DNA from: Branchiostoma floridae
Taxonomy: Eukaryota > Chordata > Leptocardii > Amphioxiformes > Branchiostomatidae
Direction of reading: 5' to 3'
Length of the DNA stretch: 64,000 bases
Assembly (NCBI RefSeq): GCF_000003815.2
Contig: NC_049987.1
Location: forward strand, 20,104,773 to 20,168,772
The notes below the pieces were generated by a model. The model saw only the letters and a list, made by a program, of their open reading frames with translations, did not search any database and was not told where the DNA came from. The position numbers and the translations under genes are program-made. Below are positions 1 to 64,000 of the stretch, one piece after another. Position 1 is the stretch's first letter, and each line of letters opens with the position of its first letter.

Positions 1-17
1 ATACTGAGATAAGTCAC

Positions 18-2009
18 ATGGAGGTCTCTCAGGCATGGACAAGGTTCTGCAAACTACTCAATAAGGTGGTGGATGAGTGTATCCCATTGACTAGAGGAGT
101 CCAAAGACCTAATAAGCTTTACTTGAACAAGCAAGCAATGGAAGTAAAAAACAAGAAAAGGAAGATGTGGTCAAAATGGAAAAGCTCTGGTAGTCTTGCA
201 GACTTCAGAAGGTATGCAGCAGTAAGAAACTCACTTAGAAGTCTAACACGACAGCTGTGCAGTGAATACGAGCACAGGCTGGTGAGGGATCTTAAGGACA
301 ATCCCAAAAACTTCTGGAGGTACACGAAGTCCCGTCTCAGTACAAGGCCCAAAATAGGTAGTCTGGTCAAACCAGATGGTTCAATGGCACTGACAGACTT
401 AGACAAAGCGGAGGTCCTAAACAACTTCTTTGCTAGTGTATTCACGGACGAGAATACATCTAGCATACCCAGAGCTAACGCCAAAACAGTGACTTCAGTT
501 CTTGACAATTTCGAGATAAGTAGGGAAACTGTAGAAAGGAAGTTATCAGAACTCAACCCAACAAAGTCAGCTGGACCAGACGGTCTTCACTCAAGACTTC
601 TGAAGGAACTCGCAAGTGAGCTGTCGTACCCAGTATCAGTTATTTTCAAGAAGTCGCTGGAGGCGGGATGCGTACCAGCCGACTGGAAGACAGCACATAT
701 AACTCCGATCCACAAGAAGGGTAGCAGACAAGACCCAGGAAACTACAGACCTGTAAGCTTAACCTCCGTGGTTGTCAAGACACTTGAGTCCATCATTAGA
801 GATGTACTCGTCGACCATCTTATGGCAAACGAGTTATTTACAGACGCTCAACATGGGTTCGTACCCAAAAGGTCTTGTACCACTCAGCTACTGGTAGTCA
901 TGAACGATTGGTCACAGTGTCTAGAGAGGGGGGAACCAGTGGACAGCATCTACTTAGACTTCAAAAAAGCTTTTGATTCAGTTCCCCACAAGAGGTTACT
1001 CGTCAAGCTGCACTCATATGGGATAAGGGGCCATACACTTAAGTGGATACAGGACTTTCTCAGCAACAGGAGGCAGAAAGTAGTTATCAATGGAGCGCAC
1101 TCCTCCTGGCGTAACGTCAAGAGTGGAATCCCGCAGGGAAGTGTTCTGGGTCCTACGTTATTTGTTGTTTTTATAAACGACCTGCCGGAGGTTGTGACCA
1201 GTGCAGTGAAGATCTTTGCTGACGATAGCAAAATCTACAGACCGATCCTATGCAAGGAGGATCAGGAAGCGCTTCAGCGTGACCTCCAAGCTGTGGAAAA
1301 GTGGTCGGAGGTGTGGCAACTCCCCTTCAACGCTGGGAAATGCAAAGTACTCCACTTGGGAAGAGGCAACCAAAGAGCAGAGTACAGACTGGGTGGGCTA
1401 ATTCTGGAAGAAACCAAAGTCGAGAAAGACCTCGGGGTGTCTGTCGACGAGCAGTTAAAGTTCCACGTTAACACCACAGTCTCAGCGCAAAAGGCAAACC
1501 AAATATTAGGCTTGGTAAAAAGAACCTTCAGTAACTTAGATGAAGTAACAGTGCCCCTCCTCTACAAATCGATGGTTCGCCCCCATTTAGAGTATGCGAA
1601 CGCTGTTTGGGGGCCGCATTTCAAAGTCGACCAGAACACTGTGGAAAAAGTACAACGTAGAGCAACAAGGCTGGTCCCAACACTCAAGTCCTTTCCGTAT
1701 AGTGTTAGGCTGGAGAGTTTGAAGCTACCATCACTCCACTATAGAAGAGCCAGAGGGGATATGATACAAGTCTTTAAGTTCCTCACGGGAAGGGAGAGGG
1801 TTAGTGCACAGAGTTTCTTCACCGAGAGTCAACATCAGTCAACTAGAGGGCATCGCTTCAAACTTACGGTGCCACTGGCAAAGTCCTTGGTACGTCGCCA
1901 GTCTTTTGCGGTTCGAGTAGTACAAAATTGGAACTCGCTGCCGGCTGAGGTCGTAGAGGCAGAGTCTGTTAACGCGTTTAAAAACAAGGTTGGACTTATG
2001 TTGGAGTAA
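18..2009 (+). CDS. CR1-like non-LTR retrotransposon reverse transcriptase, 5' part outside window
   Basis: A 663-residue open frame covers the reverse transcriptase and C-terminal region of a LINE ORF2. Visible blocks in order are NYRPVSLTSV, YLDFKKAFDSVPH (first catalytic Asp), GIPQGSVLGPTLF and FADDSKIY (the catalytic DD pair), then the LEYANAVWGP and VVQNWNSLPAEVV blocks usual at the C-terminus of CR1/jockey-type proteins. No endonuclease domain is seen; the frame is probably open to the left, so the first ATG is not a reliable start. After the stop at 2009 the 3' UTR ends near 2095 in a short ATCATCAAGTG repeat and a TGGA-rich stretch, a tail style typical of CR1. It lies in reverse orientation in an intron of CDC5L and shows no internal stop, so it may be a young insertion. 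Confidence 0.88.
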   Translation: MEVSQAWTRFCKLLNKVVDECIPLTRGVQRPNKLYLNKQAMEVKNKKRKMWSKWKSSGSLADFRRYAAVRNSLRSLTRQLCSEYEHRLVRDLKDNPKNFWRYTKSRLSTRPKIGSLVKPDGSMALTDLDKAEVLNNFFASVFTDENTSSIPRANAKTVTSVLDNFEISRETVERKLSELNPTKSAGPDGLHSRLLKELASELSYPVSVIFKKSLEAGCVPADWKTAHITPIHKKGSRQDPGNYRPVSLTSVVVKTLESIIRDVLVDHLMANELFTDAQHGFVPKRSCTTQLLVVMNDWSQCLERGEPVDSIYLDFKKAFDSVPHKRLLVKLHSYGIRGHTLKWIQDFLSNRRQKVVINGAHSSWRNVKSGIPQGSVLGPTLFVVFINDLPEVVTSAVKIFADDSKIYRPILCKEDQEALQRDLQAVEKWSEVWQLPFNAGKCKVLHLGRGNQRAEYRLGGLILEETKVEKDLGVSVDEQLKFHVNTTVSAQKANQILGLVKRTFSNLDEVTVPLLYKSMVRPHLEYANAVWGPHFKVDQNTVEKVQRRATRLVPTLKSFPYSVRLESLKLPSLHYRRARGDMIQVFKFLTGRERVSAQSFFTESQHQSTRGHRFKLTVPLAKSLVRRQSFAVRVVQNWNSLPAEVVEAESVNAFKNKVGLMLE

Positions 2010-2087
2010 GAAGAGATACCACGATCGTCAGGAGGGTGACTACACAGGCGCAGCCTACTTCACCTAGACATCATCAAGTGATCATCA

Positions 2088-11800
<9,713 letters not shown>

Positions 11801-12041
11801 TTTGGCACTTTTTGTACCACGAAACTCGACAAAAATCGCAGGCAGAAAACACAGAAAATGGCGTCCTCGCAATGTCTGATGGGAGGAAGCTTATATCAAA
11901 TATTAGGGGCTTTAGTATTTCCTTCGAACCTTTAATAAAGCCCAAATGAATACAAAATTATTATCATATCATACAAAGATAATCAAATATATTAATTTTA
12001 ATTTTAATTTCGTTTTGTTTTTTGTAATACTTTGGTTACTA
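11801..12041. promoter_or_regulatory. CDC5L 5' UTR and upstream region
   Basis: The 241 bp between the CDC5L start codon and the transposon end must hold the CDC5L 5' UTR and part of its promoter. No TATA box or other clear element was identified; the distal part is AT-rich. Confidence 0.4.
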
Positions 12042-12114
12042 TATACGAGCAATCGCTGTTATTGTTTACATCCGGGGTATTCGGCGCACGAGCGCTGACT
12101 GGTAGGCAAAAAGC
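12042..12114 (+). repeat. left terminal inverted repeat region of the two-gene transposon
   Basis: Outer block at 12042-12056 and inner block at 12097-12114, separated by about 40 bp of less conserved sequence. Both are matched in inverted order at the right end. Confidence 0.8.
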
Positions 12115-12427
12115 GTTAGGAGATCAGATTACTAATTAGCATACCGGCGCGGAAGCAGATCGTACTGTTTACGCGAATTTGCGCATTTTCAGCCACGTTT
12201 TTATCGCATCCATGGGATTTTTTCAGATTTTGTATTTTTTTCACTACTTCTTAGTCTTTTTTTTTTTTTTCTTGTGTAATATTTTGGGAGAAAATGACCC
12301 TTGCCCTCTTGACTTCCGTCATGTGTTTCCGGTTGTTTTGATTTTCCCGCCGTACGGGTTTCTGTCATCCGTTCCGGGCTGTTATATTTCTGTTCCTAAT
12401 GTGGTTTAATTAATACGTTTAATCAAT

Positions 12428-15400
12428 ATGAGTTCTTCAAACAGCTACATTAGCTCTTTGGAGCCTAATGACCGAACCAGGTATTTTGAGAAATTAATGG
12501 TAAGTGTCGAAGACGCCGGCGATAGTTCAAACCCGGAAGTGACTGGTTCGGCGGTGACTGGTGACGGTGTACGCCTACCTGACCCATACAGTCTGACAGG
12601 TGAGGATCATGTGTACATGTGTTTCTAGATTTTGATAAGGTAGATTTTTGTGTAAGATAAAGGTTACAAAAACATGAGTACGTGTAAATGTGTTTGTTGC
12701 TAATCTCTAGAAATTCTGGCTACGTAACGTTATGTTTATTATCATTTGTATGTTATACAGGTTGGAAGGATGATTTGAGCCTCTGGCCAGATACGGACTA
12801 TGGGTGCATCTACACCTACCTAATCGAGGCTCCAGGTCCGTTTAACGGAGAAGCCATGAAAGCCTATAAATCCCTGGAGGCGTACAATCTCTTTATAAGT
12901 GGCCATGTGAGGGAGTGCAGGTACCACCCTATTGGAAAAAATGTGAAGGTCTGCTTCCTTAAGGCCAAGGTTGTGCCAGGTGGGTGTTGGAGTGCATTGG
13001 AACAATATTTCTACTTACATGTACCTGTAGTGAGAACTCTTGAAGATGAAGAATGAGATGCGTGATTAGTGTTTAACTGTCAGATACGTTTGTATATTTA
13101 CTGTATTATCTTTTTTTTCTGTTACATTTGTGTTTCAGGACAGAGAGTAACAGAGACTCCTCACAACCCATGGGTGTGTTTGACCAAAAAAGAGGGTTAT
13201 GTCATGGCAGCTCACTGCACTTGTATGGCAGGGTAGGTAATATAACTGCATTGACCATCATATCCAAAAAGTCACATTTTTATCTAACAGTGTTCTCGTC
13301 AGATGAGGTCCATGGCAAGAAACAGTTTTAGAAATAATGAAAGTCAAACTAGTACTCACCTGTAAATGTTCCTCTGTATATTTCCAGGGAGGAGCGACCA
13401 TGCAGTTTGTATGTGGCAAGATAACTGTCTTAATTTTTTTCCTTGGTTCATGTTCTTGTGCTTGATGGTTTCCAGTTGTATTTGTACCTGTTGCAAATGC
13501 ATTTCTTCTTGTTGATGTTCTTGTTGCAGGTTTTACTTGTTGATGTGTTTCGTTTTCTAGGTAATTTGGAGTTATCAACAGTTCCTGAGAGTGAGTATAC
13601 TAACACATATCATCATGTAGATGTAGATAATGCTAAAAGAAATGTGTATATAGTAGAAATATTCAAATATCACAGAGACTTCCATAATGAGAAGATAAGG
13701 CAAATCTTTCATTGTACTGTGAAGCTGGCCAACTTATCCGTTCCTTTTACCATTAACTCTAAAATTGCTCCTGACTATAGTACCTATAATGTATACTCAT
13801 TTTTTGTTATATTTCAATGTAGATTGGGAGAGGTCTGCAGCCATGTGGCTGCACTGCTGTTCGCAGTGGAGGCCTCCAGGTCTCTTCAGGAAAAACGGAC
13901 GTCATGCACCAGCAGAAAGGCCGTGTGGAACAAATATTACAAAGATAAGGTCTGTTCATATTTGGGCATTATAATTGAGTAGAATTTTTTTCAATGTCTA
14001 CAATTTTTTTGCCTAAGTAGACTGTTATAACTTACATTAATGAATGGATTTCTTTGCTTCTACAAAATCATGTGGCATTTACATGTATCCAATTCACAAT
14101 ATATAGCACTACACTATAGATTTACAGCAATATAGTAGATGTTCCTAGCCTGGAGTCCAGCCTTGTTGTGCTTTAGTCCACTCCCAACGGTGGCTACCCC
14201 GTCAATGCCATGGGGTAGCGACCTTTGGGAGCGAACTAAAGCACAACAAGGTTGGACTGCAGGCTAAGATGTTCCTCTTTGTAAAGTGTAATATCTGACA
14301 TGGCCACTGTATAATGCTTTTTCTCACATATATTATTGATAATTCATTTTGTGGATTATTTCTTTCAGGTTGATCCACAAAGGGCTGAGGACATGGACTT
14401 TTCGCACCCTAAACATGGAGTCCAGATCAAGAAGGCGCGCCGGAAGCCGCAGTGTGATGTGCCACCACTCAGTGAAGAAGAGGCCGCTTCTGCTTTCTCA
14501 CAACTGAGGAAGCTGTGTCCCACTGCCAGTGCTGTCATTAAAGAGGAGGAGGACACAGACACAGCATCAGAAGATGAGTCAGATGTCAACACAGAGACGC
14601 TTCCCCCTGTGGTATACAGGTCTTGTCATCCAGCCAAAGTCCCTGTTACTAGTGTTAGTGTAGACAGCATCCTTGAGGATGTTCGGTGCAACCCCGAGCA
14701 AATCACAAACCTCAACAAAGCTACAGTGGGGCAGTCCAAGTCTGCTTTATGGCGTCAGCAACGCAAGGGTCGTGTGACTTCTACATCCATGCATGATGTC
14801 CTTCATGCATCAAACCCCACCACTGCAGTACGGAAGGTCATGCAATATGACTGCAAGGATTTGAGCCAAGTGAGTTAACTGAAAACTAGTACAGTGTACA
14901 CTTGCAGGAAGCCATTTTTCGTAGGTAATTAAGGCACACAAAGAGACAACATTACCCTGTATATTGGAACATGTACCATAATAATCCCAGAGCAAGTGTA
15001 GCTCTGATCTTTATTTGGATTTAAACAATACCAGGAGTCTAAATATTTCTGCAAAGTGTGACAGTCTAAATGTTCAGTCAATGCGAGATAGTGTCATATT
15101 AGAGATGTAATTCATTTGTGCTTTCTATGTCAGAAATTCTAAATAGGGAATTTCACTTTCAGGTTCCAGCTATACAATGGGGGATGAAACAGGAGGAGAA
15201 GGCAAGGCAACAGTACCTGGAAGCTACCTTGTGCATCTGCAAGGATGTGAAATTGGAGGAAGTGGGGCTCATTCTCTACAAGGATTTTCCCTTCATAGGT
15301 ATAGCTAATTTTGGCTCTTACTTCAAACTTATGAAGTATAGTACATGTAATTGAGTACCAACTACACAATGTCTAATTGACTTATGATTTTGTTGATGTA

Positions 15401-16121
15401 ACAATGAAATACATGTACTTGTTTTAACAATTGCACTGTATTCGTACCAAGTGAATATGTGCCATTTGCAGCATTTGGCAAGTATCAAAAGTAAGTACAT
15501 TATGTTCATGTTTGAAATATCAGAAACTTTGCCACTAATTTGAACATTACTGTTGTATATATAGGTGCATCTCCTGATGGGATGAGACAGTGTTCATGCC
15601 ATGGAAGAACTGTGATAGAGATCAAGTGCCCATACAAGTACAGGGACATCTATCCTGCTGCAGATCTGTGTCTATCAGATGCCAACTACTGTTTAGATAA
15701 GGATTGTAAGCTAAAGACAGGGCACAGATATTACACCCAAGTCCAGACACATATGCTGGTTACCGGTGTCTCAACATGTGATTTTGTAGTGTGGACTAAT
15801 GCAGGCATGGTTGTAGTAAATGTTCCAAGGGACCAGTCACTGTTAAATGTAATGTTGTCTACATGTGTCCAGTTTGTAAAGTCCAGTCTTATCCCTGAGA
15901 TACTGACCCACAAGTTACAGTGTGGAGACTCTGGAGTAGATGTGACTTTCCAGGAAGATGATGACCCAAACAAACGTTACTGTTCTTGTCAGAAACCAGC
16001 ATATGGTAGGATGGTAAAGTGTGATAACAATGAATGTGAGTCAGAATGGTTCCATTACAAATGTGTTGGCATCAAGAGAAAACCAAGGGGCCATTGGTTC
16101 TGTCCCAGTTGTCAATGCTAA
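12428..16121 (+). CDS. SWIM zinc finger - YqaJ exonuclease-like - PHD finger protein of the transposon
   Basis: Seven exons join in frame to 601 residues: 12428-12599, 12761-12979, 13139-13232, 13823-13949, 14369-14869, 15163-15298, 15565-16121. The SWIM finger is CTC near residue 157 paired with CSH near 167. The YqaJ (lambda-exonuclease type) core shows WGMKQEEKA (about 377-385), the metal-binding GASPDG (about 417-422) and VIEIKCPYKY with the E-x-K pair (about 433-442), so the catalytic Asp, Glu and Lys are present. A C-terminal PHD finger of ING-like spacing spans about 555-601 (CSC, CDNNEC, HYKC, WFCPSC). An acidic linker (EEEDTDTASEDESD) precedes the nuclease. It probably processes DNA ends during transposition; that role is inference. 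The next gene, convergent, is the transposase. Confidence 0.9.
14146..14266. mobile_element. foldback MITE with TAGCCTG ends and 9-bp target duplication
   Basis: The two halves form a near-perfect hairpin, from TAGCCTGGAGTCCAGCC to its inverted copy, with a short loop around 14205. It is flanked by identical AGATGTTCC at 14137-14145 and 14267-14275. Too short to code; same family as the element at 42667. It sits in an intron of the YqaJ gene, so it landed after the large transposon existed. Confidence 0.85.
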
Positions 16122-16365
16122 ATCCTACTGGACAGTTTGAAATACTAAAAATACTAGTATAACAATAGAAGGCATTTTACAGTTTTATGTCATGTTTTAT
16201 AAAACTAATGTAAAATAAGTAAGAATTGTACTTTGTGGTATACTTATTATATTGTAGTGGGCTTCCCAAAAATTTGTTTTGTGTCCCTTTAACATTTTAC
16301 CTTCAATCTCAGTATTTTGATATACAGAAAAGGCCAGCTCGTGCAGACAACATTGCCATTAAAAA

Positions 16366-19309
16366 TTACTTGATTAGCTTTGGAAGTAAGTTTGTAAGAG
16401 CCGCACAGATAACAACACTGTCACTGAGTAGAGGGGCAAATGTTAATGGACAGATTTGGCTGAGAATTTGGAAGTTCTTGATTCTTTCAATTGCACGTTC
16501 TACATGAATTCTTAGAGTTGATATCTGTCTGGCATCTTGGACGATACGCCCCGGGAGTTGTTTCCTTCCTGTGGTAAATGGTGGCATAACTAGTGTTGCT
16601 CCTTTCAGGGCAAGTTCCTCAGAAATGGTGAATCCCCGATCTGCCATAATCATATCACCATATTCCACTTTGTTATAGAAACGACTTTTTAGCGTAATGT
16701 CTTTATCAGAAATTCTTCCACCCCAGGAACTGGACAGAAATGACACTGCTCCATAAGGTGTAATACCTACCAGAAATTTGAACGTATGATGGTGTTTGTA
16801 GTTACTCCAGGTCTTTGCTCGGGTCTTTAAATTGTATGGCCTCTCAGTGAAAATCTCTGAGCAATCAATGATGACTCTACAGTTTGAGTATTTTTTTTTC
16901 CGAAATTTTTTGGGAAGATTGCGCTTTACGGTTTCCTTGGACGGCCAATGAATCAGGAACTTTAGTCGGACAGCTAAGATTGGAATACAACGGTTTATGA
17001 CTTTTGAAACTGTGGAGGCAGAAACACTAAATCTCAAAGCTAGATCAGCATTTTTGAGGCCTAGTCTCAACTTCATGAGAGTCATGAGTATTTGATCCTG
17101 CTGACACATGGACTTTAGAGGAGCAATGAAATCACTAACAAGTCTAAACACAAACATAAACAGTGCAACAGTAGGTATTCCAGTGAAGAGCTTGCATTTT
17201 GCATCTGTGAGATTGGAGGCTGATGTTGATGATTTCTTGATTTGTTCTTGAAGGTGATCACGTTCTTCCCTAAGGTTGTCAGCTTCACTTTGAAGGGACT
17301 CGCAAAACTGTTCCAACTTACATTTCTCCTCTTGTACTTTTGTGAGCTGTTCTCTCAGAGTCTCTACACTTTCAGGAAGGGGGTCTCTCAGAGTCTCTAC
17401 ACTTTCAGGAGGAGGGTCAGCGATCATTTCTTCATCTGAAATAAAGCAAATCCGAAGTTCAATGAAAGTGCTATGTGATTATGAGTGTCATATATCTGAA
17501 CTGAACTGAATGTTCTAAACTCTGATTCATATGTATGTATTGTTGTTTCGATATTTTACTCATGCAGGTTGCATGCTTCTCTACTTGATTCACATCTATA
17601 TCCCCACTCCGAAAACCAAGCGGATAAACTTTGTAGCAAGTAGTCTTGTGTGTATGGTATGTGATTCATGTTGAATAAGTGACAAGTGATAGATTTACTT
17701 GTTGAGCAAGAATGATAGATTAAACTGTTGATCAAGAATTTATATGTTTAGGATTACTGATTGTATCCATTAGACACTTTTCTTATTCCCTCTGTAATGC
17801 CCTTACCATTTAGTGATGTAGGTGGGGCTTCATTCTCTGATGACACCCGCAGCCTTTTTGCTGCACGCATATACCTGCAAACAATGAAGCATGTTGTAAG
17901 TTGTAAATCAAAGTTGCATGCTTTGTTTCCTACATACATTCTGTTAGCATAGCATTTAGTGATTACTGCTGTGAATGTTATGAAATATAAAACATTTGAC
18001 TAGGTGTAAACTCTAACATGAGTAACTTACAGGATCTTTGTGAGATTTAACTGAATCCTTGGTAAAACTTTCATGGTCATCTTCTCAGGCAAGGAGGTAG
18101 AGTATAGCAATGTTTCACACAGGCATGAACAGCCTGCCTGCATGAACAGCATGAGCAGTAAATCAAATTTCAATAAAGAAACATTGAAAACCCCAATGTT
18201 ACCTACCGATCTTTCTTGGCAACTGGGTTTCTTGAACGATTGCAACTTGCTGAGGTTGGGAGGTTAAACAAGCTTGGGACGTAATCTGGATCTGCAGGGT
18301 CTTTAGAAGGGTTCCCTGCAATGCAAGAAGCAAAGAACTTGTCAGTATTATAAACATGATTTTAAAATGAGGTGGCAATTGGTCTTGTGGTTAGGGTGTA
18401 GGACTCATAATCCAAAGATAAGTATGAGTTGGAATCCCTGATAGGTCACTTTGTTGTTGTGCCCTTGGGAAAGGTACTTAAACCATACTTTACACCTATT
18501 TCCTCACTTCACTAAGGTGAAAAATGAGTACCTGGCTTCGGCTACACACCTCGGCATGTTAAACTGAAAGAACCCACCACACTTATCGAAAAGAGCAGGG
18601 GATCATCCCGGTGTGAGTGGATCAAACTCCACAGTCTGGTTCTTTCTTTCCCCTGCACTATCCCACAATGGTCCGGACCAAGGTGGAGGTCTACCCGCTG
18701 GGGGCCTCCCCACACAATATGCTCCAGTAGGGGCCATCTGGGGGTATTCCCATGTAGATGTAGATGATTTTAAAGACATTTTAAAACATTTGTAGATGTC
18801 TTCGTCAATCAGTTAAGTGATGTACGTTATACTTCTGGTATACTATATATGTATACGTCCATCCCAGATACTTTACCACTATTTATAAGTCAGACCCCCC
18901 CCCCCTCCCACGTGGACGCGCTGTAAAACTTTGATACATGTAACATTAATATTCACTATCCTTGATATGGCATGAATCAGCGACAAAACTTACTTAAGCT
19001 TTCCGCAGATGTGTAACGAAAAGTACACTATTACATCACGAAAAATGTATTTATGCAAGGGGGACAACAACAAAATATAAAACATATAGATCACAAACCT
19101 GAGATGAAATGGTCGCTGCACACTCTCTCGTGGCCTCGCGGTGTCCACGCCGCGGTCGGGTTTTTCTTTCCCTGCTCAAAATCTGACCTTTTTAAGGCTC
19201 TAAGCCATGCAGCCCTTCGTCCTGGTTCCGCAGGGATTCTAAAAAACTTCTTTCTACTGCCTTTATCCTTCCGGTTAGTACAATTCAGCGCACAACAACT
19301 GGTCGGCAT
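16366..19309 (-). CDS. THAP-domain DDE transposase
   Basis: Four exons on the minus strand join in frame to 485 residues: 19099-19309, 18207-18315, 17807-17874, 16366-17435. Exon 1 is a THAP zinc finger (CCALNC, then VCSDHF giving the C-x2-H half); exon 2 completes it with DPADPDYVPSLF. A Glu/Lys-rich coiled coil follows at about 159-197, then a helix-turn-helix-like region and a DDE_Tnp_4-type (Harbinger/IS5-like) nuclease core: IIDCSE (Asp about 320), MADRGF (Asp about 395), RIHVERAIERIKNF (Glu about 442). All three catalytic residues are present. An upstream in-frame ATG at 19328-19330 is possible, but MPTSCC starts like other THAP domains. It binds the element ends and catalyses transposition (family knowledge). 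A SINE interrupts its intron. Confidence 0.92.
18370..18745 (+). mobile_element. tRNA-derived SINE nested in the transposon
   Basis: A tRNA-like head (GGTGGCAATTGGTCTTGTGG) is followed by TGCCCTTGGGAAAGGTACTT, CCTCACTTCACTAAGGTGAA and a tail block ending around 18745; the same modules occur in the SINE at 52936. It lies between transposase exons, antisense to the gene. Confidence 0.6.
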
Positions 19310-19358
19310 GTTTGCGTTTCCCGCGCGCAACTGGTGGGCGAGGAGGGTTCAACCAGCA

Positions 19359-19419
19359 GCTTTTTGCCTACCATGACGTCACGTGACGTAACCGTGACGT
19401 CAGCGCGATCGCTCGTATA
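19359..19419 (-). repeat. right terminal inverted repeat region of the two-gene transposon
   Basis: Inner block 19359-19373 and outer block about 19405-19419 mirror the left end. Between them is a cluster of TGACGT/ACGTCA words, including TGACGTCACGTGACGT, a plausible subterminal transposase-binding or CREB/ATF-like cluster. Confidence 0.78.
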
Positions 19420-19693
19420 CAGTACAATGTTTCGTTCTCGTTCCTTATTTTGAATGGTCTCGTCTACAGGTCAAAGGTTACAACAAAAAGGCGGGAAATT
19501 TGTTGGCGTCCTAAAATTTTATTGTGCGTAGATTCCACAGCATTTCTGAAGTAAACAGCCCTTTTATTGACGTCTCTTACACCCTTGATGCTACATAACA
19601 GTCTTAGATAGCTTTTTGGCTACTTTCTGACGTAATTTTCGCGAAAACAGAGCCTAAAACTACCGCGGTCTGACGGGAAAATAAGATCCCAAA
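19420..19693 (+). promoter_or_regulatory. DONSON upstream region
   Basis: The 274 bp between the transposon end and the DONSON start codon hold its 5' UTR and proximal promoter. No TATA box is evident at a fitting distance. With 11801-12041 it makes up the host DNA between two divergent start codons. Confidence 0.4.
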
Positions 19694-22600
19694 ATGTCGT
19701 CTGACGTTCCCGTCAGTAATTCCTCATCACCCGACTGGAAGAGACCTCCGAAAATCCTCACAATCAAACGAAGGAAGAAGAACGGACAGCCAACTAGCAA
19801 GCTAACCGTCCCAGACGGTGTCTTGAAGACGAGAAATGTCTCAGAAGACTCCAGGATGAAGGCGAAAAGGAGAAACCCTTTTGGTTGTGGCTCCGTCCCG
19901 AAGAGATCGAATGTTGGGAAGTGTGATGATTCTGTGCGGACATTGTCGTCTGATAGAGAGGAAGACAATGGTGATGTGGAGGGGAAACTTCTGGCAGGGT
20001 TGTCTCAACTAGAAGAGGATCAGGTAATGTTGGATTCAATACAAACTGATACTGAAAGGTCTACGGTCTATTAAATATAAATACTGGTTAGTCTACAGAT
20101 ATTCAGGTGTGCAAGACTTGACAAAACCCTGGTAACGCAGTTACCTGGCCAAATTACTTCAGTCACTATTTCATATACCACATGTGTATTGATAACACAC
20201 AGTATATACGTTTGTGTTGAATATCATGATACAATACAATGTCATACAGCATATTCACATACTTGTATGTTGTATATCTATATGTAACCACCTCTATCAA
20301 TGATTATCCACAGAAACTGCAGATATCTTCAGACACTCCTGATGTGTGTCCTACTACTACTACTACTTCTACTACTGCTGCTACTACTAGCACATCAGAG
20401 GATCTATACAATGTCTGTCCAAATCCATCTCAACCACAAAAAGACAGCCAAGCAAAGGTACAAGAACCCAGTGGTCACATGAAAGTTTATCAGTGTTGGT
20501 AGAAGTCATCATTTTTTAGAGAAATGATCAAAAAATAAGAAGGCTAAACACAACACTCAAGTAGCATATTCATTTTATATCTGTACTTTAGTTTTGCTTT
20601 TATAGTGCAGTGTGCAGCATACATGTACTAGTACATGTACAGCTTAATATGTTTCATGTAAAGCCACATGTCTGTATATAGCAATTTTTCTTTGTTTTAC
20701 ATAGATTCTTATGATGAGAACTTTTCACTTCAGTTAATCCATCTGGTGACACATTGTCTTTTTTAGATTGATGATGAAAATGCTGAAAGTTCGACAAAAC
20801 CTGGGAGCCGTGAACTCCCTGAAGATTTGAGCCTGAAGTCACGAGTGAGGTTCACCTCCCCCCATCCCTTCACATGGTGCAGTAGGATCAGGACTACAGA
20901 CCAGGCTGCTGGGGTCTGTGGGTTTGTCAGGTGCCAGGACAGACACACACTGGCAGATCCTGAAGTAAGTATGGCAAAAATGTCCCTGCAGTTCCTTAAC
21001 AGGATGTTAGGGGTCTCAAAACTATGTCACCTTTTCCCATAGACAATCCAAGTGTTTATTTCTGAAGTTTGAGATTTGTGTGTAAATGTAAAATGATACT
21101 TTCCATCGTTAAAGGAATAAAGGGAAGAAGAAATAAAGATGGGAAGAAAAAAAAAAGAAGTAACAAGAAAGACAATGAACAAAAGAAAGAAAAGAATCAA
21201 GGAAAGGAGGAAAGAATAATAAAGGCGTATTTTTTCACTGTTAATTTTCCCACTGTGACACATGTATCTGGTTATGTTCTTTTGAATGATCTGTTCTAAA
21301 TTGCACTGTATGTAAGCAAGAGAATATGCTTAATTAAGTACACATGCTGAATTATCGTTTTAGATATGAAACTATATGTCTGTTTGTTTTGTTGACCATG
21401 TAGAGTCAGGCTTCCAGTTTCCAACAGTGTGTGATGACATGGATCCATCCCAACCTACCCTGGCTCAGACTCTTCCCTAGGATGGTTTCCACTAGTAGGA
21501 AGATGGACAGGTAAAGCTAAGGGCACAACCAGCCGTTAGTGCAGTTTTTCCGTACATTTTTTTGGGAGGTCACATCCGCCACATATTTCTGAAAACGTTC
21601 AGGCTGTACAGGGCAGGCGTGTCGCCCATACTGGCACGTACAAGGTGCGAAGCCGCAGCCCGATGGCACACAAAGTTTTGCCTGCACATAAAGACTTCTA
21701 CAGCGTGTCTGCATGCTCCAAAGTCCGTCGCATTCCCTACAAGTTCGCATGGAGGGGGTACTTACCACTTATGGATCCCAAAATATTGCCCACGTTTTGG
21801 CATGCAGACAGCACATATTTGCGCATACGGCAGATTGTGCCCTTAGCTTAAGAGGGGCTTTCACGTTTGGAAATACTGAAATGTAGATACATTACATGTA
21901 TAATAATTGTAACTGCATCAAACTTCATGTTGGTGTTCCTATGAGATAATATGAAAACATGTTCAATAACATTTACTATTAATAGCACAATTAGCATTCT
22001 TTGTATAAATCATATTTATTTCATGCTTGATTACACTGCATTTTGTAAAGGGACAAGTCCTTTGTCTCCTGTATAATACATTAATATTGTGTCTTTCACA
22101 CAGCAAAGGGACACCATCAACCATAATCCCTCACATACAAGAGGCACTGCTTTCTGACTGGTAAGCACATCAGAGTCTTCAAATGCTTGTCATTTCTAAA
22201 TTAACAGGGGCAAGGGAGGCAATCACCATAATAACTGAACCAGAGTTAGAATATTGTGGAAACCAGGCTCAATGTACTCATACAATATTCATTGTTACAG
22301 TAGTAGCTAATTATGTGGTGGATTCATTGTTTAGAATTATCTTTTACACATCCAGTTAATTCTCAAAGTCTGCTTAAAGTCTGTTGTCTATCAGGCATCA
22401 TCCGCAAAGCTTCTGACTGGAGTGTTGCTTCTTGCCACTATACATGTATGTAGCCATTGTAGGTGGCACTTTAGTGGTGAGAACACAGTCCTAAATGAGG
22501 TCAGCATAACGTTTCAAATTTTGAATATTTCCTGTTCCAGGACCAACAGTTTCCGGTCAGTGTTCCAGCTGCTTAAGGCCCAGATGTGTCCGTATTTCTA

Positions 22601-25600
22601 TGTGTGTGGACACCAATTCACAGTGCTGTTCCATGGAGTTCAGATAGGGGGCACTAAATCCTTGGGTGCACTATTGACTCCAACATCAAGGGGACTCAGG
22701 GAGGCTCTGGATAATGAAGGTTAAAGTCCTCAGTGTTTCAAAGTCAAACTGGATTTTGATTGAAATTCCAGATATATTACTTTTGAGTTGATACTTTGAG
22801 TCTAATAACAAATACATGTAGCCAACACAAATGCTGCATATTTAGAAGGTCAGCCAATGGTTAGCCATTTCAACTAGCATCCACTAGTTTTCGTCAGTGA
22901 CACTGAAGTGATCTGGAAGAAGCAGGTCTTTTATACCCTTACTATGAATTAAGACGATTTTAGATGTCCAATACGAAACATTGTAACAGCTTTTTGGCAT
23001 ATCTTATTACCTGGATGTCTAACCCTCATCAACGTATTAGAAGGTCCGTTTCTTTCTTTAAAGAATATTTTATTTAGTAAAGATATTTTGCCAAAAATAG
23101 ATGAGATTTAAATTTCAAGTGCAATCTAGACCATGTTTGGAAAAGCCACAACCAACTTCCATATATGGTGCTATGGTTAGCTGTTATTGTTAATAACCCC
23201 CCCCCCCCCCCCGACTTAATTTAATTTAAATTTCCTTTCTTTTTTTCCATCAGGAGTCAGCTACAAAATGCCCCTAGCAGCCAGACCAGCTGTCCAGTCT
23301 GGTGGTTCAGGTCCCAGCAGAAAGTTGAGCACAGATGCACAGCAGGAAGAGACTGGTAGTGAGGCATGTCCTGAGAAAAAGTAGGTTTTATTTAGACACA
23401 TTCATTTGTTTGATGTTAAATATCAGTTGAAAGATTGTTATATAATTACTTCTCAAGTACCTGTATTCAAGTAGCACAAAAGAAATGGTTCAATTTTTTG
23501 TACCAGCAGTTTTATAATGTCCTTTCATAAATTACTGTTATGCCTGATGATGTCTTAGGATGAAGATATTCTTGTAGTCCTTGTGACACAAACTGTCACT
23601 CTCTACTCTACGGAGCCCCTTCCCACAGAACCTGTCTGTCAATCTTCAATCAGGGAACTGATTTGACTTTAAAAAGTCAGAAGTCAGAAGTTGCACAATA
23701 GCATTCCAAGGTTCTTTGTTTATGTGAAACTCAGTCCAACAGAAGCACACATGCAGTATGTATAAATCAACAAGATAAGGATGACTTGGATGTGTATGTT
23801 ACCCTGACAGCCTGGACCCTACTGATACTAGCACATTCATTCAGAACCTTATAGTGCCTTGTGTTGGTGTTCCTGTAGCAAGGTATACTTGACAGGGAGG
23901 TCTTGCCAGACTTTCCCTTATAACGTGTTTGAGACACCTTCTTGAACTTCAGACTCCCATGTTATGTCCTTTCTGAAAGAGGAGTGCAGCCCCACCAAAA
24001 ATGTCCTGATCCCAGGACTTGAAACGGGGTCTCCCAAGCTATTGGGACCGGGAGCGCAACTATATCAGGCTGCAGGGACAGCCTTTTTTATCTGATATAT
24101 TATTGTTTGAATCATTCCTAGTGAACCCAGAGATGACATGAGCGATGATGATGATGATGATGACATCACCATAGATGACTCCGGAGCCTCCTGCTGGTTA
24201 GAGAGTATGGGACTAGACAAGAGCAGCTTTCCTGAGCTGGACCCTAGGAAGGTTAAAGTGTATCCTTTCAACAATTCCATGCCACAACATTTCACATTGT
24301 GGGTAAGCTCAGAGGTCACATGTATGTTCCGCTGAAGAAACAATGCCAGAATGTGGTTGTATTTTTGGCAATGGCTCTGAGTGAGCCGAATTGATGCTGA
24401 CAGGACAAAGAACATTATAGTATAATAGTCCAAACATTGTATGTTATAGGGATTTTGAGTATTACTTTAAATCCTAGTATGTGGACTTCAGAACACCCAA
24501 TATCCACAAGCATGCACCAAAACATATTACAGATTGATGACTGATTCATTTATTTTATCTTGATTTTGAGGACATTATGTGTCAATGTCTAAAATCTCTC
24601 AAAGAAGAAATTAGGAACAGTTTAGTTTTCCGTAACACTGACAGTATAATACGATATTACGTATATATCGTATAATACATGTTACGTATATTCATAGATA
24701 TGTGCAGGGAGTTCATTTTGCAGTATGATCGAAAACTTGCTTTTAGGGCAGTATTTTAAGTTCAGGGTTGAAACCATGCTCTTGTACACCATTTGTGTAG
24801 TAAATTAGTACTACAATGGAAACACAATCATATTTTAGTGCAATGATAATATCCAAATTTACCGTACCTTGACTCCAAAACCAGCCAGAGAACCAAGATG
24901 AAGAGTGTGGACCATTTCCCAGAATCCCTTGTGCAGGTGGAGGGGGGCGACGCCCAGGCCCTCTTCAACTTCCTCATCAACAGTAAGAGTCTGGTCAGCC
25001 AATCAGGGCCTCTGGCTGGGGTCCCGCCCACCATTCTGGCTCCTGTGGCCTTTGAAGGAGCAACTCTGCGGGCACTCAAGGTTGGTGAAAAGATCACTGT
25101 GTTCTTGGTTGAAGTTATATGTTTAGTTTATTGTCTATCACAAGTGACACATACTGTGAGAATTTTTAAAACAAATTATTATTTAAGCTTTTTTAGACAA
25201 ATTGTTTAAAAGAAAATTATTACCTTTTGTATCTAAAATTATTAAACACCAGCTGTGTGCTGGAAGTGTATTTTGTAAGTTTTGTGTCTTTTGTTGCCTT
25301 TCAAATCACGCTTTTACTTCCTATTCAAATTCAAGTCATAGAGCCATTGTTGACACAAAACTAAACATTTGTACTTTTTGTTGCTAAACATTGGCTTAAT
25401 TACCTGGTCTCCACCATGTGGAAAGTGGGTTTTTATTTAAACATGTACTCGCTTTGCCTTTGTTGGGGACATTATCATAAGAGTGCATTCATGCTAACCT
25501 AAGGTTTTTGGTTTGAATTCCCTGATGTTACAGTGATACGCAACCAATCTTGTGTCCTTGGAAAAGGCACTGTACATGAGTTTCCTCACTCCACCCAGGT

Positions 25601-26143
25601 GTAAAAAACCTGACTCTGGTTGAGAATATAGTGGAAGGAGAAGGTCAGGCTACACCTTCCAATATCACGCCCTAGACACAGCGGATAACAACCCGCTGCC
25701 CATAAGGCTTCAAGAAGGCTATGGGAATACCTGAAGCTTGACCTTTACTTTGGGAGCATTTACCTTTGTCATGTTAGAGTACAACTCTTTGGTCCATGGC
25801 CTTAGAAAGTTAGCCTGCTTTTAACTTCATTTTTTCCAATTCATAGGTAAAACAAGGCAGCATCAGACAGACCATAGCTGGTAAACTGACCCAGGTCAAC
25901 AGCCTGGAGGTCAGTGGCCCCTTGCTGCCCCTCCATGTGAGACAGCTGTGTTCGCTGTTCCAACACTCCCAACATGGTGAGTTCAGTGCCACGTTCAGCA
26001 CTCACGAGGCAACGGCCGCGTTCAACCGTATCGAGGATGGAGAGTCCGGGATGGAAGAAGGGCATAGTCCGAGGAAGGAACTCAGTATTGAAGACATTAA
26101 GGAGCTTGTGTGTGAGAGTGGTTTGTACAAGTGGACATCATGA
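19694..26143 (+). CDS. DONSON: DONSON, replication fork protection and helicase-assembly factor
   Basis: Ten exons join in frame to 588 residues (human about 566): 19694-20023, 20314-20457, 20767-20964, 21404-21510, 22104-22160, 22541-22719, 23254-23380, 24122-24257, 24889-25080, 25847-26143. DONSON acts in the nucleus in CMG helicase assembly and fork stability. Family hallmarks seen: [11 protein letters not shown]-type block ([19 protein letters not shown]), [15 protein letters not shown], the acidic run before SWLE-like [19 protein letters not shown], and [16 protein letters not shown] near the C-terminus. The N-terminus is basic and disordered, with a Thr run coded by an ACT repeat in exon 2. 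A MITE begins at the donor of exon 4 and a SINE lies between exons 7 and 8. Identification is firm. Confidence 0.94.
21514..21849. mobile_element. MITE abutting the DONSON exon 4 splice donor
   Basis: AAGCTAAGGGCACAA at 21514 is repeated inverted at the right end (21849). The inverted match continues inward imperfectly. The 336-bp interior has no convincing ORF. The first bases overlap the GTAAAG donor of DONSON exon 4, whose GT is at 21511-21512. Confidence 0.75.
23880..24085 (-). mobile_element. tRNA-derived SINE
   Basis: On the minus strand it opens TGTCCCTGCAGCCTGATATA and continues with GGGAGACCCCGTTTCAAGTC, the same organisation as the elements at 4730 and 30735. Located in the DONSON intron before exon 8. 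Confidence 0.55.
25480..25760 (+). mobile_element. SINE fragment
   Basis: Contains TTGGAAAAGGCACTGTACAT and TTCCTCACTCCACCCAGGTG, the body modules of the tRNA-derived SINEs here. The head is degenerate. Lies in the last DONSON intron. Confidence 0.5.
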
Positions 26144-27770
26144 TATTCTTTTAGACCAGTTTGACTACCTAGACCTATGTTTCAGTTCTGTAGCAAAGTA
26201 AGAAAATATTTGCCATAATTTACAAACTTAAAACACCTGAACCTGAAAAGGATAATGTCATAAAATGCCTAGGGTAAATTCCTTCCGGGATTTTGCTATA
26301 GTGAGCCAGGTATTAAACAAAACCATTTTTGCTAGGCTGTATACATGTACTGTATGTATATACTTGCAATAGCTTACAACATGGCTACATGTACATTTGT
26401 CAAGTGATTTATTAAGTAAAATTGTAAATTTTAAGGCTTACACATTCTGATAAAAATGTCTTTCAAAATCAAAATAAAATCTAGAAATCTAGAAAAGTTG
26501 TATGGTACCATTAGATTGGTTGATATTGATTGAATTGAGTTAAGATTGAATTGAACATGTGAAAGTTGATTTTGATATAAATATATTTCCAATGTTAAGA
26601 AAATGTTTAAAACCAGTCAGATACGTGTAGCTTTTTGGTCTTGTCCAAGACAGCTTTTTTTTAAACTTTTGTCGGTGTATACTTTTTATAATTGCTATGT
26701 GTTTTTTTTTAAATCTATTTATTGCTGACTGCAGTGGATTTTTAAACTTTTCCAATTGATTATGTATATTAGTACCTGATTTGTATATTTAGCAGATGAC
26801 AATACGCTGGTATACATGTATGTATCTGATTTTTTTTTACATAGTGTTACTCTTCAATGAATGAATTGCAATTTATTACAATTCATGTCTCAACCATGTC
26901 ACAAACAAATGTACAGGAGTTTTAATGGATGTACTATTAAATCTAAATTCCAGTCTTTCAAAATGTATCATTCAACATCGCACAGCAAATGCTTGTACAT
27001 GTATCGACAACACACCATTGCAGTTACCAGTTAAAACAAAAATACAATATTACTTGTCAATGACTAGATTAAGCCTAGCTTGTGTTCATTGTGGACAGCT
27101 AATAAATTATTTAGATTCCTTCAGTACAAGAAAAAACGTTCGACACTTCTGACAAAAAATGTATGGTGTTGTTTGAGTTCATCTTTAAAGCATCCATATC
27201 GCCATGCTGGTGTGCTCATTTGCATTCGGTTGACCGTAGCTCAGGCACACAAGACATACTCGTGAATTGAGTGTTTTGTATTATTGCAAGCGAGATAAAT
27301 ACATACTTGATAGAGGCCATTTGAGAGGGTCTGAAGATCTCTGGATGTCTTGAGCTACGATTCAGAGATGTAAAGTAAATACATATAGCGCCACACCTTT
27401 GCCCCTTTTCTCAATCTATATCAGCAATGGTGGACTCCACACGGGCAATTTGGAGCACTCTGAGTACCTCGGTCCTGCTCTTAGTCTGTATCAGTTATGT
27501 GATCAACAAGAGCGATCTGGAGTAGATTTGTTCTTAATCAGTACAGTAAGTGATAACTACACTTATGTTAGCAATCCGGAGTTTGTTGTCAGAGGTGCAC
27601 CTTTGCCCTAGATCTTAATCTGTATCGGTGATGGACTCCACTGGAGCGATGTTGAGCAACCTCTTCTTTGGAGTACATGTCTGTTCTTAATCAGTGTAAG
27701 TGAGGAACTACACACACGCAATCTGGAGTATTTTCCCCTATGGCCTCCGGTGTACTTTTGTCCTAGATAT
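26144..27770. other. DONSON 3' region and intergenic DNA, no gene seen
   Basis: AT-rich sequence with a candidate polyadenylation signal AATAAA near 26471. No splice-consistent coding exon or recognisable element was found. Confidence 0.5.
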
Positions 27771-27814
27771 TCATCGATGATGGACTTCGGAGCAATCTTC
27801 AGTACTCTCTTTGG

Positions 27815-28770
27815 AGTATCTTACTCCAAGTCTCCCCCATGGAGGGACTCCGGAGAAGCAGCCCGGTCTTTGAAGTAGTATCTTCACACCTGCTCTAAGT
27901 CTCCTCCATAGAGGGACTCCGGAGAAGCAGCCCGGACTCCTTCCTCTGGAGTTCCTCCACACCTGCGCTAAGTCTCCCCCATGGAGGGACTCTGGAGAAG
28001 CAGCCCGGACTCTTTCCTCCTCAGTAGTACCTTCACACCTGCGCTAAGTCTCCCCCATGGAGGGACTCTGGAGAAGCAGCCCGGACTGTTTCCTCCTCAG
28101 TAGTACCTTCACACCTGCGCTAAGTCTCCCCCATGGAGGGACTCTGGAGAAGCAGCCCGGACTGTTTCCTCCTCAGTAGTACCTTCACACCTGCGCTAAG
28201 TCTCCCCCATGGAGGGACTCTGGAGAAGCAGCCCGGACTGTTTCTTCATCAGTAGTACCTTCACACCTGCTCTAAGTCTCCCCCATGGAGGGACTCCGGA
28301 GAAGCAGCCCGGACTGTTTCTTCATCAGTAGTACCTTCACACCTGCTCTAAGCCTCCCCCATGGAGGGACCCCGGAGAAGCAGTCCGGACTCCTTCCTCC
28401 GGAGTATCTTCACACCTGCTCTAAGTGTCCCCATGGAGGGACTCCGGAGAAGCAGCCTGGACTGTTTCTTCCTCAGAAGTACCTTCACACCTGCTCTAAG
28501 TGTCCCCCATGGAGGGACTCCGGAGAAGCAGTCCGGACTCTTTCCTCCTCATTAGAACATTCGCCACACTGTTCAACCAGCACAACTCTCTTCTCCGGAG
28601 AACCTTCACACCTGCTCTAAGCCTCCCCCATGGACGGACTCTGGAGAAGCAGTCCGGACTCCTTCCTCCTCAGTAGTACCTTCACACCTGCTCTAAGTCT
28701 CCCCCATGGAGGGACTCCGGAGAAGCAGCCCGGACTGTTTCCTCCTCAGTAGTACCTTCGCCACACTGTT
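27815..28770. repeat. 76-bp minisatellite derived from the end of a death-domain exon
   Basis: About twelve units with a 76-bp step (CCTTCACACC at 28030, 28106, 28182 and so on), each containing CTCCCCCATGGAGGGACTCC and GGAGAAGCAGCCCGGACT. The unit overlaps the last codons and stop of the death-domain exon (KVLLRRKQSGLLLR on the minus strand); one unit at about 28557-28585 also holds earlier exon sequence. The period is not a multiple of three. Confidence 0.9.
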
Positions 28771-29003
28771 GAACCCGCACGACTCCAGCGCTGTGGCCAG
28801 TTCTCGGAAAGCGTCGTTCCCCCTGGCCTGACTGTTGCGCCAGTGCACCAGCATCTGAAAGGCGGCCTCTTCCCGATCGTCCTGGTGGAGCCGCCGGAGC
28901 TTACTGACTTTGGCCCGGGAGACGTTCGCGGCTCGCCCCACCTCCTCCCAGCTGCCGCAGATCAGGTGCGCCAGCCAATGAAGAACGGCGTTTGTTAACG
29001 GTC
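28693..29003 (-). CDS. death-domain terminal exon of an unidentified gene
   Basis: The exon begins after a splice acceptor at 29004-29005 and runs to a TAG at 28693, giving 102 residues. It has the hydrophobic spacing of a death domain: LTNAVLHWLAHLICGSW, then VSRAKVSKLRRLHQDD, MLVHWRNSQA, and FRELATALESCGFNSVAKVL. Death domains mediate homotypic assembly in apoptosis and innate-immune signalling, but a single exon does not identify the parent protein. The last 18 residues are coded by the first unit of the minisatellite; the ancestral end may have been nearer KVLL. Upstream exons should lie at higher coordinates on this strand; none was recognised up to 33.6 kb, so a solitary or relic exon is possible. 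Confidence 0.72.
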
Positions 29004-30734
29004 CTGTTGAAACAGCCAGTGAAATAAAGTATTAATCAAAGGTCCTGTAACAGTGTAACCAATGAAAAAGAGCGTTGATTAAGTGACCTGTTGTTAAGAG
29101 CCAATGGAGAATACTGTTAGTAAAATGTTCTGTTGTAACAGCCAATAAGTAATAAAGTGTTATTAAAGAATTTGTTGTAACAGAAATCCACAGTAGAAGT
29201 CAATTGCTGAAAGTACTAGTATGTCCTTTTACCATGAAGAAGACATCGAAAAAACAATTACAAAGCGCGGCTGGTGGATTTAGCCCAAAAGGGAAAGTAA
29301 TTGGCCAAGAGACTTTTAAGGGCGTATCACCCCCCCCCCTCCTCGTAAAAATGAAAGTGTTTCCCAGTTGTTAAGTAGGTAGGGTTTTAATTTGATTTTA
29401 ATTTAGATTTTGAATGAAGATTTATTTCGTCATTTGTTGGTGACCGTAAATCCCAAAGAAGGAACACTTCCCAAAGAAAAGTCGCTGTGCTTTTGCTGTA
29501 TATTAGTAATATTGGCACCACCCTTGAAAATATTTAGTACATACTCAGGATTCATCATACCAAGTTTCATGCTTTTACCACATTTTGAGCAATTCTATCT
29601 ATATTTTGCACCAATCTCCTAGACTATAAAGATTCCTCTTCTTCCATAAAAGACGTACAGCAGTTTGAACAGAGCTGTAGTATAGGTGACAGGGATAGTC
29701 CACAGCCCAAAGTGCTACTGGTATCATTCCTGACACCTTTCAATTCATTCCCGTTGGTTGTTTTTATTCCTGCTTGACCTACTTATTACAATCACAGATA
29801 AAGAAGATTTCGTCTCGCTATCAGCTCAAATTTGGTGCAAATGAAAATTTGCTCAAAAGACAACGTAGGTAGTCGGCGTAACGCTGAAATCACCTATCAA
29901 AGTATCATTAAACTTAGCTTGGATAAGAATAAGATAGCTTGTTTGTAAAGTTAAGTCAACAGTTTCTTTGTTTTGTAGCTCTAAAGAAATATGAGATCAC
30001 AACAGTCGCGGAATTGAATTAGACAACAACAATATCATCGTTTTGGTAAAACGCCGAATTTTCTACTTGAAGTTTGAGAATATAATTAATAAATAACACT
30101 AGAAATCTGTGCTTCTGCAAATTTTGCTGTCTATGCATGACACCAGAAGTAACATGACATAATCTTAAGTTAAGGTTTATAGATATAGATATCGGCTCAC
30201 ATTAAGTAATGCTAGGCTTAGTAAGTTACATTTCCAAATCGTCGTCCGGTCGGAAGGACAAGTGCGGTATAAAATACATTAAAGCGCACAGAACGTACAA
30301 AAATCATCAGCATAACTGTATGTATATATTTCATGAGATACAAAATCACTTGTTGTTAAGTTTTCAATCACGCCCCGCGATCGGGTCCCGGTTTGGAACA
30401 TAGACGATAGGGCATAGGAAAACACCTGCTTTATAAATGTACATGTTAGAGCGACTTGACTATCGGTTATCTATTGCACTCTGTGGTCAGCTCTCGCTAC
30501 ACGCACCATTTCAAAGGTGATCTAAACGCAAACCAATTAACCAGATTACATGTGCACCATGTTGGTCCAATAGCCGCCATGAATAGACCTTATTTACGAG
30601 TAAACAGTGACAGGACGCACCTGTGGACTCACGTGGCGCCGAAGCTTGTTCCTCCTACAGTAAAAAAACAACAACATTTTGTCAACATTAATAAGATTTT
30701 ACCATAAACTAATACATCACCAACGAACGAAGGA

Positions 30735-30870
30735 ATGTCCCTGTAGCTCAACTGGTAGCGACATCACAGTTGAGCTCCTGGTTCCAGTCAGTTAGTAACT
30801 GGGAGACCCCTTTTGAAATCAGGGAAGGCCGTCGGTTTGGGGTCCGGTTTGTGGTGCCTTGAGCACGTTA
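30735..30870 (+). mobile_element. tRNA-derived SINE
   Basis: Opens TGTCCCTGTAGCTCAACTGG and continues to GGTTCCAGTCAGTTAGTAAC and GGGAGACCCCTTTTGAAATC, matching the layout of the minus-strand elements at 4730 and 23880. The head resembles an A box and the second block a degenerate B box. Confidence 0.6.
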
Positions 30871-32139
30871 AAGGGTAAGGGCAAGCATTCACTGTAAAAA
30901 AAGCCCTACTACTGAAACAGTAAGAAAACTTGTTGCACTATATGCCACTATGTACATGTAGGTACTACCAGGTAAACGACAACAATCAACGAATTCGAAT
31001 GTACCATTACACCTATCATACCAAGGATCTTTCATCAACGTAATGTTACCGTTTACCAATATGCGGTAGAGAATCGACACAAAAATGTGCACGAAGTTAC
31101 ATTAAATTCTAAGGTTGCTATTTGTGTGTGACTTTGTACATAGTCATTACGTTTTTCTGCTGCTCGATTTCCATGGCATGGAGTATGCCTGTGTGTTATA
31201 TTGTCGCTCCACCTGGCCAGAAGGTACCAAGTCCACCTCGGCTTAGTGCAACGATGTTAGTTGATCTGTAAACGAAGAAAAATACGTTTACTACTTTACT
31301 ACTGCATTGAAACCTCATTTTAAAGCATATGTAAACCATTCATAAATTAAAGGTAAAGGGCATTTAATTCCTTCGTAGAAAAAACTCTTACAAGTTATGC
31401 ATGCTATAAGGATGTGATTCCTTGCAGTGTTAACGCTATGCAAAGTAGGATTCACACTTAGATGTACATGTTCACAATGAACAGTTAAACCGATAGATAT
31501 ACTGGTGTATACGTACCGGTATACCTACCTGGAACGTAAGCTGTTTTTCGTCTTCTGTAAAACTAGTTCACCTTCTTCAGATTCTCCGTCGCACAACAAA
31601 TGACCTTCGACCGAAGTTTCTGATCATCAAAATGGTCGCCGAATTCCAAAATCGTCAGAGAGCGGAGCATATGTTTCGCCCACTCTGTTACATTGGATAG
31701 AGTATAGCGACCTGTGATCTTTAGTGGTCAATACACCGGTCGTATTGCTGGCAATAATGTCAATTTAGAGCTCTTAAACTTTTTTAGCTCTTTTTTTCCT
31801 GTGTGACGCCTGCTTTATAAAACAGCCAGTCCTGATTTTGTGGAAGAAGCCTGCAGGTGCTTTTTCTGTCTTCCGGATACGTTTACCTTCGCCCTTTTAC
31901 GAAGTGTGTGTGTTTTTTACGCTTGAAGTATTCCTGGCTTAAGAACGATGTTTCGCGTTTCCCAACCCGTAACAACAAAGTGCAACTTAAGACGACCCAG
32001 ATTATGGCTTTCTGTTTTTCTAATGTGTAATCATTACTTATATACACATTCAGAAAACTACCCATACTTTGTTGTTAAAGGCAGGGAAATGCGACACATC
32101 ATGATAGTTTATATAAAGTCTTACCAGAATTAAAGATGG

Positions 32140-32545
32140 TGCTATCTGGGACTGCAAGCAGCGGTTTGTTGTTGTAGCGTGTTGTCGTCTGTGCTCTGGT
32201 ACGACCGAAAGGCGATATCACAGTTGTCGTACGATCTTGTTGTCGAGGTCACGACAGAAACAGCAACGACTGCCGACAAAGAACTACGACAATATCTCCG
32301 TCCACCACAAGACGGCTTGACTTTGTACGACAAAGTGGCGACTTTCCGTGGAATTTGCTACGATCGAAAGACGAGATCACAACCGTGACACGATCTTCTT
32401 TTCTATGCTACGACAAAATAAAAACGACCCCGACATGAATCCACGTACGACAACTGTTTCCTTCCCAACTCAGCCAAACTCTGCACGACATACTGGTATC
32501 CAGGACGTCCCCAAGAATTTTCTGTCGCAAACGCACCATACAACA
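32140..32545. repeat. block rich in CGACAA/TTGTCG words with an internal direct repeat
   Basis: About 400 bp with many copies of ACGAC, CGACAA and TTGTCG. A segment TACGACCGAAAGGCGATATC near 32200 recurs as TACGATCGAAAGACGAGATC near 32360. No coding capacity or clear terminal repeats; it may be an old DNA transposon. Confidence 0.45.
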
Positions 32546-33628
32546 AAAGCCACCCACCTGGCCCTATAATAAACTAAGTCCGGGTAAAAAAGTCAAGGAT
32601 GCCCTATTCAACACTAATGCCCCCTTCAACACACTAACAACACACACACTCTATATCTCTAAGCACTAAGCGTAGCCTGTTTACTAATGCCTCGCACTCA
32701 CCTATCAAAAAGTCATTGGGGGAAAATAAATTATTCTATGTCGATAACGAACAATTAGCAAAGCCTAGGGGTTATGATGCATGTGTTATTACCCAAAATA
32801 AACAGATATCTTATTGATTCTCGCATATGTTATTACCCATATTCTAGTAAGAAAAATTATATATAGTTATGCTCGAAATAATGTTGTAGTGAGGTGCAGC
32901 AGATGTTTGAAAATGACGTATTTTCGTGAATTTCCAAAATGGACAAAAATCCATTTTTTGACCATTTTTATTGACCACTATCTCATTTACAGGCAAATCA
33001 ATTTGCTTGATTTTTGGCGCAGTTATAGTTTGAACTTTTGTATACATCATATGTTCGTACCCGAGTAAATGAGGATCTACCCATTTGCATGTCTTCGTTT
33101 GTGTTTCGATGGAATTGGGTAAGGAAATATGCATGGAATCGGCGTTTAGACTGTGCTATGTATTTCAGCATATGCATACATCAATATAACGAAAAAGGTA
33201 GTCACAAAGCCTATTTGAAGTGGGTTGTTCCCATCTGTCTAGGACACGGTATTGGAAGTGGATCTTTCCTTACATCAAACTTAACATCAATATATGAGAC
33301 AACAAAAGACAATCACTGTTCAGAAAACGTATTGGTCAATTTCAATAATAAAAGCCATTTCTTAATTGTTAAAAGTAGTAACGCAATAAAATACACTCTT
33401 TAATATATTCAAAGGCTTACCAATAGTATTACACAGACAAGTAAAGATAAAATGCATGGTAATATCATTTTGTGTAAAACAGATTCGGGTTGAAATAAAA
33501 CCAATAAGATTATGTTTAAATCAGAGATAGCGAAGATTGGGAAGAATTTTTTTTAAATGAGCGATGAAAACAAACAAACAAAATCATCTTGATCTCACAC
33601 TCCCATGATGCCATGCGTGATGACGTCA

Positions 33629-36600
33629 CTAACATCCCATCCAGCCGTCCGAAGTCTCGCGAGGATAGCCCCTAACCACGCGGTAACGCGTCTCGCTGTA
33701 CTTCCAGTAGTGCTGGCCCTTGAAGACATACACGTGGCCTGTGTGCAAACATAAGAAACAAAACATCGCGTTGTGGAGTCTGTGCTCTATTCCGTATTAT
33801 ACGTCATTACACTATTGTAAAGTCATTTAAGGACACTTGGATATCTAACTGAGAGACAATTTTGTGTATCTTGATGCTTGTGTATTTCGATGTTATTCCT
33901 TTATTGTTCTCTACTCATAGTATTTCATGACAAAAACAGAAGATTAATATTCCACTACAGTACTTAAAGAAACTTTAAAAAGCCATCAGGAGGTCCAATC
34001 ATGTTAACATATTACGCCGAATGTGACCACACCCTAAACAGGATGGTTGGGAGTAACCCATAGTGACTGGATTTTATCCATTTATTGGATTACGCTGCTC
34101 CACAACATTGATGGAGAAATAGGTGTCCATTCTCAAGGTAACCTTTTCAGGGCCACCATACCGACACAATCATAAGAACCTAGCTAATACAAGAAATATT
34201 CAACACATATCGATACCAAAAAGAAAAATAATTTATCTAAATTAACATAGAAATCATCTTTAATCAATTTAACACGAAATAAATTGGGAAGTTGAGAAAG
34301 AAGCGAAGGCAAGTACCATCCTCCGTCGCTTCAAAAGCGGCGTCGATATGAGTGGGCAGTCCTCTCCACACCGTGATGGGTCGGGGGAACCCGGGGTCTA
34401 TCTCTCCCTTCAACTCGTCATAGCGCCAGTAGTACTCGTCCTGGAAACAGGGCAGTTTTTATCATTGTGAAATACACTATGCCACCATATTTCGTATTCA
34501 GTAATGATGTTGGATTGGTATACTATTGTAGATAGTTTGTAGTTGTTAGTTATACATTATTTGCCATACATTGTACCTGATGCAATCGTTGTGCAATAAA
34601 CTTAACTAAAAATATCATTTTATTCCACATCGACATATACAACTAGAACAGTGTGGTGACGGTTTTCAGCTGTATAACGTACATTAACGCCACCATAGAA
34701 ACAGACTCCATTTATATATATTGATATACACAAGGCCATGAAGTTTTATTTCAACGAAATAGAATTAACTAAAATGCAGAGCACATGATTACATGTATAC
34801 CGTGATGATACAAAACGTACGCAGTATACATGTGATAACACCAAAACTCACCTAGCATACACGTGATGACACCATAAAAACCATACAGTGTATACGTGAT
34901 AATACAGAAACAACATGCAGTGTACACGTTATTATCATACTGACCTTGAAGAAGTAGGTTTTCCCGGAAGGTCGCCATGGCAGCGCGGCGTCCACGGAGT
35001 CCACCGGCAGGCCGAACCGAGAGATGGGCTGGGGATACCCCGGCTCCGGCAGCACGCCCTCGAACAACCAGAACAGGTTCCCTGAAACACATGTACACTC
35101 AATGGCTTAGAAGATAAGTTTCAAGAAATTTCGAGAAAACAAGGAGTACAAAAATAATTTGGTGCTGGATTTTTCTGGCGTGTTCACAACTTTGTCTGTT
35201 CTTGCTATTTTTGTTGTTGTTGTTGCTAAGAATTATGATAATTATGATGATAACGATCAACTATTTCTGCAGCTGTACTTGTGTGTGTGTGCGTGCGTGC
35301 GTGCGTTTGATACAGATGAAATGATGTTTGATAGCATACAGGTTATCAACTCACCGCTGAAGAAGATGAGCTTGCCATCGTGGATCCTCTCGTACGCCGC
35401 GTCTATCTTGTTGGGCAGTCCGGACCAGAAGTGCGTGATGGGGTCCGGGCCGGACACGCGGTTATTCCTCTGGTTGATGCGGAAAAAGTACACATCCTGT
35501 AGGGGTGGAGGAAAGACGAAACAGCCTTTGTTAAAGATTTGAGAACATGGGGTTAAGGAAAAATCAACAAAAGTCTGGTAGGTTTGGGGAAATTGGGGCG
35601 ACATACACACATTTAACTTCGAGGAAAATCTGCTGACTTGAGACTTCACGGGGCTAACAGAAATTGGTAATCCTACATACTATTGCATTATGGGATTATC
35701 ATAAAATCATCTAAAAAGACTGTACACAAACATTAAACGACACGCATTGTTCAACTACAGTACAAGACCAGAGGTGTCCATCAAATAAAGTACGGCCCAA
35801 CTTAAAAATCTAGTTCTTACCTGACAGACGGCTCTATGCTACCCTACTCGTAAAAATCTTAAGTAAACACCTTTAAGAAGAACAACTCCCCCCGGAACTG
35901 GAAGACGGCGTCGAACTCCGGACGTCGGCAGCGGTCCGGGAGAGGACTGCACTCGGGGATGATCGGGTTGGGCTTTTCGTCTTTACCTGATCGACGACAA
36001 TAACAGTAACGTTCATCAACACTTCATATAAATTTAGATAAATTCAACTGCAAACAATACGATTTTATAAAACAACTGCAAGATGCACGCCTGTCAATGA
36101 AATGATGAAATTCTAAAGACGTAGTAGAAACATGGCGGACCACACTTACGCCTGTCACGTGGGCACAAATACCATGGCGACCTTCCGGGAAAACCTACTT
36201 CTTCAAGACCATAAAAGCTCTGTTTGGCCATGTCGTCGTCCGGTTGTAGATATGTGTGCCATTATCATAAATTTTAATCATGTAAACAAATTAGTTTGCC
36301 TGGCACCTCACATGGTTTCAACACCCATCATGGTGGACCACAATTACGTCACAGTCACGTGAGTATAAGTTCCTTAATATGACTAATTATAACCATAAAG
36401 GCTCTGTATGGCCATCTTGTCGTAAGGCTGTAGATATCAATATACATGTGTACCATATGATTACGAAGTGACTGTACATACGTACACAAATTTTACAGCT
36501 TTTCCTGGTAATTTTCAGTTTAAACCATTCCACATGGAGGGCCTCACTTACGTCAGTCACGAGGGGCCAAATACCTTGTATACCTTGTATAAAAGCTCTG

Positions 36601-39600
36601 TTTGGCCATGTCGTCGTTCGGCTGTAGATCTCAATTTACATGAGTGTCATATCATGAATTGTAATTATGTACACAGTTTGCCTGACGCCTCACAAGTTCT
36701 AGCATCCATTTTGGCGGACCATAATTGCGTCACAGTCACGTGAGTGTAAATACCCATATGTTACTGACCATAAAGACTCTGTATGGCCATCTTGTCGTCC
36801 GGGTGCATGCAGGGGTTGTCCTTGTAGATGTAGGCGGGGAACATGATGGTCCCCGGCACGGGGGTGTGGCTCAGGCCCAGGGCGTGGCCGAACTCGTGAA
36901 CAGCCACTTGGAACAGGTTGGTTCCTGTAATTATCGATTCATTGGTCAATCAATCCTTATATCGATCGATCGATCTATTAATCAATTAAGGCTAAGGTCA
37001 CATTTCCAAACTGGGGCCCGACCGGGCAGCTATCGGGAGTGAATAGAATGATATAAAAGACATTAAAATACTCAAAATGTCAAAATAAGATTCATGGGCA
37101 TGATTTGTGTATGTTTCTGGGTATACATTAATTTTTCGTTTCTTAAAACGTCCCGCCCGGGCCCCTTTGTGGAAATGTGACGTTAGCCTAACCGATTTAT
37201 CAACCAATTAATTTATCAACTGTAACCCCCCTTCTTGAAGCCTCTTGAGCAATGTAAATTATCCACCTAGGCGTCTATATATAACATGCAAAGTAAGGTA
37301 AAGAGGCCAGGGGCCAAGCAACGCTTTTTTGATCTCTAACGGTTTTGAACGAGGCAAGGCGGACATAACTCTTATTGATGAGTTTATCTTATCGTGTTTT
37401 GTTTGACAGAATGGTTACGCTGATCATTCATAGGAATATTAACATGAAGTAGGCGTCTGCCTACAATACGAAAGGTGTGGATATGTTTTGTTTGGTCGGG
37501 TGTAATTGGTTAGTTGGGAGGTTGGTTGGTTATTTCATTTCTACGGCCGCGTGGCGCGTTGGTACACCCGATCCCTCGATCTCGGAAGTTAAGCAACGCG
37601 CGGTCCGGGCAGTGCTTGGATGGAGGACCAACCAAGGACGTCCGGATTGCTGTAGCCTCACGAAGTTTTCCACGAAATCGTCTTCCGGGAGGGACGTAAA
37701 ACGGGGGTCCCGTGCTCGAGGAGGTGCCTCGACCACGTTAAACAGCCTCATTACTCATACTTGGGGTACCTACTGGCTGGCAAAATACACCAGATGATTA
37801 TTTCAACCCCGGGATATGTTTGGATGTGTGTTATTTGTTTGTTTGGTAATTTCATTTTTATCCTCCGGATATGTGTGAATGCGTGTGTTTGTTGTTGTTG
37901 TTTTCTTGTTTATTTGGTTGCTTTGTTTTTACCCTCAGGGCTGTTCAGCGTCCACAGCTCGTCCGCGTCAAAGTGCGTATCGCCGTCGATGTAGTACGTG
38001 TTGGAGTCGCGAGGGGGCTGGAAGGCGTGCGCCAGCCTCAGGCCGCGCCCGGTGTGGAAGTCAAACCTGGGGAATAGGCGGGAGAAGAACAAAAGCAGTG
38101 TTTGAAAAAGGAACAAAAATATAACTTGTCTTCTTTCTCCAACCTAATTTCCTTGTGAAAACAACACAAAACACTGCGAAAAGAACAGAATATGGTTTTC
38201 TGAGACAACTTTGCATGATGTTCAACCAGATTGTCGTCGCAAGAGTTTTCTTCAATTGAAACATTCGTAATATCATACGTAAAAACAAAACAAAACTGAG
38301 CTACAGGCTAGCAACATGACAAGAATAGTTAACGTTGTTGTTAGGCTGCCGTCATGACAAGAATAATTAAAGCTACGAATGATGTCAACCAGGAAAGTTG
38401 TTAACCTGCCGTCGAAAGGCGACCCGTCCTGGTGGTCTCCTGTGGAGAACTTGATGATGATGTCGGCCCTGCCTGACGGGACGGCTGTGAAGGTGAGCGG
38501 GGTGTAGTCTGACCAAACCCGGAACGCGTCCCGGATGGCCTCCCGCGCCTCGGTCTCCGTCAGGTGGGACGTCAGGGACTCAAGTCTGGAGAAAATAAAG
38601 TTTGTTCCGCGCTAAGTACCAGCTTAAACTACAGAAACAAAAGTGAAAGACAAAGGACTAGAATAAAATCCATGTTTTGTAACACCTCTGACTGATTACA
38701 TTTCCGTGTTGCCGGCATAGAAGACGTATAGCATGAAACTACATGTATATGTATCTTCTCAAGTAAGTTTTTCCGTCCTTCCATCTCTAATATATTGGGA
38801 AATGGCGAGGGAATATTCGACGCACACCTTCATTCTTATCTATGCAACTATATCATAGTTTTCTTTCTGCAGGAAATAATTTGTCATTTTAAAACTTTTT
38901 TCAGCTTAATGACATCCTTGTTTCAGCATAAGAACGATATAGCCGTACCTCATATCATACAAATAGTAAAAATGTACAAACGTTGGAGTAGCCTTGATTG
39001 AGGCATCATCCTTGGCCTACTTGGTCAGGTGAAACATTTATTGAACTTGCCTTATACATTAGTCTACATATGTCGCACTCCAACAGCAACCGTTCCAGAT
39101 GCGAATGGACTCATATATAGAGCGACCTGACCATGCAGTCGAATTATTTTTTATCTAGGGGTTTTAAGACTCATGACTACATTAAATTCATGTTGGGAGT
39201 ACGATGGAAAAAAACAATTAATGCGCGCGCCAAACAACCAAAAGAATGATATAGCTGTACGTCACATCGTTGTAATATCTCAAAAACGTTCGTACGGTAT
39301 GTCCTGAGATTGATGGCCCACCTACCTGTACGTCAGATCGTTCTTGGCCCACTTGGTCCCAGACAGGGCGTACCGCGCCAGCACGTCAGGCACGCCACAC
39401 CGCGGCTTGCGTATGGCTGCAAGCGTGGCGGGGTTGAGAATGCCCGTTGCTAGGAGACCGTAGCTCTTCTGGACGCTTCGGACGGCCTCGGCCACCATCC
39501 GCTTCCCTCGGCTTTTCACGACCGACGCATGCGTACTGTTGACCATCTCTTTTGGCAGGTAGCCAAACTCTAGCATGTAGTTCTAGGGAGAATGACTGTG

Positions 39601-39687
39601 TATGAAAACTTCTGGAATATGTGTTGTGATGATATATGGAAGACACTCCCCTCTTCTTTCTCTGTCTCTCTTTCTCCTCCTCATTCC

Positions 39688-39730
<43 letters not shown>

Positions 39731-42700
39731 CTCTCACTCTCTCTATATATACTCTCGTTCATGCAAACGTCATTCATTTTCTAACAAAATTGTTCAATCT
39801 TTTCATCACATCACTTTATCACATTAGACACTCAAATTTAGCATCTCTGATGGTAGTTGAGCAAATTTTTTCATGCAAATTTTGTAAAGGGTGTGTGAGT
39901 AAAAATGTGTGGGTTATCACTCCGAGTTTGACTTCTTCTGTAGTGACGTTGTCGGTTACTACATCCCTCTCAAGTTCGTGGATCAAGTCTTCATCGTCTT
40001 CTACTTGCATTCTCTCCTCCTCCGTAGACTCAACTGGCTGCAAGGAACAAAGAGACTCGGGAAATGTTAGACATGCGATGTTTTCCCATTATAATTCACA
40101 AATACTTATGAAACTGATTTTACTCTATGCAATTTAAAATAACTAAATTTTAACATACATAACCAAAATCACGAATAATATGCCTACCCCATATATAATA
40201 TATATATACATATAATACAACTCTGTTGTTAAATGATATTAAGAGAATAATTTTTCTTCTTCTTTAGACCGTTTNNNNNNNNNNNNNNNNNNNNNNNNNN
40301 NNNNNNNNNNNNNNNNNNNNNNNNNNNNNNNNNNNNNNNNNNNNNNNNNNNNNNNNNNNNNNNNNNNNNNNNNNTCATTATTCTCTTAATATCATTTAAC
40401 AACAGAATTCATTATCAACTTTGACGAAGCTAGAAAACAGGCCGTACCTCAGTTTCAGTAGGGACTTCCTCGGTATCCTCTGTGACGTCAACGTTAAAAT
40501 CAGGGAGACCTTCATCCGGGTCCGATACGCCAAGTTTACTCAGCTCTTCCCACAATCCATCAGACCGGAAGTTAGTCGCAACCGGTCTTCCTCTGAGAGA
40601 TGTCACCTTTGGAAATAAATACGTAATGGCAAAAAAATTCCCATACAGAAAAAAAATGACATTACGTCGCTTATGTGTAGACTGTGCTCGAGCTTAATTT
40701 TCAATCTATGATACATAGTGTACTAGTTTATTGGTTTATTAGTAGTATTAGTATTACACATATAGATGTAGATAGTCGACGTAGAGTCAGGCGTGCGTTA
40801 TGAAGAACAGCTGTTTTGATTTTTGCAAACCGGTAATGACTGTGTATGTATCACATTGTCGTTGTTTGGGCACATTACAGACCGATAACATATGATATAA
40901 CGGTTTTCTACAGACAGTGTTTCATTTTTCATTTTATTGAGATCCACTCCCATACTAATATCTTGTTGAGTTATGCTGTTGACTAACACACACACAGAAA
41001 AACGAACACAAAGGCTCGAAAAAATAAACTTCTTGGCGGAAGGATAAAACACGACAAGGCAACTCAAAACTAGAGCGTTCAACAGTTTAATTTACATGTT
41101 GTCAGGCTGTGTGCCAAGCAAATCAATTTGAGCACTGCTGTCAGCTCCACACAGACCAGATCAAAACGCTTAAAATCTGGCACCACGCCAAACGACTTCC
41201 TGACAAGCGACCTTTGTGTGTAAATTACAAAATACAACTCTCAGTTGCAGTTCGCTGATGAGGTAGCCTGATAATCCATCAGACTGAATCCCAGATTGTT
41301 TCCAGGTTGTGAAATGGAGGTCAGACGCGGTTTCTATGTACAATCCTCGTGCCATAAAGTTCTATCTATAACACTGTACAACAACATTGTAATTCGAAAT
41401 CATCGACAGTCTTACAACTACTAATACATGTACAATGCAATTTGGCGGTCAGAGGTCAAGTTCAATCTTTTACAAGGCTAGCAACTTGCTGGAAGGGCGG
41501 TCCCTTGGGCAATTCTAGTTCACGGCTGAGGCGTTCTCAGTTTTGATCAAGTAGAACAAATAAGAAGGTTTATGGTTTATGTGCAAACTTAATTTGGGAC
41601 CCAGGCTACATACCGTAGCTGTACGGAGGTTTCTAGCAACATTTACTACTTTAATTAAGTATTCCCTTCCAAATACAAACGTAGCGACTGGAAATCACCC
41701 AAAGCTGAAAACAGACGAATACCAGGCTTAGCTAGTAATGAGGTGATGACATTGGAATTTGGCGCCAAACCTGTTTGTGTGAGGACCGGACGTATTTGGA
41801 CTCTGTCAAGTTCAATCTCGATAATTACCTCATGCTGTTTACACACATTCGCGTGACCAGCTGGCTTCCTCTCGGACATTCAAGCCGCAAGTTTGGGCGG
41901 AGGAGCAACAGACTGGTAAGCTATCGTTTGTTATTCGTATAAACATTAAATATTGTGGAAACGAGTAGGCATTAAGACAGAGGGTGGTTGGAAAAATCCC
42001 GACATGTCATCTTTAGACAAATGTGTAAACAGAGTTACACTCTAATAGTGAGGTCTTGTTTGAAATTACTGTAGGCATTTTTTACCATTTGTGGTTTTCT
42101 CTGTGAGTCACAGTCATGATGTCACGATTCTTGAGCTTTATTCATTAAGTGTATGTACGAATCAGTTGCCGATAGAACGTGATGTGGCTATGAGTATGAC
42201 TCTATCGTATTGTTAAGTGTCGTGAGGACGTTGCGGACGGATCCTAGGCTATACTGTGCATGCGAGAGAAACTTGCTCTCCAAGCACATCTGGAGTTTGG
42301 AGGGGGAGATCTGTACCTTCTAAACTGTCTCCACTTCGTACATCGGAGCTGTCAGAAATCGGGGCATAGATGGAAGAAAGTTATCAAACGGTCTCTCTCC
42401 AATCTCTGCCTGCAGAGTAACTAGCTATAGATCCTTGTTGACGGAATAGATAACTTGTAGACAGCATAAGTTGTTCTGTTGACAGACATGCCCCCCACCC
42501 CATACCGAAACAGACCAAAAAATACGTGTTTAAGGATAAAATACATCTGGTGTATTCTTTGCAGCCAGTAGGTACCCAATTTTTTTAGCAATGAGGCCGA
42601 TTTACATACTCGAACACGGGACCCTCGTTTTACGTCCCTTCGGAAAGACGAATTTGTATGTAATATTAGCCTGGTTACCAAACCCCAGCCCGATCTCAAG

Positions 42701-42937
42701 TATAGCAAAAGATATTTTTGAGGTCGGGGTATGGTATCCAGGCTAATGTAATATATGACGTACCGTCATCGCATGGCCGTGACGATGTCTGATATCGCGA
42801 TGAATATCCCAGTCATCCTCCGGTAAGCTTAACACAACATCCGACCATAACGTGTACAACCACACCAGCGTCAACAGAGTTCTACAAACCGCCTCCGACC
42901 GCCAAACTATCCCGAGAAGTTTCTGACCGGCAGCCAT
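33629..42937 (-). CDS. secreted matrix metalloproteinase A (paralogue of the gene at 48.7 kb)
   Basis: Twelve exons join in frame to 601 residues: 42764-42937, 40448-40606, 39921-40037, 39326-39582, 38406-38585, 37933-38066, 36769-36924, 35871-35986, 35355-35496, 34945-35081, 34317-34440, 33629-33738. Order: hydrophobic signal segment [11 protein letters not shown], two acidic low-complexity exons, a prodomain with cysteine switch PRCGVPD (about 210-216), catalytic domain with [11 protein letters not shown] (about 350-360) and the Met-turn TIMFP, hinge, then four hemopexin blades ending WMGC; that last Cys should pair with CRRPEF in blade 1. No membrane anchor. An RGKR site (about 175-178) lies before, not after, the switch. 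It is a zinc endopeptidase of extracellular matrix; the MMP subclass is not assigned. Introns hold an N gap, SINEs and exon-derived duplications. Confidence 0.93.
34505..34625 (+). mobile_element. LINE 3'-end fragment
   Basis: The words GCCATACATTGTACC and GTTGTGCAATAAA resemble the 3' end found at 51405-51510, suggesting solo 3' ends of one retrotransposon family. Located in an intron of MMP A. Confidence 0.4.
36130..36768. repeat. patchwork of MMP A exon 7 and inverted exon 10 duplications
   Basis: Three imperfect copies of the 3' end of exon 7 (GGCCAT..TGTCGTC with ATAAAGACTCTGTA-like flank) lie at about 36208-36245, 36392-36428 and 36589-36622, next to the true exon edge at 36769. At 36172-36207 there is a 36-bp exact inverted copy of the end of exon 10 (34945-34980). 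Confidence 0.85.
36986..37191. mobile_element. MITE of the GGCTAAGGTCACATTTCC family, copy 1
   Basis: Starts TTAAGGCTAAGGTCACATTT and ends in the inverted form GGAAATGTGACGTTAGCCTA. Two further copies are at 55912 and 56647. Non-coding, about 205 bp. Confidence 0.8.
37548..37795 (+). mobile_element. 5S rRNA-derived SINE (SINE3 type)
   Basis: The head is recognisably 5S rRNA: CCCGATC, GATCTCGGAAGTTAAGCA and AGTGCTTGGATGGAGGACC match the internal control region of 5S genes, followed by GCTGTAGCC. A SINE body with GGTCCCGTGCTCGAGGAGGT and a tail ending near CACCAGATGATT follow. It is too diverged to be a functional 5S gene. Lies in an MMP A intron. Confidence 0.85.
39692..39745. repeat. (CT)n microsatellite
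   Basis: Almost uninterrupted CT dinucleotides in an MMP A intron. Confidence 0.95.
40222..40406. repeat. inverted repeat flanking a 100-N gap
   Basis: A roughly 31-bp arm at 40222-40252 is matched in inverted orientation at 40376-40406, either side of the N run 40275-40374. The gap therefore lies inside a hairpin-forming or TIR-bearing element; 100 N is probably a placeholder length. Confidence 0.85.
42536..42657 (-). mobile_element. 3' part of a 5S-derived SINE
   Basis: On the minus strand the block GGACGTAAAACGAGGGTCCC and the end near CACCAGATGTATTTT match the body and tail of the SINE at 37548. The 5S-like head is absent. Confidence 0.6.
42667..42745. mobile_element. foldback MITE with TAGCCTG ends and 9-bp target duplication
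   Basis: A 79-bp hairpin, TAGCCTGGTTACCAAACCC to the inverted GGATACC..AGGCTA, flanked by identical ATGTAATAT at 42658-42666 and 42746-42754. Second member of the family at 14146. Its end is only 18 bp from the donor of MMP A exon 1 (42764). Confidence 0.85.
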
Positions 42938-44140
42938 TTTTTTCCGGTAAACCCGCGATTTCGTAATGAAAACCAGCTGTTTCTGACAGAACCACAGCCG
43001 CGGGTGCGCTGGTCACGTGTTGTCTGTTGCTAGGGCCATGTTGATTAGATGATGTGGAGCACATCCACACGCGCATCAATTTTAAGACGTTTTCAAAAAA
43101 AAAACAGTTTTTGGTCATACTGTAAATTGTACAAAGCAGCTAGAAAATGAACAAATATATGCCGTAAATTCGGAAAAAAATTATAAAAAATATCGCAGGA
43201 ATGTAGTAGTAGTCGGGATTCGTGCAGCTTCGTAAACGGTATCGGTTCTTAGTTCGTCTCCGTGGTTGACATAGCCAGTATCTGTTGCCTTGCGGGTGTA
43301 ACGTTATTCACCTTGAATATTCACCTTGACGAAGAAACAGCCAGTCGGTACCCGTTTAGAGTAATGAGGCTGTGCAAAAGTTGGACTGCGGGGCTGTAGC
43401 ATGCGGGGTTATGGCATGCTTTGGACATTTCATGAAAGTTTTCTATCCCGTGCCACATCCAAGGCCGTTCAAAAATCTTTCTTGTCTCATCTGAAATTTT
43501 GTTGTTCAAAATAAGTCTTAAACCATTCTCACTCACAATGTTTCACTCACAATGTTTCAGACGTTTGTGCGATGTATTTCAATATCATCATTGTGAAGAA
43601 ATACAAAGCATAGTGGAATACGGTCTATATGAAAATCTATAAACTTAGACCTACCAATCAGATTCTGACAATTCCAGGGCTTTGATGTGCTAGAAGCGAT
43701 CGCGACAGTGCCCTGCTAAAACGTCGCCTAGCGGGATAGAAGAGAACTGATGGGTATTTTACCCAGTTGTTACATTCCGCTAGTTAGCGCTGTTGCGTAG
43801 TAAGGCGTTCGCGAAACAATTGAACATGTACAAACCACAGACTTGCTTAGGACTGGAGTGGGTTGGATGTATTGTTACCGATTTCCGCCTTATCATTTCT
43901 CTTCAACGCTTGAAGAAGCCGTTATAGCGGAGGAGCAATTACATACATAAGAAAAGGTCAACGCCCTTGCGTGCTTGATCAGCTTGCAAACAGGGCAACA
44001 TTCGTGAGAGCAAAGGATTTGGCCAGGTAACTGTTAACATATATCCTGGACGTGACGCATTTCCTTTGATATTGAATAACACTTTGTTCCAAACCAGATC
44101 TAAACTTAAGGGACTGGAGTACTGTTTGTACGTGCCTGTA

Positions 44141-44176
44141 TGTGCGTGTGTGTGTGTGTGTGTGTGTGTATGATAG

Positions 44177-44210
<34 letters not shown>

Positions 44211-44233
44211 CATGTGTGTGCGTTTATGTGCAC

Positions 44234-44264
<31 letters not shown>

Positions 44265-44277
44265 TGTGTGTGTGTGA
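44141..44277. repeat. (GT)n microsatellite
   Basis: Interrupted GT dinucleotide repeat; the reading frames through it are low complexity and not genes. Confidence 0.95.
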
Positions 44278-44949
44278 AAGGCGACGTTTGCCATCTCTGA
44301 TTGCCTTCTTGTTCACTTCACGAAGATAAAGTGTAGCCATGTATACCAATATATATTTTTCCCTTTTTCCGTGAACCATTGCATGAAGATTAACGTCTTG
44401 GCTAAAGCGACCACAAGGAGTCTGTGTTACATTAGAAATCCGCTGGCACGCACAGCTATATCTTGGAATAGCGTGATGAAAGAAAAGGATACGCCAATTA
44501 ACCTGTTCTCCTGAAATAGGAAATGTCTTCACATGCCAGCATCTCCCACCCCTGCTGAAGGGCTGTCAATTGGAAGTGTTTCAGCAATACATTCCTTTCA
44601 TAGCTAATTAAAGCATGAAAGACTAATCATAGAACTGTACGTACCCCTGACTTGACAGTTTTCTCTCTAATGGTTACTATAGTATGCAGCTTTACAGGCA
44701 ACCGCTACATGTAAAGGTGCCCAGAATTTAAAAAAAACTAAAGGCGTCCAGGATAAAAAAAAGATTATTTCTAAAGGTAAGGCCTGTCAACACATGGCCC
44801 TATAGAACGCACGTTCTAACCAGAATCTTGACATTCGCACAGTCGCACAATCATATGTTCTCCGTAAGAAGGAAGCCTACGCCTTCCTCCTGCAAAATCA
44901 GTAATGCTTATCGTACCACGGTGTCATTTGCGTATGTATGGTATCAACC

Positions 44950-45150
44950 GGGAGAGTGACAGACAGAGACAGAGAAGACAGAGAGATAGGGAGGGAGAGA
45001 GAGAGGAGGAAACGGGACAGAGAAGGGGAGAGATACTGACAGACAAGAGACGCAGAGAGGGAAAAATAGATAGAGAGACAGAGAGAAAGACAGGTAGAGA
45101 GACATGCAGAGAGGAGAGGAAACAGAGACAGAGACAGACAGACAGAAACG
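44950..45150. repeat. GA-rich low-complexity tract
   Basis: Purine-rich GAGACAGA/GAGAGG words for about 200 bp. Open frames on both strands are compositional. Confidence 0.85.
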
Positions 45151-46429
45151 GATCAAGCCACCCAAAGTACACGTACTAAAACGCACTGACGTCTAGTCTT
45201 ACCGACCTGTATACTTAAAGGTCAATCAGTGACCTCAACATCGTCAATGCCCTACTTGACCCCTATAACAGTGTACTTATCAAACACTTGAGTGGTTCGT
45301 TTAGTTACATATCTCTCTGGACTGATGACGTTTGAACCGGCGGATGACGATGTAATAAAGATGAAAGCCTTTGTTGTTCCATGTCCTGTTCACCCAAGCA
45401 TTAAATCACATTGCCTACGCTATAGGTCGGTGAAAACTCCAGGTCGACTTGAGGAAAACACAATTGCTTATAAAGTATTAATACTACCGCATTATCCAAT
45501 ACAAATGTACTTTTAGTTAAGGAAAACAAGTAAAGAGTGTCAAAGTATAGACTTTTGATTCAACGATGATTGAGAATGTTATCAACATGACTATAAGTAA
45601 GCATTTTTTTAAATGCTATTTTATCGCTACTGAATGTAGACTTCGCAGTGGACGCATATCTATGAAATCTTCTGGTTGAATTATTTTCTTGTCAAGCCAT
45701 TTTCTGACAGCCGGATTGTTCATTGTCGGAGAGACTTGTTTTGCAACCTTGTCGTATCATTTTCTGCGGTTAGCTGAAGTTAGTTGACCCCTAACTGCCT
45801 AAGGCCGTGTAATGTATATCCTGTGCGTTTCTTAAGGCTAACAATGGCTAAATATCTGCTGTGTACTGTAAAGACCTGTAAACAACACGTTGTGGCCCGG
45901 GGCCAAGTCAAACAAAGTAAGAACACATGGCGGTTAGGTCACCTCAACACTGGACGGAAACCGCTGAGTGACCGTTGGCACGATCGCTGAACGACCAAAA
46001 GTGAATTTGTATGACTATGACAAATACGATAGATATCACAATAGAAATTGAACATGATGTAAAAGTATGATTTGAAAGATATACCAAACCAAAGAATGCT
46101 TAGGAAATATCAGAATACACACTTTTCAATCAAATTTGCTTGAACTTCCAGTGAGAGTTTTTATCACTCAATGAGCAGTTGTGGCCTCTGTGGAAGGGAG
46201 GTGTACGTAAGTACGCGATAACAAATAAAATCTATTTTTACGAATATGTATGAATGAACTGTGCGACACACTGTACAGTAGACCCTATTTCTAAAGGCCT
46301 ACTATGTGAATCTGCAAAATTAATGTGGGGGAAGAATGATAGTTGAAACACAAGGTTGCCATAGAAATAGCCACTTTTAACGCATACTAGCATATTTGCC
46401 AGTCTTACACTAGTGATTCATACAAACAA

Positions 46430-46965
46430 TCTTTATTGACACGACAAAAGTACAGCGACTTTCGTAAGGTCTACATGTATAACAACTATTTACAGTACAA
46501 CTAAACACACATATATGGATATCTATAGGTATGATTAAATCAACATATAGGGTCTAGCATGTCATTAACACTATTAGTTCTACGGTATAAACATTCGTGG
46601 ATATATTTACCTGCTTGTACACAGTGAGGGTTATCGCCTCCCAGAATGTAGTTGAATTTATCTATCGAACAGAGAGTAGCAAATTCTTTAGAACAAGCGG
46701 AAAGTAATGTGAACAGCTCTGTGCGTTTATCATTATATCGAGAACAATCCATAACAAACATGACAAAGTGACGTTCGTCTTCGATCTCATTCGGGCAAAA
46801 TGGACAAAACCTCTGGTCACGGGGAATTTTAGTATATCTTCCGGCTTCTATATTTAGTTTGTGACTACTGATTCTCATCTTTGTAATTGCTCTACGAAGT
46901 TCGAAACTGTGTACATTCGAAAGATACTTCTTTTGTCCGTATCTTTCCTTTAGCGTAGAATAAAT
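46430..46965 (-). mobile_element. LINE fragment coding the C-terminal zinc-knuckle region of a reverse transcriptase
   Basis: The frame 46540-46878 (minus) reads RISSHKLNIEAGRY, then RFCPFCPNEIEDERHFV, the Cys/His motif found after the reverse transcriptase in several non-LTR families. The polymerase core is absent, so this is a 5'-truncated copy. Its 3' end lies near 46430 (AATAAAGATTG on that strand). Confidence 0.75.
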
Positions 46966-48547
46966 GCAAACTTTTGAGTTATTCTGGATTCATATTTGTG
47001 TATTTCAGACATCGATCGGGTTATCCAACAATGCACCCTTTGAGTCATGTATAAACGGCTCCCTCAACGTGTTATCGGGTATTCAACCGGTTAATTGGCC
47101 GTTTAAATGGGGGTTGTCTTCTTTTATTCGGCCCACCGTCTCACCTAAATAGTCTGAAGGGTCATAAGAATAATGATCTGACACTCGTACATGCTTTTCT
47201 GTGATCACAAATTGTTTTGTTGCGGAAACTTGCTCTTGACAAAATATAAACACTTCTTGTCCGCCGATTCGTAAGACTGCATGCCAATACCATACCTGTG
47301 TGTCGAAGATATTATCATTTCAAACGCATGACTTTTTGAGCAAAACCGGGACAAAACAATCTATTTTTGATTCTCATGAATAACAACAAGTAAACTGACC
47401 GCTGTTATTTTAAGCCTAAGTGAGCCTAAAAAATGTTGAGTTCAGATTTCCCGTCACCGGAAGTCCGCTTCCTTGTGTTGTTTACGCTTTCTTGGCTGGG
47501 TAAACAAAGTCATGGTGAAAATTATATAGAACATTGTCAACTAATGATGAGTGTGACATCAATTTAAAATCTAAAATGCTTTGAATTCCATTCTGACACG
47601 ATCATTGGGAGGCAATGGTTTGTTCATTCATTCATCAATCCAATCATTCATTGGTTGTTTGTTTTTTTCGTTCGTCCATCCTGTGCATGAACACGAGAGT
47701 GTTTCTACCGAAGTATCGATCAACTGTAAATATTTGAGAAGAAATGGTGACTTTTAGGTAATCAAAATGAATTCCTTTTCCCTTAACTTTGAAACAAACT
47801 TTCCCTTGGTTTTATATCTTGTCTATGTTATTTGCTTGTAACCAGTAAGATTTCGAATTTCGTGTTTAACGTCAAATTTAACATACCAGACATTTGCTAA
47901 ACAGGCCCTTAAAACAAATTGCAGTGTGGGCCACATGAGCTTTTGTTTAGCGACAAACACATAACAAATAGGCCCTTGTTAGAACGGTAAAGATAGACGG
48001 TGTACCAAAAATAAAAACCCACTGCTGACTTACTTTAAAAGCGTTAAACTCACCTCGTGAAACAAGTTTAGAAAAAATCAAAGGTTTGTCACTGACAACT
48101 TGGTCAAGGCCGATATTAAGGATGGAGACCTCTGTGCGACCAAAATTGGATTTGAATTAACTATATGTATTTAATATAAACTAGATACAGTACATGATGT
48201 AATAGTATTGTGATTTTAAAAGACAACAAAAACACACAAAACTTAACAAAACACGCGTCTCTATCAATGAAATTCGTGTCAGCCACTCAGTGGTTTCCGC
48301 CACGGTGGAATGGAGGTTTAACCGACCTAGATAAACACACCGTACATAACCTATCTGTTCAGAAACAGTCACGCTCTTGTGTTTCCAATTCCCGCCCTCA
48401 GGAAGCCGCTAGTTGAGTTGGAAAGCCGCCGGAAGATAAGCTGGGCGACAGGTCTGACGCAGGTGGCATTGTTCGGCCTTCCGAGCTCACTCGAGCGCGT
48501 GCTCGGTCGTTTCCGGCGTTCCTCGGTAATTTCCGGCAGCCAAGCAC

Positions 48548-48554
48548 ATATAAG
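48548..48554 (+). promoter_or_regulatory. putative TATA box of MMP B
   Basis: ATATAAG lies 124 bp upstream of the MMP B start codon; a TCCTCACAG stretch about 28 bp downstream could be the start site. Positional inference only. Confidence 0.35.
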
Positions 48555-48677
48555 TTTCCGTCGCGCTCTGGAATCCTCACAGTACACTTCGGTGCAAGGC
48601 GAAGAAGGGACAACATAGGAGCTAGAAAACACAATCAGGACTTTTGCAACAGGTGTTGAAACTGCGCCGAGAGAGAA

Positions 48678-51600
48678 ATGGCGGACGTTACGCTGAAACT
48701 CGTGGTGCTCTTTGTGACGTTCTACCTGACATCGACGTCGCCAGTCAGTGACGACAGACAGAAAAGACAGCTGAGTCCCGATGTAAGTACAATCTCTTAA
48801 GCACAAGTTATCTGTGTTGATTGTTTGCATTCAAACAGCGTTGGAACAGGCCCTATATGGCGACCTTTGATCTGTAACGTTTATACCTCCCTCACATTTA
48901 GCGAAAATCGATCGGACGACGAGTCTGCGAGCTCTAAATTACGAGGAGGCATGACCCTATTGCCGACGAAGAAATGGCAGAGTTCCCACCTTCCCATCAG
49001 AGTCATGCCTCCTTGTAATTTAGAGCTCGCACACTCGTCGTCCGATCGATTTTCGCTACATGTGAGGGGGGTATAAGGAGGACAACAAAAAAAGACTTCG
49101 GAGTTTCCTCGCTTAGTTTTTGTTGTCTTTGTTTTAAAGTTTCCTAGAAATGTCTCTTCCGAAGATTGCTTATTTTCATAACAAACGCGACCTGTCCTTT
49201 GAAAGGCAATTCCTGATAGAAAACAATGACGTCTTTCCTGACGACTTCTTATTTGCAAACTTGCAGTTTCCGGTGTCACCCGGGGGACGAGGTCCGTTCT
49301 ACCCAGAACCGCCTGGGTACGAGAGTCCACTGGCCGAAATCAGCATGGCCACGGAAGAAATGAAGGAAGGAATGGTAGGTCAATAATTTCTATCTCTATT
49401 AAATGGGGAGGGGCGGGTATTGATAATCTCCAAGCAGATCATACGGTAGCATAAGATAGTATCAAAAGCTGGCAGAGGAGTGAAGCCAGCTTAGGAGTGT
49501 GGCTGTGACTACACTCCTTGGCCAGTGTGGTACTATCTTATGCCGCGATGATTGTAGGATCTGCTTGGAGATTAGGGCATTGATACGATGACACAATGAC
49601 TTTGGGTTTTTTTTCCTATTTCATTCCATGACTCTTCATTTAATCATCGTTATCATCGAAGTCACTGTCTCACTCTCAGCATTTATGGCCGTTGCGCATG
49701 CACATAAGAAATGTCTATATGGGCTGTGGCTGCCGTTGATGACGTAATAAACTGTGTCCATGTAAAAAACAGACATTCCTTCGTATAGTTGCCAGGATGC
49801 TTCTACCTGACACAAAACAGTTTACCGCAAGCCTTTTGTCAAGGTACATGCACGAAATGGACCTGCAGAGATCAACTATTCTTATATATTATATGGTGTA
49901 TGAAAGAAAGAAAGCGTCTACAGGGGTTTCTGGCTGTCGTTTCTATCATACAGCTTTTTTTGTCAGATCCCCAAGCAACTGTAAAAGTAGAAAAGTCTAA
50001 CGCCCTCCCCCAATGCAAAGCGTATTGACCCTGTTTCCTGTTACTTTCTCCTGAACATAAGGTTCTTATCTCGACGCCAGGGCCACTTTTGCTTTCGCGA
50101 AGTTTGTTATCGGGCTACAGACTTTTTGCTATCAGTTAGGTCAGACGGCGCCACACTCTCAAGGACCTTCGGTGCATCTTTATGTCTTTCTTTCTTTCCT
50201 TCTTTCTTACTTTTTCTTTCTTTTTCTTTCTTTCTTTTCTTTTTCCCATTTCCACAAAATTCTTCGCTGTTTCTTTCCTCTCATTCACAAAAGGTTATCT
50301 TGCGGTGGCAAGGTATTCTTGTGGTTAGAGCTAATAATGTAGAATCTAAGGTTCTGGGTTTGAATCCCTTGAAGGCCCCAGCACATGATGTGCCCTTTGG
50401 AGAGGCAGTTTACACCTAACTTAGAATGATTAAAGCATTGAATGGATGACTGAATGATTAAATGAAGGAAGGAAGGAATATGATTATTACAGAAATAAAT
50501 GAAGGAATGAATATTTTTTGTTACAGAAATTCCTAGAGAATTACGGCTACCTGAGGGAAGAGGACATGCGTGACGACATCGCCTCCATCAGTGACGTATC
50601 AGCCGCCATCAAGCTGGTGCAGTACAACTACGGACTGCGCATGACCGGAAGGATGGACGAGTCCACTCTGGAGGCCATGAGGAGGCCTCGCTGCGGGATG
50701 TATGACATCATCGCCGATTACCAACTCTCCGGGACCAAGTGGGAGAAAAATCACATCACTTACAGGTGAGAAAAGGAAAACTGTATATTAACACTTTTTC
50801 CCACTTGACAAAACGTTGACACGCTGTCTTTTGTTCCTCCCGACACACACCCATATACACTCACTCACCGACAAACACAGAGACAGACAGACACGCCATA
50901 TATAAAACTTCGCTGCCCTAAGAGTGAAGTAAATGTCTAAAGAATTAATCTTAGCTTCCATAGGCGAATAAACTGACCACGGTTAGATCCTATGGCCTAA
51001 TTCGCATCAACCTTATGGCAGATCTGTTATAAGCTCAATTCTGTCTGTGTTGTGATTTTCTTTTCTAAGAATTTGCTTTGCCTTTCCATCTAAATCGATC
51101 ATTTGCAAGGTCCTTCCAATGTTCGCGGGTGAGAACTGAGCCTTTAAGCCCCCTTTCGCATACGTCTTGAAGCAGATTGTACTTTGTTATTAGGGACACT
51201 ACCGGAACTAAGGATTTCAATGACGAAAGTACATATAAGTTCACTGATGAAGGATAGGGAGGAGTGGAGAAGGAGGGTCCAGCATGCTTCCCGTGCTGGC
51301 ATCTTATGATGTCCTCGACTGATCTGAACTGAATGATTAGCATACTCCATTGTACATAACAACATAACGTTTTGTTTATTAGTCTAGGATGTTGAGCTTT
51401 ATTTTATACCTCTATTTGGTACTTTATATAATAGTATATAATAGTTGTTGCCATACATCGTACCGTGTACAATTGTCGTGCGATAAAGTTTTGTTTTGAT
51501 AAACAATCATCTGTTTTTCCCGACACAGGATCGAGAACTTCACCCCGTACCTGACCGAGCAGGAGGTGCGGGACACGGTACGGACGGCCTTCGGGGTCTG

Positions 51601-54600
51601 GTCCGACTACACCCCGCTCACCTTCTCGGAGGTGCGCGATCGCGACAGGACTGACGTGGACATCCTGGTCGAGTTCACGAGCGGCGACCACGGAGACAAC
51701 TCGCCTTTTGACGGGAGGTAAGGGCCTGTCAGATATGACGACAAATTGAATACCGTAAGGCCACACTGAATTATATGGATGATATCCTCTGGAAACCCAC
51801 AAACAAACAAAAATCCAACAAAACAAAATGCCACTAAACCACATACAGGACTAAATAAATATCCAGTTCTTTATTTTATATTAGTGTTATGTTCACCTGC
51901 AGTAAGACTGTAAGAGAAGATGGTCGCCATTTCAATATTGGTATATTGCCATTCTTGTTTTGAAAGGGGGACAATGGCACTGTGACCCCATACCCTGACC
52001 ATGTGTCACCTTACCCTGGAGGGCAGCTCCTCTGGCATGCGTGAAGTCCTGTTTGACCAGGGATGCTAGAATTGTGGCCACAGTTTCTTTTTAGAGCAAG
52101 CGAAATCTAGGGGATGTCATCCATAAAATTAAGGTAGTGTGGCCTAAGACGAAAAAATATATATCACTACGTGCAGGGTAAACCACGTGACTGGTAATTT
52201 GAGTTTGATGAAGAAATTGACAAAACTGCCGATAATTTGACCAAAAAAGGCGTTTGTTCTGTAGAACCAACATGTTAATCTGGTACTTTTCCCCAGGTAC
52301 GTTCCGGGTACAGGAAGGGGCCAGAACCTGGCGCATGCGTTCCAACCGCCACGTGACTCGCACTCCTACCGCATTGACGGCGACTCTCACTTCGACGGGG
52401 ACGAGGAGTGGACACTCAACACGGACAGAGGTGAGGAGCGGTCCAATAAAGCTCTCTCGCACTTCAGAATTCGCATGTGCAGCGACAGGAATTGTGGTTA
52501 ATATGCCAAGGGTGAGGGCCTTGAGACATGAATAGAAGACGTCTAGAAAATGGTAGAGGCAAGAGCTTTTTTCAAGTTAAAGGCCTTCACCGTTGACATA
52601 TCACCCACAATTCCTTTCGCTGCACATGCGTACTCGGAAGTGGGGAAAAGTTTATCGATACAGAAAATAGATTGATCAAATTATTATTGTGTCGATTGAT
52701 TGATCTGTTAATTAGTTTGTTTGGTGAGTGATGGATAGATTGATTGATCATCGATTGATTGATCCATTGATTGATTGATTGATTGTTTGATTTAGTGTTT
52801 GATTGATTGATTGATTGATTGATTGATGGTTGGTTGATGGTTGGTTGGTTGGTTGGTTGGTTGGTTGGTTGGTTGGTTGGTTGGTTGGTTGGTTGGTTGG
52901 TTGGTTGGTTGGTTGATTGATTGATTGATTGATTTGTGGGGCCGCGTAGCACAGTGGTAGTGTACTCGGCCCGTGACCGAGAGGTCGCCGGTTCGAATCC
53001 GCCTGCCGTGTTGCCGGTCTTGTGCCCTTGGGAAAGGCACTTTACACGACTTTCCTCACTTTACTCAAGTGAAAAAAAATGAGTCGTCCCTCGGATAGGA
53101 CGTTAAATGGAGGTCCCGTGTATGGGGAGAGCCATACCCCATGCACGTTAAAGAACCCCCACACGTGCGATGGTGCGGTGTGCGTTGGTGCAAATCCTTC
53201 TGTCGGAAGTTGGTGATTCACTTCAAATCACCCGGATGGAGGCCTGGCGACCTCTGTCTCGTATCAGCCACATGGTGATCTACATCATTCACCCGGACGG
53301 GTGTGTCACCCCGTAAGGGGCGGTATAACCCGTCGTTGTGCGAACATGTGCGAACATGTATATAGGGCTCCCTTGGAAATCAGTTACTACGTTAACTGAA
53401 GGGACTACCCTAAAGATCAATAGATAAATGAATAAATAAATAAATTGATTGACAATGTAACTGTTTCACCCAGGCGTGAACCTGCTGATTGTGGCTATTC
53501 ACGAGTTCGGGCACGCCCTGGGCATCAGCCACACGCCTACCCTGGGCGCCATCATGTTCCCCGCTTACGTGTACCAGGAGGAGCCCTGCATCCACCCGGA
53601 CGACAAGGCCGCCATCCAGGAACTATACGGTCAGTTCCTTTTTTCTCCAATAACCTAATCTTACAGTAGCATAAGATAGTATCAAAAGCTGCCAGAGAAG
53701 TGAAGTGAAGATTTCTATGTCTGTTAAAGAGAAGAAAACAACACCGTTAAAAGCATGAACTTTTCTCTTTAGGAGCTCAAGAAGTTCCCAACCCCACCCT
53801 TCCTATGTGTACCATTGCGCCGGAGAAGTGCAACACTCGGGAATTTGACGCCACCTTGCGATTCCGCGGAGAATTGTTCTTCTTCAAGGTAAACAAAATA
53901 TAGGTTAAACCAAAAGAGGTCCACAGGCAGATACATTGATATGATATGACATAGATATAGACATATAACACTACACATATACAATAAAAGTTGAGGAAGA
54001 ACCCGAATGAACCTATTTTACTTCTGTACAAGTGAAAGGATAGTTATCATTAACCATTAGTTGTTTCTTCTTTTTCTTAAGAACTTTAAGAAGCAAAACT
54101 TAGACGTAAATTGAATGACCTGATTCTATTTTTTTCAGGATGAGTATTGGTTCCGGGTCAACGGACGTACAGGTCGCATTTCCGGTCCCGATCCCGTGCG
54201 ACACTTCTGGGCGGACCTACCCAAAAAGCTGGACGCCGCGTACGAACGAGTTTCGGATGGGAAACTTCTCTTCTTCAGTGGTGAGTCAACCTTACACAAT
54301 GGCCAGTTGTGGTTATTTGCAAACGTCGGTCACAGTGTGGCCACATTCTACAACTACTAGCTAGACGAAAAACATTATGCTTCAATCCAGTAAGCTACTT
54401 CGCAGAACGAATTTAATGCGCTTTTTCCTATTTTTCCTTCCCAGGTAACCAGTACTGGCAGTATGACGGCACAACTCCCGAGGCAGACAACCCCCGGCCC
54501 CTGTCCGATTTCGGCCTGCCCGTGAGCTCCATCGACGGCGCGCTGCCGTGGCGCCCGTCCGGGAAGACGTACTTCTTCAAGGGCGACCAGTACTGGCGCT

Positions 54601-55439
54601 ACGACGAGGAGAACGCACGCATGGACGATGGCTATCCGCGCCCCCTGGCGGTTTGGCGAGGACTGCGCCGCCTCGGCAGGGTGGACGCTGTGTTTGAAGG
54701 GGCTACTGGCGATGGTACGTTGGATGGATGGATGAAACTTTGAAACTTTATTAGAATAACCATTAGCGCTAGTCTTCCTGGTATTCATTCACAGAGACGA
54801 TACATTATACAAACATGGTTGGCAACTAGACAAGTCACAAACACATCTAAATCAATAACATATTTACAATATACATAATTTAAAAATTGACAATCCTGTC
54901 GCACAGTGCTTGTAACTACTGGTGGAAGTATTTGTGCAAACCATCCTTAAACACTCTCAGGGATTGTGTGGATTGCATGACAATTGGAAGGTTATTCCAC
55001 ACACTGACAGCCCTGTACATGAAACACTTCATCAGTGCGTTAGTTCTAGGTTTCTCTAACAGAAAAGATTGTTTAGCAGCAAAACGGGTTCTGTAACTAT
55101 GCAAGTTGTTGACCGAACGCAGTTGCCTACTGATACAAATTGGTTCGTTTGTGAGTGTTATCCTTTTAAATGTTGTCATGGTGTTTATTAACAGTCTCGT
55201 GTGCACAGGTTTCCACTTTGGCTTCGACTGAAACAGACGAGTTGCCTTGTTCTGCATTCGTTGCAGAAGGTTTATGTTAGTTTTAGTTGTGCATGACCAA
55301 ACTGGGCTGCAATAATCGATGTGTGATAGTACAAGGCATTCTATGGATGGATGGATGGATGGATGGATGGATGGATGGATGGATGGATGGATGGATGGAT
55401 GGATGGATGGATGGATGGATATCTTTTATTGAGGGCATA

Positions 55440-55475
<36 letters not shown>

Positions 55476-55884
55476 GTTGGTTTATTGATTGATTGGTTGG
55501 TTGATTGATCGATCGGTCGGTTGGTTGGTTGGTTGGTTGGTTGGTTGGTTGGTTGGTTAGTTGATTGATTGATTGATTGATTGATTGACTAAGTGATCAC
55601 AAGGAATTTGAAATAACATTGATAACAATCTAATCGGGCCCACAGAAAGCCACAACCCACACTGCACATTGGCCCATCTTTTTCTTCACGTTGGCCTTTT
55701 TGTTCATCGTAGTAATGACTTCCTTTCCTGATGAGGACCTTATCAAAACGTCGCTGCGTCTTTTACAGATCACAGTTACTTCTTCAAGGACGGGAAATAC
55801 TGGAAGTACAGTGAGAAGCTGTACAGGATCGCCAGGGGGTACCTGAACGGCAAGGACATCGCTACCGAGTGGCTGGGGTGCTAG
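48678..55884 (+). CDS. secreted matrix metalloproteinase B
   Basis: Ten exons join in frame to 524 residues: 48678-48782, 49267-49374, 50527-50765, 51529-51717, 52297-52430, 53474-53629, 53773-53888, 54139-54280, 54445-54714, 55769-55884. A signal peptide ([16 protein letters not shown]) is followed at once by an RQKR furin-like site (about 27-30), a prodomain whose cysteine switch reads PRCGMYD instead of PRCGxPD, the catalytic [11 protein letters not shown] (about 268-278) with Met-turn AIMFP, a hinge, and four hemopexin blades ending WLGC. No transmembrane or anchor segment, so secreted. Four exons have the same length and phase as in MMP A (134, 156, 116, 142 bp), proving recent common descent; here one 270-bp exon covers what A splits in two. 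Introns are rich in foldbacks, SINEs and microsatellites. Confidence 0.94.
48882..49075. mobile_element. foldback element with about 80-bp arms
   Basis: TATACCTCCCTCACAT at the left is inverted as ATGTGAGGGGGGTATA at the right; the arms stay matched through GAAAATCGATCGGACGACGA and AGGAGGCATGAC to a short central loop. Non-coding, in MMP B intron 1. Confidence 0.88.
49424..49573. mobile_element. MITE with AATCTCCAAGCAGATC ends
   Basis: The ends are inverted copies (AATCTCCAAGCAGATC and GATCTGCTTGGAGATT) and the internal TAGCATAAGATAGTA word is also inverted near the other end. Flanks GTATTGAT and GCATTGAT look like an 8-bp target duplication with one mismatch. A fragment of the same element lies at about 53664-53700. 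Confidence 0.8.
50300..50420 (+). mobile_element. tRNA-derived SINE fragment
   Basis: A tRNA-like GGTGGCAAGGTATTCTTGTG head and B-box-like GGGTTTGAATCCC followed by a short body; lies just before MMP B exon 3. Confidence 0.55.
51405..51510 (+). mobile_element. LINE 3'-end fragment
   Basis: GTTGCCATACATCGTACC followed by ACAATTGTCGTGCGATAAAG resembles the fragment at 34505; MMP B intron 3. Confidence 0.4.
52460..52642. mobile_element. foldback element
   Basis: CACTTCAGAATTCGCATGTG is matched in inverted orientation by CACATGCGTACTCGGAAGTG, and GGAATTGTGG by CCACAATTCC further in. About 183 bp, non-coding, immediately downstream of MMP B exon 5. Confidence 0.75.
52660..52935. repeat. GATT/TTGG tetranucleotide satellite
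   Basis: GATT-rich repeats change into pure TTGG repeats at about 52836-52914, then back to GATT, directly before the SINE head at 52936. Confidence 0.92.
52936..53400 (+). mobile_element. full-length tRNA-derived SINE
   Basis: The head (GGGGCCGCGTAGCACAGTGG, then GGTTCGAATCC) has both Pol III promoter boxes in tRNA spacing. The body includes CCCTTGGGAAAGGCACTTTA, TCCTCACTTTACTCAAGTGA and TGCACGTTAAAGAACCCCC, and it ends in an ATAAATAAAT tail. Best-preserved member of the SINE group in the window; MMP B intron 5. Confidence 0.82.
54716..55342 (-). mobile_element. 5'-truncated LINE with C-terminal reverse transcriptase coding
   Basis: On the minus strand, translation from 55342 reads [26 protein letters not shown] and later [14 protein letters not shown], the C-terminal blocks of CR1/jockey-type proteins. 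The 3' end at 54716 abuts an ATCC-repeat tail next to the MMP B exon 9 donor. Upstream it is lost in a GGAT satellite. Confidence 0.75.
55342..55600. repeat. GGAT, GATT and GGTT tetranucleotide satellites
   Basis: A GGAT tract (about 55342-55419) is followed by mixed GATT and GGTT tracts to about 55590, in the last MMP B intron. Confidence 0.93.
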
Positions 55885-55911
55885 ACTTCGCACCACCCAC
55901 TCTACAACTGG

Positions 55912-56104
55912 TTAGGCTAAGGTCACATTTCCAAACCGGGGCCCAGCCGGGATGTTTAGAGAAACCAAAAATTAGAATTTATACCTAGAAATATAAAAAA
56001 ATGTATGCCCATGAAGCTTATGTTGACATTTTGTGTCTTTTGATGCCTTTTATATCGTTCTTTTCCCTCCCGAAGGCTGCACGGCAAATGGAAATGTGAC
56101 CTAA
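55912..56104. mobile_element. MITE of the GGCTAAGGTCACATTTCC family, copy 2
   Basis: Begins GTTAGGCTAAGGTCACATTT and ends GGAAATGTGACCTAAGC. Lies 28 bp after the MMP B stop, probably within its 3' UTR. Confidence 0.8.
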
Positions 56105-56559
56105 GCGTAAATAAGGCCCCCGTTCCAATAGACGGCGATCACGCTGTGCTCTCCTGCGACCTAAAACAGATGTGTGTAATCGTGGATTCCATACTGGGTA
56201 GATCTTAGAATTTGTAAAAGTGCCACTGAAAAGACAACAAAACACACTAGACGTAAGAAGATATGTTTTTCTCTATGCAATTCGTTGACGAACTGTCAAA
56301 TTTAGGTCATAGAGAGAGCGCGGTGAGAGCACCGTCCTACGGGAAATGGCTATAACATCGACATAGTAACTGTTTAACAGAGAAAGATGTTTCTAAGTAG
56401 CCTTGTCGTCAATTTTCTTATTTTTGTAAGTGGAACTCAATACTAAACGCCACTTTTGTCTTTGTGATAAATGCAGAAACCTCCAACACTAAAACAGCTT
56501 GGGATTTTTATACATTTCCTTTGTACATTAATAAAATTCTTGAGAAATGATTTAACATG

Positions 56560-56601
56560 ACTTTGTTTGTTTGTTTGTTTGTTTGTTTGTTTGTTTGTTT
56601 G
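56560..56601. repeat. (TTTG)n microsatellite
   Basis: About ten TTTG units. Confidence 0.9.
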
Positions 56602-56646
56602 CTTATTTGCCCATTAGTAATTACATAACTGAATAGCCCCCCATTA

Positions 56647-56852
56647 TGCCTATGTCATATTTCCAAACCGGGGCCCGGCCGGGCTGTTTGTGGAAACGAA
56701 AAAAAAATTAAAAAGCTATTCGTAAAAATATACACAAATAATACCCACGACTATTCTCTTGACGTCTTGTGTAGTTTGGTGTCTTTTATATTATACTTTC
56801 GTTCCCGAAAGCTGTCCAGCCGGGGCCCCGGTTTGCAAATGTGACATAGGCC
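56647..56852. mobile_element. MITE of the GGCTAAGGTCACATTTCC family, copy 3
   Basis: Starts GCCTATGTCATATTTCCAAA and ends with the inverted GCAAATGTGACATAGGCC; internal CGGGGCCCGGCCGGG word shared with the other two copies. Confidence 0.8.
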
Positions 56853-57521
56853 TTACATCTTGACACCATCTGTGCTTTGCTGGGATCTGCCTAAAGATCT
56901 GGGATACATATGTACAAGTGTATGAAAAGCATCATGGTTCTGTTTATGAAATAAAAGGCAAAGATTGAATAAGTGTATATTCTTCACCAGACTTCATAGT
57001 CATGATCTTTCCGTTTGTTCAGGTATGGTAGACTTCTTCTAATTCTAAGCGTTAGGTAGTAGTAGTTAATCTGAGTATTGAACAGCAAATGATATTGTAG
57101 GACTTTGGCCGTTTAGTGTGTAACCAATAAACAGTGGTTCATCTGGAGACCTTCGTGAGGAGGGCTCTCAGAAAACATAAAAGCGTTTTTTTTATAATTT
57201 TTGCGGGCAAACGGTCTCGCCTTGGGTTTTTCAGGGACGCATCACTGCAGAGATAATTATCATGAATGGACCTGTCATACAATCAAATCATGGGAGCACG
57301 TTTTCATTACAGCTGCATGCGTACACATCACAACAAAATCATGGCAACCAATGACGTTTTTTATTAGAAATCCAGAATTCCAGACCAATAACAATATCAA
57401 GGCAACATCTCACATTCAATAGAAATCCGGCCCCATTCAATCCTGCAGCTGGTTGCCCGATCCACCACATACACCTACATGTAGTGTTTGCCCGGGAACA
57501 CATTTCGCCCAAATCTGGCTT

Positions 57522-57674
57522 TTAAGTTCCCTTTGGAGAAGCAGCCGGACCTGCCGAGCACTCCCCCAGCCTCTGGACGACAGCCAGCATCTCGGCCATC
57601 AGCCGCTGGAACCGGTTGTACCACACCTGCATCTCATCTGCCTTCTCGGCAACCCCTGATGACTCTGCAGCCTC
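57522..57674 (-). CDS. possible terminal exon of an unidentified gene
   Basis: After a splice acceptor (CACTAG) at 57675-57676 a 50-codon open frame ends in TAA at 57522. It reads ADEMQVWYNRFQRLMAEMLA in the middle, a helical, coiled-coil-like segment, and ends SPKGT. No family recognised. Higher coordinates are occupied by a LINE, so the rest of the gene would lie beyond the window, or this is a relic. GC content is higher than in the flanks, which favours real coding sequence. Confidence 0.4.
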   Translation of the reverse strand, partial: EAAESSGVAEKADEMQVWYNRFQRLMAEMLAVVQRLGECSAGPAASPKGT

Positions 57675-57788
57675 CTAGTGAGGATAAAGATGTAGTTAGT
57701 AAGTAAGTAAGGTTTATTATTCTCTGTGTAACGACCTCAGCCAAGCCCCCTGGGACACCAACTTCATCTTCGACACTATGGACGATAT

Positions 57789-58370
57789 CATTTGTGATGC
57801 GATATGAGACGGTGTCACATTGTTTTGCTTGACTGTGAATCGTAGACTATATTTAGCTGTAATATCTGTTGTTTTTCGTAAAGAGTTTGCTGCATTCCTG
57901 ATGTGTATTGGTATGCAAATTAGGCAAAGACACTTGCTGGTTCCAAACTGAAACGTTAATTGCATTACCGCCGGACTGGCGACAGAGTTGACTTGTCTGA
58001 GTTGGCAAACCTTTCCTGGCTGTTGACAGTGCTATTTCTGCCGTTCGTGATTTTTATTCAACAAACATTTGAAAGGAAACAGTCCTCAGACCGGGATCCA
58101 CCCGTTTTCTGTCGGTGGAGGTTTGCGCCTCAGACAGCGCCGCTCCATGCCCATGCAAGGTTCAGCTAGTTTTGCTTTTCATTTGTGATGCGATATGAGA
58201 CGATGTCACATCGTTCTGATTTATTGTGAACCGTAGACTAAATTTAGCTGTATTATTTGTTCTTGTTCGTAAAAGTGGTACCCAATTTCCGGCTGTGTAT
58301 TGGTATGCAAATTAGTCAAAGAACCCTGCCGAACTTCAAGCTGTAACGTTAATTAAATTAGCACCGCATG
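57789..58370 (+). repeat. tandemly repeated 5' UTR segments of the CR1-like LINE
   Basis: About 180 bp beginning CATTTGTGATGCGATATGAG at 57789 recurs at 58180 (391-bp step) with about 80-85% identity by eye, including TGTATTGGTATGCAAATTAG. They lie directly upstream of the LINE ORF and may be 5' UTR or promoter monomers. Confidence 0.7.
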
Positions 58371-58463
58371 CAGTAGCTGTAGAAATAATTGTGCAATACG
58401 CTTTGAACTACCGTGTATTTGTTATTGTTTTCCTGTATGATCGCAAGTAGCACTAACTAGACC

Positions 58464-61400
58464 ATGCTAGCTGTGAAAGGAGTTTGTCGTGTTGTGAAGG
58501 GGGCAGTAACCCTTGGTTTTCCTGTGACATTACTTGCTAGTATACTACTGTTAGCGGTGTTACCACGGCCAGTCGTTCTCCCTAAATGGGATAAGAGTAC
58601 TAGCATTGTAAACGCAGAGACAGGAACATGGATTACCCAGTCTCCCAACCTCGTAAAACTCAACCCTGGTCTGCTCGGAGTAAGGTCTCTTGCACCGTCA
58701 ACTACTTGTACAGACAGGCGTAGGCAAACTGTTAACATTCTTGTTTGTACCACACTACTGCTGGCTGGAGATATTGCCCCAAACCCTGGCCCAGTTGTAG
58801 ATGGACTGCCTCACTGGAGAAAGGGCCTGGTGTACGCCTTCTACAATGTGGTCTCTCTCTCGCGATATCTACATGAGATCCAGCAGTTACTCCTGAAGAA
58901 TACCCGTATACATGTACTAGGGCTAACTGAAACTCGCTTAAGTGACACCATTCCAGACACTCTCGTGGAGGTTAGCGGATACACCTTGTACAGGAAAGAC
59001 AGGGACCGGCATGGCGGGGGTGTGGGTGTATATGTCAAACAGACTATTCCAGCCCAGCGTCGATATGATCTTGAGCAGGCGGACGTCGAGGTTTGCTGTG
59101 TGGACATCAAGCCAAACAAGGCCCGTCAAACTCTGTTGGCTTGCATCTACCGCCCACCCAACGCTGGCTCTGAATGGAGAGACTCTGCAGAAGGACTTGT
59201 ACACAAACTCAACGCAACTGCTGAAGAAGAAAATGCAGATGTCATAATCATGGGGGACTTCAATTCAGACTTGTTAAAATCAACCCAAGCGTTGTCATCT
59301 GTGGAATTCCTAATGGGATTGTACCAGTTAGTACCTATCATACTTCAACCCACCCGCATAACAGAGTCCACAGAATCGTGTATTGACAATATGTTTGTAA
59401 CAAACCCAGACCGCTTCAGATCAAGTGCAAGTGTGGCATGGGGACCGTCGGACCACAACCTTATCCTGGCCTGTGCACAAGCAGGAAGAGAGGCATGCGG
59501 TACACGCTGGTGTGAATACAGGTCTTACAAGAAGTACACCCAACAATCTTTTATTGATGGACTCAAGTCAGTTCACTGGGATACAGTATTAGACTGCACT
59601 GATGTAACGGATGCTTGGGATGCTTTTAAGGATATTTTCCTGAATGTAGCTGACAAATTCGCTCCGCTGTGCAAGAGGAGAGTGAGGGATAACAACACTG
59701 TTGCTCCTTGGATGACGGACAGGGTAAAAAACATGATGGGGCGACGCGACGCAGCTAGACGCAAAGCAATCAAAACCAAGGAGGGAAAAGACTGGGAGGT
59801 CTACCGGGTGATAAGGAACCAGACAACATCAGCAGTCAGAAAGGCAAAGAAAATCCACTTTGCTGAAGCTGTGACAGAAGCGAAAGGAGATCAAAGCCTC
59901 ATGTGGAAAATTATTAACGCCTTCACAGGGAAATCCAAAGGGAAGTGTCAAGTTCAGAACTTGGCGAGACCTGACGGTACCAATATATCGGACCCCAGCG
60001 AAATGTCTCAAGAGTTCAATAGCTACTTCGCAACTTGTGCTACAAGCCTTGCCGATAGTATGCCAACCTCCCAGAAAGATCCTCTCCGACACATACCGGA
60101 GCCTAGTACAGAGTTCAGCTTTGAGTCAGTTGACGAATCGACAGTGCTAAGTGAACTTCTCAGATTGAAAGCAAAGAAGGCCACTGGGCTGGACAATATC
60201 CCCTCAAAACTGCTTAAGGACTCCGCCCCTGTCATTGTCAGACCACTGACACACATTTTTAACCTATCACTTGCCACGGGAGAAGTCCCTAGTGACTGGA
60301 AGACGGCAAAGATCACACCCATTTACAAGTCCGGTAATCGAACTAATGTGGCCAACTACCGTCCTGTCTCTGTACTGAGTGTAACATCCAAAGTGTTGGA
60401 AAAACTCGTTGGAAACCAAGTATCACGCTACATGGCCCAGAACAACCTTCTCACGGTATACCAAAGTGGGTTTCGGAGAAACCACAGTACTGCCTCTGCA
60501 GTTTTGAAGATTGTGGAGGACATTAGGTCGGCCATTAATAGTCGCCAGGTCACAGTTGCTCTCTTCCTAGACTTACGCAAAGCATTTGACACTGTGAATC
60601 ATGCCATTCTGTTGAGTAAGCTCAAGAAACTGGGTTTTGATAGGGATGCAACAAAATGGTTTACATCATACCTCTCTGGTCGCTCACAATGCACTAGTCT
60701 GCAAAGTCAATGTTCAGAGATGGCTGCAGTCACCTGCGGGGTACCACAGGGGAGCGTACTCGGTCCCTTGCTGTTTTGTTTATATGTCAACGACATGCCA
60801 CAGGTTCTAGAAAAATGCAAAATACACCTGTATGCAGACGACACCGCAATCTATTACTCGGCGGGCACGATGAAAGAGTGTGAAGAGGCAGTTTCCCAGG
60901 ATATGAAGAGAGTGTCAGACTGGTTAATTGATAATAGACTTTCTCTCCATCATGACAAGACAAAGTCTATGCTATTCGGGGTTCCTCAGAAGCTGAGACA
61001 TGTTGGGACAACAGTTCAGATCACAGACGGTGTTAACATTTATGAGCAAGTTAACACTTTCAAATATTTGGGCATCACTCTAGACCCATCGCTCCAGTGG
61101 TCAGCTCACATAACAAATATCACGAAAAAAATATTCAGTGGCCTCAGTGCAATGAGACGTGCAAAACCCTACGTAACAAAAGAAATATTACATACTATGT
61201 GTCAAACTTTGTTGTTGTCGCACTTGGACTACTGTGGCGCGGCGTGGTTGCCAAGCCTTGTACAGGGCAAGAAAACACAAATGCTGCAACTCGACAGGCT
61301 GCTGTTTAGAGCTGCAAGGATGATTACAGGCTACACACTCCGAGATCATGTCCCAGTTGGTAAACTGTTAGCGGAGGCGGGGTTGGTGTCGGTGAGAAAT

Positions 61401-61688
61401 CGGGCGGAAAAAATCAGTCTGGCCACAGTTTTCAATGCTGTACGAGGAAAAGCCCCTTTGTACATATCTGAAATGTTCAGGTGGAAGTCACCACCAACTA
61501 TAAGAGCTCGCACCCGCACGGCTGTTAAAATGTTCGCTGACTGGGACCCTCACCAGTTGAACTGTCCCGTAGCAAGCCTGAAGTGCTACGAGGGAAGCTT
61601 AAAATCTTTTGGCCCCCAACTGTGGAACAAACTGTCACTGAAGCACCGCAAGACTCTGGGACTGGTTAAGTTTATCAAGGAACTGTGA
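58464..61688 (+). CDS. CR1-like LINE ORF2: 2A-like motif, APE endonuclease and reverse transcriptase, intact
   Basis: An uninterrupted 1074-residue frame. The N-terminus has two hydrophobic stretches (LLASILLLAVLP, VNILVCTTLLLAG), the second running into GDIAPNPGP (about 102-110), a relative of the DxExNPGP ribosome-skipping 2A motif with Glu replaced by Ala. The endonuclease follows: LTETRLS, ACIYRPPN, MGDFNSD and the catalytic SDHNLI. The reverse transcriptase has ANYRPVSVLSV, FLDLRKAFDTVNH, GVPQGSVLGPLLF and the catalytic LYADDTAIY. The C-terminal LDYCGAAWLPS and GPQLWNKLSL blocks are complete. The 3' UTR runs to a TAAA-rich tail at about 61881. All catalytic motifs are intact, so the copy could be active; the ATG was chosen as the first in frame. 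Confidence 0.93.
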   Translation: MLAVKGVCRVVKGAVTLGFPVTLLASILLLAVLPRPVVLPKWDKSTSIVNAETGTWITQSPNLVKLNPGLLGVRSLAPSTTCTDRRRQTVNILVCTTLLLAGDIAPNPGPVVDGLPHWRKGLVYAFYNVVSLSRYLHEIQQLLLKNTRIHVLGLTETRLSDTIPDTLVEVSGYTLYRKDRDRHGGGVGVYVKQTIPAQRRYDLEQADVEVCCVDIKPNKARQTLLACIYRPPNAGSEWRDSAEGLVHKLNATAEEENADVIIMGDFNSDLLKSTQALSSVEFLMGLYQLVPIILQPTRITESTESCIDNMFVTNPDRFRSSASVAWGPSDHNLILACAQAGREACGTRWCEYRSYKKYTQQSFIDGLKSVHWDTVLDCTDVTDAWDAFKDIFLNVADKFAPLCKRRVRDNNTVAPWMTDRVKNMMGRRDAARRKAIKTKEGKDWEVYRVIRNQTTSAVRKAKKIHFAEAVTEAKGDQSLMWKIINAFTGKSKGKCQVQNLARPDGTNISDPSEMSQEFNSYFATCATSLADSMPTSQKDPLRHIPEPSTEFSFESVDESTVLSELLRLKAKKATGLDNIPSKLLKDSAPVIVRPLTHIFNLSLATGEVPSDWKTAKITPIYKSGNRTNVANYRPVSVLSVTSKVLEKLVGNQVSRYMAQNNLLTVYQSGFRRNHSTASAVLKIVEDIRSAINSRQVTVALFLDLRKAFDTVNHAILLSKLKKLGFDRDATKWFTSYLSGRSQCTSLQSQCSEMAAVTCGVPQGSVLGPLLFCLYVNDMPQVLEKCKIHLYADDTAIYYSAGTMKECEEAVSQDMKRVSDWLIDNRLSLHHDKTKSMLFGVPQKLRHVGTTVQITDGVNIYEQVNTFKYLGITLDPSLQWSAHITNITKKIFSGLSAMRRAKPYVTKEILHTMCQTLLLSHLDYCGAAWLPSLVQGKKTQMLQLDRLLFRAARMITGYTLRDHVPVGKLLAEAGLVSVRNRAEKISLATVFNAVRGKAPLYISEMFRWKSPPTIRARTRTAVKMFADWDPHQLNCPVASLKCYEGSLKSFGPQLWNKLSLKHRKTLGLVKFIKEL

Positions 61689-61904
61689 GGTCTAGATGGA
61701 AATGACAAGTGAAATTGTGAGTTTTGATATGTCGTTTTGTGGTTATGCACTATTGTATGTGTTATTGTAATATTGCAAAGTTTTAAATTGTATTTTTGTT
61801 TACCCAGCATTGCCTGAAAAACAGGTTGTTATGTACCTGAGTGTTACTGCTGGTAAAATAAATAAACTAAAAATAAACTAAATATCTGGAACTCTTGGTA
61901 CACC

Positions 61905-63924
61905 ATGTTTATGGACATATGCCGACAGCACATTCCACACAAACTAATCTCTGTCAATAGAACAGCCAAACCATGGATCCATCAAAACAAAGAGATCAAA
62001 GCGGCCATCCGACGAAAGCACCGGCTCCACTCCAGAGCCAAAAGCAAAAACACTCCTGAAGCCTGGTCTGCCTACAGGAAACAAAGAAACCTGGTCACCA
62101 CCCTCACCAGAAACGCAGAGGCGGCATACATCCAAGAAGTGACGGAAGATGTAGAAGCTGGAAACACAAGGCGCTTCTTCTCCTTTGCCAAATCTGCTTT
62201 AGGAAAGGCGTCAACTGGCATCCCAGCACTCAAAGATGGGACAGATATTATTGAAAGACCCGAAGACAAGGCAAATGCCCTCAACAACTTTTTCATACAA
62301 CAGACTGACCTAAACGACAGGAACGACTCCCCTCCCACCTTCCAACCAACGACAATCCCTGAAACAACACTAAGCAATCTTCAACTGACTGTAGACGAAG
62401 TGCGACAGCAATTGAAAACGCTAAAGGTGGGCAAGTCCTGCGGTCCAGACAACATCACTCCAAACCTTCTCCGACAGGTAGCTGACACCATATGTGCACC
62501 CCTCACCCGGCTATTCAACACATCACTCAGCCTTGGTCAAGTTCCTTCCGGTTGGAAAGAGGCCAATGTAACCCCCATCCACAAATCCGGCAGCCGTCAC
62601 CTCACCAACAACTACAGGCCGATTTCCCTGCTCAACATTGTTCCCAAAGTACTAGAGTCACTAGTCAACAAACATCTAATTAAACAAATCAATCCCGTAT
62701 TGTCAAACCACCAGAGCGGATTCAGAGCCCATGACAACACCACACTCCAACTAGCCCGGCTTGTAGAGGAATGGACCCGGGCTATGGACAGAGGGGAAAT
62801 AGTGGGATGCGTGTTTCTCGACCTGCGAAAGGCATTCGACAAAGTATGGCACCAAGGGCTCTTGACCAAAATCCGTGCCCACGGAGTACGTGGAACCATG
62901 CTGAACTGGTTCCATAGCTACTTGTCGGACAGACGTCAACGAGTCGTCATCCAGGGCGGAACATCCGAATGGAAATCTCCTCTCGCGGGTGTCCCACAAG
63001 GTTCCGTACTAGGTCCCACCCTCTTCATCCTCTACATCAACGATTTACCCTCCTGCTGCACACAGTCCGACGCAAACCTGTTCGCCGACGACACATCACT
63101 CTCAACCAGCAACCGATCCATCCAACGTGTAGTCACCTCACTCAACACGGACCTACGGTCGGTTTCAAACTGGCTAACAATCTGGAAGCTAGAAGCCAAC
63201 GAGGACAAATGCAAAGTGATGTTCATCACAACCCGCACTCTCCCTAGACCCCCTGCTCCAGTCATACTAGGCGGTAGTACCCTACAAGTCGTTACTAGCT
63301 ACAAACACCTGGGTGTCACCTTAACCAACACTCTTTCCTGGTCTAAACACATTGAAACAACCTCCACCAAGTCAAGAAGATCTGCTGGCCTACTGTGTGC
63401 ACTGAGAAAGAAGGTACCAAAGGATATCCTGCTCAGACTCTACAAAACCATCACCAGACCTGGTCTGGAGTACGCTGACATCGTTTGGGCTGGACTCACC
63501 AAGCGCGACGAAACAAAACTGGAATCAGTTCAATACCAAACTGCCAGAATAATCAGCGGACAACATGGACTCCCGTAACCCGTCATACCAATCCCTGTAC
63601 ACCCAGTTATCCCTTCCATCACTACAGTTCAGACGACAATTCCACACCGCTGTCACCCTGTACAAGCTCCTCAACGGACACTGCCCTCCACACCTTCAAT
63701 CCCTGGTTCCCAGAACCCGTGCATCTGCCACTGAGTCACGTTACTCCCTCAGGAACAGCGACCACCTGACATCTGAACTCACTAAGTCCACCAGAGGCCA
63801 GAGAACATTCATCTACAGAGCAACAGCACTCTGGAACACTCTCCCTACTGCTACTCGCACAGCCACCTCTACTGCTTCCTTCAAAAGAAAACTGTGGGAA
63901 TGCCTAGGCGACCCTTACGCATAG
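61905..63924 (+). pseudogene. 5'-truncated LINE reverse transcriptase with a frameshift
   Basis: Begins immediately after the tail of the previous LINE. The frame 61905-63578 has NYRPISLLNIV, FLDLRKAFDKVWH, GVPQGSVLGPTLF and LFADDTSL, then hits a stop after ISGQHGLP; the C-terminal part continues in another frame to 63924 with LYTQLSLPSLQFRRQF and RATALWNTLPTATR. One indel near 63565-63578 therefore breaks the ORF. The endonuclease is missing. It is clearly a different lineage from the copy at 58464 and from the one at 18-2009. The 3' UTR reaches the window edge. Confidence 0.85.
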
Positions 63925-64000
63925 CCATACACGTGTATATACAGACCCTGACCTCTCATTGTAAATATTGTTGTTGATAAGTGATGTTATATATTCCATT

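Follow-up and report, generated by a model that had tools for sequence, protein, structure and literature searches.

Does the PHD finger at the end of a transposon-encoded nuclease-like protein help its element to choose where it lands? This question is raised by the window analysed here, a stretch of 64,000 nucleotides from the 513 Mb genome (431 contigs) of the lancelet Branchiostoma floridae. By published core features of its sequence the element in the window is of the ISL2EU type; it has recently been mobile, it carries a conserved PHD of the ING type, and this finger, by reading chromatin, may let the transposon choose its landing site. The limits and ends of the element, and one repeat within it, are as follows.

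12045..19416, no strand: complete ISL2EU-type transposon of 7,372 bp (same ends in 7/7 two-ended copies, single-AT empty sites)
12043..12044, no strand: left AT target-site duplication (paired AT in copies, empty sites)
19417..19418, no strand: right AT target-site duplication (paired AT in copies, empty sites)
12045..12056, plus strand: left terminal inverted repeat (TIR), ACGAGCAATCGC
19405..19416, minus strand: right terminal inverted repeat, ACGAGCGATCGC
12100..12114, plus strand: 15-bp subterminal block TGGTAGGCAAAAAGC, candidate transposase (THAP) binding site
19359..19373, minus strand: exact inverted repeat of the subterminal block TGGTAGGCAAAAAGC
14143..14269, no strand: foldback in intron 4 of the YqaJ gene, 84% self-complementary (minus-strand self matches, query 2102-2228), found in many copies

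The original prediction placed an element at 12042..19419, where there is indeed one, but its true limits lie at 12045 and 19416 between the AT pairs. The base adjoining the AT varies in other copies, so in the window copy the T and A outside these limits extend the match by chance. Matching ends in two blocks had also been predicted, and both are there: the TIRs agree at 11/12 positions, and the 15-bp block is repeated exactly at both ends. At up to two mismatches this block occurs twice in the window against 0.15 expected from shuffles, one of the two matches being given because the block was derived from the window itself. A shorter form of the block, GCCTACCA, is visible in related MITEs.

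The two genes of the element are convergent, all introns in both are of the GT-AG type, and the rebuilt models (601 and 485 residues) bear out the claim of an intact two-gene transposon with both genes in frame.

12428..16121, plus strand: YqaJ accessory gene, 7 exons, 601 aa (rebuilt gene model, Pfam)
12428-12599, 12761-12979, 13139-13232, 13823-13949, 14369-14869, 15163-15298, 15565-16121, plus strand: exons of the YqaJ gene
13216..13844, plus strand: SWIM-like motif CTCMAGLGEVCSH, residues 157-169, interrupted by intron 3 (pattern)
15963..16118, plus strand: ING-type PHD finger, residues 550-601 (best PDB sequence match ING4, 4e-19)
16366..19309, minus strand: transposase gene (THAP, coiled coil, HTH, DDE), 4 exons, 485 aa (rebuilt gene model, Pfam)
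19309-19099, 18315-18207, 17874-17807, 17435-16366, minus strand: exons of the transposase gene

The transposase matches the Pfam families DDE_Tnp_4 (3e-42), HTH_Tnp_4 (3e-17) and THAP (3e-13), all above the curated cut-offs. The YqaJ domain of the partner protein also scores above its cut-off (4e-19, 69.9 bits against 22). As predicted, the catalytic residues of both proteins are complete, with D320, D395 and E442 in the transposase and D421, E435 and K437 in the YqaJ domain. The SWIM finger that had been proposed for the partner protein stands in part: a SWIM-like C-x-C-x(n)-C-x-H pattern is present, but the Pfam score of 13.6 bits (0.049) falls below the cut-off of 19.6.

ISL2EU elements of the PHIS superfamily, as described by Han et al. 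(2015, PMC4482050), have an AT target duplication, a THAP-HTH-DDE transposase and a YqaJ second gene. The window element shares the 2-bp AT duplication, the THAP/HTH/DDE transposase and the YqaJ partner as well as short TIRs, which agrees with the original assignment, although it lacks GG ends and a clear A|AT|T target. ISL2EU TIRs usually begin with GG, whereas that of the window element begins with AC; the same source writes 'usually', so this start is not disqualifying. Its family shows no clear preference for the A|AT|T target described for ISL2EU, with a flanking A in 9/18 left ends and a flanking T in 3/13 right ends, and at 7.4 kb the element is longer than the ISL2EU average of about 4.8 kb (PMC4482050). 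A survey of fishes did not detect ISL2EU in amphioxus, although its presence there was indicated by Han et al. (PMC9179366). In the same genome we found, besides the window element, ten further kinds of two-gene elements in which a YqaJ gene lies near a transposase relative. A scan of viral contigs with the YqaJ protein found no relative. Nowhere does the main text of PMC4482050 speak of PHD, plant homeodomain, SWIM or zinc finger, and PMC9179366, the second paper that names both ISL2EU and YqaJ, mentions neither a PHD finger nor SWIM. Our searches of the open-licence PMC literature showed no mention of a PHD finger on an ISL2EU YqaJ protein, and Repbase entries may have one.

A genome search with the whole element returned at least 68 matching pieces, among them at least five other full-length copies; these counts are lower bounds, since 27 of the 2,390 first-look candidates were scored. 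Pairwise comparison of the six full-length copies gives 9-20 substitutions over about 7,380 positions (0.12-0.27%), and against an amphioxus heterozygosity given as 3.2-4.2% (PMC12500494) this divergence makes them very young. Five of the six have both ORFs intact, which rules out a dead relic; in the sixth the transposase gene is frameshifted. All seven end pairs have AT on both sides, with different bases beyond it. When the flanks of one copy (L014) are joined through one AT, they match an element-free paralogous site at 91% over 197 bp without gaps, and a second empty site at 81% with indels, one base of which adjoins the AT. Joining them through ATAT gave a lower score at both empty sites, so the AT is best read as a 2-bp duplication. 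No empty sites were found within the sequence collected around the copies. Neither condition named beforehand as refuting mobility, a YqaJ host gene without inverted ends or a lack of further copies, overturns it; near-identical full-length copies with the same ends, the AT duplication and the empty sites support a recently mobile element. A 30-base left-end pattern gave 139 matches at up to three mismatches and none when reversed, with at least 33 exact places among the matches listed. A related version of this end has 73 exact occurrences. Three of these 73 places were examined together with one closer variant; all four hold a MITE of about 200 bp, with both ends intact in three and the right end decayed in one.

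The PHD finger scores 21 bits in Pfam (3e-4), below the cut-off of 24, and has the full Cys4-His-Cys3 pattern. With the last 52 residues as query, ING proteins and yeast proteins taken by name as their homologues fill the best 20 places among the 31 PDB sequences listed. The finger is identical to ING4 at 29/52 aligned columns and to the genome's own ING gene (L049) at 29/53. In ING3 the cage is formed by Tyr-8, Ser-15, Met-19 and Trp-31, and Arg2 is contacted by Asp-23 and Glu-30 (PMC5000080). The aligned residues of the partner protein are Y555, A562, M566 and W578, and D570 and E577, so that five of these six are kept and the cage serine is replaced by alanine. The ING4 match upholds the predicted ING-like PHD on the YqaJ protein. 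The likeness to the PHDs of ING1-5 as described in PMC5000080 covers the sequence, the Cys4-His-Cys3 pattern, the cage Y/M/W and the Arg2-contacting D/E; the differences are the setting on a transposon nuclease-like protein, the cage alanine and the lack of one residue immediately ahead of the finger. A genome search with the finger found 20 places, 16 of which belong to the family of the window element, and the 201-aa frame of the PHD exon is open in 15 of these 16 family copies. The other four places are the L049 ING gene, a presumably ING3-like piece (L050) and two similar fingers of one gene (L051, L052), none of them near a YqaJ place from the family search. Over 51 codons the PHD and the L049 ING finger have 17 identical codons, 12 silent and 22 replacement changes, giving a dN of 0.37; dS was not calculable, and the silent sites are accordingly taken as saturated. 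Part of the constraint on the PHD may date from before its capture, when it belonged to the host. An AlphaFold model of the last exon alone reached a pLDDT of 38 and was discarded.

The addition of the PHD had been put forward as the potentially new part of the element. Put this way the claim does not stand: a PHD on a YqaJ helper is not unique, since 4/13 other YqaJ kinds of this genome end in a PHD of another sequence type. The family search gave 38 YqaJ places, of which 18 (8 + 10) were examined and grouped into 13 kinds besides the window element; Pfam was applied to nine kinds and pattern alone to L043, L046, L047 and L048. A PHD is present in L040, L041 and L045, whose scores pass the curated cut-off, and in L044, which stays below it; L040 and L044 are close kin. 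L039 has two C-x-C fingers with a weak Pfam score, and L008 a Cys-rich end that Pfam did not recognise. In the stretch examined no PHD was found in seven of the 13 kinds (by Pfam in L001-4, where the stretch of L001 fell about 0.9 kb short of the transposase, L005-7 and L042; by pattern in L043, L046, L047 and L048). A SWIM-like motif was found by pattern in 2/13 kinds, and none in L040 or L044. Transposase relatives lie close by in at least 10/13 kinds and none was found for L039, L043 and L047 among the 88 of 296 candidates scored; the gene arrangement is convergent in 8/10 kinds with such a relative and divergent in L040 and L044. A YqaJ-domain tree of 12 rows has two well-supported branches among nine inner ones and leaves the count of PHD gains and losses unsettled. 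A tree built from 10 PHD rows puts the finger of the window element together with those of ING and the diverged ones of L039, and sets it off from L040, L041, L044 and L045 (80/100). None of its branches is starred, and it does not unite the window and ING fingers in an exclusive clade, although such a clade is not rejected (AU p 0.22). The recurrence of C-terminal PHDs in at least two sequence types suggests that they may have more than one origin on YqaJ helpers.

The insertion in the window lies between the first coding exons of two host genes.

11756..11800, minus strand: first coding exon of CDC5L (match 1.7e-13), start codon (11800) 244 bp from the element
19694..20023, plus strand: first coding exon (reading frame and GT) of a gene taken to be DONSON, start codon (19694) 277 bp from the element

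The plus-strand neighbour is assigned to DONSON because an open frame 5 kb downstream (24850-25209) matches that protein at 1.6e-15. Without the element, CDC5L and the presumed DONSON would form a divergent pair with start codons about 520 bp apart. The promoter likeness of insertion sites was judged by the observed/expected ratio of CpG. For 20 insertions (28 flanks, followed to 1,100 bp) this ratio was higher in the first 500 bp than at 600-1100 bp by 0.169 (p=0.0026; p 0.005 and 0.032 at other cut-offs), a difference that random point sets within the window reached in 0.15% of 2,000 trials. The window copy was left out of a retest, since the idea came from it. The 19 other young insertions gave 0.844 near the junction against 0.710 farther away, 14 of the 19 being higher near it, with p values of 0.0068, 0.0088 and 0.0685 for three cut-offs. 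The flanks of 12 related MITEs showed no rise near the junction and followed the opposite trend (0.37-0.52 within 400 bp against 0.52-0.72 farther). Some flanks, of young insertions and MITEs alike, are themselves repeated sequence. It may be that the MITEs are of greater age and have passed through selection, that another partner moved them, or that the signal is weak; the CpG signal at young insertions is suggestive only.

We lean, with modest confidence, towards a cut-and-paste ISL2EU transposon whose accessory YqaJ nuclease carries a PHD that reads H3K4me3, tethering or licensing the complex at active promoters, while the nuclease resects DNA ends. The THAP finger of the transposase would bind the end motifs (the TGGTAGGCAAAAAGC blocks), and the DDE domain would cut at the ACGAGC ends and join them to AT. 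The partner protein, with its SWIM-like motif, lambda-exonuclease-like YqaJ domain and PHD, would act together with the transposase. By binding histone H3 trimethylated on lysine 4, the PHD would hold the complex at active promoters or license it there. The YqaJ nuclease would trim or resect DNA ends during excision and donor-site repair; repair of resected ends would more readily use the sister chromatid as template and could account for the internal deletions observed among the copies. The insertion 244 bp from the CDC5L start codon, the CpG rise at the 19 other insertions, and the ING identity and conservation of the finger speak for this reading. Against it stand the MITE flanks without raised CpG, the one cut-off at which p is 0.07 without the window copy, the score of the PHD just below the generic Pfam cut-off, the one differing cage residue, the seven of 13 other YqaJ kinds with no PHD in the stretch examined, and the PHD tree, in which the window and ING fingers are not an exclusive clade.

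Many copies are internally deleted or rearranged, with 20 distinct internal junctions among 24 loci (L015-L038), and one copy repeats about 557 bp. All seven filler-free junctions show BLAST overlap (1, 1, 1, 3, 3, 5 and 8 bp), averaging 3.1 where chance would give 0.71. The remaining 13 of the 20 have 30-1,107 bp unaligned between the pieces and are uninformative on microhomology. Interrupted template copying after excision, as in P-element-like transposons, would give internal deletions. A 5'-3' nuclease would promote such repair, while the junction data, microhomology included, are not specific to YqaJ.

Insertion near promoters could also reflect open chromatin or AT-rich linker DNA without involvement of the PHD. 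This is possible but not probable: the insertion set is small and comes entirely from the PHD-bearing family, and the MITEs with related ends lack the pattern, but the conservation of the ING-type PHD is left unexplained. It is on the unlikely side that the PHD is functional in a role other than targeting, by holding the nuclease to the transposase, by inhibiting the complex until it binds histone, as in RAG2, or by contacting H3 regardless of methylation, as in PiggyMac. The RAG2 PHD is described as blocking target DNA binding and suppressing transposition (PMC11844651), the cysteine-rich domain of PiggyMac as weakly binding H3 in any methylation state (PMC8086355), and the MITEs without a CpG signal fit such a role. 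However, pure protein contact would not need five of the six cage and Arg2-contact residues to be kept, and a CpG signal is present around young insertions. We consider it very unlikely that the PHD was picked up by chance from a host ING gene and is carried along unused. It does lie at the extreme C-terminus in the last exon, and 7/13 other YqaJ kinds have no PHD in the stretch examined; against this stand the dN of 0.37 with apparently saturated silent sites relative to host ING, a constraint part of which may predate capture, and the second type of C-terminal PHD on other YqaJ elements, which argues for repeated use. Its seven exons and host-type chromatin domain might suggest that the YqaJ-PHD gene belongs to the host and has become trapped between transposon ends. 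This is hardly credible: copies almost identical to one another, with these ends around the gene, lie on different chromosomes, and transposase relatives are found near at least 10/13 other YqaJ kinds.

If the PHD does read H3K4me3 at promoters, as we favour, a more tentative extension is that a captured ING-type PHD directs the complex there independently of RAG2 and of the PHDs on sister YqaJ proteins, in a convergent use of histone readers. The combination of a DDE recombinase with a separate PHD partner recalls RAG1/RAG2, although to our knowledge RAG2 lacks a YqaJ-type nuclease. The RAG2 PHD, which is described as reading H3K4me3, illustrates how such a finger, placed on a partner protein, can both recruit and restrain a DDE recombinase (PMC11844651). 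The window element belongs to another transposase superfamily and has another partner protein. Ginger1-9_HM is likewise a DNA transposon with a PHD finger, but its transposase is described as integrase-like, with Ulp1 and the PHD joined in one protein (PMC2836005). KolobokE, as described in PMC9587614, resembles the window element as a DDE transposon with a lambda-exonuclease-like PD-(D/E)xK nuclease and differs from it in superfamily.

The conserved ING-type PHD on the YqaJ protein is a lead that links this protein to chromatin. If the PHD steers insertion to promoters, the element would be a natural H3K4me3-guided transposase system, and would add, beside RAG2, a further histone reader in a DDE recombinase complex. 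It would then inform how selfish DNA picks its sites and might offer a tool for gene delivery.

The copy of the element in the window lies inside an interval of about 520 bp between CDC5L and a putative DONSON gene, which form a close, divergent pair. The features considered are as follows.

Window 11756-11800: CDC5L, on one side of the window copy
Window 14143-14269: 127-bp foldback within the YqaJ gene's fourth intron
Window 19374-19404: TGACGTCACGTGACGTAACCGTGACGTCAGC, adjoining the element's right end
Window 19694 onward: putative DONSON gene, on the other side of the copy
G000:C311:6600-10100: L039, a long open frame
G000:C9, near 398 kb and near 681 kb: L051 and L052, PHD-like fingers, part of some gene or element

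A whole-element search of the genome showed that the intron 4 foldback is common to many copies. Four loci (L053, L054, L055 and L056) are MITEs of about 200 bp sharing ends with the element, and a genome pattern search for a left end related to the element's returned 73 exact occurrences. The flanks of these MITEs are poor in CpG, whereas those of the young element copies are not.

Among other YqaJ kinds, the L039 frame, whose sequence contains stretches of N, encodes a SWIM-like motif and YqaJ together with a pair of PHD-like C-x-C fingers and tandem repeats of the QEPSSQAQ type. After it comes a fragment of a Ulp1/C48 peptidase (Pfam, 2.4e-7); no transposase relative lay nearby among the matches listed in the genome search. 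In the YqaJ-PHD kinds L040 and L044 the transposase is oriented divergently rather than convergently, and a pattern search found no SWIM-like motif. The PHD search of the genome also revealed two mutually similar fingers on one contig (L051 and L052).

Near the right end, TGACGT/CACGTG-type motifs are clustered within TGACGTCACGTGACGTAACCGTGACGTCAGC, and the cluster is a possible promoter for the transposase gene.
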